The notes under the pieces were generated by a model. The model was not told the origin of the DNA. It was given only the letters and a program-made list of their open reading frames with translations, and ran no database searches. A program made the translations under genes and the position numbers. This document shows, in pieces, positions 1-56,661 of a stretch of DNA of 56,661 bases. The stretch covers positions 1 to 56,661 of the forward strand of contig JAKQII010000259.1 of NCBI GenBank assembly GCA_029557535.1, read 5' to 3'. Each line of letters starts with the position of its first letter. Within the stretch, counting starts at the first letter, position 1. This DNA comes from Acidobacteriota bacterium. Its GTDB lineage: Bacteria; Acidobacteriota; Blastocatellia; Pyrinomonadales; Pyrinomonadaceae.

Positions 1-115
1 GTCTGCTTCCCGAAAAAACCGATGACAAACACTGTTTTGCCGTGATATTCTCTTTTTGGCACTCCCGCGCCCCCCCCACGAAACTTTCTTCGCGACCCAA
101 TACACACGACGAACC

Positions 116-2050
116 ATGGAAAAGCTACACGAGTATCTTCAATCGCTTCTCTCGACCTGCAGTTCCGAGCTGAAGTTAGAACCAAATCGCAACCCGTATC
201 TCGTCAATGCCAACGGCCCATCGGACCTTGGCGGTGCACCGCTGCTCGGAACGCAGATCAGTATGATGGTCTTTCCGCTGATCCCGACCGATGTCAAAAT
301 GCAACTTCCGAATCAACAGGAGATCGAGTTCGTTCATCCGCACAACCTTGGAAAGTTCAGCTTCAATGTCAGGAAATCTCCGGCAGGCTTCATCGTTACC
401 GTTCGCCCTTTGCTGAACGAAGCGACTCCGGAAATTGTTGGATCGATCAAGGAAACTCCGTCCGCGCTTCCGCCGACTCCCGACGTTCAGGTCACCTACT
501 CGACGCCCGATCCACAACCGACCTACGAATTCGAGAGCGCCTCATCCGCCCACGAAGGCAATTCCGGAGTTCAACCGGCGGAAATTTCGCCCGAGATCAT
601 CACCGAAACTCCGAGCTTTGACTCATCTGCATATTCGTACGATCAGACCGAGATCGAAATAGTCGACGTGAACGATCCTGAATTCCAGACCACGTTTTCC
701 GATAACTCAACGTATGAGCCGCCCGGAAGACGTCAGGATTTCGAATCAACGGAATCCGTCGCTCCGATCGTGGAACCGCCGGTCATGACATTCACCGGAG
801 ACTCCCAAATGAACGATACCCCGCAGTTCGCGAATCAAAACGCTGTGCCGGCTCAGCAACCGGTGCAACAGCAATTCATTCAGCAGCCGCAGTTTATGCC
901 GCAGCAGGCCTATTACCATGCGCCGGAGCCGGCGAATGCGACATTCGTGCCGCATCCGGAAAATCCACAGGCCCGTGCGCGCATGGACTCGCTTTTCAAC
1001 CAGATGGCGCAGCTCGGTGCATCCGACCTTCACATCAGCGTGTCAATGCCGCCGATGGTCCGCAAGGACGGCAAGATGCAGGCGATGCAGTCGAACGAAC
1101 AGACACTGTCGTCTGAAGCGACCGAAGAACTTCTGACATCAATTATGCCCGCGAAGAATCAGGAGGAATTCGGTCACCGCAACGATACCGACTTCGCGTA
1201 CGAGATTCCGGGGCTTGCCCGCTTCCGGGCGAACATTTTCAGGGACCGCAAAGGTGTCGGCGGGGTTTTCCGGATCATTCCGTCGAAGATCCTGACCGCG
1301 CAGCAGTTGGGATTGTCGCCGGCGATCATGAATCTCTGCGACCTATCGAAAGGTCTGGTAGTCGTTACCGGACCGACCGGATCGGGCAAATCCACGACGC
1401 TCTGCGCGATGGTCGATCACATCAACAAGTCGCGCGCGGACCACATCATCACGATCGAGGATCCGATCGAGTTTGTCCACGATAACCAGAAATGCCTTGT
1501 CAACCAGCGCGAGGTCCACAATCACACGGACAGCTTCAAGAACGCGTTGCGAGCGGCGTTGCGCGAAGATCCGGATATTCTCCTCGTCGGTGAAATGCGC
1601 GATCTTGAGACGATCTCGATCGCGATCGAAACCGCGGAAACCGGCCACTTGGTTTTCGGAACTTTGCACACGACGACGGCCGCTTCGACCGTCGATCGGA
1701 TCATCGATCAGTTCCCGGCCGACCGCCAGCAGCAGATCCGCGTCATGCTGTCGGAATCGCTCAAAGGTGTGATCGCGCAAACGCTTTTACCGAAGAAGGG
1801 CGGCGGCCGCGTTGCCGCGCTCGAGGTCCTGATCGTCACGCCCGCGATCTCGAACCTGATCCGCGAAGGCAAGACTTTCCAGATCCCGTCGGCGATGCAG
1901 ACCGGCCGTAACCACGGCATGGTGATGCTCAACGACGCGCTCTACGCGCACGTTCAGAACGGACTCGTCGAACCGCGGGACGCCTATATCAAGGCCGTCG
2001 ACAAAACCGGATTCGAATCTCTCCTGACGCGCGGAGGGTTTAAGATCTAG
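116..2050 (+). CDS. pilT: PilT-type type IV pilus retraction ATPase with a long N-terminal extension
   Basis: Secretion-superfamily ATPase that would power pilus retraction at the inner-membrane base. The PilT core starts near residue 290 (LGASDLHISV). It has Walker A GPTGSGKST at 419-427, Walker B DPDILLVGEMRD at 485-496, and a following His box GTLHTTTA. PilT proteins are usually about 350-370 residues; this one has 644. The extra N-terminus has a folded-looking part of about 110 residues and then a Pro/Gln/Glu-rich linker to about residue 285. The end of the first part (GKFSFNVRKSPAGF) resembles the RFRVNVF element of the PilT N-domain, so it may be a degenerate duplicate (inference). ATG 116 is preferred over an in-frame TTG at 56; neither has a clear Shine-Dalgarno. 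No other pilus genes are nearby. A PilB-like role is less likely because the core lacks the PilB N-domain and zinc motif. Confidence 0.88.
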   Translation: MEKLHEYLQSLLSTCSSELKLEPNRNPYLVNANGPSDLGGAPLLGTQISMMVFPLIPTDVKMQLPNQQEIEFVHPHNLGKFSFNVRKSPAGFIVTVRPLLNEATPEIVGSIKETPSALPPTPDVQVTYSTPDPQPTYEFESASSAHEGNSGVQPAEISPEIITETPSFDSSAYSYDQTEIEIVDVNDPEFQTTFSDNSTYEPPGRRQDFESTESVAPIVEPPVMTFTGDSQMNDTPQFANQNAVPAQQPVQQQFIQQPQFMPQQAYYHAPEPANATFVPHPENPQARARMDSLFNQMAQLGASDLHISVSMPPMVRKDGKMQAMQSNEQTLSSEATEELLTSIMPAKNQEEFGHRNDTDFAYEIPGLARFRANIFRDRKGVGGVFRIIPSKILTAQQLGLSPAIMNLCDLSKGLVVVTGPTGSGKSTTLCAMVDHINKSRADHIITIEDPIEFVHDNQKCLVNQREVHNHTDSFKNALRAALREDPDILLVGEMRDLETISIAIETAETGHLVFGTLHTTTAASTVDRIIDQFPADRQQQIRVMLSESLKGVIAQTLLPKKGGGRVAALEVLIVTPAISNLIREGKTFQIPSAMQTGRNHGMVMLNDALYAHVQNGLVEPRDAYIKAVDKTGFESLLTRGGFKI

Positions 2051-2059
2051 CGATCTCCA

Positions 2060-2180
2060 TTCCAAAATTCCAACGGCCTGCGGCCGATTCCAGATTCCAA
2101 GATTCCGGTGCTTCAGTTCTCAAAGAAGCTGGAATTTTGAGATTTGGAATCGGCCGCAGGCCGTTGGAATGGCGACGCCG
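2060..2180. repeat. ATTCCA/GGCC inverted repeat between pilT and the M16 gene
   Basis: The gap holds a long imperfect inverted repeat. The left arm reads ATTCCAACGGCCTGCGGCCG, and the right arm is its near-complement ending in GGCCGTTGGAAT. Each arm itself contains a small GGCC-type hairpin. The same vocabulary (ATTCCA plus GGCC hairpins) is arrayed in tandem at 35140-35475. It lies between convergent genes and could fold in either transcript. Confidence 0.7.
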
Positions 2181-2189
2181 TTGGAATTC

Positions 2190-3554
2190 TTATTCGTACG
2201 GCTTCAATTGATCGTCGATCTTCGCGAGATCGCCGACGACGACGATCGTCATCTTGTCCTCGAGCAGGTACTTTTTCGCCATCGACTGAACGTCGGTCGC
2301 GGTCACGGCCGCGATGTTCCTTACGTAGTTGTCGAGATAACTCTGCGGCAACTCGTGGTAATTCATCATCTCAAGCTGTCCGATGACGCCGAAACGCGAC
2401 GAATTCTGGAGAACGTAAAGGCCGACCATGTTGTTCTTAATCCCTTGCAGTTCATCGGCGCCGACCGGTTCGTCGCGCATCCGCTTGATCTCGTAGAGGA
2501 TCTCCTTGATCGACGCACCGGTCGCATCCGTTCTGACATCGGCCGCCTCGAACCAGTATCCGGTGCGGTAACGCGTCCAGACCGAACTTCCCGGAGAGTA
2601 CGTGTAACCCTTGTCTTCCCGGATGTTCGACGTAATGCGCGAACTGAACGCACCACCGAGGATCGTGTCCATGACGACGAATTTCACGTAGTCCGGATCC
2701 GAAGGATTCGGCGCCGGCATTCCGAGGAAGATGGTCGATTGTTCGGCGTTCGGCCGATCGATCTTCGCGAGCGAACGCTTCGCGCTGACCTTCGGCGGAT
2801 TGCGGGCGCCTGCCGCGCCCTTTGACCAACTTGAAAAGGCCTTCTCGACAATGTTGGTCACGGCGGCCTTGTTGAATTTCCCGACGATATAAAGATGCGC
2901 CCGTGCGGCACCGTATTTCGCATTGTAGAAGGCACGGACATCGTCGAGCGTGTACCCCTTGACCTCGTCGTCGGTCGGATTGACCTGCTCGTAGGGATGT
3001 CCGGCAAAAACTATCGAACGGAACTTTTCCCAAGCCGAGTTCTGCGCCTGCGTCCGCGCAACCGCGAGACGGCGCAGTGTGTTCGCCCGCAGCAGTTCGA
3101 GGTCGTCAGCCTTGAAGTTCGGGTTCATGACGACATCGGCCATCAAGGTCAACAGCTGGACGTCGAACTCCGAAAGGACCTCGCCGCCGATGATCGTGCT
3201 GTCCGTCCCACCCGAAATGTTGAGGCTGCCGCCCATTTCCGCCATCGAACGCGCTATGTCTTCGGACGAACGAGTCTTCGTTCCCTCTTTGAGCATGTCC
3301 GCAGTTGTTTGCGAAACGCCCTTCTTGCCCTTCGGATCGTCCTTCGTGCCGGTGTAAACGTACATCTGCATCGCGACTTTCGGTACCGATCCGTATTCGA
3401 CGAGCGTCACCTTCATCCCGTTCGGAAGTGTGAAATTTTCCTGCGCCGGGAAAACGAACGGCCTCGGCTGTCCGCCGGTCGGCGGTTTTTCTCTCTGACC
3501 GAACACCGGAACAGTCAGCAAGAGCGCGATAACCACGAATCGGATCAACGTCAT
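2190..3554 (-). CDS. M16 (pitrilysin) family peptidase, non-catalytic-type subunit, secreted
   Basis: Zinc-peptidase-fold protein of 454 residues with a signal peptide (MTLIRFVVIALLLTVPVFGQ). It keeps the M16 framework (NGMKVTLVEYGSVPKVAMQMYV at the start, a C-terminal half with GYTYSPGSSV and YLDNYV), but the place where active subunits carry HxxEH reads GVSQTTADMLKEGT. It is therefore probably the non-catalytic partner of the gene just upstream; M16 enzymes often act as active/inactive pairs. The ATG at 3554 is chosen because it begins the signal peptide. An in-frame ATG at 3599 would add 15 residues encoded by an AATCCC-like heptamer repeat and would overlap the upstream stop. Co-transcribed with the upstream M16 gene, acting outside the cytoplasm. 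Confidence 0.85.
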   Translation of the reverse strand: MTLIRFVVIALLLTVPVFGQREKPPTGGQPRPFVFPAQENFTLPNGMKVTLVEYGSVPKVAMQMYVYTGTKDDPKGKKGVSQTTADMLKEGTKTRSSEDIARSMAEMGGSLNISGGTDSTIIGGEVLSEFDVQLLTLMADVVMNPNFKADDLELLRANTLRRLAVARTQAQNSAWEKFRSIVFAGHPYEQVNPTDDEVKGYTLDDVRAFYNAKYGAARAHLYIVGKFNKAAVTNIVEKAFSSWSKGAAGARNPPKVSAKRSLAKIDRPNAEQSTIFLGMPAPNPSDPDYVKFVVMDTILGGAFSSRITSNIREDKGYTYSPGSSVWTRYRTGYWFEAADVRTDATGASIKEILYEIKRMRDEPVGADELQGIKNNMVGLYVLQNSSRFGVIGQLEMMNYHELPQSYLDNYVRNIAAVTATDVQSMAKKYLLEDKMTIVVVGDLAKIDDQLKPYE

Positions 3555-3560
3555 TGCGCG

Positions 3561-3594
3561 AATCCCGAAATCACCAACCCCAAATCCTAAATTA
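3561..3594. repeat. short AAATCCT/AATCCCG heptamer-like tract
   Basis: About 34 bases of AAATC-type units in roughly 7-base steps lie between the two M16 genes. The same unit family occurs at 33217 and 35474. Because it is translatable it creates an apparent N-terminal extension of the downstream gene. Confidence 0.5.
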
Positions 3595-4983
3595 CTCATC
3601 GCTTCCTCCTTTCTTTTCCGGATTGACGATGACGACCGTCCGGTTCGTGCTGCGCAGGTACTTCTTCGCCGTTTCCTGGATCAGTTTCGGCGTTACCTTT
3701 CTGAAGTTCGCTTCGATCTCGTTGATCTTCTCCGGTTTGTCGTCAAACAGCGCAAACGACGCCAGAAGATCGGCCCGGCCGAACCCGCCGAATTGCTGCA
3801 GCGTGTCGTAGAAACCGGAACGCAGTTTGACGATCGCGCGGTCGATGTCCTTCTGGTCAACGGGTTTGTCCTGAAGTTGTTTGACGATGCCGTCGAGCGA
3901 CGCCTTGATCTCGTCGGACTTGAACTTATCGTCGTGGATAAAGTCGAACGCAAAGAGCATCGGACCGGAGTAGTTGAACATATTGCCCAGGTACGCGTTG
4001 ATCCCTCCTCCGACGTTTCCGGTGAAGCCCTTCTTCTTCACGAACTCTTGGTAAAGCAGGCTGTCCTCACCCTGGAGCATGATCTGATCGATCAGGCCCA
4101 TCGCGTAGTATTCGCTGCTTCCGCGGGCCGGCATCTGGTAACCGAATGCGATCGCCGGCTTGTTCGCCAGCTTGTCAGTCCGTGAAACGACCCGTTCGGC
4201 GGTTTGGGCCGGCTCGGAGATATCGGGAATAGCGTCCGGCGCCGCCGCCGGAATGTTGGCAAAGTACTTCGCCACGAACGCCTTCGCTTGAGGTGTGTCA
4301 AAATCGCCGACAACGACGAGCACGGCGTTTTTCGGGGAGTAGTACTTGTCGAAGAACGTCTTCGCGTCGCCGAGCGTCGCTGCTTCGATGTCCTTCAGCT
4401 CGCCGTAGAAATTGTGCGAGTTGTACCAGTTCTGAAAGGCGGCCATCGGCAGGTCGATCCACGGGAACGTGCCGTACGGCTGATTGACGACGTTGACGAT
4501 AACTTCATTGCTGACAACACCCTGTTGATTCTTGAGATTCTCGTCCGTGATCTCGAGCCCGCGCATCCGATCGGCTTCCGCCCAGAGCAGCGTCTCGAGT
4601 TTGTGCGACGGGACGACCGCAAAGTAGTTCGTGAAATCGAAACGCGTCGAGCCGTTCAAAACTCCGCCGTTACTTTCGACGAGCTTGATGTATTCGCGCT
4701 TTCCGAGATTCTTCGACCCCTGAAACATCAGGTGTTCGAAAAGATGCGCGAATCCGGTCCGGTCGCGCGGTTCGATCCGGAATCCGATGTTGTAGTAAAC
4801 AGCGACCGTCACCAGCGGCGCGGATTTCTCGGGCGATAGGACGACCCGAAGCCCGTTCGGTAACCGATAATAGGTCACCGGAACAGTGAGTCCGCCGCCG
4901 GACTTTTCTTGAGCCGGCGCGATGGTACTCGCGAACAATGCGAGCGTCAGCACGACGACGAATTTTCTCCAAGACGTTTTCAT
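3592..4983 (-). CDS. M16 (pitrilysin) family zinc peptidase, catalytic subunit, secreted
   Basis: Predicted periplasmic or extracellular metallopeptidase of 463 residues. It has a signal peptide (MKTSWRKFVVVLTLALFAST, then APAQ) and an intact inverted zinc motif HLFEH at residues 80-84, where E83 is the expected general base and H80/H84 the zinc ligands. The downstream acidic region (LKDIEAATLGDAKTFFDKYY) is typical of the family. Length matches the roughly 450-residue bacterial M16B proteins. It is the first gene of a two-gene minus-strand operon with the HxxEH-less partner at 2190-3554. Substrates cannot be told from sequence; the family degrades peptides or processes exported proteins. Confidence 0.9.
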   Translation of the reverse strand: MKTSWRKFVVVLTLALFASTIAPAQEKSGGGLTVPVTYYRLPNGLRVVLSPEKSAPLVTVAVYYNIGFRIEPRDRTGFAHLFEHLMFQGSKNLGKREYIKLVESNGGVLNGSTRFDFTNYFAVVPSHKLETLLWAEADRMRGLEITDENLKNQQGVVSNEVIVNVVNQPYGTFPWIDLPMAAFQNWYNSHNFYGELKDIEAATLGDAKTFFDKYYSPKNAVLVVVGDFDTPQAKAFVAKYFANIPAAAPDAIPDISEPAQTAERVVSRTDKLANKPAIAFGYQMPARGSSEYYAMGLIDQIMLQGEDSLLYQEFVKKKGFTGNVGGGINAYLGNMFNYSGPMLFAFDFIHDDKFKSDEIKASLDGIVKQLQDKPVDQKDIDRAIVKLRSGFYDTLQQFGGFGRADLLASFALFDDKPEKINEIEANFRKVTPKLIQETAKKYLRSTNRTVVIVNPEKKGGSDE

Positions 4984-5113
4984 AATATTCCTCGTGATTT
5001 GTAGTAATAGCTACCGAGATTCTATTCGATTTTGCTGACGAAAAGTCTCAGTTAGTTGCAGAACGATCGAAAACCGTGACGAGCCGCTTGTGCTGCGACG
5101 CGATTCCGACGAT

Positions 5114-5142
5114 TTGAAAATCTTGCGGCGATTCGCTAAAAC
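5114..5142 (+). promoter_or_regulatory. candidate sigma-70 promoter for the rhodanese gene
   Basis: TTGAAA at 5114-5119 matches the -35 consensus at five of six positions. Then come 17 bases and TAAAAC at 5137-5142 (four of six to -10). This places transcription start near 5149, 25 bases before the ATG at 5174. The leader has no obvious Shine-Dalgarno. The call rests on pattern only. Confidence 0.35.
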
Positions 5143-5173
5143 ATAACTACCCGAAAATCCGAATTATCCGAAT

Positions 5174-5494
5174 ATGGAAGAAATTACCGCAATTCAGCTG
5201 AAAGCCAAGATAGACGCCGGCGAGGACTTGCAGTTGATCGACGTTCGTCAACCGGCGGAGTTTGCCTTCGCCAAGATCGAGGGATCGAAGCTCATCCCGC
5301 TAAGCGACATTATCAGCCGTATGGGCGAACTCGATCCGAATCGCGACGCCATCATCTCATGCAAGGTCGGCGGCCGGAGCGCGAGCGCGATCAACGCGTT
5401 GCGTTACGCCGGATACAGTGGAAATCTGTATAACCTCCGCGGGGGGATCACGGCCTGGTCCAATGATGTCGATCCGAAAGTCCCGAAATACTGA
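5174..5494 (+). CDS. single-domain rhodanese-like sulfurtransferase
   Basis: A 106-residue cytoplasmic protein made of one rhodanese domain. Visible motifs are LIDVRQPAEFAFAKIEGSKLIP (the CH2A-like element) and the active-site loop with C63 in ISCKVGGRSA, the position that carries the persulfide. It ends with the usual GGITAW helix (LRGGITAWSNDV). Such proteins move sulfane sulfur to acceptors or act in thiol and cyanide detoxification. It converges with the [2Fe-2S] protein gene only 7 bases away; a glutaredoxin-like gene follows within 600 bases, giving a small thiol/iron-sulfur neighbourhood (inference). Confidence 0.9.
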   Translation: MEEITAIQLKAKIDAGEDLQLIDVRQPAEFAFAKIEGSKLIPLSDIISRMGELDPNRDAIISCKVGGRSASAINALRYAGYSGNLYNLRGGITAWSNDVDPKVPKY

Positions 5495-5501
5495 CGGCCG
5501 G

Positions 5502-5816
5502 TCATTCGGCGTCTTCGAGCAGTTCCGCGATCTCTTTGGTCGTCCTGACGATCTTCATACCTTCGGCTACCTTCGTGCGGCAGGAGATGACGCCCTTCTC
5601 CATTCCGTCCTCGCGCTCGATCCAGACCTGGCAATTCAAACAATCACCGTTCCAGCAAAGGTCTCCGCGCGAGATCGAATCGAGCCTGAGATACTGAAAA
5701 CAGCGCAGTAACGAATTGTTCTCCGGGACCTCGTGGACCGACCCGCAGATATCGAGCCGGACCAACCGCTCGAAGGGTTCAAGTATGTCTTTGTACTTCT
5801 CGAGGTCTTTCATCAC
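5502..5816 (-). CDS. small [2Fe-2S] ferredoxin-like protein
   Basis: A 104-residue protein. Cysteines C54, C59 and C62 (LCWNGDCLNC) plus C79 (ISCRT) give C-x4-C-x2-C-x16-C, the plant-type [2Fe-2S] ligand pattern. C39 is extra. It looks like the N-terminal cluster domain found in SdhB/FrdB and in 2Fe-2S proteins of complex I type, but is free-standing. It probably carries electrons to an unknown partner. No reductase gene is adjacent. The start is the first of two consecutive Met codons. Convergent with the rhodanese gene. Confidence 0.7.
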   Translation of the reverse strand: MMKDLEKYKDILEPFERLVRLDICGSVHEVPENNSLLRCFQYLRLDSISRGDLCWNGDCLNCQVWIEREDGMEKGVISCRTKVAEGMKIVRTTKEIAELLEDAE

Positions 5817-6005
5817 AGGTTAATGGATCTCGGCCGCAGCCTGCAGCCGCTTCCTATTTTCTACAATAAATTTGATGAAAGCGCGAATCGGATTTATGCC
5901 GGCTACATCGGCTCGTGGGGCCGGGATTCTGTTTTTCCTTTGTAAGCGCATCTGATAGAATTTCAGTTTCGGCGAACGGCGCGCCGGAAGCGGAGGTAAA
6001 ACAGT

Positions 6006-6227
6006 ATGTCGTTGGTGATCTATGTAAAACCCGGATGCCCTTATTGCCAGCAGGCGCGTGACCACTACAACGCCGCCGGAATTCCGTTTGCCGAGTACGA
6101 TGCGCAGAATGACGAGGCGCGGCAGAAGGAGATGCTCGAGTTTTCGGGGGGAGACCTCGTAGTTCCATGCATCGTAGAAAACGGAGAGCACATCCAATCG
6201 GGTTGGGGGACACCGCTCAGAGGCTGA
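6006..6227 (+). CDS. glutaredoxin-like protein
   Basis: A 73-residue thioredoxin-fold protein with the dithiol motif CPYC at residues 11-14 right after the first beta strand (SLVIYVKPG). The cis-proline region VVPCIVENG follows, then a short GWG-containing tail. It probably reduces protein disulfides or mixed glutathione disulfides. It is preceded by GGAGG at about 5991-5995, about ten bases before the ATG. The C-terminal helix is shorter than in classical GrxC, so a specialised glutaredoxin subfamily is possible. Confidence 0.8.
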   Translation: MSLVIYVKPGCPYCQQARDHYNAAGIPFAEYDAQNDEARQKEMLEFSGGDLVVPCIVENGEHIQSGWGTPLRG

Positions 6228-6439
6228 ACGGTCCTCCCTTTTTGACCGGCGGTCCGCCGGCTGTGACACTATTAAGAACTTCACCGGACGCGCTGCGAAT
6301 GTCCGGATCCAGGAAAACGGACGAACGAATCGCGCTATCGGGAACCTTCCGCAATGGTTCCCGGGAGAATTAATTCCTAGCTTTACTTGCACTTGGCTTC
6401 GGAGTTAAACTTGTCGAAACCGAAATCCGACAAGGTAAT
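6228..6439. other. intergenic gap with an 8-bp hairpin at 6339-6363
   Basis: CGGGAACC at 6339-6346 pairs with GGTTCCCG at 6356-6363 across a 9-base loop. No U-tract follows, so it is a weak terminator candidate for the glutaredoxin gene or a leader structure for the kinase gene. A smaller CCGGCG/CGCCGG palindrome lies near 6246. No convincing promoter was found. Confidence 0.4.
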
Positions 6440-8884
6440 ATGATCGGTTCCAAGATCAATCAATACCTAATTAAAGAGAAGATCGGCGCCGGCGGGCAAG
6501 GAACGGTATATAAAGCCCTCGACACGAAGCTGAACCGTACGGTGGTCATCAAGATTCTTCCGCCGGAACTCACCGCGAAAACCGCCAATTTCAAACGATT
6601 CGAACGCGAAGCCCAACTCTGCTCACAACTGGACCACCCGAACATCTGCACGATCTACGATTTCCACGAGGCCGACGGTGTTTATTACATCGCGATGCAG
6701 CACATCGAGGGCAAGAACGTCCGCCAGCTTGTCGCCGGACGTCCGCTCGAGATGAGGAGCGCCCTCTCGATCGCCGTTCAGGTCTGCGACGCGCTCGCTT
6801 TTTCGCACTCGCGCGGGATCATACATCGCGACATAAAAGCCGGAAATGTGATGGTCACGGCAAACGGGCAGGCGAAGATCCTCGACTTTGGACTCGCGAA
6901 GCTGATCCAGGACGAACCTGCAGGAAATCTGAAGGGTCTCGACCGGTCCGAGATCACCGAGGTCGGGATCCCGTACGGAACCGCTACCTACGCCGCGCCG
7001 GAACAAGCCAAGGGAGAACGCGCCGATCATCGGGCCGACATCTTCTCGACCGGCGTGCTGTTGTACGAAATGCTGACCGGCATTTGGGCTTTCCAAGGCA
7101 AAACCGTCGTTGACGTGCGGCACCAGGTACTTCACGGGACGCCGAAACCGCTGGCCGAAATGCGTCCTGAACCAACTCCGCCAAAGCTGCAGGAGATCAT
7201 CGACCGAGCGCTTGCCAAGAATCCCAGGGAACGTTATCAGAAGATCGCGGCGATGCGCGACGACATCCGTTCGGTCCTCAACGAGATCTCGGGAGTGCCC
7301 GTTATGCAAACAGATACGTTTGCGCCGCGCCATATTGAGAACAACGTGATGAAGCGCGCATGGAACTGGATCACGGGGAAGGCCGGGTCCGAAAGTTCGA
7401 TCGGCCGATCGCCGTCGATGACGAGCATCCCGTCGTTCGCGCCCGAGATCACGCTGACCGCCACCGGAACCGAAAAGAAGAGCGTTGCCATTCTGCCGTT
7501 CAAGAATCTCGGACGCGATGCGGCCTCGAACTTCTACGAATTCTCGCTCGCCGACGCAGTCATCACCGAACTGGCGCAAGTCAAATCGCTTATCGTTCGT
7601 CCGAGTTCGGTTATCGCAAAATATCAGGGCGAGGACATTGATCCGCGCGAAGCCGGTGAAGAACTCGGAGTCAATGCCGTCCTCTCGGCCGGATTTCTGC
7701 GTTCGGGCGAGCGACTTCGCGTGACCGCTCAGCTGCTCGATGTCGCTTCGGGCGAGATCCTTTGGAGCGATCGCATCGACGCGCAGGGCGGGGACATTCT
7801 CGCGCTTCAGGACATGATCGCGCAGCGGATCCTCGACGGACTCCGGCTTGAACTCTCTGAAAAAGAGCAGGAGAAACTCGGCCGGCGTCCGACGGACAAT
7901 GCCGAAGCTTGGGAAGAGTATCTTCGCGGTCGCGACAACTTCGGACGGTTCATTTTCCGCACCGTTTCGAACGAGGACTGCGAAGCGGCGATCCAGAATT
8001 TCAAGCGCGCGATCGATCTCGATCCGAATTTCGCGCTTGCTCATTCAGGACTCGGCGCATGCTATGCGAACCGTTTCTTCAAGGGGCTCGGCGAGCCGGA
8101 AGACTACACGCACGCCGAAAACGCCTTCACGAAAGCATTTTTCTATGACCCGAACGTCGTCGAGGCGCGGGTGTTGATGGTACTGATCTACATGGCGCGC
8201 GGCGAAAAGAAGAAGGCCCGGGGCGAGATCAAGATCCTGCAGGAGCAGTTTCCAAATGAAGCGCCGCTTTACTTCGTGAAGGGCGTCATGCACCGCCTCG
8301 ACGGCGAATACGAACTTTCGCTGAAGTCGTTCGAGAAATTGGGCCGGCTCGATCCGGCTGCCCGAGTCGTCGCGGCGTACAACCGCGCACGCGTCTTCCT
8401 TTACCAGAAGATGTGGGATCAGGCGGTGCGCGAAATCGAAAAGGGCAAACGCGTCGAGCCAAACCATCCGATGATCAGGATCTTTGAGGCGGCGACGCTT
8501 TTCCACCGCGGCGATCGTGAACAGGGGATCGCGATGCTCGAGAACGTAATCAGCGAGAACCCGCAGATGGACGGCATCCGTCCGCTTCTGGCGGCATTCT
8601 TAGCGGCGGTTGGTCGTGCCGACGAGTCCCGGATGCAGTTGAGCGACGCCGCTCTCGCGCTCGCGAAATCCGATCACGACATGGCATATTGGGTTGGCGA
8701 GGCGTACGCGCAGCTTGGCGAGCCGGACCTCGCGATCAAGTGGCTCTGCCGCGCGGTGAAACTCGGCAACGAGAACAAGCCGTTTTATGAGAACGACGTC
8801 TGCCTCGAACCGATCCGCAGCGATCCGCGCTACAAGGAACTGATCGAAAAAATGGGAACGGAAAGTGAAAAAGGGGAAATGTGA
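6440..8884 (+). CDS. serine/threonine protein kinase with TolB-like and TPR regions
   Basis: An 814-residue Hanks-type kinase. The kinase domain is about residues 9-285: glycine loop GAGGQG at 16-21, catalytic lysine K38 (VVIKIL), HRD with D131 (IIHRDIKAGN) and DFG with D149 (ILDFGLAKL); all key residues are present. Residues about 345-480 (KKSVAILPFKNLG to GEILWSDRID) match the TolB N-terminal-like module seen after kinase domains in Acidobacteriota. The rest is TPR-type helical repeats (for example DLDPNFALAHSGLGACY). No clear membrane segment is seen, so it is probably cytoplasmic and uses the TPRs for partners. The last residues (ESEKGEM) are encoded by the start of a GGGGAAAA repeat, so the natural C-terminus may have been changed by the repeat. 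A strong terminator follows at 8934. Confidence 0.93.
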   Translation: MIGSKINQYLIKEKIGAGGQGTVYKALDTKLNRTVVIKILPPELTAKTANFKRFEREAQLCSQLDHPNICTIYDFHEADGVYYIAMQHIEGKNVRQLVAGRPLEMRSALSIAVQVCDALAFSHSRGIIHRDIKAGNVMVTANGQAKILDFGLAKLIQDEPAGNLKGLDRSEITEVGIPYGTATYAAPEQAKGERADHRADIFSTGVLLYEMLTGIWAFQGKTVVDVRHQVLHGTPKPLAEMRPEPTPPKLQEIIDRALAKNPRERYQKIAAMRDDIRSVLNEISGVPVMQTDTFAPRHIENNVMKRAWNWITGKAGSESSIGRSPSMTSIPSFAPEITLTATGTEKKSVAILPFKNLGRDAASNFYEFSLADAVITELAQVKSLIVRPSSVIAKYQGEDIDPREAGEELGVNAVLSAGFLRSGERLRVTAQLLDVASGEILWSDRIDAQGGDILALQDMIAQRILDGLRLELSEKEQEKLGRRPTDNAEAWEEYLRGRDNFGRFIFRTVSNEDCEAAIQNFKRAIDLDPNFALAHSGLGACYANRFFKGLGEPEDYTHAENAFTKAFFYDPNVVEARVLMVLIYMARGEKKKARGEIKILQEQFPNEAPLYFVKGVMHRLDGEYELSLKSFEKLGRLDPAARVVAAYNRARVFLYQKMWDQAVREIEKGKRVEPNHPMIRIFEAATLFHRGDREQGIAMLENVISENPQMDGIRPLLAAFLAAVGRADESRMQLSDAALALAKSDHDMAYWVGEAYAQLGEPDLAIKWLCRAVKLGNENKPFYENDVCLEPIRSDPRYKELIEKMGTESEKGEM

Positions 8885-8932
8885 AAAAGGGGAAAAGGGA
8901 AAGGGGAAAAGTGAGAAAGTGAAAAAGGGGGA
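8872..8932. repeat. polypurine GTGAAAA/GGGGAAAA tract at the kinase 3' end
   Basis: Imperfect 7-8 base units of GTGAAAAA and GGGGAAAA run from the last codons of the kinase gene into the terminator stem. The complementary pyrimidine version sits at 10013-10097 and a short copy at 48092-48111. Confidence 0.7.
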
Positions 8933-8933
8933 A

Positions 8934-8965
8934 AGCCGATCAGCCATCGATCGGCTTTTTATTTT
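8934..8965 (+). terminator. Rho-independent terminator after the kinase gene
   Basis: AGCCGATC (8934-8941) pairs perfectly with GATCGGCT (8949-8956) across a 7-base loop, and is followed by TTTTTATTTT. It lies 50 bases past the kinase stop. Confidence 0.85.
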
Positions 8966-8972
8966 GAACTGA

Positions 8973-9000
8973 GTCGCCGCGCGGTAGCGCGTCACTGAAC
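8973..9000 (+). repeat. 28-bp hairpin repeat, copy 1
   Basis: Core CGCGCGGTAGCGCG with flanks GTCGC... and ...CTGAAC. One of four copies (others at 9027, 9916 and 42938) that share a CGCGC/GCGCG stem around AGTA or GGTA. Confidence 0.75.
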
Positions 9001-9026
9001 GGAACGGCTTACGGCTCACTGCTTAC

Positions 9027-9054
9027 GTCGCCGCGCAGTAGCGCGTCGCTAAAC
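9027..9054 (+). repeat. 28-bp hairpin repeat, copy 2, with heptamers on both sides
   Basis: Same core (CGCGCAGTAGCGCG) as copy 1, 26 bases downstream of it. The spacer (GGCTTAC GGCTCAC TGCTTAC) and the following GGCTCAC GGCTTAC are 7-base units of the array family seen at 10771-10931. Confidence 0.75.
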
Positions 9055-9057
9055 GGC

Positions 9058-9903
9058 TCACGGCTTACTGAAAACGAACTCATTACATCCGAGTCCAACG
9101 CCTTTCGTCTTCATTTTCGTCACAACATATCCCTTCGATTTGTAAAACTCGAAGATTTCATCGACACTCGCGTATTCGTACGGGTAGCCGCCGATCCAGT
9201 CGACGAGGTCGTACCATTTGTTCATCCCGCGGGCGTTCTTGTACCGCGTCCAGGATCGGACATAGCTCATCGGTTTCAGCGTCAGGACCGATTTCGCCAG
9301 TTGTTTCAGTTCATCGGGAAGATAAACCGCGATCGTCAGCGGGACGCGCAGAAACCGCGGCGTACGGTTGTAAAGTTTCTTGATCGCGAGCCAGCGGGCT
9401 GCCTGCGATCCCGTGTCGTTGTAGATCGCCACGAACAACTTGCCACCGTCGGCGACCGCCGTCTCGGCGTTCGACAGCGCCTCCCACATCGATCCGGTAT
9501 GGTGGAGCACTCCCCATGAATAGACGACATCGAACGCGCCCAACGACTTAATGTAATCGAGATCGAGCGCCGAACCCTGCTCGACGCGCCAATCGGAATC
9601 GTTCACGAAATATCGGCGTCGAAGTTCCTCGGTACATGCGACCGAATTAGTATCGAAATCAAAGGAATGTACGCGCGCCCCGAGCCGTCGCGCCGCAAGC
9701 GAGAACAAACCGCTTCCCGACCCGATGTCGAGCAACGACTTCCCTTCAAGCGAATCGACTTCGAGCATTTCGCGCAATGATTGTTCGGCGCTTTCGATCC
9801 GCTCATCGTTCAGCAGTTCGAGGAAATTCGCCCAGTTCTTGCCGAATTCGAACCGATCGCCGGCTGCGACCTCGCGTTCGTGCTGTAATGCTATTTCGTT
9901 CAT
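9058..9903 (-). CDS. class I SAM-dependent methyltransferase of the EPS cluster
   Basis: A 281-residue methyltransferase. Motif I is LLDIGSGSGLFSLAA, followed by an acidic strand end (VHSFDFDTNSV) and motif IV-like FDVVYSWGVLHHTG. That pattern is typical of small-molecule or sugar methyltransferases of the Methyltransf_11/23 type. The C-terminal half (LYNRTPRFLRVP, KWYDLVDWIGGYPYEY) is seen in EPS-linked members. ATG 9903 (MNEIALQHERE) is chosen. The frame stays open to 10176, but that extension would be translated entirely from low-complexity repeats. It is the last gene of the minus-strand EPS block and probably methylates a glycan or its precursor (inference). Confidence 0.85.
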   Translation of the reverse strand: MNEIALQHEREVAAGDRFEFGKNWANFLELLNDERIESAEQSLREMLEVDSLEGKSLLDIGSGSGLFSLAARRLGARVHSFDFDTNSVACTEELRRRYFVNDSDWRVEQGSALDLDYIKSLGAFDVVYSWGVLHHTGSMWEALSNAETAVADGGKLFVAIYNDTGSQAARWLAIKKLYNRTPRFLRVPLTIAVYLPDELKQLAKSVLTLKPMSYVRSWTRYKNARGMNKWYDLVDWIGGYPYEYASVDEIFEFYKSKGYVVTKMKTKGVGLGCNEFVFSKP

Positions 9904-9915
9904 GGTCGGTGGTCT

Positions 9916-9943
9916 GTTCAGCGGCGCGCTACTGCGCGGCGAC
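9916..9943 (-). repeat. 28-bp hairpin repeat, copy 3 (reverse orientation)
   Basis: Reverse complement of the 28-base repeat, directly upstream of the methyltransferase start codon. It lies in that gene's leader, where the hairpin could affect translation. Confidence 0.75.
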
Positions 9944-9960
9944 GTGCTCCGTGGTTTGCG

Positions 9961-10097
9961 GTCGGTGATCAGTGATCGGTGATCAGTGATCGGTGGTCGG
10001 TGCTCGTCGCTTCCTTTTTCACATTTCCCCTTTTCCCCTTTTTCACTTTTCACTTTTCCCCTTTTCCCCTTTTCCCCTTTTTCACTTTTTACTTTCC
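9961..10097. repeat. heptamer array (ATCGGTG/ATCAGTG) followed by TTTTCCCC/TTTTCAC tract
   Basis: Six 7-base units from 9961 (GTCGGTG, ATCAGTG, ATCGGTG, ATCAGTG, ATCGGTG, GTCGGTG) lead into about 85 bases of 7-8 base pyrimidine units (TTTTCAC, TTTTCCCC, TTTTTCAC). The tract separates the methyltransferase gene from the YdcF gene and reaches its last codons. Confidence 0.9.
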
Positions 10098-10781
10098 AGA
10101 CGCCCAATAATAGCCGAGTTTCACATATTCGAGCCCGATCCGCTTCCAGCCCGTCGGACTCAGCCACCAAATCCAACCAAGACTGTCAGCCGGCGAGGCG
10201 ATCCCGAACTCGATTCCGTTCGCGGCCCGTTCAAACGTCCGCAGCGCGCGGCGGGTGTGATGGGGGCTCGTGACGATCAGAACCCTTTTGAAACGATCGC
10301 CGGAAGTTGCAATTAGAATCGCTTCGTCATGCGTGCTTTCGACCACATCCGGCATCACCTCGATCGCGAATCCCGGAACGCCGTTCGCGGTCAGGTTCCG
10401 TTTCGCCAGTTCGTCAAAGAACGGATTGCGCTGTTGATTCTGGTCCCAGCCTCCGTGCAGGCCATCATTCGTCAGAATGACCCTCGGCGCGACGCCATTG
10501 CGGAAGAGTTCGCCTGCCAGCTCAGTCCGTTCGATATACGCCGCGCCGCCGCCAAGAACGATGATCGCGTCAGGATGGTCGATCGGTTTCGAGACGATCA
10601 GCAGGTTCGCCAGTATCGGCGACACGGCGATCCAGACCAGAAGGCCGGATACCGCCGTCCCAATTGCGATTTTCGATTTGCGATTTGCGATTTGATCCTC
10701 TCCCCTTCGCCCACTCTCCTTTTGCCGGTCACCCCATTTGCGATTTTCGATTTGCGATTTGCGATTGGGCTTACCGCTCAC
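10089..10781 (-). CDS. YdcF/SanA/ElyC family (DUF218) membrane-anchored protein
   Basis: Single-pass membrane protein with a DUF218 domain. After a hydrophobic segment (IGTAVSGLLVWIAVSPILANLL) come the DUF218 signatures DAIIVLGGGA, an ILTNDGLHGG loop, a VVESTHDEA segment and VLIVTSPHHTRRA. Members act in envelope or undecaprenyl-phosphate metabolism; the exact activity is unknown. The N-terminus is uncertain: the longest frame starts at a GTG (10781) and its first about 35 residues (NRKSQIENRK..., QIANRKSKI) are translated from ATTTGCG-type heptamer arrays, with no internal Met before the membrane segment. A non-ATG start nearer 10665 is possible. It lies between two glycan genes on the same strand. 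Confidence 0.75.
   Translation of the reverse strand: MSGKPNRKSQIENRKWGDRQKESGRRGEDQIANRKSKIAIGTAVSGLLVWIAVSPILANLLIVSKPIDHPDAIIVLGGGAAYIERTELAGELFRNGVAPRVILTNDGLHGGWDQNQQRNPFFDELAKRNLTANGVPGFAIEVMPDVVESTHDEAILIATSGDRFKRVLIVTSPHHTRRALRTFERAANGIEFGIASPADSLGWIWWLSPTGWKRIGLEYVKLGYYWASGK
10663..10766. repeat. two TTTGCGA/TTTTCGA heptamer blocks
   Basis: Units at 10663-10697 (ATTGCGA, TTTTCGA, TTTGCGA twice, TTTGATC) and 10737-10766 (TTTGCGA, TTTTCGA, TTTGCGA twice) are spaced exactly 7 bases apart. The same units recur at 43444 and 45641. They lie within the apparent N-terminal coding part of the YdcF gene. Confidence 0.9.
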
Positions 10782-10931
10782 TGCTTACTGCTTACTGCTC
10801 ACCGCTTACTGCTCACAGCTTACTGCTCACTGCTCACTGCTCACTACTCACGGCTCACTGCTCACTACTCACGGCTCACTGCTCACCGCTCACTGCTCAC
10901 TGCTCACAGCTTACTGCTCACAGCTTACTGC
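10771..10931. repeat. 23-unit heptamer array (TCACTGC/TTACTGC)
   Basis: Twenty-three consecutive 7-base units (TTACCGC, TCACTGC, TTACTGC, TCACAGC, TCACTAC, TCACGGC and similar) stay in strict register for 161 bases. A three-unit pattern TCACTAC-TCACGGC-TCACTGC is repeated, suggesting local duplication. This is the same family as the AGCAGTG array at 45494, in opposite orientation. The last units hold the stop codon of the upstream glycosyltransferase. Confidence 0.95.
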
Positions 10932-12104
10932 CAGGATCTTTCGCAGCTCTTCGACCTTCGCTTCCCAACTTTCGTGGCGGATACGTTCGCTGACCTCGGC
11001 ACGCGGTTTGGGATGCGCGATGGCTTCCGCGACCCTGGCGATGAAATCAGCGTGGTCGACGCCGACCGCGCAGTCTTCCAAAACTCTTACTTCCGGAATG
11101 TCGGTCGAGACGACCGGCAGTCCCGCGGCCAGGTATTCGCGCACCTTCAGGGGATTCGCCGCAAGAGTCAACTCGTTGATCTCAAACGGGTTAAGAGCGA
11201 CGTCAAATCCTTTGCAATATGCCGGAAGTTCCGCGTACGGCTTGCGGCCGAGAAGATGAATGTTCCGAATGCCGTCGAGGATCTTGATCTTCTTTTCGGC
11301 ATCGACGGCGACTTTGCCGATCAGCACGACCGATCCCGAATCGAAATGTTCGGCGGTCTTCCGGATGAGTTCGTAGTCGACCCAGTCCGCCAGAAGTCCG
11401 TGAAACCCGATGATCGGCCTGGGCAGCGACGCAATCTCGTCCGGCACTTTCGTCTCCGCATCGAGCGCCGTTCGAAAGTGATTCCAATCGGTTCCGTGAC
11501 GGATGATGAAGGTGTTCGGATTGAAGTCTTTCTTCGACTCAAGCAATCTCTCGGCCGAAACCACAACCACATCCGAACGTCTGAAAAGGTCTTCCTCGAT
11601 CTCGCGCAGGCCCGAGGCGACCCCGGTGAATGCCGTGTATTCATCGACGCAATAGTAGATCAACTCGCGTTCGCCGAGTTTCCCGGCAAGCAATCCGGCG
11701 GCCGGATTGAAGACCATATTGATCGGGTCCTTGATTTTGAGCTTTCGCAGCGCACGCCTCACCTGAGAAACAAGGAACTTCTGGTTGAAGGCGCGAACGG
11801 CCACCGAACCATAAGTCGGAACGGCGAGCGGGTTGAGCACGAAGATGTTCGGCTCGACCTCGCGTATCGGCTCCGTAAAACTCTTTAGTTTCTTGACGAT
11901 ACGGGCCATGTCCTTGCCAGATGCGGTCGGCATGCGGTTGGCGATCGCGTTGATCCACAAGATCCGGTTCTCGCGCGAAAGTACGCGCATGAGGTGCGTC
12001 TTCGATAGCGGATCGCCGGTCCAATCGTGCGAAAAACAAAGAATGTCGCGGCCGCGAAGGACGCCCGCCGTCGAAATTGATACGTTTTGTTCAGCCACCA
12101 ACAT
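10911..12104 (-). CDS. glycosyltransferase family 4-like protein
   Basis: A 397-residue GT-B fold sugar transferase. The N-terminal domain starts RGRDILCFSHDWTGDPLSKTHLM. The C-terminal nucleotide-sugar domain shows IIGFHGLLADWVDYELI, VVLIGKVAVDA, NIHLLGRKPYAELPAYCKGFDVALNPFE and the GT4-type acidic region NPLKVREYLAAGLPVVSTDIPE. It would add a sugar to a lipid-linked glycan at the cytoplasmic face. Its start overlaps the stop of the gene upstream by 14 bases, so translation is probably coupled. The last residues (SCEQ) come from the heptamer array, so the original C-terminus may have been altered. Confidence 0.87.
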   Translation of the reverse strand: MLVAEQNVSISTAGVLRGRDILCFSHDWTGDPLSKTHLMRVLSRENRILWINAIANRMPTASGKDMARIVKKLKSFTEPIREVEPNIFVLNPLAVPTYGSVAVRAFNQKFLVSQVRRALRKLKIKDPINMVFNPAAGLLAGKLGERELIYYCVDEYTAFTGVASGLREIEEDLFRRSDVVVVSAERLLESKKDFNPNTFIIRHGTDWNHFRTALDAETKVPDEIASLPRPIIGFHGLLADWVDYELIRKTAEHFDSGSVVLIGKVAVDAEKKIKILDGIRNIHLLGRKPYAELPAYCKGFDVALNPFEINELTLAANPLKVREYLAAGLPVVSTDIPEVRVLEDCAVGVDHADFIARVAEAIAHPKPRAEVSERIRHESWEAKVEELRKILAVSCEQ

Positions 12105-13053
12105 TCTCTTTGAGCCGATCGAGGCAATTACGAAGGTAATATTTCACCAAATTGTCCTTGTGCAAGTAAAGGTCGAAAAATTCCCGGGCATTCCGCGCGA
12201 TCCTTTCCCGTTCGGCGTCGTGGAAAAGATAATGCTCGCAAAGATCGACCAGGTCCGACATGTCCTCGCGGCAGTAGACGATGTGTTTGCGATCGACCAG
12301 CGGCATGTTGAGCATCGTCCGGTGCGGGTACGCGACGACACACGATCCGATCGCGAGATAATTGATCAACCGGAAGCAGAAATCGCCGAGCCCGGGCATG
12401 TCAATGCACACTTTTGACCGCGCAACCTCCTGCAAAAACTCAAGATAGAGGACCGTTTTCATTCCGCCTTCAAAGGCAAAATGCTCCTGATCCGATAAGA
12501 GCTGAACCGCCTTTTCGCGCGTCTCCCGCGCGTACGCCAGTCCGAAGCGGCCGTAAACGTCGAACTTGAAATTGCCGCTTTGCCGAAGTTTTCGAAGATT
12601 CCCGAGATGCTGATAAAGTCGCTTTCCGTCCGGGACGTAGCCGCCGGGAATCACGTTCGCGAAACCGTAACCGCGTTTGGCGAATTGCATCTTGAAATAC
12701 AGATCGAATTCTTCGGCGCAGTCTTCCTCGATCGTCATGAAATCCGAATATCCGATCGCGATGCGCCGCGTCCGTCCGCCGATGATCATCTCGAAGACGA
12801 CCGTGCCGCGGTATTTTTGAGGTATGTTGTCGACCATCTCGACCGGCACATGCGACCTCAAACCGTAAAGGAGGACGTCGACCCAGTCGGACGCCGCGTC
12901 CCATTGGTACTGGGACGGCCAGCGGACCGCGACCGATCTTAGTTCGTCCGGAGAAACATCCCATTCCTGATTGTCGGTCTCAGGTCTGTGCGCGAAGAGG
13001 TTCAAGTACAGTTCGACGCCGGATTTCTTAACTTTTTCGATAATTGCGGGCAT
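12091..13053 (-). CDS. putative glycosyltransferase (exostosin-like/GT-B C-terminal)
   Basis: A 320-residue protein. The C-terminal half (FDVYGRFGLAYARETREKAV, CIDMPGLGDFCFRLINYLAIGSCVVAYPH, DLVDLCEHYLFHDAERERIARNAREFF) matches the nucleotide-sugar half of GT-B enzymes and exostosin-like proteins. The N-terminal part is less recognisable, so donor and acceptor are unknown. The frame runs open to 13608 but the upstream part is antisense-shifted asnB sequence; ATG 13053 (MPAIIEKVKKSGVELYLNLF), 20 bases after the asnB stop, is chosen. It overlaps the next gene by 14 bases. Confidence 0.7.
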   Translation of the reverse strand: MPAIIEKVKKSGVELYLNLFAHRPETDNQEWDVSPDELRSVAVRWPSQYQWDAASDWVDVLLYGLRSHVPVEMVDNIPQKYRGTVVFEMIIGGRTRRIAIGYSDFMTIEEDCAEEFDLYFKMQFAKRGYGFANVIPGGYVPDGKRLYQHLGNLRKLRQSGNFKFDVYGRFGLAYARETREKAVQLLSDQEHFAFEGGMKTVLYLEFLQEVARSKVCIDMPGLGDFCFRLINYLAIGSCVVAYPHRTMLNMPLVDRKHIVYCREDMSDLVDLCEHYLFHDAERERIARNAREFFDLYLHKDNLVKYYLRNCLDRLKENVGG

Positions 13054-13073
13054 AGCTGTGAATGACTGTGACG

Positions 13074-14999
<1,926 letters not shown>

Positions 15000-15181
15000 G
15001 CTTTACAATGATTATTCGGGGCGGGGCGCTTTCACGCAACGAAAAGCCGCAATTATTTTACAATGTTTTTGTTTGTTTTGGCGAGAAAAGATTATCGGCG
15101 CCGGACTCGGTTTTTTCTCATAAATCGTTGGTATTTCTGGCCTTTTGAGATTTTATTCCCGACTACAGGGTTGCGTGTAGA
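15000..15181. promoter_or_regulatory. divergent intergenic region between asnB 1 and the beta-helix gene
   Basis: A 182-base gap, AT-rich from about 15045 to 15125, that must hold the promoters of both divergent genes. Nothing matches a strong -35/-10 pair or a sigma-54 site. No gene or terminator was seen. Confidence 0.4.
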
Positions 15182-16765
15182 ATGATTGAAGTAATGTCGA
15201 CAAATCAGGTTTCAGTACGGCGAAAAGAGTTGGCCAAGGTGCGCCGCCGGTGGACGTTCGTGCTCGGCGCGATCGGAATTGCGATGATCGCGGCGATATC
15301 GGGATCATTTTTCTTCGGCAGCATGTTTGAGGGATTACTCGACACGAATTCAGTGGTTTACCTCGAAGGAGGCGGACGGGTGATCCGCGTTCCGGCCGGC
15401 GGGAACCTGCAAACGGCGATCAATCGCGCCGAAAGCGGTGATGTGATCATGCTTGACGCCGGCGCGACCTACAACGAGATCGTTCTTCCGAAAAAGAACC
15501 TGACCGATTTTGTCACGATCGAGAGCTCTGGGATCGCCCAGCTCGCTCCCGATACGCGCGTTTCGCCGCAACAATCGCGATCGATGGCGCGGATCACGAC
15601 GCGCGGTGGCGGAAAATCGGCCGTCGCGACCGAGGACGGCGCCAATCATTACCGTTTCGTCGGCATCGAGTTCGTCCCTTCGACAAAAGACTACGTTTAC
15701 AACCTCGTCTATCTCGGCGCCGATTCGGATAAAGTTGCGGACGTCCCGCATGACTTTGAATTCGACCGTTGTCTGTTCCGATCGATCGCGTCCGGCGTAA
15801 CCCGCCGCGGTGTCGGACTAAACAGCGCGAACACCGTTATCAAGAACAGCTATTTCGAGGGGTTCGCTTATCCCGAGCAGGAAACGCAGGCGATCTGCGG
15901 CTGGACCGGAACCAAGAACGTCAAGATCATCAACAATTACATCGAAGGCGGCGCCGAAAACGTCATGTTCGGCGGATCCGACCCGGCGAGCGCCGAACTG
16001 ATCCCGCAAGATATCGAGGTCCGCGGCAATCGCTTCAACAAACCGCAGGCGTGGAAAGGCAAGAACTCGCTGAAATGCCTTTTTGAGCTCAAGAACGCCA
16101 AACGCGTTCAGTTCACCGACAACTATCTTGAGAACAACTGGATCGGAACCGCGTTCCGGATCACCGTCAGAAACCAGGAAGGAAAGGCGCCGTTCAGCAC
16201 CGTCGAGGACGTCGTCGTGAAAAACAATGTGATCCGCGGCGCCGGCGAGGGAATCAACATTCTCGGGAAGGACGACACATATCCGAGCCAGACTCTGAAG
16301 AACCTCTCGATCGCGAACAACCTTTTTCTCGACATCGGCGCGCCGGGTTACGAAGGCGGCGGATACTTTGTCCAGATCGCCGAGGGCGAGAACGTCCTGA
16401 TCGCCAACAACACGGTCTTCAATGTCGGAAACACCGCGACGCTTTACGGTACGCCGCCGCGAAACTTCGTCTTCCGCGACAACATCGTCGCTCACGGAAA
16501 TTACGGTATCCACGGACTCGCCGACATCCGTTCCGCCGCTGCGAGACAGATGTTCCGCAATAACGTCATCGTCAACAACCGGCGCGTCGGATCCGGCGAC
16601 ACCTCTTATCCGTCGGGGAATTTCTTTGTTCAGGATCTCGGAGCGGTCGGTTTCGTCAACGCCGGCGGCAGAAACTTCGCTCTTGCAACAAGCAGCAAGT
16701 TCAAGGGGAAAGCAACGAGCCGTGCCGACATCGGTTGCGACGTTTCGCTCCTGCCGTCAAACTGA
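15182..16765 (+). CDS. membrane-anchored right-handed parallel beta-helix protein
   Basis: A 527-residue protein with an N-terminal signal-anchor (WTFVLGAIGIAMIAAISGSF) and a long parallel beta-helix. It has a pectate-lyase-like entry (RVPAGGNLQTAINRAESGDVIMLDAGATYNEI) followed by many coils ending in N-x-I/V steps (NVKIINNYIEGG, DIEVRGNRFNK, DVVVKNNVIRGAG, LSIANNLFLDIG, NVLIANNTVFNVG). Such folds are polysaccharide lyases or C5-epimerases acting outside the cytoplasm. Placement inside an EPS cluster that also has a heparinase-like gene fits processing of the glycan (inference); no catalytic residues could be assigned. ATG 15194 is an alternative start. It is the only plus-strand gene of the cluster and its stop overlaps the convergent gene by 9 bases. 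Confidence 0.8.
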   Translation: MIEVMSTNQVSVRRKELAKVRRRWTFVLGAIGIAMIAAISGSFFFGSMFEGLLDTNSVVYLEGGGRVIRVPAGGNLQTAINRAESGDVIMLDAGATYNEIVLPKKNLTDFVTIESSGIAQLAPDTRVSPQQSRSMARITTRGGGKSAVATEDGANHYRFVGIEFVPSTKDYVYNLVYLGADSDKVADVPHDFEFDRCLFRSIASGVTRRGVGLNSANTVIKNSYFEGFAYPEQETQAICGWTGTKNVKIINNYIEGGAENVMFGGSDPASAELIPQDIEVRGNRFNKPQAWKGKNSLKCLFELKNAKRVQFTDNYLENNWIGTAFRITVRNQEGKAPFSTVEDVVVKNNVIRGAGEGINILGKDDTYPSQTLKNLSIANNLFLDIGAPGYEGGGYFVQIAEGENVLIANNTVFNVGNTATLYGTPPRNFVFRDNIVAHGNYGIHGLADIRSAAARQMFRNNVIVNNRRVGSGDTSYPSGNFFVQDLGAVGFVNAGGRNFALATSSKFKGKATSRADIGCDVSLLPSN

Positions 16766-17833
16766 TCCCAACTTCGTGTAAAAATCGACCCAATCCTGTC
16801 GGACACTTTCGAAGCTGTATTTCGCGACGTCCGCGCGTGCGTTCTCGATAACGCCGGCGGCGAGTTTCGCATCGTCGAGCAAGCGGATCGCGGCGTTGGC
16901 CAATCCTACGGGCGAGGGCTTGTCGACCAGCAATCCATTGCGCTGATGATCGACGAGGAACGGGATCCCGCCGGTCGCGTACGTCACGACGGGAAGTCCC
17001 GCCGCGAATGACTCGATGATCGAAAGCGGCATATTGTCGACGACCGACGAATTGAGAAACACATCAGCCCGGTCGTATAGCGCAGGCATTTCGGCCGGCT
17101 CCACGCGACCGACAAACTCAATTCCGTCCGGCCCGAGCTCGGCCGCAAGTTCTTTCAGTTCAGACTCTTGCGAGCCGTGGCCGGCGACGATCAACCGCGC
17201 CTCGGAAAATCGTTCGCGAATGATCCGAAATGCCCGGAGGCAGTCGGCGACGTTGTAGTGCGGCTCGAAATTCCGGTTTGAGAGAAATACCGGCCGGAGC
17301 GGCTCGCGTTTTCGAAAGGCAAAGCGGTCCGAATCAACGAAATTGAAGATCGCGCGTGCCCTGATCCCGTAATCCGCGAATATCGCGACGAGGAATTCCG
17401 ACGGCACGACGACGCGTTGGAAGCGGCGCATCGTCGGAAGAGACGTCTGCGGCCAATGTTCGATGTGCTCGCGGAGTTCGCCGCTGTGGTAGTTGAGGAC
17501 GGCCGGAACACCGAAGATCCGCGCGACGATCAGCGGCGGGAGCGTCGCGATCACGTATCCGGACATTCCTGCCGAGAAAACGTGGACGACGTCGGCGGTC
17601 GAAACCTGAATCAGTAGCGAGATCCAAAATCGGATCGAGGCCGCGACCGTTCGCAGATATTTCATCCCGCTGAACGGCGTTGGCGGATCGTTCGGAAGAA
17701 ACGTCAGCTCGATCTCCGGATTGCCGTCGAAGGCCTCGATCAAACGCCGCGCCTGGATCGCCTGCCCGCCGATCTTGTCCGGCGACGGCGCGACGATCAG
17801 CACCCGCGTTCTGGCTTCGTTCCCTTCGTTCAT
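16757..17833 (-). CDS. glycosyltransferase family 4 protein
   Basis: A 358-residue GT-B sugar transferase. It has an N-terminal VLIVAPSPDKIGGQAIQARR, the domain linker ARAIFNFVDSDRF, and the C-terminal donor site LIVAGHGSQE, VEFVGRV-type strand (IEFVGRVEPAEMPALYDRAD) and E-x7-E-like PLSIIESFAAGLPVVTYATGG. The start at 17833 is well supported: it overlaps the upstream stop in an ATGA arrangement, so translation is coupled to the preceding GT4. An in-frame ATG at 17875 lies inside the upstream gene and is unlikely. It is the last gene of the run starting near 30429. Confidence 0.92.
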   Translation of the reverse strand: MNEGNEARTRVLIVAPSPDKIGGQAIQARRLIEAFDGNPEIELTFLPNDPPTPFSGMKYLRTVAASIRFWISLLIQVSTADVVHVFSAGMSGYVIATLPPLIVARIFGVPAVLNYHSGELREHIEHWPQTSLPTMRRFQRVVVPSEFLVAIFADYGIRARAIFNFVDSDRFAFRKREPLRPVFLSNRNFEPHYNVADCLRAFRIIRERFSEARLIVAGHGSQESELKELAAELGPDGIEFVGRVEPAEMPALYDRADVFLNSSVVDNMPLSIIESFAAGLPVVTYATGGIPFLVDHQRNGLLVDKPSPVGLANAAIRLLDDAKLAAGVIENARADVAKYSFESVRQDWVDFYTKLGSV

Positions 17834-18945
17834 ACACCGTAAATTTCGAGCGTTCGCCGCAATTGCGCCGCGCACGAAAAGTTGGTTTCAACGACCGCTC
17901 GTCCGCGCTCGCCGAATGCAGATGCCGTCTGCCGATCCTTCAGAAGATCGAGCATTCGATCAGCAAGCGCCGCCTCATCACCGGCCTCGACCAAGTATCC
18001 CGTCTCGCCTTCCGTGATCGACTCCGCCGCGCCGCCGACGCGCGTCGCGACGACCGGCAGTGCGGCCGCCATATATTCGAGGATCGAGTTTGAAAAACCC
18101 TCGTAATCGCTGGTCAGAACGCCGATCGAGCTGGCGGCAAGCAATTCCGGAACACAATCGCAGCGTCCGATCAGATGGACGCTTTTTTCGATCCCGAGTT
18201 CCAAAGCAAGCGACTCGAGTTCGCCCCGCAGTTCGCCTTCGCCAGCCAGCACAAAATGCGTCTCGGGAAAATGGGCCAACACCCGCTTCGCCGCGCGGAC
18301 GAACATCGGCTGGTTCTTGACGCGGTGGCGAAGGTTCGCAACGAGCGTGACGATCGGGCCTTCGGTTGGCAAGCGCAGCGATTCACGGATCGCCGTCGTG
18401 TCCCCGGTCGCCGGTTTGAGACGCTCGAGATCGACGCCGTTGTAAATCAGCGAGATCTTCTCGGTATCGATACCACGGCCCGCCAAGTATCGGCCTACCG
18501 AATCCGAGTTGACGACGATCCTGTGCGCCTGTCTGAACGCAAAACCCTCGACCGCGTCCTGGTACCGAGAGCGCATTCCTCCGGTTTCCCGCTTTGACGC
18601 GATCCGCATCGAAGCCCGCGCGATCGTCGCGGCGGCCATGCCGAAAATGTTCGTGTAGAAATCGTGGGTATGAATTACGTCGATCCGGTTGTCTCTCAGG
18701 AACTTGGCGCAACGTATAGCCTGTTCCGCAAAATTCAGGTCGCGGAACGATACGAGTTTGAATTCCGGGATCGGCGAGGAGTATTCGGAACCCAATTCAT
18801 CAAGCAGAACGCCATCGCGGTTCAGAGTTGCGACGAAAACATTCACCGAACCGTCACGAATCAGCAACTTCGACAGTTGGACGGCCTGGCGCTCCGATCC
18901 GCCCTGATGAAAGCTGCCGATCAATTGAAGTACGTTCTTTTTCAT
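17830..18945 (-). CDS. glycosyltransferase family 4 protein
   Basis: A 371-residue GT-B sugar transferase. It opens NVLQLIGSFHQGGSERQAVQLS, the typical GT4 glycine-rich acceptor-side loop, followed by DVIHTHDFY. The donor side shows HFVLAGEGELRGELE, VHLIGRCDCVPELLAASSIGVLTSDYEGFSN and ILEYMAAALPVVATRVGGAAE. The GFSN-ILEYMAAALPVV region is the usual E-x7-E nucleotide-sugar site. Probably adds a sugar during assembly of the lipid-linked repeat unit. It overlaps the next GT4 by 4 bases; 268 non-coding bases separate it from the heparinase-like gene. Confidence 0.93.
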   Translation of the reverse strand: MKKNVLQLIGSFHQGGSERQAVQLSKLLIRDGSVNVFVATLNRDGVLLDELGSEYSSPIPEFKLVSFRDLNFAEQAIRCAKFLRDNRIDVIHTHDFYTNIFGMAAATIARASMRIASKRETGGMRSRYQDAVEGFAFRQAHRIVVNSDSVGRYLAGRGIDTEKISLIYNGVDLERLKPATGDTTAIRESLRLPTEGPIVTLVANLRHRVKNQPMFVRAAKRVLAHFPETHFVLAGEGELRGELESLALELGIEKSVHLIGRCDCVPELLAASSIGVLTSDYEGFSNSILEYMAAALPVVATRVGGAAESITEGETGYLVEAGDEAALADRMLDLLKDRQTASAFGERGRAVVETNFSCAAQLRRTLEIYGV

Positions 18946-19213
18946 CGATCTCCGCGCGTTGAACGCAGATCACGCGTGGGCGGATCTTGCCCGCGAATTC
19001 TCGTGAATTTCCGTGAATCGACAGGTGCTTGATCGAGAACGCTGAACAAGCAAAACCCACGGAAATAACATTTTATCAACATTTACGGAATCGCCGCGGT
19101 CGCCTTTTCTGTTTTGATTCGCGTTCATTGGTGGAGATTCGCGGGCAAAGTCATTTTTTTTTCACGCGTAATTTCGCTTGAAAGGTTAGCACATTCAAGT
19201 CCGCGCGGAATTG
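18946..19213. other. 268-bp gap with degenerate GTGAATT/TTCGCG repeats and a T-run
   Basis: Contains short dispersed motifs (TCTCGTGAATTTCCGTGAATC, split here as TCTCGTGAATT and TCCGTGAATC; ATTCGCGTTCATTGG) and a run of Ts near 19154. It could hold a promoter for the two GT4 genes. No coding region or clear hairpin terminator was seen. Confidence 0.4.
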
Positions 19214-21670
19214 TCAGCCGAGGTCGGGAGATTTCAGGATGAACGTTTTCGGTGCCTTCTGCGGCAACGAAACGCTGAAGACGTTTTCGCTCGTGCGAAC
19301 GTTGAGCCGCGTGCCCAGCCGCCGCGCGACCGCGAATTTGAGTTCGGCCGGATAGTTTATTATCTCGCGATTTCCGAGCGAGAAGCGCGTACCGCCGACC
19401 ATCACGAACTCCTCAGGCAGTTGCTCGCCTTGGCTGAGCCGCGCCCAGAAAAATCTGAAGTTGGTGTTGAAGAGTTCCGTACGGACGATCTGATCGTATT
19501 CGTCGGCGAAGACGAATAGATCCCAATAACCGCGGTAGTTGACGACGAACGCCCGGCCGCCGGCGACCGCGGTCTCGAAGATCTCCGGTTTCGCGAATCC
19601 GCGATCGGCCGGAAGCATGAATGTGAAGAACTCCTGCGCTCCGGTTCCCTTCGAAACGAACCGCAAGAACGGAGCGTTGATCCGCTTTCCGTAATTGTCG
19701 GAAATCCAGCTTTCCTTGCGTTGCCAGCTGCCGTTGTCGCCGAATGTGAACATCCGCCAGCCGTCGCCGTCGGTCGAGGATTCGCCCACGCCGAGAACTC
19801 CGCTTGCGGTGTCCTCGATCGCGGGATTGGTCTCTTTGTTGAAGTGAAAGTTCAACGCGTATTCGTGGGTCCCGAGCGTATCGACATAATCGCGCATGAT
19901 CGCGTAATCGTTCTTAAGATACAGAATGCTCCGGCGATGCGTCGCCGGATCCTCAAGCCGCTGATAGCCGTTATGTGCCCCCTCGAAAAAATTGAAGCGC
20001 TCTTCGGCGATCCAAGTTATCGGCTCTGTCTCGGCGCGTGTCTTCCATGAGAACTTTCCGCCCGGTTCCGACTGCGACCGGTCGTCGATCATCAGGGTGT
20101 TGTGCGCGGTGGTCGTCCGGAAATAGTCACGAAGCTCGGACGATTCGTGATAAGTGTACGTTCCGGAGTCGACAAGCAGCGTCTTCCCTCCGATCGCCAC
20201 CTCGATCGCGAGCGCGTCCGAATGACCGTGACCGCCGCTGAGCGCGCCCAGTTCGCCGCAATCGACGAGCATGTAGTTGTCTCCGGCAGCCCAACCGTCG
20301 CGCATAACGTAATATCCGCCGTCCGGAAAAGCCCGCGACGTCTGACGCGGCGGCGACGCATGAACGTTGGCGAAACCTTCGGCGCCCTCTTCGCCGAGCA
20401 GCCAGAAGGTCTCTTCGGCAAGCGAACCCGCGATATGTTTGTAATCACCGCGATCGAACAGCACGGCGGCCGTCGAAAGACATCCGCGGAAATCGTTCGT
20501 TCTGCTCGCGCTGAGCGGAAGTGAACGCCCGCCGTCGTCGTCGCCGATGATCGGTGTTGTTCCGTCGGGCCGCGTGACGTAAAGAAGAAAATCGAAGATT
20601 GACTGACACCTGGTTTCGATCCGGCGTTGCACTTTGTCGTCCGGATGCACCCCGTAGAGCGCCTGCAGGATCAGAAAATGTGTGTAGAAATCGGCCGTAT
20701 AGCGCTGATACCACGTCGATTGCTCAAAATAGACCCCGTCGTCGTGGATCTGGCGGTCGAGTTCCGCGATCAGGATCTCGGACCCGAGTTCACGCCAACG
20801 CGAGGCCCGGTCGAGCACTTCGAGTTGTGTGCCGAGGTAAAAAAGTCCGAGCGCCTCGCCGGTCAGATGCGTGTTCGGGCTGAAGTAAGTTGAAAGGTAT
20901 TTCTCAAGATGCCGCCCGTGCTGGTACAGGAACTTCAGCACTTTGTGCAGGAGGTCCGGCGTCAGGCTATGCGAGTCGCGGAAAAAATGCAGCGCCCAAA
21001 GCCACGAGATCGCACGGAAAGCCACTTCGAGACTGCTGACCCAGTTCACTCCGTAACCCGGTGGATTCTGCTCCATCCAACTGCCGATGTGACGTGCGAA
21101 AGTCGCCGCATAGCGTTCTTCCCCGGTCAAAAGATACGCCACGCCGAGCGTGAAAAAATGCTGATGCCGGTTGATCTCCCAAATGATCTTCTTGTCGCCG
21201 GTCTCTTCCGAGTCAAGTTCGTCAAATTGTTTCCAGTGTTTGATCGGAAGGTGTTTTCCGGAGATCGGCTCGTAGTGCCAGTCGATCGCGGTGCCGACAT
21301 CGACGTTCGAATAGCCCAGGAGATCGAATTTGCCGTCGATTATCTTTTCTGCGCGTTCGATCACGTTCGCGATCGCCGGTCCGCGGAATCGATGTTGAAA
21401 GGCGCTGATCGAGAGTTGGGTATCCGTCATCGACGGAAAGAACCGCGGTGCCGAGGTCTCAAAAAATCGTTCAAAGAGGACGTCGCTCGAGATCATTCCC
21501 TTTCCAAAGGTCTTACGGTTCAGAAGTTGGGCGAATTCTCGGTCCGTCGGGAGTTTGGTTCCAAGTCCCAATTGTTCCGAGTAGACTGAAAAAGCCTGTT
21601 CGCCGCGCGTCCGGAGTTCGGTCCAGCTGCGTCCCTTCAATTTCTTCAGTTTGTCTATCGGATTGACCAT
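19214..21670 (-). CDS. heparinase II/III family polysaccharide lyase-like protein
   Basis: An 818-residue protein. The N-terminal half is alpha-helical toroid-like (SWMEQNPPGYGVNWVSSLEVAFRAISWLWAL, given in parts: GYGVNWVSSLEVAFR, and SPNTHLTGEALGLFYLG). The C-terminal half is a heparinase II/III-type beta domain with GGHGHSDALAIEVAIGGK, LLVDSGTYTYHES and TTAHNTLMIDDRSQSEPG. These N-x-H, Y and H motifs match alginate and heparin lyases. It has no obvious signal peptide, yet family members act on uronic-acid polysaccharides in the envelope or outside. Inside the EPS cluster it probably trims or turns over the polymer (inference). The next gene upstream ends 70 bases away. Confidence 0.87.
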   Translation of the reverse strand: MVNPIDKLKKLKGRSWTELRTRGEQAFSVYSEQLGLGTKLPTDREFAQLLNRKTFGKGMISSDVLFERFFETSAPRFFPSMTDTQLSISAFQHRFRGPAIANVIERAEKIIDGKFDLLGYSNVDVGTAIDWHYEPISGKHLPIKHWKQFDELDSEETGDKKIIWEINRHQHFFTLGVAYLLTGEERYAATFARHIGSWMEQNPPGYGVNWVSSLEVAFRAISWLWALHFFRDSHSLTPDLLHKVLKFLYQHGRHLEKYLSTYFSPNTHLTGEALGLFYLGTQLEVLDRASRWRELGSEILIAELDRQIHDDGVYFEQSTWYQRYTADFYTHFLILQALYGVHPDDKVQRRIETRCQSIFDFLLYVTRPDGTTPIIGDDDGGRSLPLSASRTNDFRGCLSTAAVLFDRGDYKHIAGSLAEETFWLLGEEGAEGFANVHASPPRQTSRAFPDGGYYVMRDGWAAGDNYMLVDCGELGALSGGHGHSDALAIEVAIGGKTLLVDSGTYTYHESSELRDYFRTTTAHNTLMIDDRSQSEPGGKFSWKTRAETEPITWIAEERFNFFEGAHNGYQRLEDPATHRRSILYLKNDYAIMRDYVDTLGTHEYALNFHFNKETNPAIEDTASGVLGVGESSTDGDGWRMFTFGDNGSWQRKESWISDNYGKRINAPFLRFVSKGTGAQEFFTFMLPADRGFAKPEIFETAVAGGRAFVVNYRGYWDLFVFADEYDQIVRTELFNTNFRFFWARLSQGEQLPEEFVMVGGTRFSLGNREIINYPAELKFAVARRLGTRLNVRTSENVFSVSLPQKAPKTFILKSPDLG

Positions 21671-21739
21671 TTTTCGCCGGCGTATCGCCGAACCGCTCCC
21701 TGATTTTCCCCCTAAGAAACTGCTAAAGCCTTATGATTT

Positions 21740-22894
21740 CTAGTTTTTCGGCGATTCTTCGCGCATGATCGAACGGAAACGATAGTCGCGATAGTCACCG
21801 GGTTCGCCGTTTGCGCCGTCGACCGCCGCAAGGACCATATTCATCGATTCGCGCGCAGAAGCGAACCAGACCTTGTAGTCGCCCGTTGTCGCGCCGTGAT
21901 CGATGATCGAGCTGAAGAATCGCCGCGCATCGTCGCCGATGCAGGCCGACTGGTCGTGGTCGAAAAAGCCGTGACAATAGAGCTTGACGAAGATCCAGTC
22001 GCTCTTTCCCCGAACCGTGACGTTTGCGTTCTTCCAGCGATTGAAGCGGGCGAGATCCGACGGTTGATTCGCGACGAGCGCGCCGTCCTCTATCCGCGGA
22101 ACCGGAATTCCCTTGATCGTGCGGGTCCAATTGAAGACGAGCGGACCTTGAAAGATCACCGGGAACCTGATGCCCGGCTGTCTGATCTCGACCGGTCTGC
22201 CGCGTCGATGCGGAATCTTTTCCACATGTGGAAAACCGCACTCGTAGATCCTGTTGATAACTGCGACCTGCGATTGATCAGGCGCCGAGGGTAACGTGAA
22301 ATCGGCGTAGCAGCCGGTTTCCTCGAGGATCGCCATTTCGTCGTTGACACCGCAAAACCTTCCGCCGCAGGAGTTTGCGAGCGCGAGATTGCCGTGTACG
22401 AACGCCCAGCGCGGCATTCCCTCGCCGTCAAGCCGGGAAAGCAGACGATGTTCGTCCGCGAGGCAGTCCCGAAATTCGGCGAACACCCGGCGAAGGTTTT
22501 CAGATGTGTCGGGAGCGTCAACCCCGTGATGAAGGTGGACCTCGGTCTCGCCGAGTCCCTCGGACTGGATCTCGGCCATTTTGTCGAGGATCCGCCGATC
22601 GTACTGTTCCGCCGGATAAAAGTTCGTGTGACGAAACTTCGTGCCGTCGGCGTCGCGCACCGTCTCGCCGGCCTTGCGGGCTAACAGGTACCATTCGTCG
22701 AGACGGCGCAGCTGATCGTCGATTCCGAGCGGTCCGGCCGCGCTCCAGGCCGGTTCGAAGTGGTTCGCGATCATTATGATCACGTGTTTTTTCTCGAACG
22801 CGGTGCGGCGCGCAAAACTTCCGGCGCGTTCGAACGGATAGCGAACCAGCCACGGCAGATTCCAGGTCAATTTGTTGATCAGGTCTTCAGTCAT
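21740..22894 (-). CDS. polysaccharide deacetylase-like protein of the EPS cluster
   Basis: A 384-residue protein without a signal peptide. The sequence shows histidine-rich elements ANHFEPAW, EVHLHHGVDAPDTSE, FVHGNLALANS and VKLYCHGFFDHDQ. They are arranged like the metal-site motifs of the NodB/glycoside hydrolase-deacetylase barrel, but canonical NodB motifs are not all present. Similar proteins occur in EPS clusters. The assignment to glycan deacetylation is inference; a hydrolase of the same superfamily is possible. Confidence 0.6.
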   Translation of the reverse strand: MTEDLINKLTWNLPWLVRYPFERAGSFARRTAFEKKHVIIMIANHFEPAWSAAGPLGIDDQLRRLDEWYLLARKAGETVRDADGTKFRHTNFYPAEQYDRRILDKMAEIQSEGLGETEVHLHHGVDAPDTSENLRRVFAEFRDCLADEHRLLSRLDGEGMPRWAFVHGNLALANSCGGRFCGVNDEMAILEETGCYADFTLPSAPDQSQVAVINRIYECGFPHVEKIPHRRGRPVEIRQPGIRFPVIFQGPLVFNWTRTIKGIPVPRIEDGALVANQPSDLARFNRWKNANVTVRGKSDWIFVKLYCHGFFDHDQSACIGDDARRFFSSIIDHGATTGDYKVWFASARESMNMVLAAVDGANGEPGDYRDYRFRSIMREESPKN

Positions 22895-23082
22895 TCAATT
22901 CAGGCGGCAACGGCTACGATGGCGTGCCGGGAAGGGGCCGGTTGCTGCCCCGGCCCACGGCCAAGAACATGCACGCTTATGTCGGTTTCGGTCGTCGCGT
23001 TGACAAATTCATGCCGTGCCGCCGATTCTCTCAGGGCGGGGTCCCTAAGCGCTGCTTCCGCGTGTTCCTCAAATTTCATGGC
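22895..23082. other. 188-bp gap with GGGCCGG/CCGGCCC hairpin
   Basis: GGGCCGG (22935-22941) pairs with CCGGCCC (22950-22956) across 8 bases. It lies downstream of asnB 2 on the minus strand but has no U-tract, so termination is doubtful. Nothing coding is supported here. Confidence 0.4.
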
Positions 23083-24966
23083 TCAATGATCGATGTATCT
23101 CCGGTGCCAGAGTTCCAGCATCCAGAGGATCCAAAGGAGATGCGAATTGTCGCGACGTCCGCGGGCATGTTCCGCGATCAGCGATTCGACGTAACTTTGT
23201 TCGAAGAATCCACGCTCCGCGGTCTTTTTTGCCCGCAGGTCCTCGCCGATCCGATCTTTCAACTCGGAGTTGATCCATTCGTTTATCGGAACGCCGAAGC
23301 CCTGTTTTTCGCGATAAAGGATCTCGTGCGGGACGATGCCCTCCATCGCCTTTTTGAAGATGTACTTCGTTTCCAGGCCGTTAAGTTTCAGCCGCGAAGG
23401 GATCGCACCGACGAGTTCGATCAGTTCGTGATCGAGGAGCGGAACACGCGCCTCGAGCGAGACCGCCATGCTCATCCGGTCGACCTTCGTCAGTATGTCC
23501 GACGGCAGATATGTCTTGCTGTCGAGATACAGAAGCCGAGCGAGCGGGTCCTGCGATTCCGGCTTTGACGCATTCAGTCTGAAGAGACCCTCAGCCTTTC
23601 CTTCGAGCGATCGGAGCGCGTTCCGATGGCCCGCCGAATAAAGCGATCCTTTGCGGAGACGCCCGAAGTGCGAAACGCTGTCGATATAGCGATCGACCGC
23701 GTCGAGGCTCGCGTTATAAAGAAAATTCCGGCCTATCGCCGACGCCGGCAGCGCCTCGCTGATCGGACGCAGAAGCCCGCTCCGGATCGGCGCCGGAAGT
23801 CTCCCCAGGCCGCTGCGGCGCTTGTCGATCGAGTATCGAGTATATCCGCCGAAAAGTTCGTCGCCACCGTCGCCCGAAAGCACTACCGTGACGAAATCGC
23901 GGGCCATTTTCGAGACCATGTAGGTCGGAAGCGCCGAACTGTCGGCGAACGGCTCGTCGAAATGCCAGACCAGGTCGTCGACGACCTCGACGAGTTCAGG
24001 CGTGACGATGAACTCGTGATGTTCAGTCTTGTAGCGCTCGGCGGCCATCCGTGCGAACTTTAGCTCATTGAATGAGTCTTCGTTGAAACCGATCGAGAAG
24101 GTCTTGACCGGTGCGTCCGACACCGACGCCATCATCGCGACGATCGATGACGAATCGACTCCGCCCGAAAGAAACGCGCCGAGCGGAACTTCCGAGACGA
24201 GTCTTATCCGAACTGCTTCGCGCAGTTTTTCGCGGATCATCTCGACGTACTCGGGCTCGGAATGCTGGCCTTCAGACCCGTCAAACCTGAAGTCCCAGTA
24301 TTGCTTCGTGATGACGCGCCCGTCGCGGAACGTCAGCGTATGTCCCGGAAGAAGTTTTTCAACGCCCTCAAAAATGCAGAACTCTTCGGGGACGTAGCCG
24401 AAAGTCAGATAGGCGTCGAGCGCGGCGAGGTCAAGTCTTTTCTCGAATCCGCCGTGTGCTGTCAGGCACTTCAGTTCCGATCCGAAAACAAACTCACCGT
24501 CGCGCGTGACCGTGTAAAAGAGCGGTTTCTTTCCAACCCGGTCGCGCGCCAGAAACAGCATGCGGCGGCGGAAATCGTAGATCGCGAACGCGAACATACC
24601 GCGCAGCTTATTGACGCATTCTTTGCCGAATTCCTCATAGGCGTGAACGATCGTCTCAGTGTCGGAATGCGTCTTGAACCGGTGCCCGCGGCTCTCGAGT
24701 TCGTCCTTCAGTTCGCGATAGTTGTAGATCTCGCCGTTGAAGACGATCGCGAGCTCGCCCGTACAGTCGAAGATCGGCTGCTGGCCGGTCTTGAGATCAA
24801 TGATCGATAGCCGCCTCATCCCGAGCGCCGCCCGATCGCGAACGATCGTTCCCTGCTCGTCCGGTCCGCGGTGCGTGATAATGCGGCACATACGGTCGAG
24901 GAGAGCCTCGCGGACAGTCGTGTCCGCGCGCGCGTCGGTTGAAATGAAGCCCGCGATACCGCACAT
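23083..24966 (-). CDS. asnB: asparagine synthetase-type glutamine amidotransferase (AsnB family) 2
   Basis: A 627-residue paralogue of the protein at 13074-14999. It starts MCGIAGF with C2 as glutaminase nucleophile, has FNGEIYNYRELK, a PP-loop LSGGVDSSSIVAMM and SGDGGDELFGGYTRY. All catalytic elements are intact. Its start lies 2 bases after the flippase stop, so the two are co-translated. Two such enzymes within 12 kb of one glycan locus suggest two amidation steps or different acceptors (inference). Confidence 0.93.
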   Translation of the reverse strand: MCGIAGFISTDARADTTVREALLDRMCRIITHRGPDEQGTIVRDRAALGMRRLSIIDLKTGQQPIFDCTGELAIVFNGEIYNYRELKDELESRGHRFKTHSDTETIVHAYEEFGKECVNKLRGMFAFAIYDFRRRMLFLARDRVGKKPLFYTVTRDGEFVFGSELKCLTAHGGFEKRLDLAALDAYLTFGYVPEEFCIFEGVEKLLPGHTLTFRDGRVITKQYWDFRFDGSEGQHSEPEYVEMIREKLREAVRIRLVSEVPLGAFLSGGVDSSSIVAMMASVSDAPVKTFSIGFNEDSFNELKFARMAAERYKTEHHEFIVTPELVEVVDDLVWHFDEPFADSSALPTYMVSKMARDFVTVVLSGDGGDELFGGYTRYSIDKRRSGLGRLPAPIRSGLLRPISEALPASAIGRNFLYNASLDAVDRYIDSVSHFGRLRKGSLYSAGHRNALRSLEGKAEGLFRLNASKPESQDPLARLLYLDSKTYLPSDILTKVDRMSMAVSLEARVPLLDHELIELVGAIPSRLKLNGLETKYIFKKAMEGIVPHEILYREKQGFGVPINEWINSELKDRIGEDLRAKKTAERGFFEQSYVESLIAEHARGRRDNSHLLWILWMLELWHRRYIDH

Positions 24967-24967
24967 A

Positions 24968-26569
24968 TCAGATCTGTGTTTCGAGGTTCCGGCCGAAAAG
25001 CTTGCCGGCAGCCCGTCTGAATTTTACTACAATCGCCAAGATCGATTTCTTTTCCTCTTCTTCGATGACGCCCGCAAGGCTTGCGGTCAGCAGATAGACA
25101 GCGGCGAAGACAATGAAGCAGAGCCCGAGCACGACCGCACCCGAGAAGAAGTCGACGATGCTGGTCTTCGCGAGCCCGAGCGTCCCGCGGGCGAACTCTC
25201 CCGCGGCTTGCGCAATTGTCGGCGCAACAAAACTATGGAACAGCCATGTCGGAATTCCGGCCGCGATCGCACACGCCGCGGTCTTCAGAATTCCTGAAAG
25301 CTGGCTGGCGTCCGAAAGCCGGACCCCGAGCCGGCGGACGATCATGATCTCCGATCCGAACTTCTCGACGAACGCGATCACAACGACGATCCCGATGATT
25401 CCCGGGAGACTGAAATTGCGGCTTCCGTAATAGAGCGCGGCAACCAATCCGACCGCAACAAAGCTGCGCCAGACGAGCATATAGCGGCCGAGTTCGCGGA
25501 ACGCCCGGGCGATCGGGTCCGAGATCCAGATATAGATCAGCATCACCGTCAGATTGATCGAGAAAATCGGGACGGCGCGTTCGTAATTTCTTGTAAACAG
25601 CGTGACGATGAACGTCTGCGCGGTGATCAGCAGGAACAGATAGATCGGCAGAAAGAAGAATGACAGTTTCTGCATCGCGCGTGCCGAGAGCCTGATCATC
25701 TCGCGTTTGTCGCCGGCGGCCTGCAGCGCGCTCATCCGCGGGATCAGGACCGACGAGACCGACTCCGAAAGCATCGTCACGAGCGGAAACTGGAAACAGC
25801 CGTAGGCATAGACCGCGTAGTCGGCGGAATTGAAATGATAGCCGACAAAGTAGTACTGAATGTCCGACTGCGCGGTCCAGAGAAGGCCCGCAAACCCGTA
25901 CGGGATCGCGTAAATGAGCTGTTCGCGCAGAAAGCCGAGATCAAAACTCCGCCAAAAACCCGGAAACCGCGAACGAAGGTAGAACAACATCACGGCCGTT
26001 TGAATGATCGACTGCGCGAGCGCGGCGTACACGATCGATTCGACCGTAGAAAAGACCATCACCGCGCCGATCATCAGCGCCGATTTGGTGAACTGCGCGA
26101 GGATGATGAAAGCGGTCGCGAACCGCGGTTCCTGATTCGCAACGGCGACGAGTTCGAGGAACGATCCGGCAATCCAAAAGCAGATCACAAGTCCGATGAG
26201 CGGTGCGAGCCGGGTAATCTCCTCGCTGTGAAACAGGCCGCCGATAAGCTTCGGAAACAGCGTCAGAACGATAACGGCCAGGATGCCGACGATCGTGTTG
26301 AAGATCAGGATGTTGAAGATCGTCGCGCCGCGACGTTCGGGTTCGCGCGAAAGATAGTAAAACGCGCTCATCCCGACGCCGAGCGGAAGGATCGCGGCCG
26401 CGTTCTGCACGACCTGGAAGATCTGGCGATACTCGCCGACGCTTTCCTGCGCAAGAAACCGGACGACCAGAAGCGGAAGCACGAAGCTGAAGACAAAGCC
26501 GACGACCTTTGCGAACAAAAGCCACGCGCTCTGTACTTTCAGCGACGGTTGTCTATCAGATGCTTCCAC
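24968..26569 (-). CDS. Wzx-like oligosaccharide flippase
   Basis: A 533-residue integral membrane protein of the polysaccharide biosynthesis/MATE superfamily. It has about 12-14 hydrophobic segments, starting VQSAWLLFAKVVGFVFSFVLP and LLVVRFLAQESVGEYRQIFQ, the usual N-terminal signature of Wzx proteins. The C-terminus extends with a further hydrophobic helix and a basic tail. It would move lipid-linked repeat units across the inner membrane. Flanked by a GT2 gene (10-base gap) and asnB 2, in the same operon. Confidence 0.9.
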   Translation of the reverse strand: MEASDRQPSLKVQSAWLLFAKVVGFVFSFVLPLLVVRFLAQESVGEYRQIFQVVQNAAAILPLGVGMSAFYYLSREPERRGATIFNILIFNTIVGILAVIVLTLFPKLIGGLFHSEEITRLAPLIGLVICFWIAGSFLELVAVANQEPRFATAFIILAQFTKSALMIGAVMVFSTVESIVYAALAQSIIQTAVMLFYLRSRFPGFWRSFDLGFLREQLIYAIPYGFAGLLWTAQSDIQYYFVGYHFNSADYAVYAYGCFQFPLVTMLSESVSSVLIPRMSALQAAGDKREMIRLSARAMQKLSFFFLPIYLFLLITAQTFIVTLFTRNYERAVPIFSINLTVMLIYIWISDPIARAFRELGRYMLVWRSFVAVGLVAALYYGSRNFSLPGIIGIVVVIAFVEKFGSEIMIVRRLGVRLSDASQLSGILKTAACAIAAGIPTWLFHSFVAPTIAQAAGEFARGTLGLAKTSIVDFFSGAVVLGLCFIVFAAVYLLTASLAGVIEEEEKKSILAIVVKFRRAAGKLFGRNLETQI

Positions 26570-26579
26570 GTTTCGGCTC

Positions 26580-27635
26580 TCAACGATGCGTCGATATGAA
26601 TGAATATTCGGCGCTTCGGAACCGCTTGAAGATCGTCAACGCCAGTCTGGGAGAAACCTTGATCAACGCGGCGATGATCGCGAGTTTCGGCTTTCGATAA
26701 TACTTGTTGGCAGTTCTCAAGTGCGAGTAGGCCTCGGCATGCTTGCCGTGTATCAGAAGGAATTTGCCCTTTTCAAGATCATGCTCGGCCTCGTATTCGA
26801 GCATCTTGTATTCCCAGGCTCTGAGCTCGTCGGCGTCGAGATTGTACTTATCCCGAATGACCTCAAGCGCACGGATGTTCCGGCTGCATCGATCGACGTT
26901 CGATCCCGACAATCCTTCGGCCCGAACGCGATACCTGACGGATATCTCGGTTTGATAGCCGATCCGCGCGCCCGCTTGGGCGATCCTGAACCAGAGATCG
27001 AAATCCTGCATCCGCTGCAATCTGATGTCGAACATGTTCACGCGCTGGGCCCAGCTCCGCCGGAGCAGCGTTCCGGACGTAATCACATTGCATTCGGCCC
27101 GGATCAGACTCACCGTACTTACTTCGCCGCTCGATGGCGACGTCCGCATGAAATTGTCGCCGTCGAAGAGCGGTTCACCGAAAAGCAGGGCGTCACAATA
27201 GACCATGTCGTAACCTTCACGCTCGGCGAACGATACCTGCGATTCGAGATGACCCGGAAGCCAGACGTCGTCGCCGTCGAGAAACGCGAGCCACTCGCCG
27301 TTTGAAAAACAGATCGCCGTATTTCTGGCCTGCGACGCGCCGCTGTTATCCTGGACGGCGTATATGATCCGATCGGCGAACGGTTCGATCGCCGCCTCGA
27401 GTGCCGCACTATCAGGCGAGCCGTCGTTGACGACGATGACCTCAAAATCCGTATAGGTTTGCTCGAACACAGAGGCCAGGGTTTCTTCCGCAAACTCAGC
27501 GATCTGGTACGCGGGAATGATGATGCTGATCTTCGGGTTCCCGACCACGTTTCGGCCGCGCCGGACCGTATGCGCCCGTTCCCGGATCTTCGGACAGTCA
27601 GCATATTTTTCTTCAACAAACGCTCGCGTCGTCAT
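26580..27635 (-). CDS. glycosyltransferase family 2 protein
   Basis: A 351-residue GT-A enzyme. Strand 1 is ISIIIPAYQIAEFAEETLASV, followed by FEQTYTDFEVIVVNDGSPD (first acidic site), NTAICFSNGEWLAFLDGDDVW (DxD-type metal site), and a later RMQDFDLWFRIAQAG. Soluble, acting at the cytoplasmic membrane face. About 30 residues before strand 1 look unstructured and include a basic RRGRNVVG; the start is therefore not certain. Position between two glycan genes supports a role in repeat-unit assembly. Confidence 0.9.
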   Translation of the reverse strand: MTTRAFVEEKYADCPKIRERAHTVRRGRNVVGNPKISIIIPAYQIAEFAEETLASVFEQTYTDFEVIVVNDGSPDSAALEAAIEPFADRIIYAVQDNSGASQARNTAICFSNGEWLAFLDGDDVWLPGHLESQVSFAEREGYDMVYCDALLFGEPLFDGDNFMRTSPSSGEVSTVSLIRAECNVITSGTLLRRSWAQRVNMFDIRLQRMQDFDLWFRIAQAGARIGYQTEISVRYRVRAEGLSGSNVDRCSRNIRALEVIRDKYNLDADELRAWEYKMLEYEAEHDLEKGKFLLIHGKHAEAYSHLRTANKYYRKPKLAIIAALIKVSPRLALTIFKRFRSAEYSFISTHR

Positions 27636-27652
27636 ACGGACTGAAAAAAGGT

Positions 27653-28822
27653 CTAAACGCTCTCGGCTTCCTTGTTCTTATCGCGGATCGGCTCCCAGGT
27701 CGCGTACCGCTCGCCCCGCACGAACTTGTAGAAACCGATCACCGACGCGACGTTGGCAAGTACAAAATAATGTGGGATCGCGAAAATGCCGATCCTTGCC
27801 CCGGCGCGTTCGATCAGCAGTCCGAGCGCGGCAACGAAATAGAACGCGACCTGCGAAAGAAAAACGATCTCAAAGAACTGTGATCCGCCCATCAGCGCCG
27901 CCGAGGCGGCAAAGATGACGATCAGGAGCAGCGGAACGGCGTAGCGCAGCAACTTGTGTGAAATGAGCTCGATCGCGTAGAAGCCGCTCCTGAACGGATT
28001 CAGCATTGATCGGTTGCGCCACAGATCAGTAAGTGTCTGCGAGATTACCCGCACGCGCATCTTCATTTCCTTGTCGGTCCGGCGATTCGTCTCTTCAAAA
28101 CAAACGGCGTTTGGTTCATACACCGAGCGCATTCCCTGCTCATAAATAACGGTGCAGATCAGAAAGTCGCTGCACGCCTCTGGATACATCTCACGGTACG
28201 CGGACTTTCGGACCGCGTAAAGACAACCCGACGCACCGATCAGCGAACACGCCCGGCTTTCCGCCTTTTTGAGGAACGTCTCGTAATTCCAATAGCTTTT
28301 CGCCCCCTTTCCTACGTTCGAACGTGAATCATCGACGTAGGTGAGTTTACCGGCGACGCATCCGACGGTCTGATCGGCAAAATTCGGAAGCAGTTCGCGC
28401 AGCACGTTGGGTTGATATTCGGTGGTCGCATCGGAGAAAAGGATCACGTCGCCGCTCGCGCGTTCAACCGCGCGGTTCTGCGTAAAGGTTTTCCCGCGCC
28501 GACCTTCCTGGCGAAACACGATAACGCCGGGAAACGTCGCGGCGATCTCCTCGGTCCGGTCGGTCGAGCCGTCCGACGCGACGAGTATTTCCAGCTTTTC
28601 GGGCGGATAATCGATCGCGAGCGTGTTCCGGATCTTGTCGGCGATCGCCGGTTCCTCATTGTACGCCGTGATCAGAACCGTGACCCGCGGCTCAAAATCG
28701 GCGCGCGTGACGGGACGCGGGGCAAGACGGCTCACGATCCACACCAAGAGCGGATAGCCGGCGTAAACGTACGCGAGACCTGCTGCCGCAACCCCAAAAA
28801 CGACTTGTAGAATCGATGTCAT
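27653..28822 (-). CDS. membrane glycosyltransferase family 2 protein
   Basis: A 389-residue processive-type GT2. An N-terminal membrane helix (VFGVAAAGLAYVYAGYPLLVW) is followed by VTVLITAYNEEPAIADKI, ILVASDGSTDRTEEI and GDVILFSDATTEYQPN. Hydrophobic helices lie near the C-terminus (LLRYAVPLLLIVIFAASAALM, FLSQVAFYFVAALGLLIE). The ED-like element and R-x-x-R-W-type region of hyaluronan or cellulose synthases are only partly recognisable. ATG 28822 (MTSILQVV) is chosen, since the frame beyond it overlaps the upstream gene. Likely adds sugar to a lipid carrier. Confidence 0.87.
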   Translation of the reverse strand: MTSILQVVFGVAAAGLAYVYAGYPLLVWIVSRLAPRPVTRADFEPRVTVLITAYNEEPAIADKIRNTLAIDYPPEKLEILVASDGSTDRTEEIAATFPGVIVFRQEGRRGKTFTQNRAVERASGDVILFSDATTEYQPNVLRELLPNFADQTVGCVAGKLTYVDDSRSNVGKGAKSYWNYETFLKKAESRACSLIGASGCLYAVRKSAYREMYPEACSDFLICTVIYEQGMRSVYEPNAVCFEETNRRTDKEMKMRVRVISQTLTDLWRNRSMLNPFRSGFYAIELISHKLLRYAVPLLLIVIFAASAALMGGSQFFEIVFLSQVAFYFVAALGLLIERAGARIGIFAIPHYFVLANVASVIGFYKFVRGERYATWEPIRDKNKEAESV

Positions 28823-28839
28823 CAACGACGCGAGCGACC

Positions 28840-30429
28840 CTAAATCCCGGCCTCCAACCGATAAACCCGCCTGAACGCGACGGCATAGGCGATCAGATAA
28901 TAAATGAACCAATTATACGCGACCGAGGCAAAGAACGATGAGATCAAATATGCGACGATGCTTGCCTGCAGTCCGACCGAAACATAGTAGAACCAGTTGT
29001 GGTCGTCTTCGGAGAACAGCGTCCTTTCGATCGCGCTCAGTTTTCTGAAAGGACTGACCATGAAAATGAGGTACGCGGCGAGACCGAGCAATCCGAGTTC
29101 GGACGAGACCTGCGTATACGCATTGTGGGAAACGAGATTGTGGATGCCGACGATCGGGAAATTGCCGATTCCGATTCCCCACGGATTGCGGAGCGTGACG
29201 ATGATCGAGCGTTCGAGCAATTCCCGGCGCTGATCCGACGAACCAACCGAGTCGAGTCCCGGAATGAAGATCGAAAGAACCCGAATCCCGAAGTTTCCCG
29301 GTGCAAGGATCAGCGCGAGTGCCGTCGCGATGACCCCGACAATTGTCACGTTCAGCCTGTTCTTTCGTCCGAGCTTCCATGCAAGAACCGCCATTGAACC
29401 AATCAGGCCGAGAAATCCGCCGCGCGAAAACGTGATGAAATTCGCGGAAACGAGAATGATCGCCGTCGCGAAATAAATGATCTTTGCTGCCTTGCTCTTC
29501 GTTGCCAGCCCGAGCGCGACCGCGAGCGGAAGCATCATGATCAGGTGCATCGACATTTCGTTCGGATTTTCGAACATTCCGCCGATGACCTCGCCGACGC
29601 GATAACCTTCGACGGTCATTTCGCCGCGCATGTACATTCCGAGCGCGAGATAACTCAGGACGACGCCGATCGAGAGCGAGAGCCACATCATTCCGACGAG
29701 GCGCCGGCGCGTCCGGATGACGTTGACCATCACGACGAACATCAGGACGGCCTTGACGAACGGCTCGTTGAACGCTTCCCAAGCCATTCCGGGGTCCTTC
29801 GCGATCGGTATCGTGATCAGCGCGATGCCGGCCATCACGAGAACGGCTTTGACTTCGGTCGGAAACGAGGTGATGTTTCCCTCGGCCGCAAACTGCGTCG
29901 GAATGAAAACGGCGAGCGTTCCGATCGCGAAGTAAAACGCGGTTGCCGAGAGGAACCCGAGTCCGGGGATCAATTCGTAGGGCCTGAACAAAACGAGGAT
30001 CGAGAACATGTAAAGCCCGATGTAGCTCAGTGTATGGCCGTTGCGGCGGAGCCAGTTCTCGTCGTTGATCAGCTTTCGGTCGCGATCCGCTATCTTTTCG
30101 GCCTTCCGGCGCTTGACCTGTTCCGCGTAGCCGAGATCGGCCTCAGGCACCACGTCCGGCCTCGATTCAGACACAAAAATTTCCGTCTGTCCGGAGGTCT
30201 CGGCAAATGAATTGCCGGGATTCCTTTCAGACGGAAATTCCTGGTTTTGCGTTGTGTAAGGGTTGGTCAGGCTTTGAGCGTGAGCGGGTTCTTGTGAGTC
30301 TTCGGTCGTGTGAGTCTGAGGTTTGGTGGATCCGGGAGGTTTCAGCGAGGATTGTTCGTGTGAGTTTGTTCCGCCCTTTTTTCCGGGCGATGAGAGGGAT
30401 CGGTAATCAAGCTTGTTTTCGGAAGACAT
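28840..30429 (-). CDS. O-antigen ligase/polymerase-like membrane protein
   Basis: A 529-residue polytopic membrane protein of the O-antigen ligase (WaaL/Wzy) superfamily. The first about 125 residues are polar and probably disordered (rich in S, T, N, Q, P), followed by about 10-12 hydrophobic segments. The large loop includes NPWGIGIGNFPIVG and HNAYTQVSSELG; the H-N-x-Y/L pattern in the last large loop is the family hallmark. It would polymerise or ligate the repeat unit on the outer face of the inner membrane. ATG 30429 is preferred to one at 30459; either is possible. First structural gene of the run, 125 bases after the regulator gene. Confidence 0.85.
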   Translation of the reverse strand: MSSENKLDYRSLSSPGKKGGTNSHEQSSLKPPGSTKPQTHTTEDSQEPAHAQSLTNPYTTQNQEFPSERNPGNSFAETSGQTEIFVSESRPDVVPEADLGYAEQVKRRKAEKIADRDRKLINDENWLRRNGHTLSYIGLYMFSILVLFRPYELIPGLGFLSATAFYFAIGTLAVFIPTQFAAEGNITSFPTEVKAVLVMAGIALITIPIAKDPGMAWEAFNEPFVKAVLMFVVMVNVIRTRRRLVGMMWLSLSIGVVLSYLALGMYMRGEMTVEGYRVGEVIGGMFENPNEMSMHLIMMLPLAVALGLATKSKAAKIIYFATAIILVSANFITFSRGGFLGLIGSMAVLAWKLGRKNRLNVTIVGVIATALALILAPGNFGIRVLSIFIPGLDSVGSSDQRRELLERSIIVTLRNPWGIGIGNFPIVGIHNLVSHNAYTQVSSELGLLGLAAYLIFMVSPFRKLSAIERTLFSEDDHNWFYYVSVGLQASIVAYLISSFFASVAYNWFIYYLIAYAVAFRRVYRLEAGI

Positions 30430-30553
30430 CAATTGTCGGCCATTTGGACAACCGTTCAAGGGACGATAACGGCTGCGGAAATTTGTTCTCGGGGTAATCG
30501 GGCAGATTTGCAGGTGTCATAGTAACACGTTCGGGCCGGATAGATAATCGAGG

Positions 30554-31705
30554 TTACACACTCACGTTTTCCCGTTCGTAAGAAATGATCGAACGGACCT
30601 TCTGCTTGAGCGCCTTTTCAAACTGGCGCGCTTCGTTGACGCCGTTGAACGAGAGCGACTGGAGGTTCGACTCGATGCGCTTGCGGTAATCGGAGACCAG
30701 CGAGTCCGAGACGCCGAGCATCTCCGCGACCTCAAGCTGTGTCCCGCTGTTGCTGGTCAGGTAGCAGTGCCAGAGGACGCTGATCATTCGATCGTATTGC
30801 TTCGCCTTCCCGCGAACACTTTTGCTGAGGCTTTCAAGAAAACCCTCGACAAACTCCGTCGCGATCGTTTCGCCTTCGCGGCGCAGGAACCCCTGTTCCG
30901 GGTTTTCTCGCGTGTCGGCGTGCTCGTATTCGAAGTGGTTGTCGTCGTCATCGTGTCCGGTGCCGCCGATCGGTACGAGGTAGATGTCCATGACCGGAAG
31001 CCGGGACATGACGAACGATCGGAGCGAGCGGACATCGACCGGCGAATCGACCGCCTTCAGGACACGGATGATGAGTTTCTCAAGATCGACGTTGCTGATC
31101 ACGATCTGTGCGTCGCCGGTACATCCGACCATGCGTGTATCGCGGCTGTGGAACGACACGACCTTGACGCGTTCTTCCATTTCCTGCACGTTGCGGCGGG
31201 TCTTGGCATCGGGCCAGTCGGCGAGTCCGTAGGTCCGGTCGGCAAGGCGTCGGTGAATCTCGGCATTGCCGATGTTGTCGAAACGTTTGAAGGTCTTGCT
31301 CGACTGGATAAGCGTCGAAATTCGGCGCGCCAGCCGATAGCTTTCGGGATAACGCTTGCGAAGTTCGGCCGTTAGGAGATTCGTGAGCTCGATCTGACTG
31401 ATCTCGGCTTCGATCTCGGCATCGGTCATTTCCGTGTCAAGATAATGCTGAAAGCGTTCTTTACCGAGAAGCGCCACGAACAGCTCTTGAGTAAGATCCG
31501 TGTAGGCGTTGTATTTGCCCTCTTCGACAAGAAAACCTGCACTCTTCGAGGCCCGAACCAATGGATGCGAAGATACAATTCGGTGCAGCTCCGCCCAGAT
31601 CTGGTTGACATCGGAGTTCTTCAGACTTTCCGTCCATTTTCCGATCTTGATCTGACGGTTTTGAATCGCCCGTGGAAGGCGTTCCTGCTTTTTGATTGCG
31701 CTCAT
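30554..31705 (-). CDS. sigma-like/HTH DNA-binding regulator upstream of the EPS cluster
   Basis: A 383-residue protein that I do not recognise with certainty. An early segment (AYTDLTQELFVALLGKERFQHYL) resembles sigma region 2. The C-terminus has a helix-turn-helix that resembles sigma region 4 (GTQLEVAEMLGVSDSLVSDYRKRIESNLQ, in parts QLEVAEMLGVSDSLVSDYRK). Between them is an unusual acidic insert (GTGHDDDDNHFEYEHAD). Lengths differ from ordinary ECF factors (about 190 residues), so it may be a sigma-related regulator. It lies in the same direction as and just upstream of the EPS genes, and divergent from a small zinc-finger protein. Control of the cluster is inference. Confidence 0.55.
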   Translation of the reverse strand: MSAIKKQERLPRAIQNRQIKIGKWTESLKNSDVNQIWAELHRIVSSHPLVRASKSAGFLVEEGKYNAYTDLTQELFVALLGKERFQHYLDTEMTDAEIEAEISQIELTNLLTAELRKRYPESYRLARRISTLIQSSKTFKRFDNIGNAEIHRRLADRTYGLADWPDAKTRRNVQEMEERVKVVSFHSRDTRMVGCTGDAQIVISNVDLEKLIIRVLKAVDSPVDVRSLRSFVMSRLPVMDIYLVPIGGTGHDDDDNHFEYEHADTRENPEQGFLRREGETIATEFVEGFLESLSKSVRGKAKQYDRMISVLWHCYLTSNSGTQLEVAEMLGVSDSLVSDYRKRIESNLQSLSFNGVNEARQFEKALKQKVRSIISYERENVSV

Positions 31706-32207
31706 AGAGATAATGTCCGATTTGAAGTGATTCTCGTGCTTTAGGTAGACATGCCCCGCCCCGCTCCAACGCGATCCTCTTCCCGATCGAGAAATGCGTC
31801 GATTTCAGACTTGCAGAAAGTTTTGTTGAGAAGGGTAGATGCTTTGATTCGATCACTGAGCAACGCGATCGATCTGGTAGGCAGCGACCGGTACTGTTGT
31901 GTGCCGATCAACTACAATCTAGATGTTAGCAATTACGAATAAATTGAGCAACACTTTTTTCTGAATTTTTTCATTGTTTAACAGTCTAGGTAAGAGTAAT
32001 GGTCTATTGAAGTTGCGTGTACGTATGTGGATCACCCGGACGGGGCGGTTCAGAGATTGGGGTTTCAAAAGGCGTAAAGTTTTGGAAGCGGACCTGCATT
32101 GCGGTTCTATTTCCCCTGTAACGCGTATTTGGGAATTCCGGAATCCATGCAGTTGTTTTTCGACCGGAACGGGAACTGCGCCAATTTTGCTAACGGGTTA
32201 AGTTGAA
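31706..32207. promoter_or_regulatory. 502-bp divergent regulatory region
   Basis: Separates the sigma-like gene (minus) from the zinc-finger gene (plus). It is markedly AT-rich at 31925-31985. A weak GG-N10-GC element (TGGAAGC then CTGCA, about 32083-32098) is the only sigma-54-like match and is not convincing. No ORF is supported in it. Confidence 0.45.
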
Positions 32208-32486
32208 ATGACTTTTTTTCGCAAGAACACAAACTGTCCGACATCGGAGAAGCTGCTCGCCTTTCAGAAGGCCGAGATCCCGGCGCGGGAGATCGACAAG
32301 ATCACCGTCCATCTCCGGTTCTGCGAATTCTGCTCGGCAGAAGTCGACCTCTATTCTCACTATCCGCAGTCGGAAGATTCCGTCGAGCGGACCGAGATCC
32401 CCGAACCGCTATACGAGCTCGCGGAAGCGCTCCTCAGCAACCGTCGGCGGGAATTCCTCGAAAGGCTCTTCGCGGAGCGGAGATGA
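32208..32486 (+). CDS. small zinc-finger protein, anti-sigma-like
   Basis: A 92-residue protein. HLRFCEFCSAEVDLY gives H35-x3-C39-x2-C42, the core of zf-HC2/ZAS zinc fingers found at the N-terminus of anti-sigma factors. The remainder is charged and helical (LYELAEALLSNRRREFLERLFAERR, in parts ALLSNRRREFLERLF), with no membrane segment. A cytoplasmic zinc-binding partner of the divergent sigma-like regulator is a natural reading but rests on context. A real anti-sigma factor usually has a membrane helix and longer C-terminus. Confidence 0.55.
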   Translation: MTFFRKNTNCPTSEKLLAFQKAEIPAREIDKITVHLRFCEFCSAEVDLYSHYPQSEDSVERTEIPEPLYELAEALLSNRRREFLERLFAERR

Positions 32487-32602
32487 CAATCGGCATTTGC
32501 ACTTCTGTACTGGATATCTGGCTTCAACATAAAACAATCGATGTATTCGTCTTGTTTCCGGCCATAATTAAGATCGGAACTGAGCCTCTTAACCCGATTC
32601 GC

Positions 32603-32937
32603 CTACATCGCCCAATTCCGGAATTGCGTCGCGCGGATCGAATTGGCTCGGTAACCAACTGAAATGATCGCGTCGAGGTTGAAAAAATCGACATCCCGCG
32701 TGACTTTTCGATCACCCTCCTGTTGAACTATTCGAATTTTCGAATAGTCCGGTCATTTGTCAGTTCGCCGTTGATGGTGTTCACACCGACCCCAAACAAC
32801 TCGGCCATCAGTTTCCGCGATAGCCATTTCGTATCGTCTTTATTACGGGCCTCGATGGTTTCGTCGCCCGCGCCGACGGCAAAGATCAGAAATTCGGTGG
32901 TGCTGTTGCGGATCAGTTTTCGCGTCGGGTCATCCAT
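32603..32937 (-). pseudogene. RhuM family (virulence RhuM) remnant, frameshifted and truncated
   Basis: Two adjacent frames together spell a RhuM-type N-terminal domain. The first frame (32937-32728) reads DDTKWLSRKLMAELFGV and ends TIRKFE then stop. The next frame continues IVQQEGDRKVTRDVD, FFNLDAIISVGYRANS and RATQFRNWAM before a stop at 32603. The join needs a shift near 32735. RhuM proteins are about 330 residues and often sit next to restriction-modification genes; here only about 110 residues remain. It starts 2 bases past the methyltransferase-like fragment. Confidence 0.75.
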
Positions 32938-32939
32938 TG

Positions 32940-33092
32940 TCAGATCTCCTCCGCGCTGATTCCTGTTGAGACCTCTCGCGCCATAGCGTTCGTGATACCG
33001 TAAAAACCGAAGTCGAGGTCGGGCTGGTTGAGTTGAAAGAGTTCGTTGAACTACTTGACGAGTTTAGAGCGAAGTTGTTCCGTGGCCGGCAT
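32940..33092 (-). pseudogene. N-terminal remnant of a type III-like DNA methyltransferase
   Basis: A short frame reads MPATEQLRSKLVK, stop, FNELFQLNQPDLDFGFYGI and TNAMAREVSTGISAEEI. The ELFQLDQxDLDFGxYRIM-type opening is typical of Mod-like adenine methyltransferases. There is an in-frame TAG (33051-33053), and nothing of the catalytic core follows. It is a decayed fragment, probably of a lost restriction-modification locus that also held the RhuM gene. Confidence 0.6.
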
Positions 33093-33216
33093 AGTACTTT
33101 TCCCGAAAAAATTCGAGTGGGCTGCCGGCGTCTTGAGGCATTCCGTGAAGAATACGCGGCATCATCGGTCCGCGAGCGCCTGGAATTCATGCGGTTTCCG
33201 CCGTCGCGTTCCCCGC

Positions 33217-33250
33217 AATCCAAAATCCAAGATCGCAAATCCAAAATTGG
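33217..33250. repeat. AATCCAA heptamer array
   Basis: Five units (AATCCAA twice, GATCGCA, AATCCAA, AATTGG) in a 7-base register, just past the end of the acyl-CoA ligase gene. Same family as 35474 and 3561. Confidence 0.8.
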
Positions 33251-33251
33251 C

Positions 33252-35081
33252 TCAGCTTCCGCAGATCTCGTCGATCGCTTCCCCGTATTTCTCGTCGATC
33301 ACGCTGCGTTTGATCTTCAGCGTCGGCGTCATCTCGCCCTTGTCGATCGAAAACTCGCGCGGCAGGAGATAGACACGCTTCACACGTTCGAATTCGCTGA
33401 GTTCTCGCGTCAGCTCGATCGCTTCCTTCTGCACGCGTTTGACGACGTACGGATTTTCGCAGAGTTCGTCACGGCTGCCGTTGTTCGTGATTCCCTCTTC
33501 GGCAAGGACTTGCTTGAGCGCGTCCCAATCGGGCACGACGAGCGCTCCGACCTGTTTTCGGCCGGAGCCGACGACGACCGGCTGCGCGATGAGCGGAGAT
33601 TGCTTTAAGAGACTTTCGACCTGGAGCGGAGCGACGTATTTTCCGTTCGAGAGTTTGAAGAGGTCCTTCAAACGGTCCGTGATGTAAAAATGGCCGTCTT
33701 CATCCCTGTACCCGACGTCGCCGGTGTGGTACCAGCCTTCTTCGTCGAGGACTTTCGCGGTTTCCTCAGGCTTGTTGAAGTAACCCTGCATCACGTTCCG
33801 TCCTCTGATGAGCACCTCGCCGTCCTTCTCAGCGATCTTCATTTCGATGCCGTCGAACGGAACGCCGATCGAACCGACCTTGTTGTCTTCGGGACGATTC
33901 GCGCACGTAATGCAGCCCTCGGTCATGCCGTAGCCCTGAAGGATCGGAATTCCCGCAGCCCAAAATGCGTACGAGAGTTTCTTCGAGAGCGGAGCGCCGC
34001 CCGAAACGAAGAACCTCAGATATCCACCGACCCCTTCGCGCCACTTGGAAAAAACGAGCTTGCTGGCGATCGCCTGTTTCGCCGCAAGAACCGCGGAGAT
34101 CGAACGGTGGCCGTCCTTCGCAGCCCAGAATTCCTGTCCGACATCGAGCGCCCATTCAAAGAGCTTGGTCTTGAACCCTCCGGCCGCGCGGCCTTTCTTG
34201 ACGATCTTGTGGTAGACCTGTTCGAAAAGTCGCGGAACCGCGGTCATGATCGTCGGTTTCACCTCCTGAAGATGGCCGGCGATCTGATCGAACGACGCAC
34301 AATAATGGATCGCCACGCCGTTCGAACAAAGTACGTAAAAAACGGTTCGCTCGAAAATATGCGAAAGCGGGAGGACCGCCAGCGAGCGGTCGCGGCTGCT
34401 GATCGGAAGTCCTTTCGAAATCGCCGATATGTTCGACACAAAATTGTCGTGGGTCAGCATCACGCCTTTCGGCTCGCCGGTCGTGCCGGAGGTATGAATG
34501 ATAGTCGCGAGATCGTCGCTCCGGACCGCGCCCAAGTGCCGGTCGAAGGCTTCCGAATCGAACTTCTCGGCTTCGACGCCGCGCTTTTCGATCTCGGACA
34601 AAAGCATCGCGCGACTCTCGTCGCCGGGAAGCGCCTCGTCATCGAAAAAGACGATCTTTTCGATCCGCTCTACGCTTTGCACGGCGCGCTGGGCGTGCTT
34701 CCACAACTTATTGCCGGAAACGAACAACATCTTCGCTCCCGAGTCCTCAAGGATATAACGGATCTGCTCAACGGCTTGCGTCGTGTAGATCGGCACATTG
34801 ACGGCACGCAGAGAAAGGATCGCCAGATCGACGATCGACCATTCCGGGCGATTCTCCGAGATGATCGCGATCTTGTCGCCCGCACCGACTCCGAGTCCGG
34901 CCAGGCCGCAGGCGATACTGCGGACCTTCTCGATCACTCGGGATCCCGAAAGATGTTCCCAAAGGTCGTTGAGTTTGTACGATAAGGCGTCCGGCCTCGC
35001 GTTGCGGCGGAACGACTCGAAACAGAAATGCGGGATCGTTTGAGGCAAATCCTCAAAGCCGATCATGTTTGCGTTTATCAT
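33252..35081 (-). CDS. fadD: long-chain acyl-CoA synthetase (AMP-forming)
   Basis: A 609-residue adenylate-forming enzyme that activates fatty acids with ATP and CoA. The P-loop is IIHTSGTTGEPKGVMLTHDN. The A5-like motif is ILQGYGMTEGCI. The hinge region has WYHTGDVGYRDEDGHFYI and TDRLKDLFKLSNGKYVAP. The C-terminal lysine region (KGEMTPTLKIKRSVI) is present. Length fits the FAA1-like long-chain ligases (about 600). ATG 35081 is used; ATG 35066 is an alternative. It lies between a decayed restriction locus and a repeat-rich gap, with no pathway partner beside it. Confidence 0.93.
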   Translation of the reverse strand: MINANMIGFEDLPQTIPHFCFESFRRNARPDALSYKLNDLWEHLSGSRVIEKVRSIACGLAGLGVGAGDKIAIISENRPEWSIVDLAILSLRAVNVPIYTTQAVEQIRYILEDSGAKMLFVSGNKLWKHAQRAVQSVERIEKIVFFDDEALPGDESRAMLLSEIEKRGVEAEKFDSEAFDRHLGAVRSDDLATIIHTSGTTGEPKGVMLTHDNFVSNISAISKGLPISSRDRSLAVLPLSHIFERTVFYVLCSNGVAIHYCASFDQIAGHLQEVKPTIMTAVPRLFEQVYHKIVKKGRAAGGFKTKLFEWALDVGQEFWAAKDGHRSISAVLAAKQAIASKLVFSKWREGVGGYLRFFVSGGAPLSKKLSYAFWAAGIPILQGYGMTEGCITCANRPEDNKVGSIGVPFDGIEMKIAEKDGEVLIRGRNVMQGYFNKPEETAKVLDEEGWYHTGDVGYRDEDGHFYITDRLKDLFKLSNGKYVAPLQVESLLKQSPLIAQPVVVGSGRKQVGALVVPDWDALKQVLAEEGITNNGSRDELCENPYVVKRVQKEAIELTRELSEFERVKRVYLLPREFSIDKGEMTPTLKIKRSVIDEKYGEAIDEICGS

Positions 35082-35139
35082 CGCTCGGTAGATTCTAGTT
35101 GATGGTCGCGATTTCGGCAAAAGGACGGAAGCCGCCTTC

Positions 35140-35475
35140 GGCCTTTGGCCGATTCCAGAATTCCAGCGGCCTCTGGCCGATTCCAGAATTCCAGCGGCCG
35201 TTGGCCGATTCCAAAATTCCAGCGGCCGTTGGCCGATTCCAGATCGCCTGCGGCGAATTCCAAGATTTCAATGCGTCCGCAGGCGGCTTGGAATCATGGA
35301 ATCGCCGAAGGCGTTGGAATACGTCCGCAGGAGGCTTGGAATCATGGAATCGCCGAAGGCATTGTAATGCGCCAGCGGCGTGGAATTCTGGAATCGCCGA
35401 AGGCATTGTAATGCGCCAGCGGCGTGGAATCCTGGAATCGCCGAAGGCATGGAATGCGCCGAAGGCGGCTTGGAA
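35140..35475. repeat. tandem ATTCCA/GGCC hairpin repeats
   Basis: About 330 bases of imperfect repeats. Four left-hand units of the form ATTCCAGCGGCCGTTGGCCG follow one another, then units such as TGGAATCGCCGAAGGC and GCGCCAGCGGCGTGGAAT in the opposite sense. Each unit has its own GGCC or GCC/GGC hairpin. A shorter example lies at 2060-2180. Confidence 0.9.
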
Positions 35476-35523
35476 TCCCAATCCCCAATCCCAATCCCAA
35501 ATCCCAAATCCCAAATCCGAAAT
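35474..35523. repeat. AATCCCA heptamer array
   Basis: Seven or so units (AATCCCA, ATCCCCA, ATCCCAA repeated, ATCCGAA) run into the stop codon of the PAS-LuxR gene. The step is 6-7 bases. Confidence 0.85.
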
Positions 35524-35524
35524 G

Positions 35525-36187
35525 CTATATGAGTCCCGCCTGTTCGGCGCGTCGGACGGCCTCGAGCCGGCTGTGTGCCCCGAGTTTTTTGAAGATGTGC
35601 TGGATATGATTGTTGACCGTGGTCCGGCTGATGAACAGGTCTTTCGCGATGTCGCTCGAGGATCCGCCGCGCGACAGGAGTCTGAGGATCTCGATCTCGC
35701 GCTTTGAAAGGTCGGTGAATTTCGTCGGCGTCCGCTTGCGTGTCCGCAACGATTCGATCTGCGCATGCGGGATATTCGTTTCGGTCACGACGAAGTCCCG
35801 CATCAGCATTTCGAAGCGCTTCGTAAGATCCGCGGGCCTCGCGATGTGAACGGTGTGCGGGGCGACCGACTTCGATTCATCGACGATCAAGACCGAGATA
35901 TTGAACCACCGCGGTTTCTCGCCGCTGCGAACCTCAAGGTCATAACTTTTCACGGGCTGCCGGTTCTGCGCCATCTGGCGTATCGAGCATCGTTCACCGC
36001 AGACCCGGCCGCATTCGTCGACTCCGTGAAGCACGTCGCTGCAGGTCTTCCCGACCGCGTCACTCTTGCCGATTCCGAACACTTTCTCCGCCGCTTCGTT
36101 CCACGCTGTGATGATGCCGCCCGGATCGAGCGCAAACGCCGCGTCCGCCGTACCGTCTACAAGCTTCTTGATCTCACTTAAACGCAT
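35525..36187 (-). CDS. PAS domain - LuxR-type HTH transcriptional regulator
   Basis: A 220-residue regulator. Residues about 5-115 form a PAS domain (LVDGTADAAFALDPGGIITAWNEAAEKVFG, in parts DAAFALDPGGIITAWNEAAE), and the C-terminus is a LuxR HTH (LSKREIEILRLLSRGGSSSDIAKDL, in parts; then RTTVNNHIQHIFKKLG). Four cysteines cluster within the PAS part (C49, C59, C63, C67: CSDVLHGVDECGRVCGERC). That may bind an iron-sulfur cluster or a redox disulfide, so O2 or redox sensing is plausible (inference). Divergent from the Rrf2 gene with about 105 bases between starts, and next to the respiratory operon. Confidence 0.87.
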   Translation of the reverse strand: MRLSEIKKLVDGTADAAFALDPGGIITAWNEAAEKVFGIGKSDAVGKTCSDVLHGVDECGRVCGERCSIRQMAQNRQPVKSYDLEVRSGEKPRWFNISVLIVDESKSVAPHTVHIARPADLTKRFEMLMRDFVVTETNIPHAQIESLRTRKRTPTKFTDLSKREIEILRLLSRGGSSSDIAKDLFISRTTVNNHIQHIFKKLGAHSRLEAVRRAEQAGLI

Positions 36188-36254
36188 TGTTCAGGTTAAT
36201 CAGAAAAATGATGCGGAATGATTATTGTTCAATGATCGAGTTGAAGGCAAATTT

Positions 36255-36280
36255 GAATGCGGAGAAAAAAATCCGCATTC
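36255..36280 (+). promoter_or_regulatory. inverted repeat, candidate Rrf2 operator or leader hairpin
   Basis: GAATGCGGA (36255-36263) and TCCGCATTC (36272-36280) form a perfect 9-bp inverted repeat with an 8-base A-rich spacer. The right arm directly precedes the ribosome-binding GAGG of the Rrf2 gene. Dyads of this size are usual for Rrf2 dimers, so autoregulation is likely; it could also fold in RNA. A related TGCGGA-TCCGCA core lies at 45677-45694. Confidence 0.5.
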
Positions 36281-36293
36281 GAGGCAATCGCTG

Positions 36294-36695
36294 ATGATCT
36301 TCTCAAAGGCAACGGGGTACGGCATTCGAGCGCTCGCATATTTGGCCCGTCAAAACGACGTCAGATTATGCGGCCTCAACGAAATTGCCGTCAGCGAAAG
36401 AATCCCTCCCGTTTACTTGAGAAAACTGCTTGGCGAACTACGGCGGCATCGGATCGTTGAATCGGTAAAAGGCGTGCATGGAGGCTATTTACTGGCCCGA
36501 CAACCCCAGAACATCACTTTGTGGGATGTATTCAGACTGCTCGACCATGACCCGTACCTTGATGAGTGTCTGCTGTGCGGCTCGCGCGACGAATCATCGA
36601 AATGCCCGTTTTGTGCTGAATGGAAGCGCATTCGGGACGAATTGATCGCTACGCTGCAAACAAAGACCATCGCCGATTACGCCCGGCCGGTGTAA
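36294..36695 (+). CDS. Rrf2 family transcriptional regulator with four-cysteine cluster
   Basis: A 133-residue winged-helix Rrf2 protein: ATGYGIRALAYLARQ, SERIPPVYLRKLLGELRRHRIVES and GVHGGYLLAR. The effector loop has C92, C95, C104 and C107 (CLLCGSRDESSKCPFC), one more than the three-cysteine loop of IscR/NsrR. It could bind an [Fe-S] cluster and sense NO, O2 or iron-sulfur status (family knowledge; ligand not known). ATG 36294 has a GAGG at 36281-36284. Placement just ahead of the bc-cbb3 operon suggests it controls respiration. Confidence 0.88.
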   Translation: MIFSKATGYGIRALAYLARQNDVRLCGLNEIAVSERIPPVYLRKLLGELRRHRIVESVKGVHGGYLLARQPQNITLWDVFRLLDHDPYLDECLLCGSRDESSKCPFCAEWKRIRDELIATLQTKTIADYARPV

Positions 36696-36821
36696 TGCTC
36701 GACGGATTCTTGTGAAAAGTTTCTCAGGCGCCGATTGGCTAGCTGCCGTTTGATTTCTAAAGCAGTACGAATTCGCCGCGACTCGAATCCCCCGGTTCGA
36801 ATCGATCAGGTTACATTTTTT

Positions 36822-37013
36822 ATGACCCTAACCTGGATCGCAATCATTGCAAGCCTTCTGATGGGAGCGGGAGCGGCGCTGATCTTCATCTTTGCCGCGA
36901 AAAGGGACTATTTCCGCGACATCGAAGAGGCGAAGTACCAGGTGTTTTGGTCGGACATCGAAGAATTGGTCAACGAAGTTGAGGAGGAAGAATCGAATGA
37001 GCGAAAAACATAA
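36822..37013 (+). CDS. ccoS: CcoS-like small membrane protein
   Basis: A 63-residue protein: one membrane helix ([24 protein letters not shown], in parts [17 protein letters not shown]) and then [22 protein letters not shown]. That is the CcoS pattern, in which CcoS helps insert copper or heme into cbb3 oxidase. The gene sits at the head of the respiratory operon rather than beside ccoI, which is unusual. Its end overlaps the Rieske start by 17 bases. No strong Shine-Dalgarno. Confidence 0.75.
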
Positions 37014-37479
37014 CGCTCAGGAAGAATCGAGCGAACCTATCTCGCGGCGAAAGGTACTTGCCTGGCTGACGAGCATGGGGATCATGGGATCCGCCGTCGT
37101 GTCGGTGTTCTCGAATCTGGTGTTTATCAAACCGCGCGCGACGTACGGACAGCCGACACGTTTCAGCATCGGCACGCCGGACGATTACCCGCCCGGAACA
37201 CGCATCGCGCTCGGCGATCAGAAAGTAGCGATCATCCGTGAAGGAAGCAAGATGGCCGCGATCTCGATCACCTGCACGCATCTCGGCTGCATCGTCGGAG
37301 TTTCGGAAACAGGTTTCGCCTGCCCGTGTCACGGATCCCGTTTCGATCAGGACGGAAACGTTACCGGGGGCCCGGCTCCGAAACCATTGCCGTGGTACGA
37401 ACTTTCAATGGCCCCGAACGGCGAACTCGAAGTCGATAAAGGCAAAGAAGTTACTGCCGGCAAATGGTTTACGGTTTGA
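36997..37479 (+). CDS. Rieske [2Fe-2S] subunit of the cytochrome bc complex
   Basis: A 160-residue membrane-anchored Rieske protein. C93-T-H95-L-G-C98 and C109-P-C111-H112 supply the cluster ligands. A twin-arginine-like SRRKVLAWL at 16-24 leads into the N-terminal anchor, as in Rieske proteins folded before export by Tat. The C-terminus carries [13 protein letters not shown], the usual Pro loop. The start is supported by GAGGAGGAAG at 36981-36990, about 9 bases upstream. It takes quinol electrons and passes them to the c-type cytochrome of the same operon. Confidence 0.95.
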
Positions 37480-37480
37480 A

Positions 37481-37580
37481 TCAGTGGTCAGTGGACGGTG
37501 CTCAGTTGTCAGAGAAACTACTCGACAATCACCAATCGCTGACTACCGACCACTGACCACTGACCACTGACCACTGACTC
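37481..37580. repeat. inverted pair of TCAGTGG/CTGACCA heptamer arrays
   Basis: Units TCAGTGG, TCAGTGG, ACGGTGC, TCAGTTG from 37481 face CTGACTA, CCGACCA and four CTGACCA units at 37539-37580. The complementary arrays could form a stem between the Rieske and cytochrome b coding regions, ending 6 bases before the cytochrome b start. Confidence 0.9.
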
Positions 37581-37586
37581 AAAATT

Positions 37587-38900
37587 ATGAGCGAGAAAAA
37601 GAACAATATCTTCAGCACGTTGAGCAGCATGCCGGCGGCGATCTGGTCGTCCGTGTTCAGGAACAACCTGCCGTACACGGATCTCGGCCGTTCAAAGACC
37701 AGCTTCAACAACTTCTTCCTCCACATTCACCCGGTCAAGGTTCACCGGCATACATTGAAACCGTGGTTCACGATGGGGCTTGGACTGATCAGTCTGTTCC
37801 TGTTCCTGATCCTCGTCGTTACGGGCGTTTTGTTGATGTTCTATTACGTGCCGTCAACGGCGCAGGCGTACGACCGGATGCTCGATCTTCGCGGATCGGT
37901 CGCGTTCGGAGTATTCCTTCGGAACATGCACCGCTGGTCTGCACACGGAATGGTAGCCGCTGTCTTTCTCCACATGTGCCGTGTGTTCTTCACCGGTTCA
38001 TACAAGAAGCCCCGCGAGTTCAACTGGGTGATCGGCGTTATCCTTTTCCTGCTCACGCTATTTCTGAGCTTCACCGGCTACCTGCTTCCGTGGGATCAGC
38101 TCGCATTCTGGGCGATCACGGTCGGCACCGCGATTGCGGGCTACGCACCGGTCGTCGGCGAACAGATGCGATTCCTCCTGCTCGGCGACACGACCGTCGG
38201 CCAGGAAGCGCTGCTCCGATTTTATGTCCTGCACGTCGCCGTCCTTCCCGTGGTAATGGTGGTGCTGATCGCGATCCACTTTTGGCGCATCCGCAAAGAC
38301 GGCGGGCTTTCGCGCCCGGAAGAAGCCGACATCGTGGAACCGGCTGCGGTCGGGACCGTTCTCGCGACGCCCGCGCCGGCGATGGCCATGGCCACCGCGG
38401 CCGGCGGGATCAACGTCATCGAGAAGAAGAACTACGGTATCCAGGGACTCGTCCGCGGACCGTTCGCAAAGGTCGGCAACGTGCCCGACAACTCGGTCTT
38501 CAGCTATCCGAACCTCCTGCTCGCGGAGCTGTTCGTTTTCATCCTGACCGTGCTTGGCGTGCTCCTTGTCTCGGCGTTCTTCAACGCTCCGCTCGAAGAG
38601 GCAGTCAATGTTCTGCATCCGCCGAATCCGGCAAAAGCACCGTGGTATTTCCTCGGCCTGCAGGAAATGGTCAGTTACTCCGCGTTCTGGGGCGGCGTCG
38701 GCATCCCGGCGATCGAGGTCCTGGTGCTGCTGCTCGTGCCGTACTTCGACCGCGGCCAGAAGGGCGTCGGCAAGTGGTTTGCGAAGGAACGCCTGCTGGC
38801 GAACACGCTGTTCCTGACGTTCGTCGTCGTGAACATCGTCCTGATCATCATCGGAACGTTTTTCCGGGGTCAGAATTGGGAGTTTGTGTCGCCGTTCTAG
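37587..38900 (+). CDS. cytochrome b (b6/subunit IV fused type) of the bc complex
   Basis: A 437-residue heme b protein with about eight membrane segments. The N-terminal half has heme-ligand histidines in [21 protein letters not shown] and [20 protein letters not shown], and the Qo motif region [13 protein letters not shown]. The C-terminal half has [20 protein letters not shown], the subunit-IV signature (PxxPxKxPWYF). Fusion of the two halves is as in bc1 cytochrome b, but spacing and loops look b6f-like. It catalyses quinol oxidation with the Rieske subunit. Probably translated from the polycistronic message. Confidence 0.93.
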
Positions 38901-38919
38901 GCGCAAAGGAATTGACGAT

Positions 38920-40752
38920 ATGAAAATGCGATTATCACTGGCAATTGCAAGTTTGGCGATCCTCGGGGTGCACGGGTTCGTCTTTTACCAGCAGTTCTTC
39001 CACAAGTGGGAGACCTACCAAAATTCCTATTTCGACCAGGCGCGGACATTGGCCAAGACCGACCAGGAACGGGAGGCGCTTGCTTCGCGCTCGCCGAAGA
39101 TCGAGCAGATCATCGTGACCCAATTCGGGAGCACCCGCGTCGACCGGTGCACGACCTGCCATATCGGCATCGACGACCCGCGTTTCAAGGAAAACAACCA
39201 GCCCTACAAAGCCCACCCGTATACCGCCGAACTCGGCGACCGCGAGATCAACGGCAAGTGGGAACGCCGTCACAAGTTCGCCGATATCGGGTGCACGGTC
39301 TGCCATGACGGGCAAGGTCGTGGACTTCAGGAGTTCTACGCCCACGGCGAGGACGAATTCTGGACCGAACCGATGCTCGGCTACGTCGTCCAGGAGAACT
39401 GGAGACCCGAATTCAAAGACAAGTTGAAGGGCAAGGAGTTCATGCAGGCGAACTGTGCGCAGTGTCATACCGACAAGGACTTCAAATCGACTCCGCTCGT
39501 CAACAAGGGCCGCGAAGTCTTCGTCCAGCAGAATTGCTACGGCTGTCACCGGATCGAGGGAATCTCGAACGGTACGCTCGGACCTGATCTTTCTGATGTC
39601 GGCAAGAAGTGGAGCCTGAACTACATCCACGAGTCGATCGTCGATCCGCGCGCGAACAGTGCCACGTCGTTCATGCCGAAATTCAACATGACCGACGAAG
39701 AGGTCAAGGCCCTGACGATCTTCCTCAAGAGCCGTCGAGGTTTCAACTACGCCGAAACGCAGCTTGACCGCTATCGCGCAACCCTGACGAAGTCACCGGC
39801 AACTTCCCCGGAATCAACCGAACCCGGCGCGACAACGCCGGCCGTTGCCGACGCCAAGCTTGGCGAACAGCTTGTTCAGCAGCGCGCCTGCGCGGCCTGC
39901 CATAAGATCGGCGAGACCGACGGTGGAATCGCGCCTGACCTCTCGTACGAAGGGCTGATCAAGGACAGCGAATGGATCGTTGCCCACTTCAAGGACCCGC
40001 GGGCTTTGATCCCCGATTCGATCATGCCGACGTTCACGTTCAGCGACGGCGACTTCCGCTCGATGGCGGCCTACCTCGGAACATTGAACAAACCGCCGGC
40101 CTTGAACAATCCGCAGGAGATCTACACGAACCTCTGCATGCGTTGTCACGGCGACAAGGGCGACGGGCACGGTATGATCGCGATCTATCTCGATCCGTAT
40201 CCGCGCGACTTCACCAACGCCGGATTCATGAACAGCAAACCTGAAGATCGCCTCATCAGCTCGATCAAGAACGGTGTCGGCGGAACTTCGATGCCGGCTT
40301 GGGGCAAAGTCCTCAACGACGAACAGATCAAGGGAGTTTTGGGCTATATCAATCAGAACTTCACGAAAGAAGCGCGTACCGAGATCAAGCCGCGCAAAAT
40401 TCCGGACCAGAATCCGGTCGCGATGTCGCCGGACTCTGTCGCACGCGGCGAGGGCATTTACCTGCAGCGCTGCACCGGCTGCCACGGACGGAAGGCCGAC
40501 GGCAAGGGAGCGAACTCGCTGGATATTCTGCCGCGGCCGCGGAATTTGCTGAACACCGCATTCGTGACGCAAACCAATGACCGCCGGCTCTTCGAATCGA
40601 TCATGTACGGTGTCCAGGGAACAGCGATGCCGCCGTGGATCGACTACGGTCTGACGACGGAAGACGTCGGCGACCTCGTCAATTACATACGGAGCCTGAA
40701 TCAGGGCAAAAAGGATGCCGGGTTGATGACCCTGCTGATCAGAGGACATTGA
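38920..40752 (+). CDS. seven-heme membrane-anchored cytochrome c of the bc complex
   Basis: A 610-residue c-type cytochrome with an N-terminal anchor/signal ([20 protein letters not shown]). It has seven CxxCH sites: CTTCH, CTVCH, CAQCH, CYGCH, CAACH, CMRCH and CTGCH. The last two lie in domains resembling the cytochrome c domains of CcoP. It stands where a cytochrome c1 would be expected after cytochrome b. It probably carries electrons from Rieske to the cbb3 oxidase encoded next (inference from order). The start has AAGGA 9 bases upstream. A spacer ([10 protein letters not shown]) separates hemes 4 and 5, suggesting two modules fused. Confidence 0.93.
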
Positions 40753-40822
40753 CATTTGGGAAATGGGATTTCGGATCTGTCGGACCGAAGTTTGAAAATT
40801 CAGATCCAATTTGGAGTGAAAA

Positions 40823-42256
40823 ATGCAAAATGAATCAACCATAGCCGCGGCTGAGATTCCCGTCTCGGAATCCGCAAAACGCACGGAGATGATCCACGAG
40901 GACACGACCGCGAAGTTGTTCCTGCTCAGTTCGGTCACCTACTTCTTCATCGTCGGAATTATCGCGCTGCTCATCGCCGCAAAATTCGTCATGCCGTCGT
41001 TCCTCGGAACGATCCCGCAACTGACATACGGAAGGCTACGGCCGCTGCACGTAAACGGAATGCTGTTTGGCTGGCTGTTGGCGTGCGACATGGCGCTGAT
41101 GTATTACGTTGTGCCCCGTCTGTGCGGCGTCAAGCTTTGGAGCGAGAAACTCGGAATCGCGACCGGAGTGCTTTGGAACGTCATTATTCTCAGCGCCGTC
41201 GTGAGTTTCCTGATGGGCTGGAACCAGGGTTGGGAATACGCCGAACTGCCGTTGATCCTTGACGTCGGCGTCGTTCTCGCGTGGGTCATGTTCGGCGCAA
41301 ACGTCTTCATGACGATCGCCAACCGCAAGTATCAGGCGATGTACGTCACACTCTGGTACGCGATGGGAACGATCCTCTGGACGGCGTTCGTTTATCTGAC
41401 CGGCAACTTTGCGACGCTGTTCACGACGGGCGTCAACCAAGCGAACCTGAACTGGATGTACGTCCACAACGCCGTCGGCCTGATCTTTACGCCGGTCGGG
41501 CTCGCGATCGCCTATTACTTCATTCCGAAGGCATCCAACACTCCGCTCTACAGTCACAAGCTTTCGATGATCGGCTTTTGGTCGCTGGCGTTCGTTTATG
41601 TCTGGACGGGCGCGCACCACATGCTCCACGGTCCGATCTCACAATGGCTGCAGACGATCACGATCGTCTTCTCGGTAATGCTCCTGATCCCGGTTTGGGC
41701 GGCCGTCTACAATTTCTTCGCAACGATGAAGGGCCAATGGCACCAACTTCGTGACAACGTGTCGCTGAAGTTCCTGATGTCCGGGGTCGTGTTTTACCTG
41801 CTCACCTGCTTCCAGGGTCCGATGCATAGTCTTCACGTCGTCAACGCGATCGTCTCAAAGACCGACTGGATCCCGGGACATGCTCACATGGCCGTTCTCG
41901 GAGCCTTTTCGTTCTTCGCGATCGCGGGTACGTACTACGCGCTGCCGCGGCTCTTCAACACCGAACTTTATTCGGACGCGCTCGCGAACTGGAGTTTCTG
42001 GCTGCTGCTGATCGGCGGTCTCGGTTTCTTCGTGACGCTTTGGCTCGGCGGCTTCTGGCAGGGCTGGCAGTGGAACAATCCGGCGATCCCGTTCATTGAC
42101 ACGGTTGTCGCCCTTCAGCCTGTGTGGGCCGTAAGGCTCGGTTCCGGATTCCTGATGTTCGGCGGAATCGTGGCGTTCGGTTACAACGTGCTGGCGACGG
42201 TGCTCGGCGCAAAAGGATCGGGCGTTGAAGCAAACCCCGCGGAGGTGGCCGCTTGA
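40823..42256 (+). CDS. ccoN: cbb3-type cytochrome c oxidase subunit I (CcoN)
   Basis: The 477-residue catalytic core with about 12 membrane helices. GRLRPLHVNGMLFGW, YVHNAVGLIFTPVGLAIAYYF and VYVWTGAHHMLHGP contain the low-spin heme, CuB and high-spin heme histidines typical of CcoN. KTDWIPGHAHMAVLGAF carries another conserved His pair. It reduces O2 to water at high affinity. GGAG lies 7 bases before the ATG. Followed by ccoO after 39 bases. Confidence 0.97.
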   Translation: MQNESTIAAAEIPVSESAKRTEMIHEDTTAKLFLLSSVTYFFIVGIIALLIAAKFVMPSFLGTIPQLTYGRLRPLHVNGMLFGWLLACDMALMYYVVPRLCGVKLWSEKLGIATGVLWNVIILSAVVSFLMGWNQGWEYAELPLILDVGVVLAWVMFGANVFMTIANRKYQAMYVTLWYAMGTILWTAFVYLTGNFATLFTTGVNQANLNWMYVHNAVGLIFTPVGLAIAYYFIPKASNTPLYSHKLSMIGFWSLAFVYVWTGAHHMLHGPISQWLQTITIVFSVMLLIPVWAAVYNFFATMKGQWHQLRDNVSLKFLMSGVVFYLLTCFQGPMHSLHVVNAIVSKTDWIPGHAHMAVLGAFSFFAIAGTYYALPRLFNTELYSDALANWSFWLLLIGGLGFFVTLWLGGFWQGWQWNNPAIPFIDTVVALQPVWAVRLGSGFLMFGGIVAFGYNVLATVLGAKGSGVEANPAEVAA

Positions 42257-42295
42257 GTTCCGATTCGAACTCACTGAGTGGATTTGGAGGAAACT

Positions 42296-42865
42296 ATGTT
42301 ACAGAAAGCTGATTACAACGCCGCGTTCTTCGTCGCCGCCGCGCTCGGACTCTTCTTTATCGGCGGATTGCTGACGACCGTCGTGCCGCCGTTGATCGAT
42401 TCCAGCTGGTCGAAGCCGTTCGAGAACAGCGATCCGGCAAACGGACCGGTCGGAAAACTGCGGCAACTCAACGAACAGGAACTTCAGGGACGCGCGATCT
42501 ATGTCCGCGAAGGATGCTGGTACTGCCATACGCAGCAGGTCCGGACGATCCTCGCCGATACGAAACGCTACGGATGGCGCGGCGTCGACGCCCCGATCTC
42601 GACGCCGGACGAATTTGTCTACGACAGTCCGCATATGTTCGGGACCAAACGCACCGGGCCGGATCTGGCCCGCGTTGGCGGAAAATACAACGACCAATGG
42701 CACCGCGCGCATTTCCGCAACCCGGCGGATCTGGTTCCGGGATCGATCATGCCGCCGTTCCCGTGGATCGCGAACAACGAGGCCGAGTTCAAGGCGATGG
42801 TCGCGTACCTGCAAACGCTCGGCCGCGCCAAGGACTGGCGGCCGGATAATGACTATGAAAAGTAG
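42296..42865 (+). CDS. ccoO: cbb3-type cytochrome c oxidase subunit II (CcoO)
   Basis: A 189-residue monoheme cytochrome with an N-terminal anchor (FFVAAALGLFFIGGLLTTVVPP, in parts AAALGLFFIGGLLTTVV). Heme site C74-W-Y-C77-H78 lies in REGCWYCHTQQVR, the CcoO signature; the Met ligand region is near the PGSIMPPFPW motif. It passes electrons from a donor cytochrome to CcoN. ATG 42296 has GGAGG 5 bases upstream; a GTG further up at 42278 is not needed. No ccoP follows. Confidence 0.95.
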   Translation: MLQKADYNAAFFVAAALGLFFIGGLLTTVVPPLIDSSWSKPFENSDPANGPVGKLRQLNEQELQGRAIYVREGCWYCHTQQVRTILADTKRYGWRGVDAPISTPDEFVYDSPHMFGTKRTGPDLARVGGKYNDQWHRAHFRNPADLVPGSIMPPFPWIANNEAEFKAMVAYLQTLGRAKDWRPDNDYEK

Positions 42866-42936
42866 TGGACAGTGGTCAGTGGTCAGTGGACAGAAAGAAT
42901 TCGGCTACTGACCACTGACAACCGACCACCGATCAC
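42866..42936. repeat. inverted pair of TGGTCAG/CACTGAC heptamers
   Basis: TGGACAG, TGGTCAG, TGGTCAG, TGGACAG (42866-42893) face TACTGAC, CACTGAC, AACCGAC, CACCGAT (42906-42933). The arms are complementary and could form an intercistronic stem directly after the ccoO stop. Confidence 0.9.
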
Positions 42937-42937
42937 T

Positions 42938-42965
42938 TTCGCCGCGCAGTAGCGCGCCGCTGAAC
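42938..42965 (+). repeat. 28-bp hairpin repeat, copy 4
   Basis: Core CGCGCAGTAGCGCG as at 8973, 9027 and 9916, 5 bases before the start of the next small gene. Confidence 0.75.
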
Positions 42966-42970
42966 AGACT

Positions 42971-43150
42971 ATGGACTACACATACCCGAGCGTTTATTTC
43001 GCCTATTTCTTTTTCCTGATCGTCGCGATCGGTGCGCTTTACTTCTTCGTGAAAAGCTACCGTGACGGATATTGGGGAGACGAGGGCGAAGAGATCAAGT
43101 ACAGGATTTTCGAAGAGGAAGAACTCGGAGGCGAGAATGGACGAAAATAA
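42971..43150 (+). CDS. 59-residue membrane protein, CcoQ/CcoS-like
   Basis: One membrane helix (VYFAYFFFLIVAIGALYFFV) then an acidic tail (GDEGEEIKYRIFEEEELG). CcoQ and CcoS proteins have this shape, and the position right after ccoNO is the usual place of ccoQ, so it is a candidate small cbb3 subunit or assembly factor (inference). It overlaps the next gene by 14 bases. A Shine-Dalgarno is not obvious; the 28-base hairpin repeat lies just upstream. Too short to assign confidently by similarity alone. Confidence 0.65.
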   Translation: MDYTYPSVYFAYFFFLIVAIGALYFFVKSYRDGYWGDEGEEIKYRIFEEEELGGENGRK

Positions 43151-43439
43151 AGAAAACACAGAGATCAAGGAATACGCGGACGGCTGGATGACCGAACGCA
43201 AAGGTACCGACGTTCCGGCTTTCCTGAAGGCTGCCTTCGTCATCATTCCGTTGGGTGCGATGACGTATTTTCTCGTTTATATGAACGGCGAGACGTTCCA
43301 TTCTGAACGCGGACAACTCGTCGAAGCGTTCAACAAGGCAACCGGCACGGCGAACGGATTCATGTATTTTGTGATCACGCTGATCGCAATTTACGCAATA
43401 CTTTTGATCCTTTTCGTGTTCAGGAAGTTCAAAGACTGA
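43137..43439 (+). CDS. 100-residue two-helix membrane protein of the cbb3 operon
   Basis: The start at 43137 has a near-perfect GGAGG at 43127-43131. Helix 1 is LKAAFVIIPLGAMTYFLVYM, then an outside loop (NGETFHSERGQLVEAFNKATG) and helix 2 YFVITLIAIYAILLILFVFR. The N-terminus (EIKEYADGWMTERKGTDVPAFLKAAF) faintly recalls the anchor of CcoP (YDGI-x-E-x-DNPLP), but no CxxCH is present. It may be a heme-less relic or functional replacement of CcoP (inference). I do not recognise it otherwise. Confidence 0.7.
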   Translation: MDENKENTEIKEYADGWMTERKGTDVPAFLKAAFVIIPLGAMTYFLVYMNGETFHSERGQLVEAFNKATGTANGFMYFVITLIAIYAILLILFVFRKFKD

Positions 43440-43443
43440 GGTC

Positions 43444-43565
43444 ATTTGCGATTTTCGATTTGCGATTTGCGATCGTCGATCACCGGTGTCTCATATCCGG
43501 ATTCCGACTCTAAATCGACGGTGCAGATCCAAATCGAAAATCGAAAATCGAAAATCGAAAATGAC
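43444..43565. repeat. inverted pair of ATTTGCG/AAATCGA heptamer arrays
   Basis: ATTTGCG, ATTTTCG, ATTTGCG, ATTTGCG, ATCGTCG, ATCACCG (43444-43485) face four AAATCGA units and AAATGAC (43531-43565). Both arrays keep an exact 7-base step. The start codon at 43561 is inside the last unit. Confidence 0.93.
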
Positions 43566-45501
43566 TAACGATTCTCTACAATTCGAGGTCGCCGACCATA
43601 AAGACGCCGATTATTGGATGCGGATGGTCAAGTGCCAGGACGCTTGTCCGGTGCACACGAACGCCTGCGGCTACGTCACCGCGATCGCCGAGGGACGCGA
43701 TCTTGATGCCTACAAGATCGCCCGCGCAACCAATCCTTTCGCCTCGATCTGCGGACGCGTCTGCGGCGCCCCGTGCGAGGCGAACTGCCGCCGCGGGTCG
43801 CTCGATACCCCGATCACGATCCGCGCGCTGAAACGGTTCGTGACCGAGCAATTCGGACCGGAGTCCGGCGATTTCAGCTGGTATCGTGAAGGCTGCAACA
43901 CCAAGATGCTGCCTCCGGAACAGGGCGAAGGCGAACGCATTGCGGTCGTCGGCGCCGGCGTCGCGGGCCTGACCGTCGCGCATGACCTGATCCAGCTCGG
44001 TTACAAGGTCACGGTCTTCGAAGCGTACGACGAACCGGGCGGAATGCTAACGGCGGGCGTGCCGATATATCGCCTGCCACGTGATCTCGTCCGGGCCGAA
44101 ATTGATGCAATTCTTTCTATGGGGGTGGAATTGAAATGCAACATGCGGCTCGGACGGGATTTTACAATCGCCGATCTCCGGAAGGAAGGCTACAAGGCCA
44201 TTTTCCTCGGGATCGGTCTTCAGAAAGGCCGCAAGATCCCGATCGAAGGCGCCGAATTGCCGCAGGTTTTCGACGGCCTCGATTTCCTGCGCGCCTTCAA
44301 CGAAGGCAAGCCGATGGAGATCGGGCGAAAGGTTGTGGTGATCGGCGGCGGCAACGTCGCATATGACGTCGCCCGTTCCGCGGTCCGTCCCGCAAAAGTT
44401 CCGATGGCGGACGCGGCGTCGGACATGGAACGCACCGAGCGGATCGCGTATGACGTCGCCCGCTCCGCATTGCGTCTCAGCGGCGACAAGGAAGTCCATA
44501 TCGTCTGTCTCGAGAAGCGCAGCGAAATGCCCGCCGATGAGATCGAGATCGTCGAAGGCGAAGAGGAAGGGATCCGCCTGCACGCCGAACGCGGCCCGCG
44601 CCTGATCCTCAACGAAGAGGGTTACGTCACCGGGCTTCGGACCGTGAAATGTCTGTCGGTATTCAACGACGAGGGCAAGTTCGCGCCGAAGTTCGACGAG
44701 GAATACATCGAGGACATCAGCGCCGATACGATCATGTTCGCGATCGGCCAGCAGTCGGACCTGTCGTTCCTTAAAGACGGTGACGGCGTCGATGTCGAGA
44801 ACGGACTGATCAAGGTCGATCCCGACACATATCAGACGACCGCTCCGGACGTTTTCGCCTGCGGCGACGTCGCGCACGGACCGCGGCTGTTCATCCACGC
44901 CATCGCCTCGGCGCAGATCGCCGCGCGATCGATGCACGATTATCTTCGCGGTACCCGCACGGACGTCGTCGTCAAGAAATCGTGGGCTCCGGCAAAATAC
45001 ACGATGGTTGACGGTTGGGAGCGGATGCGCCGCGAACTGCCGCCGGCGCTTGAAAGCGAGAAGCGGGCGTCGTCGAACGAGATCGTCGAGATCAATTACA
45101 GCGATTCGGAAGCGCGCAAGCAGGCCGCGCGCTGCCTGCGCTGCAATGTCAACACCGTGTTCGATACGTCGATCTGCATCGCCTGTAACGGCTGCGTCGA
45201 TGTGTGTCCGGAGAACCTGATAAAACTGGTCGGACTGCATCAGGTCAGAGCGGATCGCGGACTGATGCAGATCGCGTCAGACTCGCTCGGGATCACACAA
45301 GCGGATCTGGCCGGCTACTCGAACGCGGAGCTCGAGGAACTCGGCGGGATCATGCTCAAAGACGAGGAAACGTGCATCCGGTGCGCGATGTGCGCGTCAC
45401 GGTGCCCGACGCACGCGATCCAGATGAAGGAATTCAGGTTCACACGCGAATGCGTAACCATCCACGCGCGGAACCCGAAGATCCGGTACGCGGAGCAGTG
45501 A
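43561..45501 (+). CDS. GltD-like FAD/NAD(P) oxidoreductase with ferredoxin domains
   Basis: A 646-residue protein. The N-terminal domain has a two-cluster cysteine set (KCQDACPVHTNACGYV and ICGRVCGAPCEANC), as in glutamate synthase small subunits. An FAD fold begins IAVVGAGVAGLTVAHDL, and an NAD(P)-binding fold VVVIGGGNVAYDVARSA. The C-terminus holds a 4Fe-4S pair (CIACNGCVDVCPENLI and CIRCAMCASRCPTHAI). A repeated AYDVARSA motif (residues near 264 and 298) brackets an insert. There is no gltB nearby, so it probably moves electrons between NAD(P)H and ferredoxin or quinone in this respiratory locus (inference). The stop is inside the following array, ending YAEQ. Confidence 0.88.
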   Translation: MTNDSLQFEVADHKDADYWMRMVKCQDACPVHTNACGYVTAIAEGRDLDAYKIARATNPFASICGRVCGAPCEANCRRGSLDTPITIRALKRFVTEQFGPESGDFSWYREGCNTKMLPPEQGEGERIAVVGAGVAGLTVAHDLIQLGYKVTVFEAYDEPGGMLTAGVPIYRLPRDLVRAEIDAILSMGVELKCNMRLGRDFTIADLRKEGYKAIFLGIGLQKGRKIPIEGAELPQVFDGLDFLRAFNEGKPMEIGRKVVVIGGGNVAYDVARSAVRPAKVPMADAASDMERTERIAYDVARSALRLSGDKEVHIVCLEKRSEMPADEIEIVEGEEEGIRLHAERGPRLILNEEGYVTGLRTVKCLSVFNDEGKFAPKFDEEYIEDISADTIMFAIGQQSDLSFLKDGDGVDVENGLIKVDPDTYQTTAPDVFACGDVAHGPRLFIHAIASAQIAARSMHDYLRGTRTDVVVKKSWAPAKYTMVDGWERMRRELPPALESEKRASSNEIVEINYSDSEARKQAARCLRCNVNTVFDTSICIACNGCVDVCPENLIKLVGLHQVRADRGLMQIASDSLGITQADLAGYSNAELEELGGIMLKDEETCIRCAMCASRCPTHAIQMKEFRFTRECVTIHARNPKIRYAEQ

Positions 45502-45619
45502 GCAGTGAGCAGTGAGCAGTGAGCAGTGAGCAGTGAGCAGTCAGCAGTGAAAATTGAGCAGTGAGCAGTGAGTCGTGAGTCGTGAGTCGTGAGTCGTGAG
45601 TCGTGAGTCGTGAGTCGAC
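45494..45619. repeat. 18-unit heptamer array (AGCAGTG then AGTCGTG)
   Basis: Eighteen units in one register: AGCAGTG six times, AGCAGTC, AGCAGTG, AAAATTG, AGCAGTG twice, AGTCGTG six times, AGTCGAC. The change of unit type keeps the 7-base phase. The first unit overlaps the stop of the upstream gene. Confidence 0.95.
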
Positions 45620-45640
45620 GAGAGTACGTTGAAGAATGCG

Positions 45641-45675
45641 CGATCGCAAATTGCAAATCGAAAATCGCAAATGGC
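45641..45675. repeat. AAATCGC heptamer block
   Basis: CGATCGC, AAATTGC, AAATCGA, AAATCGC, AAATGGC in exact 7-base steps, upstream of the SafE-like gene. Same family as 10663 and 43444. Confidence 0.9.
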
Positions 45676-45676
45676 C

Positions 45677-45694
45677 GTGCGGATTTTTCCGCAC
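45677..45694 (+). promoter_or_regulatory. perfect 7-bp hairpin GTGCGGA-TTTT-TCCGCAC
   Basis: GTGCGGA (45677-45683) and TCCGCAC (45688-45694) around TTTT, 8 bases before the SafE-like start. It shares the TGCGGA/TCCGCA core with the inverted repeat upstream of the Rrf2 gene, but with a 4-base instead of 8-base spacer. Either a terminator-like hairpin or a weak operator. Confidence 0.4.
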
Positions 45695-45702
45695 CTAAAC
45701 AA

Positions 45703-46428
45703 ATGAACGCCTGGGAGTTTTACGTTATTTTCGCGCTCGGACTTTTCAGCAGCATGCACTGCGTGTCGATGTGCGGTCCGCTCGTCCTGTCGTACAGTTT
45801 GCCGCTCGGTTCGAAGCGATTCGGTGAACAGGCCGCGGCCCATCTTCTCTATAATGCCGGCCGGATCCTGACCTACGCGCTGATGGGCGCCGCCGCGGGA
45901 TTCGCGGGCGGAACTGTCGGTTTCGTCGGCCAATTGGCGGGTGTTGAGAACATCACGGCGATCGTCGCCGGCGCGCTGATGATCATCGCCGGCGTGATCA
46001 TGCTTGATTTGATTCCGAGCAAAAGACTCCAGAAATTCAATCCGCTGCTCTACACATCCCGCTTCCTCCGACCGCTTTCGAAGCTCTTCAGTTCGACCGC
46101 GATCGGAAGCAAATTCCCCCTCGGGATCGTCCTCGGGTTCCTTCCCTGCGGACTGATCTACGCCGCGTTGCTCAAGTCGCTCGCTTCGGGTACGGTGTTT
46201 GCAGGTGCTCTGACAATGACGGCCTTCGGTCTCGGAACCTCGGCCTCGCTTCTCGCGGTCGGTATCTTTTCCTCGGCGTTCAGCATCAAGCTCAGCCGCT
46301 GGGGGAGCCGGCTTGCGGCGGTCAGCGTCGTACTCCTTGGTCTGTTCATGGTTTCCCGGGGCGTGATGCCGATGATGAAAGCACCGGCCGATAGCAACGA
46401 GGCGGTTCCGGCCTGTCATAAGATGTAA
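45703..46428 (+). CDS. SafE/TauE-like membrane transporter (DsbD-2-type)
   Basis: A 241-residue membrane protein with about six helices. MHCVSMCGPLVLSYSLP with two Cys in the first helix and GIVLGFLPCGLIYAALL with LPCGL in the fourth are the duplicated signatures of the DsbD-2/SafE family; members next to cbb3 genes are linked to copper supply. The C-terminus ends with a His/Cys (PACHKM). Role in oxidase maturation follows from context with ccoG and ccoI and is inference. ATG 45703 is chosen because upstream codons are repeat sequence. Confidence 0.8.
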   Translation: MNAWEFYVIFALGLFSSMHCVSMCGPLVLSYSLPLGSKRFGEQAAAHLLYNAGRILTYALMGAAAGFAGGTVGFVGQLAGVENITAIVAGALMIIAGVIMLDLIPSKRLQKFNPLLYTSRFLRPLSKLFSSTAIGSKFPLGIVLGFLPCGLIYAALLKSLASGTVFAGALTMTAFGLGTSASLLAVGIFSSAFSIKLSRWGSRLAAVSVVLLGLFMVSRGVMPMMKAPADSNEAVPACHKM

Positions 46429-46472
46429 GGGCTGTCCGATCCGTGTATTATTCGATCGAACAAGGGGATAAC

Positions 46473-47810
46473 ATGTTAGTCGACACACCAAAGCCGAAAG
46501 TCCGAAAAAAACTACCGGTAGTAAACAAGGATTTCCAACTCGAAAAATTCAATTGGCACAGGGTGCGCAGAATCATCCACGTACTCTGTTTCCTGATCTT
46601 CGTCGCGTTGCCGTTCTTCAACGTGATGCGGTTCGACATCCCGCGGCAGCGCTTTTACATCTTCGGGAACGAACTATGGATCAACGAATTCGCGATCATC
46701 TTCTTTTCGCTGCTGTTTCTGATGTTCGTGATTGCCGCGATCTCGATCATGTACGGGCGGGTTTACTGCGGATATCTCTGCCCGCAGATGATATTCAGCG
46801 AGGCGTCGATCAACCTCGAGGAGCGCGTCAAGACATTCGTCAGCAAATACTTCGCAAAGCGGTCGATGGCCGTCAGAGCGTGGATCCAGCGGATCGCGGT
46901 GTACGCCGTGCTCGGCGTCGGCTCAGTCTTTCTGGCGTTCGTTTTTATCTCGTATTTCGTTGAACCGCGGGATCTTCTCGGCAGGCTGTTGTCGCTCGAC
47001 ATCGTCACGGCAGGCGGTTTCGCAGGAGCGGTCGTCACCTTGATCACATTCGCCGATTTTGCCTTTCTGCGTCAGACGTTTTGCACGACGGTCTGCCCGT
47101 ACGGCTATCTTCAGGGAATTCTCGGCGACGACCACACGCTCGTCGTCCAATACCGCGATCCCGAAGAGATCTGCGTCGAATGCAAAAAGTGCATCCGCGT
47201 TTGCCATATGGGGATCGACATCCGCAAGTCGCCGTACCAGATAGAATGCATTCACTGCGGCGAGTGTGTCGATGCCTGTAAGCTCATTATGGGCAAATTC
47301 GGCAAAGATACGCTGATCCATTATGCCTGGGGCGAGAAGGGCGAACTTCTCGGCGACAAGAAGATGAAATGGTATCAGCGGATCGGCGTCCGCGACGTCA
47401 AACGTCTCGCGGTTTTCGCGATCATCCTGATCTACGGCACGAGCCTCGCGGTCGCGCTCTCGCTCCGCCATAGCGTTCTGGTTCAGATCGCACCGAACCG
47501 CGCCACGCTTTACCGCATCGGCGACGACAACCGCGTGTATAATACCTTCCGAATGACGCTGGCCAACCGCGGAAAGCAGGAAGCAACGGTGAAGCTTTCG
47601 ATCGACGGTTTGCCGGATGCGCGGTTTGCATTGGACGCTCCGGAATTCAAACTCGCGTCCGGTGAGGAGTTAAAACGGGAGTTCGAGATCTCGGTACCGA
47701 AATCTGATGCCGGTATCGAAGTGAACCACTTCAGGATCAAGGCCGTGGCGACGCCGGATTCGACCGAGGACGTTTTTGAAGAAACGTTCATCATGCCGGT
47801 GCGGCGGTAG
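46473..47810 (+). CDS. ccoG: CcoG/FixG ferredoxin-like cbb3 assembly protein
   Basis: A 445-residue polytopic membrane protein. It has membrane helices, GRVYCGYLCPQMIFSE, FCTTVCPYGYLQGILG, and two 4Fe-4S motifs CVECKKCIRVCHMGIDI and CIHCGECVDACKLIM. The C-terminus is an Ig-like FixG domain (YNTFRMTLANRGKQEATVKLSI). CcoG reduces Cu(II) to Cu(I) for the cbb3 copper site. AAGGGG lies about 6 bases before ATG 46473. It is followed by a miniprotein and then ccoI, in the fixGHI order. Confidence 0.96.
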   Translation: MLVDTPKPKVRKKLPVVNKDFQLEKFNWHRVRRIIHVLCFLIFVALPFFNVMRFDIPRQRFYIFGNELWINEFAIIFFSLLFLMFVIAAISIMYGRVYCGYLCPQMIFSEASINLEERVKTFVSKYFAKRSMAVRAWIQRIAVYAVLGVGSVFLAFVFISYFVEPRDLLGRLLSLDIVTAGGFAGAVVTLITFADFAFLRQTFCTTVCPYGYLQGILGDDHTLVVQYRDPEEICVECKKCIRVCHMGIDIRKSPYQIECIHCGECVDACKLIMGKFGKDTLIHYAWGEKGELLGDKKMKWYQRIGVRDVKRLAVFAIILIYGTSLAVALSLRHSVLVQIAPNRATLYRIGDDNRVYNTFRMTLANRGKQEATVKLSIDGLPDARFALDAPEFKLASGEELKREFEISVPKSDAGIEVNHFRIKAVATPDSTEDVFEETFIMPVRR

Positions 47811-47843
47811 GAAACCGTGATCGGCGCCGGCACTCGAAGAATC

Positions 47844-48020
47844 ATGAAAACCGCAATTACCGACTTCTGGAACAAACGTCAGGGGCATATCCTTCAGATC
47901 GTACTCGGGGGAATAATCCTGCTTTTCATCGCGATCCTGGTCGGGGTCTATGTGATCGCCAGGCAAGCGAACCCTGTGATCCTCGACGAACAAGGCAAAC
48001 CGAAATACCAACAACAGTGA
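47844..48020 (+). CDS. 58-residue single-helix membrane protein in the FixH slot
   Basis: One membrane helix (HILQIVLGGIILLFIAILVG) and a short polar tail ending KPKYQQQ. In fixGHIS clusters the FixH/CcoH gene lies between G and I, where this gene sits. FixH proteins are about 150 residues; here only an anchor of comparable position remains. It is either a reduced FixH or an unrelated small protein (both inference). Not recognised by sequence alone. Confidence 0.65.
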   Translation: MKTAITDFWNKRQGHILQIVLGGIILLFIAILVGVYVIARQANPVILDEQGKPKYQQQ

Positions 48021-48023
48021 GGT

Positions 48024-48086
48024 GTCAGTACCGCCTGCGTCAGCGGGCGGCCACAGTTTCCGCCCGCTGACGCAGGCGGTACTGAC
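48024..48086. repeat. REP-like palindrome pair (head-to-head), copy A
   Basis: A 27-base unit (starting GTCAGTACCGCCTGCGTCAG) at 48024-48050 and its exact reverse complement at 48060-48086, with a 9-base spacer CCACAGTTT. Each unit can itself fold: CCGCC-T-GC / GC-G-GGCGG around GTCA. The spacer is the reverse complement (one base different) of that at 52880-52942, so the 63-base element is conserved as a whole. Confidence 0.9.
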
Positions 48087-48113
48087 AGTGACTTTTCCCC
48101 TTTTCCCCTTTGA

Positions 48114-50627
48114 ATGAGCGAACACCCCTGTGATCTTTGCGGCCTTCATGTCGGCCGGAACCCCTTCGAGCAGACGTTTGACACCGGGCTGAAGCAATTC
48201 TGCTGCCTCGGTTGTCTGAATGTCTACACGATCCTGCTCGAGAGCGGGGTCGTCGCCGCCGGGACCGATCTCCGCGAGAGCGAGGTTTTCAAAAAGAGTC
48301 TCGCGATGGGACTCATTTCGAATCGCGAAAATAAGGAACCCGAGCCAGCGATACCAGCGGACGCGCCAACGAAAGAGACGCTGCTACATGTCTCGGGCAT
48401 GTGGTGCTCGTCTTGTTCATGGCTCATCGAACACAGTCTCCGTCGCGAACGCGGGGTCGTTTCCGCAGACGCCTATTTCGCCTCCGACCTCGTCAAAGTC
48501 AAATACTGCCCCCAATACGTTCCTCCGGAGCGGATCCGAAGCCGCATCAGGCAGCTCGGATATGTGGCCAGCGAATTCGATCCGGATGACGAGCGCGCGA
48601 ACGAAGAAAAGCGCGACCTGACCCTCCGGATCGGCGTCGCCGGGTTCCTTTGGCTCAACATCATGACGCTGAGCGTCCCGCTTTACGTCGGATACTTTCA
48701 GGAGATCTCGCCAAGCGTCCGGGCACTTTTTCCGTTCATCCTGATGATACTCGCCGCGCCGGTGATGGCCTATTCGGCGCGCCCGATACTCCATTTGGCC
48801 TGGACAGGCCTGTTGAACCGCACGATCCGCATGGAAACGCTGCTCGCGACGGGGATCCTCGCGGCGTATTTCTACAGTTCGCTACAGGCCTTCCGCGGTG
48901 AGACGCACGTCTACTTCGATACCGCGGCCGCGATCGTCACGCTTGTCCTGCTCGGAAAGATGATGGAAAAAGGCGCGAAAGAGAAGACGACGCGGGCGAT
49001 CTCGATGCTCTACCGGTTGATGCCGAAGAAGGTCAGGTTGTTCGTCGACGGCCAGGAACGCTTTGTCTCGATCGACGCGCTGAATGAAGGCGACCCGTTC
49101 GTCGTCAAGGCCGGCGAACGCATTCCCGCCGACGGCGTCGTCATCGAAGGCGAGTCATATGCCGACGAATCGCTTCTGACCGGCGAAGCGAATCCGATCG
49201 CGAAAGCTCCCGGCAACAGCGTCGTCTCGGGAAGTTTGAACGTCGACAATGTCCTGAAGATCGAGGCGACGAAAGTCGGGGCCGATTCAACTCTCGCGCA
49301 GATCATCAAACTCGTCGAACAGGCCGTCAGCAGTCGTTCCGGTCTCGAGCGTACGGTCGATCAGGTCTCACGGATCTTCGTCCCGAGCGTGATCGTCGTC
49401 TCGTTGATCACGTTCGCCGTCTGCTACGGGTTCGGCCTCACGACCGGCGACGAAGCTCTGATGCGGGCGATCACGATCCTCGTCATCGCCTGCCCGTGCG
49501 CGCTCGGACTCGCCACCCCGCTCGCGATCACGGCGGCTGTCGGGACCGCATCCCGGATGGGCGTCTTGATCAGCGACAGCGGTGTGCTCGAGAAGATCCG
49601 AGCGATCGACGCCGTGATTTTCGATAAGACCGGAACCGTCACGGACGGCCGGTTCGAACTGATCGATTATGCGCTCGCCCGGGATGAATCGATCGCCCTC
49701 GCCGCCGGCGCGGATGGAAATTCGGACGCCGGGCCGAGATTCGAATCGGAACTGCTGCCGACAATCGCCGCGCTCGAAAAATATTCCGAACACCCGCTCG
49801 GCAAAGCCGTCGTCAGGTTCGCCGGGGATCGCACGTCGAAGATCGGCGACGCATCGGACGTCGAAGTGGTCAAAGGATCCGGAATCGCGGGCACGGTTGG
49901 CGGATCGACGGTCTTTGTCGGCACGGAACGGTTCGCCGCCGAATTCGCCGCCGGGCCGAGCGCCGATCTGAGGGAAACAACCGATCGTTGGAAAAAGGCC
50001 GGACGCACCGTCGCTTATTTCGGGAGCGACGGTGTTCTCGCGGGCGCGCTCGCGTTCGGCGACGAGATCAAGGCGGACGCGGCGGAGATCGTCTCCGAAT
50101 TGAAACACCGGGGCATCAGATCGATCGTCGTCTCGGGCGATTCGGAAGCGACGGTGGCCTTCGTTTCGCGGGAGATCGGTGCCGACGACTTCCGCGCCGA
50201 GGCGCTTCCCGAAGACAAGACGGCGGCCGTCGAAGCGCTGCAGAACAAAGGGCTGAAGGTCGCGATGATCGGGGACGGCATCAACGACGCTCCGGCTCTC
50301 GCGCAGGCCGATCTCGGAATTGCGATGGGATCCGGAACCGAGATCGCAATGAAGGCCGCCGACATCGTGCTCATGGGAGACTCGCTGCGAAAGATGCTCG
50401 ACATCTTCGATCTCTCGGCGAAGACCCGACGCATCGTCCGCCAGAACCTCTTCTGGGCGTTCTTCTACAACACGCTCGGCATGAGCCTCGCCGTCACGGG
50501 CATCCTCAATCCGATCGCCGCCGCCGGCGCGATGTTCCTCTCGAGTCTTTCCGTGATCGGAAATTCGATGAGACTGGGGAAAGCAAAGTCAGTACCGCCT
50601 GCGTCAGCGGGCGGATCCCAATCGTGA
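48114..50627 (+). CDS. ccoI: CcoI/FixI copper-transporting P1B-type ATPase
   Basis: An 837-residue heavy-metal pump for supply of copper to cbb3 oxidase. The N-terminus has two cysteine pairs CDLCG and FCCLGC (the FixI-type knuckle). An HMA domain follows with GMWCSSC at about 95-101. The membrane part has the CPC motif C460-P-C462 (IACPCALGLATP), the phosphorylation site D504-K-T-G-T, and GDGINDAPALAQADLG in the hinge. The extra C-terminal residues ([13 protein letters not shown]) are encoded by a REP palindrome, so the natural tail was probably replaced. Start ATG 48114 follows a repeat and has no Shine-Dalgarno. Confidence 0.94.
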   Translation: MSEHPCDLCGLHVGRNPFEQTFDTGLKQFCCLGCLNVYTILLESGVVAAGTDLRESEVFKKSLAMGLISNRENKEPEPAIPADAPTKETLLHVSGMWCSSCSWLIEHSLRRERGVVSADAYFASDLVKVKYCPQYVPPERIRSRIRQLGYVASEFDPDDERANEEKRDLTLRIGVAGFLWLNIMTLSVPLYVGYFQEISPSVRALFPFILMILAAPVMAYSARPILHLAWTGLLNRTIRMETLLATGILAAYFYSSLQAFRGETHVYFDTAAAIVTLVLLGKMMEKGAKEKTTRAISMLYRLMPKKVRLFVDGQERFVSIDALNEGDPFVVKAGERIPADGVVIEGESYADESLLTGEANPIAKAPGNSVVSGSLNVDNVLKIEATKVGADSTLAQIIKLVEQAVSSRSGLERTVDQVSRIFVPSVIVVSLITFAVCYGFGLTTGDEALMRAITILVIACPCALGLATPLAITAAVGTASRMGVLISDSGVLEKIRAIDAVIFDKTGTVTDGRFELIDYALARDESIALAAGADGNSDAGPRFESELLPTIAALEKYSEHPLGKAVVRFAGDRTSKIGDASDVEVVKGSGIAGTVGGSTVFVGTERFAAEFAAGPSADLRETTDRWKKAGRTVAYFGSDGVLAGALAFGDEIKADAAEIVSELKHRGIRSIVVSGDSEATVAFVSREIGADDFRAEALPEDKTAAVEALQNKGLKVAMIGDGINDAPALAQADLGIAMGSGTEIAMKAADIVLMGDSLRKMLDIFDLSAKTRRIVRQNLFWAFFYNTLGMSLAVTGILNPIAAAGAMFLSSLSVIGNSMRLGKAKSVPPASAGGSQS

Positions 50628-50650
50628 GTGACGCCTGCGTGAGCGGGCGG
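50588..50650. repeat. REP-like repeats in direct orientation, left flank of the transposase
   Basis: The 27-base unit at 50588-50614 and a diverged copy (GTGAGTGACGCC...) at 50624-50650, separated by 9 bases. Copy 1 is inside the ccoI C-terminal codons; copy 2 ends 5 bases before the transposase stop. Confidence 0.9.
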
Positions 50651-50655
50651 ACCGT

Positions 50656-51165
50656 TCACAGCCAGTCCGGCAATTCGTCTCCCTGGCAGTTCGTAACATA
50701 ATCGATCGCCCGTTCGACACTCTCGGTATTCCACAATCGCCGTTTGCTTCCTTTATCGCTCCACGGACTGTGGGTTTCGTTCCAACATCCGGTTTTGCGC
50801 ATTTTCCGAGTCGCATATGACTTAAACGCATTAAGGATCCGTTTCGGGTGGATTCCAGGATTCGCCACAACTGCATGGACGTGGTTCGTACGCACGTTCG
50901 ATGCGAGCAGGCACCAACCGCGAAACCGGCAGACTTCGACGATCGCGTTCTGAACCGCTGATCGACGAACGGCATCGAGTCTGACCGGACTCCATCGCAT
51001 CAAGCCTGTTGTTAACTCACGACGTGCACGGTCGGGAGGATACAAAGGCTCTCCGTAAATGTTGTTGAATCGGTCGATCGAGCCGCGTTCGTCGCCGTGA
51101 AGCCACGTACCGTAGGTTCGAAAGCTGATAAGAAATGCGAGGGGTTCCTCGGTATCGTTCCACAT
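50656..51165 (-). CDS. REP-associated tyrosine transposase (RAYT, IS200-like Y1)
   Basis: A 169-residue HUH endonuclease. The metal-binding HUH motif is H95-V-H97 in RTNHVHAVV and a candidate catalytic tyrosine is Y117 (FKSYATRKMR). The N-terminus (EEPLAFLISFRTYGTWLHGD) matches the Y1 transposase opening. RAYTs bind and move REP palindromes. This gene is flanked on the left by direct REP-like units and on the right by an inverted one at 51186, 20 bases from its ATG 51165. It looks complete. Frame upstream of 51165 runs into the REP and is ignored. Confidence 0.85.
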   Translation of the reverse strand: MWNDTEEPLAFLISFRTYGTWLHGDERGSIDRFNNIYGEPLYPPDRARRELTTGLMRWSPVRLDAVRRSAVQNAIVEVCRFRGWCLLASNVRTNHVHAVVANPGIHPKRILNAFKSYATRKMRKTGCWNETHSPWSDKGSKRRLWNTESVERAIDYVTNCQGDELPDWL

Positions 51166-51185
51166 ATGAATTTTGTAAGGCAGGT

Positions 51186-51212
51186 CCGCCCGCTGACGCA
51201 GGCGGTACTGAC
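51186..51212 (-). repeat. REP-like palindrome, right flank of the transposase
   Basis: Exact reverse complement of the 27-base unit (ends GCAGGCGGTACTGAC), lying between the transposase start and the yifB stop. Confidence 0.9.
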
Positions 51213-51217
51213 AGTTC

Positions 51218-52786
51218 TCAGGTCCAATAATTCCGGTCCAGCGACCTGTAGTTGATCGCTTCGGAGATATGGTCGGGCTTGATGTTCGGGCTTGTTTCGA
51301 GATCGGCGATCGTCCGGGCGACCTTGAGGATCCGGTCATGCGCCCGGGCCGAGAGTCCCTGCTTGTACATGGCACGTTCGAGCAGCGTCTCGCATTCGGA
51401 GTCGAGAGAGCAGTGTTTGCGGATCGCGGCGGATGTCATTGCCGAGTTCGAAAAGATCCCGTCCGACCGGAGCCGTTCAAGCTGGATCTTTCGCGCCGCA
51501 ATGACTCTCTCGCGGATCGATGCCGACGGCTCACCGGCCGGAACTCCTTTCCCGCGCAATTCCTTGAAATTCACGGCCGGAACGTCAATGTGGATGTCGA
51601 TCCGGTCCATCAGCGGTCCCGAAATGCGACCGACGTAACGCTGGATGAAAATCGGCGAGCATTTGCATTCGCGGTTGCTGCCGTAGTACCCGCACGGACA
51701 TGGATTCATCGACGCGACGAGCATGAAGTTCGACGGGAAAGTGAGACTCGACGACGCGCGCGAGATCGTCACCTGCTTGTCTTCCATCGGTTGCCGGAGA
51801 ACTTCGAGGACATTTCGTTCAAACTCGGGTAGTTCGTCGAGAAACAAAACGCCGAGATGCGCGAGACTCACTTCCCCCGGACGCGGGATCGATCCGCCGC
51901 CGATCAGTCCGGCCTGCGAAACGGTGTGGTGCGGGTTCTTGAACGGGCGCTCGGCGATCAGTCCGGTTTTTCCGGTCAGCCCCACGACCGAGTGGATCTT
52001 CGTGATCTCGAGCGCCTCTTCGAATTCGAGCGGCGGCAGGATCGTCGGAAGGCGCTTTGCGAGCATCGTTTTCCCCGAACCCGGAGAGCCGATCATCAGT
52101 ATGTTGTGTCCGCCGGCGCTCGCGACCTCGAGCGCCCGCTTGGCCGACGTCTGACCGCGAACTTCCGAAAAATCCACCCGGTATCGCCCGCCGGCATCGA
52201 GCAGCGCCGCCGGATCAGGCTTAAGCGGCGCGACGGGGGTTCCGCGCCCTGATTCAAGCGAGCGGATGATCTCGACGGCATCACGTAGTCCGCGCGCCGG
52301 ATAGACGTTGACATCGCTCACGACCGCCGCCTCCGAGGCATTCTCTTCGGGAAGAATAAGATTCCGGAGTCCGTCTTCGCGGCAACGAAGCGCGATCGAG
52401 AGCGCGCCGCGCACCGGGCGGATCCGTCCGTCAAGAGAGAGTTCACCGATGCTGAGCGTCTCCGGGATCTGGTCGCCCTTGACCAGATCGCCGTGAGCGC
52501 CGAGGATCGCGAGCGCGATCGGAAGATCGAAACTCGCCCCGACCTTGCGGACGTCCGCCGGCGCGAGATTGACCGTCATCTTGTGAACCGGGAAAAAAAA
52601 CGAGCTGTTGACGATCGCCGCGCGGATCCGCTCGCGCGATTCGCGGATCGCCGCATCAGGCAATCCGACGATCGTCACGGCCGGAGATTGATCATTTTCG
52701 CTTTGCGGGGCGCGCAGGTTTACTTCGATATCAACGATGAGTGCGTCGATCCCGTAGACCGCCGCTGACTGAGTATGAAAGAGCAT
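51218..52786 (-). CDS. YifB/ComM-family Mg-chelatase-like AAA+ ATPase
   Basis: A 522-residue ComM-type hexameric helicase related to competence and branch migration. It has an N-terminal ComM domain ([37 protein letters not shown]-like element), Walker [10 protein letters not shown], Walker B-like [23 protein letters not shown] (in parts [12 protein letters not shown]), and a zinc-knuckle-like [15 protein letters not shown]. The C-terminal Mg-chelatase domain ([19 protein letters not shown]) is complete. ATG 52786 has AAAGGAA about 9 bases upstream. Frame beyond it is repeat sequence. Confidence 0.94.
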
Positions 52787-52879
52787 AGTGAGTTTTCCTT
52801 TGAGTATGAGATTGAGTTGAGCATTGAAATTCTTATAGCAGAAATTCGCCCGGGAGTGAAAGTTGGGGAAGTTGGGGGT

Positions 52880-52942
52880 GTCAGTACCGCCTGCGTGAGC
52901 GGGCGGGAACTGTGGCCGCCCGCTGACGCAGGCGGTACTGAC
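52880..52942. repeat. REP-like palindrome pair (head-to-head), copy B
   Basis: Unit at 52880-52906 (GTGAGC instead of GTCAGC in the loop) and its reverse complement at 52916-52942, 9-base spacer GAACTGTGG. It lies in the leader of yifB, between it and the secreted protease gene. Confidence 0.9.
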
Positions 52943-53000
52943 TTCCAAAACTTTCCAACCTGATTCATTCGTTCAAATTGACTCATCAAATTGTTTCAAT

Positions 53001-53008
53001 CTGACCGA
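53001..53008 (+). promoter_or_regulatory. candidate enhancer-type site CTGACCGA upstream of the protease gene
   Basis: CTGACCGA here begins 72 bases before the -24 box; an identical octamer in the same relation (71 bases) precedes the second gene at 55748. Single site here, multiple at the second gene. Possible bacterial enhancer-binding protein site. Confidence 0.4.
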
Positions 53009-53034
53009 CTCACGACTCGAGACTCTCGACTCAA
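53006..53034. repeat. GACTCAC/GACTCGA heptamer array
   Basis: Four units (CGACTCA, CGACTCG, AGACTCT, CGACTCA) in 7-base register; reverse-complement family of AGTCGTG at 45571. Confidence 0.8.
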
Positions 53035-53051
53035 AACGCAGAACTCCTTTT

Positions 53052-53088
53052 ATTTGCAACACTTACACACTATGGCACGGTCGTTGTA
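53052..53088 (+). promoter_or_regulatory. sigma-54 type promoter of the secreted protease gene
   Basis: TGGCACG (53073-53079), 4 bases, TTGTA (53084-53088): the -24 element is perfect, spacing correct, the -12 GC reads GT. ATTTGCAACACTTAC at 53052-53066 is identical to a block just before the second gene's promoter. Predicted start near 53098, 63 bases before the ATG. Confidence 0.7.
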
Positions 53089-53160
53089 AAGAAATGGGCA
53101 GAGTTTCCTGCGTGGAAACACAAACACTGAACGGGAAGAAAGGGTCAAGGATGAAAGGCA

Positions 53161-55665
53161 ATGATTATTAATAGGAAATCAAACAAGTTCAACCCGGCAA
53201 CGAAGACCGCCGCATTCGTTCTTCTGCTGGCGCTCATGCTGACCAACGTTGTCAGCCTGAACGTCTACGCGCAGACATCGACGCAGCAGAAGACGACCGG
53301 ACTGCTTGCCAAATACACGACCGACCTAACGGCTCTCGCCAAGAACAACGAGATTCGGCCGAGTGCCAGCTTCGATCGTGAAGTTGACCGCTTGGCGACG
53401 GCGCTCAGCGAAGGCGGCCAGCAGCAACCCGTGATTCTCGACGCGGTCGGGAAGGACGAGTTGCTCGTTGTCGAAGCGCTTGCCGGACGCATCGCGGACG
53501 GTCGCGCCGGCGAGGGTCTCAAAGGAACCCGTGTGCTCAAACTTGACGTCGACACGCTCTTCGATCAGAAGAAAGATGCGAACGAGGTCATTCGTACGCT
53601 TGACGGCATCTTTATCGAACTCCGTGCCGAGAACCGAAATACGATCCTTTTTGTCGATGAACTGGCGAACTTTGTCGGAAACTCCCGCGTCAGCGATTCG
53701 CTGACGGCCGCGCTCGTCAACGGCACCGTCCGGATCATCGGCGGAAGTTCGCTCGAAGCTTACAAGGAAAACGTCGAATCCAACGATGTTGCCGCGATGT
53801 TCAAGCCAATCGTGATCGGCGGCGACGCCCGTAATCTTGAGAATCCCCCGAAGAATAACAACGGCATTGTCGCCTCGCGATTCAAGGGCGACAATGTTTC
53901 CCCCGACCTGCGTGAGATGATGGCAAACGACCCGACCGGCGGCAATAGGAAGGTCGAGGTCATCGTCCAGGCAAAGAACGACCGGCTGAACGGAGTCGCC
54001 AACGCCGAACGTATCGGCGGAAGCAATACTTTCGTGACGACGATTTCGCTCAACGACATCAACGCGCTTTCGACGAGCGGCGGCGTCAACTACGTTTCGC
54101 CGAACCGCGACACGCTTAACCTCGGCCATGTCGAGGTGACCACCGGGGCTACCCTCGTCCGCTCACAAGGCAGCGCGGGCACGCTTGACGGAACAGGCAT
54201 CGGTATCGCGGTCCTCGACTCCGGTATCTACTCGTCGCACAACACGTTCAAGTCGAGCGGCGGCGGAACCCGCGTCGTGTATAGCAAGAACTTTGTTTCA
54301 GGCGAATCTACGACGGCCGATTCGAACGGGCACGGAACCCACGTCGCAGGTCTCGCGGCGGGAAGTTCCAATTCGAACGGAGGCGCTTACAAGGGCATCG
54401 CGTCAAATGCGAACCTGATCAACCTCCGTGTGCTCAACGGCCAAGGCATGGGCAAGCAAGCCGACCTTTTGGCAGCGCTCGAGTGGGTTCGCGTCAATTG
54501 GCAGGCGTACAACATCCGCGTCATCAACATCAGCCTCGGGACGCCGGCGATCGATTCGTACCTGAACGACCCGGTAACGAACAAGATCTGGGAACTGTCG
54601 CAGATCGGTATCGTGACGGTCGCCGCCGCCGGAAACGATGGTCAGAACGCGGCCGGTCAGAAGATCTATGGGATGGTCCATTCCCCCGGCAACGAAAGCA
54701 CGGCGATCACCGTCGGCGCGTCGAACTCGATGGGAACCGACAGCCGCGGCGACGACAACATGACGACGTACAGTTCGCATGGTCCGACCCGAAGCTATTT
54801 AAACCTCTGGGGTACGAAGGTCTACGATCACCTGATCAAGCCGGATCTCGTTGCTCCGGGCAACAAGGTTGTCTCAGCGGCGAGCACGCCGAACGCATTG
54901 CTCGCGGCGGCTCCAACGCTGCAGACGTCCGCACTCAATCCGTCGGGAACGGCCAACGACATGATGTACCTCAGCGGATCATCGATGTCGACGCCGCTGG
55001 TCGCCGGAACCGCCGCGTTGCTGCTCCAGGCGAATCCGAAACTGACGCCGTCGATGATCAAACTGATCCTTCAGTACTCGGCGCAGCCCTTGAACGGGGT
55101 CAACATGTTCGAACAGGGCGCGGGCCAATTAAACATCGAGGGTGCAGTCCGGATCGCGAACGCGATGCGCAGCGACGTCAACTTCACGTACAGGTTTCAC
55201 GTTGGCTCAACGCTGATATCGACACTGCCGACGCCCTCGAGTTCGATCTCCGGAACGAATTTCACCTGGGCACAGGGAATCGTGACCGATCACTTTACGG
55301 CGAAGGGTACGGCACTGATCAGCAAATATCAGCGGATGTACGATCCGGGCTGGTCGTTCGATGACGGGATTTTCAACATCTATCCCTCGTCGGTGACCCC
55401 GTACACGCCGTGGCTGACGTCTGATGTGATCGGCGGCACTAACATCATGAAGAGCACCGGCGGCACGCTCGGAACCGGAACGGTCTTCACCTCGTCAGGC
55501 GTTCTGATGGGCGACGGCGTCCTGATGGGCGACGGCGTGATCTTCGGCGACGGCGTTTTGATGGGCGACGGCGTCCTGATGGGAGACAGCGTTATCTTCG
55601 GAGATTCCGTCTGGGCCACATCGAACGTCGAGATCAACGGTGACGCCACACCGTACATGCGATAG
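53161..55665 (+). CDS. secreted Clp AAA-like domain fused to a subtilase (S8) with GD repeats
   Basis: An 834-residue exported protein. Signal peptide at 1-38. Residues 44-222 follow the Clp/Hsp100 D1 module: DLTALAKNNEIRPSASFDREVDRL equals the linker to first helices, VILDAVGKDE (92-100) stands where GEPGVGKT should be, then ILFVDELANFVG keeps the Walker B pair D166-E167. The lost Walker A predicts no ATP hydrolysis. A pro-peptide-like piece (VEVIVQAKNDRLNG to VNYVSPNR) follows. The S8 domain has D353, H391 (NGHGTHVAG), oxyanion N492 and S608 (SGSSMSTPLVAG), all intact. Residues 780-818 carry GVLMGD/GVIFGD hexapeptides. Start ATG 53161. An own sigma-54 promoter and a terminator make it monocistronic. 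Confidence 0.85.
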   Translation: MIINRKSNKFNPATKTAAFVLLLALMLTNVVSLNVYAQTSTQQKTTGLLAKYTTDLTALAKNNEIRPSASFDREVDRLATALSEGGQQQPVILDAVGKDELLVVEALAGRIADGRAGEGLKGTRVLKLDVDTLFDQKKDANEVIRTLDGIFIELRAENRNTILFVDELANFVGNSRVSDSLTAALVNGTVRIIGGSSLEAYKENVESNDVAAMFKPIVIGGDARNLENPPKNNNGIVASRFKGDNVSPDLREMMANDPTGGNRKVEVIVQAKNDRLNGVANAERIGGSNTFVTTISLNDINALSTSGGVNYVSPNRDTLNLGHVEVTTGATLVRSQGSAGTLDGTGIGIAVLDSGIYSSHNTFKSSGGGTRVVYSKNFVSGESTTADSNGHGTHVAGLAAGSSNSNGGAYKGIASNANLINLRVLNGQGMGKQADLLAALEWVRVNWQAYNIRVINISLGTPAIDSYLNDPVTNKIWELSQIGIVTVAAAGNDGQNAAGQKIYGMVHSPGNESTAITVGASNSMGTDSRGDDNMTTYSSHGPTRSYLNLWGTKVYDHLIKPDLVAPGNKVVSAASTPNALLAAAPTLQTSALNPSGTANDMMYLSGSSMSTPLVAGTAALLLQANPKLTPSMIKLILQYSAQPLNGVNMFEQGAGQLNIEGAVRIANAMRSDVNFTYRFHVGSTLISTLPTPSSSISGTNFTWAQGIVTDHFTAKGTALISKYQRMYDPGWSFDDGIFNIYPSSVTPYTPWLTSDVIGGTNIMKSTGGTLGTGTVFTSSGVLMGDGVLMGDGVIFGDGVLMGDGVLMGDSVIFGDSVWATSNVEINGDATPYMR

Positions 55666-55692
55666 ACCCACTTCTCCTCTTCACCACCATTT

Positions 55693-55719
55693 GACCGCGC
55701 TTGGGCGCGGTCTTTTTTT
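55693..55719 (+). terminator. Rho-independent terminator after the protease gene
   Basis: GACCGCGC (55693-55700) pairs with GCGCGGTC (55705-55712) across TTGG, then seven T (55713-55719). Very strong. Confidence 0.93.
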
Positions 55720-55738
55720 CATTCTGAACGAATCGGGT

Positions 55739-55770
55739 TCGGTCAGTCTGACCGAATGCGCACTGACCGA
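55739..55770 (+). promoter_or_regulatory. candidate enhancer-type sites upstream of the second secreted gene
   Basis: TCGGTCAG (55739-55746) and CTGACCGA (55748-55755) form an 8-bp dyad with one base between; a further CTGACCGA sits at 55763-55770. The 55748 copy begins 71 bases before the -24 box, as at the first gene (72). Confidence 0.5.
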
Positions 55771-55798
55771 TTGACGCTGAAATTCGATAACCTATTGC

Positions 55799-55834
55799 AT
55801 TTGCAACACTTACCGATTTGGCACGCACATTGCC
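55799..55834 (+). promoter_or_regulatory. sigma-54 promoter of the second secreted gene
   Basis: TGGCACG (55819-55825), 4 bases, TTGC (55830-55833): full consensus. ATTTGCAACACTTAC at 55799-55813 precedes it, as at 53052. Predicted start near 55844. Confidence 0.8.
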
Positions 55835-55901
55835 ATTCGTTCGTTACCCGGCTGTGTCTCGGTTTGTGACGACCGGCCCAAAAAAAAGGAGATTGCAGAA
55901 A

Positions 55902-56661
55902 ATGAGAAAGCTAATTAAAGATCGCAAGTACCTGCCGAAGATCCTGGCGAGTATCCTGCTGATGTCGTTGGTGACGTCGCAGGCGCTCGTCGCCACGGTC
56001 TTTGCACAGGTTGGCGAGAATGTCGCGGCTTCCACCCCGGCGGCGATCTCGTACACTACCGATCTGACGCAGCTCGCGAAGGCGAACAAGCTGAATGTCA
56101 GCGGCAACTTCGACAAGGAGGTGAGTCGGCTCATCCAATCGCTGTCTTCCAGCGATGGGCGCCAGCCGGTTCTTCTCGATCCCGTCGGAAAAGACCAATC
56201 GCTGATCGTCGACGCGCTCGCGTCGCGGATCGCGAAGGGTGACGTTCCGGCGGAGATTGCTAACGTCAGGGTCCTGAAGCTTGAACTCGACGCGCTTTTC
56301 GCCGACAAGGCGAACGCGGCGGATCGCTTCGACGCCGTCATCGATTCGGTATCGGCGCTTAACGGTGCGGTTCTTTTCGTCGACGAGCTCGCAAACTTCG
56401 TCGGCGACGACCGGATCAACGCCAAGCTGACTGAAGCGCTCCTTGAGGGCAAGGTCCGGATCATCGGCGGCAGTTCGACCGAGGCCTACGCATCGATCGA
56501 CGCGAACGCCGAGGCATCCGCGCTGTTTGCAACGATCACGATCGGCGAACAGAATTCGAAGTTCAACAGCGGTCTGGCTTCCAACGGCGGATTCATTGGT
56601 GACAACGTTTCGTCGGATCTGCGTGAGATGATGGCGAACGATCCGTCCGGCAACCGCCGCG
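55902..56661 (+). CDS. second secreted Clp AAA-like protein, partial (window edge)
   Basis: The first 253 codons of a paralogue of the preceding gene; it runs off the window with no stop. A signal peptide (LASILLMSLVTSQALVATVF) is followed by DLTQLAKANKLNVSG, VLLDPVGKDQSLIVDALASR (degenerate Walker A again, at the same place), VLFVDELANFVGDD (Walker B) and VRIIGGSSTEAYAS (sensor-1-like). The linker DLREMMANDPSG is nearly identical to that before the pro-peptide in the first protein, so a subtilase domain probably follows beyond the edge (inference). AAGGAGA lies about 8 bases before ATG 55902. It has its own sigma-54 promoter. Confidence 0.8.
   Translation, partial: MRKLIKDRKYLPKILASILLMSLVTSQALVATVFAQVGENVAASTPAAISYTTDLTQLAKANKLNVSGNFDKEVSRLIQSLSSSDGRQPVLLDPVGKDQSLIVDALASRIAKGDVPAEIANVRVLKLELDALFADKANAADRFDAVIDSVSALNGAVLFVDELANFVGDDRINAKLTEALLEGKVRIIGGSSTEAYASIDANAEASALFATITIGEQNSKFNSGLASNGGFIGDNVSSDLREMMANDPSGNRR

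Follow-up and report, generated by a model that had tools for sequence, protein, structure and literature searches.

The two exported protease genes at the end of this stretch of DNA raise the question of why an identical 15-base block should stand directly ahead of two predicted sigma-54 promoters, and what that block contributes to their control. The window, i.e. the whole 56,661-bp stretch analysed, is an entire contig (C263) of a 4.77-Mb genome in 404 contigs from a soil-type member of the Acidobacteriota (family Pyrinomonadaceae), a dominant soil phylum whose members are mostly uncultured. Pattern scanning located a -24/-12 promoter TGGCACG-N4-TTGT ahead of gene 1 (53073–53087, + strand) and TGGCACG-N4-TTGC ahead of gene 2 (55819–55833, + strand), and the block ATTTGCAACACTTAC lies 6 bases before the first (53052–53066, +) and 5 bases before the second (55799–55813, +). 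All four elements were recovered exactly where a preliminary description of this DNA had placed them. Our conclusions on the sigma-54 promoters, the upstream palindromes (UAS), the A/T element and the leader hairpin are drawn throughout from sequence.

The two promoter boxes are no proof by themselves, as the -24/-12 pattern alone occurs at chance level genome-wide: TGGCAYR-N4-TTGY returned 13 matches in the whole genome versus 15 in the control, leading us to reject the genome-wide count of the bare pattern as evidence, and a window scan allowing two mismatches returned 27 matches versus 26.8 expected. Significance stems from the combination of block and promoter and from conservation in relatives. 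We assembled 70 ortholog upstream regions, picked solely by protein similarity over the N-terminal 260 residues, from 119 genomes of the same family (29 genera), together with a second set of 52 further S8 upstream regions, mainly from subtilases without the N-terminal domain. With a hand-set sigma-54 matrix, a best score of 11 bits or more was obtained for 68/70 ortholog regions, in which the gene 1 site is conserved, versus 1/70 on the reverse strand; a site was also present in 34/52 regions of the second set (control, 4/52). From the presence of the site in both S8 sets, we conclude that these proteases probably had a sigma-54 promoter ancestrally. The genomes are non-independent through kinship; nevertheless, positions flanking the sites display near-zero conservation. 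The features that define the class (TGGCACR-N4-TTGC 5′ of a gene, GG and GC being exactly spaced) were found, and the genome encodes RpoN (E value 3e-57). With +1 set 24 bp downstream of that second G in TGG, transcripts are predicted to start at ~53099 (gene 1) and ~55845 (gene 2), at most 1 base from the positions proposed earlier.

Further upstream, nearly every promoter carries one or two copies of a palindrome with the consensus TTCGGTCARNYTGACCGAA, whose centres usually lie 94 and 72 bp ahead of the -24 box. The dyad GTCA-N3-TGAC was found in 38 of the 62 non-redundant upstream regions used for dyad counting; shuffled sequences never contained it and gave at most 9 for any dyad at all. 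A UAS matrix built from these regions detected sites in 61/62 of them, most of which, counted from the T of TGG, fall at -91 to -96 or -70 to -75. The matrix thus describes promoters of its own training set, drawn from the same family, but both the controls and the held-out promoters agree with it (S8 promoters of which almost none had served for training: site of at least 12 bits in 19/34, versus 1/34 in reversed sequence). Neighbouring sites are 22 bp apart in 34 of 46 pairs, and displaced sites tend to shift by whole helical turns. The positions show a period of ~11 bp (Rayleigh z 53; held-out set, 12.6), as expected for looping. These sites have the properties expected of sigma-54 enhancers (dyad symmetry, frequent tandem arrangement, a position within about -80 to -150 and helical-phase dependence), and we regard them as putative activator-binding sites.

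In the window, gene 1 is preceded by UAS-1a TTCGTTCAAATTGACTCAT (52968–52986; centre -96 from the T of TGG; matrix score 18.6), which corresponds to the conserved ortholog site at -94, and by UAS-1b TTGTTTCAATCTGACCGAC (52991–53009; centre -73; score 17.3). Gene 2 is preceded by UAS-2a TTTTTTCATTCTGAACGAA (55714–55732; centre -96; score 14.8) and UAS-2b, a perfect 19-bp palindrome TTCGGTCAG-T-CTGACCGAA (55738–55756; centre -72) that has the top score of the set (26.7) and is one of three exact core matches in the genome; none of the four was assigned a strand. The preliminary description had stated that nothing else around the two promoters was as similar as the block. This proved incorrect: when the promoters were aligned on the block over 225 bp, a single further exact run of at least five bases emerged, TCTGACCGA (53000–53008 and 55747–55755), which precedes the block by exactly 52 bp at either promoter. 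It forms half of the enhancer palindrome (the perfect one in gene 2) and is contained in UAS-1b.

Across the 119 genomes, two cores followed by TGGCA gave 69 matches versus 1 in the control, and a joint palindrome and sigma-54 scan of both strands of the window and twelve neighbourhoods (~280 kb) returned 15 matches, all at subtilase promoters. Adding the enhancer can turn boxes of chance frequency into confident promoters. The palindrome alone with two mismatches gave 73 places versus 9 in the control, a comparison that we rejected because the GC-rich palindromic pattern makes the control unfair; one-mismatch places that we inspected had no adjoining sigma-54 site, and at least two lie inside conserved coding genes. 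Only palindromes with a correctly placed sigma-54 site were accepted.

No other copy of the 15-base block with 0–2 mismatches occurs in the window, and across the genome the 14-mer followed by TGGCAC was found at these two places only (reversed-pattern control, 0). Among 195 genomes, the exact block with TGGCA is present in this one alone, and we rejected it as a conserved unit. What relatives retain is a degenerate pattern. In an anchored profile of 61 non-redundant promoters, conserved A/T steps appear at -30/-28 (TAA), -20/-17 (WTTT) and -9/-7 (TTA), with an extra A/T rise near -37, and A/T content upstream of -24 has a 10-bp period (power 0.37; maximum in 500 randomised sets, 0.05). The ATTT and TTA of the block, about one helical turn apart, are two of these periodic steps; at the level of sequence, the block exemplifies a degenerate A/T element of 10-bp period just upstream of -24. 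The suggestion that it was kept under selection is supported for the phased A/T element in this degenerate form, but the exact 15-mer is confined to this genome.

The degenerate element alone does not account for the identity of the two window copies. One alternative is that a dedicated activator or co-regulator of both proteases binds directly to the block. The 15/15 agreement is unique in the genome and joins old paralogs whose proteins are only 47 % identical, and it far exceeds that between ortholog pairs (mean 5.5/15, maximum 13/15). The orthologs, however, retain the ~10-bp A/T pattern and not the letters of the block, and its distance to the -24 box differs by 1 bp between genes 1 and 2. 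Moreover, similar blocks precede the sigma-54 promoters of unrelated genes encoding a STAS protein, a glycine-zipper protein and a pilin, upstream of which the palindrome score is around zero or lower, so the block is probably not the site of the activator. It accompanies sigma-54 promoters generally; the palindrome, which the preliminary description had overlooked, accompanies this regulon and is the better candidate for specificity. We consider a dedicated binding site at the block improbable, although it is the strongest of the alternatives. As to the preliminary description, enhancer-dependent sigma-54 control of the exported proteases is strongly supported (rpoN, promoters in 68/70 and palindromes at classical enhancer distance in 61/62 upstream regions), but the attachment of the block to a specific signal is not.

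Block-like sequences also recur elsewhere. Genes for exported glycine-zipper proteins (L165, L167, L241 and L243) carry an TTTTCAAYAACTTA block and a strong sigma-54 promoter without a UAS. TTTCAAYA-N1-2-TTA directly 5′ of TGGCAC recurs at sigma-54-like promoters of flagellar, PEP-CTERM-like and other genes in many phyla (L175–L254) and could be a general promoter-proximal element. A search of all GTDB genomes for the degenerate block with the promoter returned 95 matches in many phyla; we discounted it, as composition alone may produce tens of these given how abundant sigma-54 promoters are.

A related proposal, which we judge slightly less probable still, is that the block is a bending site of the integration host factor (IHF) type. 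IHF assists many sigma-54 promoters, and the related sites TTTCAA-N4-TTA approach the IHF core consensus WATCAANNNNTTR. Both blocks in the window nevertheless read CAA-N3-TTA, which is the wrong internal spacing and makes IHF less likely, and the N3 and N4 versions are found side by side among relatives.

With the promoters, the palindromes and their phasing and specificity, the A/T periodicity and the hairpin established from sequence, we regard it as very probable that each tandem subtilase gene has its own RpoN promoter, served by a palindrome-bound activator, and that the block is a promoter-proximal segment aiding contact between enhancer and polymerase. An enhancer-binding protein would bind one or two palindromes, 22–24 bp apart at about -120 and -98 from the start, and switch on the separate sigma-54 promoter of each gene. 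Between enhancer and -24 box, the A/T steps of the block, spaced ~10 bp on one helix face, would in all likelihood introduce curvature or present the minor groove for contact with the C-terminal domain of the polymerase alpha subunit (alpha-CTD), and would help enhancer and polymerase to meet. The transcripts would open with a short, probably protective hairpin and then encode the exported proteases, and the same control would act family-wide on orthologous and paralogous subtilases and on a few other genes (diguanylate cyclase, PqqD-like). It counts against this mechanism that both palindromes of gene 1 are degenerate.

Palindromes are typical of many regulators, and binding of an activator to those described here is deduced from sequence; they might instead bind a repressor or a regulator unconnected with sigma-54, with another activator serving the -24/-12 sites. 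Positions of -98/-120, the 22-bp tandem spacing, the ~11-bp phasing and the near-invariable coupling to -24/-12 sites are enhancer-like and would be odd for a repressor, and every sigma-54 promoter requires an activator; we therefore think this unlikely. That the block is a functionless leftover of gene duplication or local gene conversion is the least credible reading: the genes are tandem paralogs and the exact 15-mer (as block with TGGCA) is absent from 194 relatives, but the flanks have diverged to 20–39 % identity and the proteins to 47 %, only functional positions are common to both, and the A/T pattern persists across genera.

By its defining features in sequence, the subtilase system is a sigma-54/enhancer regulon. 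At classical sigma-54 enhancers, promoter-proximal DNA is bent by IHF or by intrinsic curvature; the arrangement here is alike in having sites ~100–120 bp upstream, a preferred helix face and bendable DNA between, and differs in that the presumed bend is a conserved 10-bp A/T pattern abutting -24, without IHF consensus spacing in the window. The closest system is the PrsK–PrsR/PEP-CTERM regulon of Proteobacteria, which consists mostly of single-gene units for exported proteins (Haft et al. 2006, PMC1569441) with a 17-nt activator motif, sometimes repeated, ~63 nt before the -24/-12 site and a further ~71 nt to the start codon (PMC1569441). Layout is alike and spacing and leader lengths are very similar; the subtilase regulon differs in its palindrome, its subtilase cargo and its occurrence in Acidobacteriota. 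Motif 1 of the PEP-CTERM regulon has TTTACA at its end, and reports of it are confined to Proteobacteria (PMC1569441), whereas the conserved motif here is the palindrome, without a TTTACA ending, and the subtilase C-termini carry GVLxxDG repeats in place of a PEP-CTERM. The FleQ box of Pseudomonas, the pseudopalindrome GTCAAT-N2-ATTGAC, is bound by the Fis-type HTH of an activator, is sometimes duplicated and is linked to c-di-GMP and surface functions (PMC10723142). Our palindromes share the GTCA...TGAC ends and can likewise be duplicated, but have GTCA-N3-TGAC with outer TTCG/CGAA instead of GTCA-N6-TGAC and are not FleQ boxes. Exported, surface-related products are in keeping with sigma-54 as a controller of the bacterial exterior (Francke et al. 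2011, PMC3162934); the text of that study does not include Acidobacteria, and secreted proteases are outside the functions it lists. In our searches of the open full-text literature, we found no description of a sigma-54 regulon with its enhancer sequence in Acidobacteriota; the present comparison defines, from sequence, an enhancer consensus, the rule for its spacing and some of the regulon's members.

In this genome, a palindrome with a correctly placed sigma-54 site precedes the two subtilases, a PqqD-like gene (C292, L391), a membrane diguanylate cyclase gene (C321, L392) and an unassigned place at a contig end (C335, L382); the PqqD-like gene is downstream of a multihaem cytochrome c gene. 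In relatives, the combination was found before several subtilases, GGDEF proteins, one HD/GGDEF protein and one PqqD-like gene. The regulon thus appears to span a bacterial family, covering orthologous and paralogous subtilases, and the diguanylate cyclase genes are suggestive of a link to cyclic-di-GMP. A single regulator, in which cyclic-di-GMP may have some part, would in this way govern secreted protein degradation.

Candidates for the activator are numerous, since the genome encodes 15 strong sigma-54 activators (PF00158); a Pfam scan of 10 of these returned an HTH_8 match in all 10. A neighbourhood search found an activator gene in 2 of 12 subtilase neighbourhoods, which share local synteny. 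Both genes, from two genera, encode a response-regulator sigma-54 activator (L413, 12105–13634; L415, 4849–6273), and the two are 78 % identical to each other; the best match in the present genome is only 44 % identical, without a clear orthologue, and we treat this protein as a lead only towards the cognate activator. As the enhancer is defined from sequence, a short oligonucleotide (e.g. TTCGGTCAGTCTGACCGAA) could be used to fish out the activator. Elsewhere in the genome (L388; C275, 2000–7000), two pilin genes stand beside a PilR-like response-regulator activator; both have a sigma-54-like site but lack a UAS, consistent with a separate sigma-54 circuit.

The predicted gene 1 transcript carries a hairpin, GTTTCC-TGCGT-GGAAAC (53103–53119, within 53099–53125, + strand), near the predicted start, and congeners have GATTCG-N5-CGAATC in the same place. 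Stems reaching the cut-off were present in 56 % of leaders, compared with 13 % of shuffles and 5 % of upstream control DNA; stem starts cluster at the predicted transcript start, most sigma-54 subtilase leaders (L270–L339) have such a short hairpin, and leader folding has a mean z of -1.2 versus 0.08. The stem letters vary while pairing stays, favouring an RNA structure over a protein site, and the hairpin may stabilise the mRNA. The gene 2 leader hairpin is weak, and an Rfam search of 52900–56000 returned no match. Direct reading also revealed an intrinsic terminator of gene 1, GACCGCG-CTTGGG-CGCGGTC followed by 7 T (55693–55719, +), whose T run overlaps UAS-2a, so that gene 2 is a separate unit.

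Gene 1 (53161–55665, +) encodes an exported S8 subtilase of 834 aa with a signal peptide, a ClpB-NBD1-like domain (~aa 46–220), an S8 domain (triad motifs D353/H391/S608) and C-terminal GVLMGDG repeats. Gene 2 (55902–56661, +) has the same architecture and is cut by the contig end; joined to contig C86 (L389) through a 141-base perfect overlap (window 56521–56661), it encodes 884 aa with intact triad motifs, and the contig break within it is an assembly graph break. A Peptidase_S8 domain was detected (E value 4e-46), both genes encode the D/H/S triad motifs, and the two, old tandem paralogs, share 47 % protein identity. The 175-residue N-terminal domain matches the large subdomain of ClpB/ClpC NBD1 (profile E value 7e-44 to ClpB) and is conserved across the family; in the window, it spans 53281–53830 (gene 1, aa 41–223) and 55980–56530 (gene 2). 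An intact Walker A (GxxGxGKT) is absent from the 19 aligned sequences, which have DAVGKDELL or DEKGENQ instead, and a Walker B-like ILFVDEL is retained in many of the domains. It is a pseudo-AAA domain that is apparently exported. The AlphaFold model of gene 1 has low overall confidence (pLDDT 63) and the top Foldseek matches listed are all subtilase-type proteases; it is the sequence profile that identifies the domain as ClpB-like. We offer, tentatively and with more doubt than belief, the proposal that a dedicated sigma-54 activator, with a c-di-GMP link provided by the diguanylate cyclase genes of the regulon, drives, family-wide, the secretion of a new protease class in which an exported dead Clp-type AAA domain is fused to a subtilase; if so, the dead domain is perhaps a built-in chaperone, inhibitor or substrate holder. 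At the other end of these proteins (window 55460–55640 and the C-termini of L026–L038), GVL[IVM][SG]DG repeats form arrays of variable length, possibly a beta-solenoid or a surface anchor.
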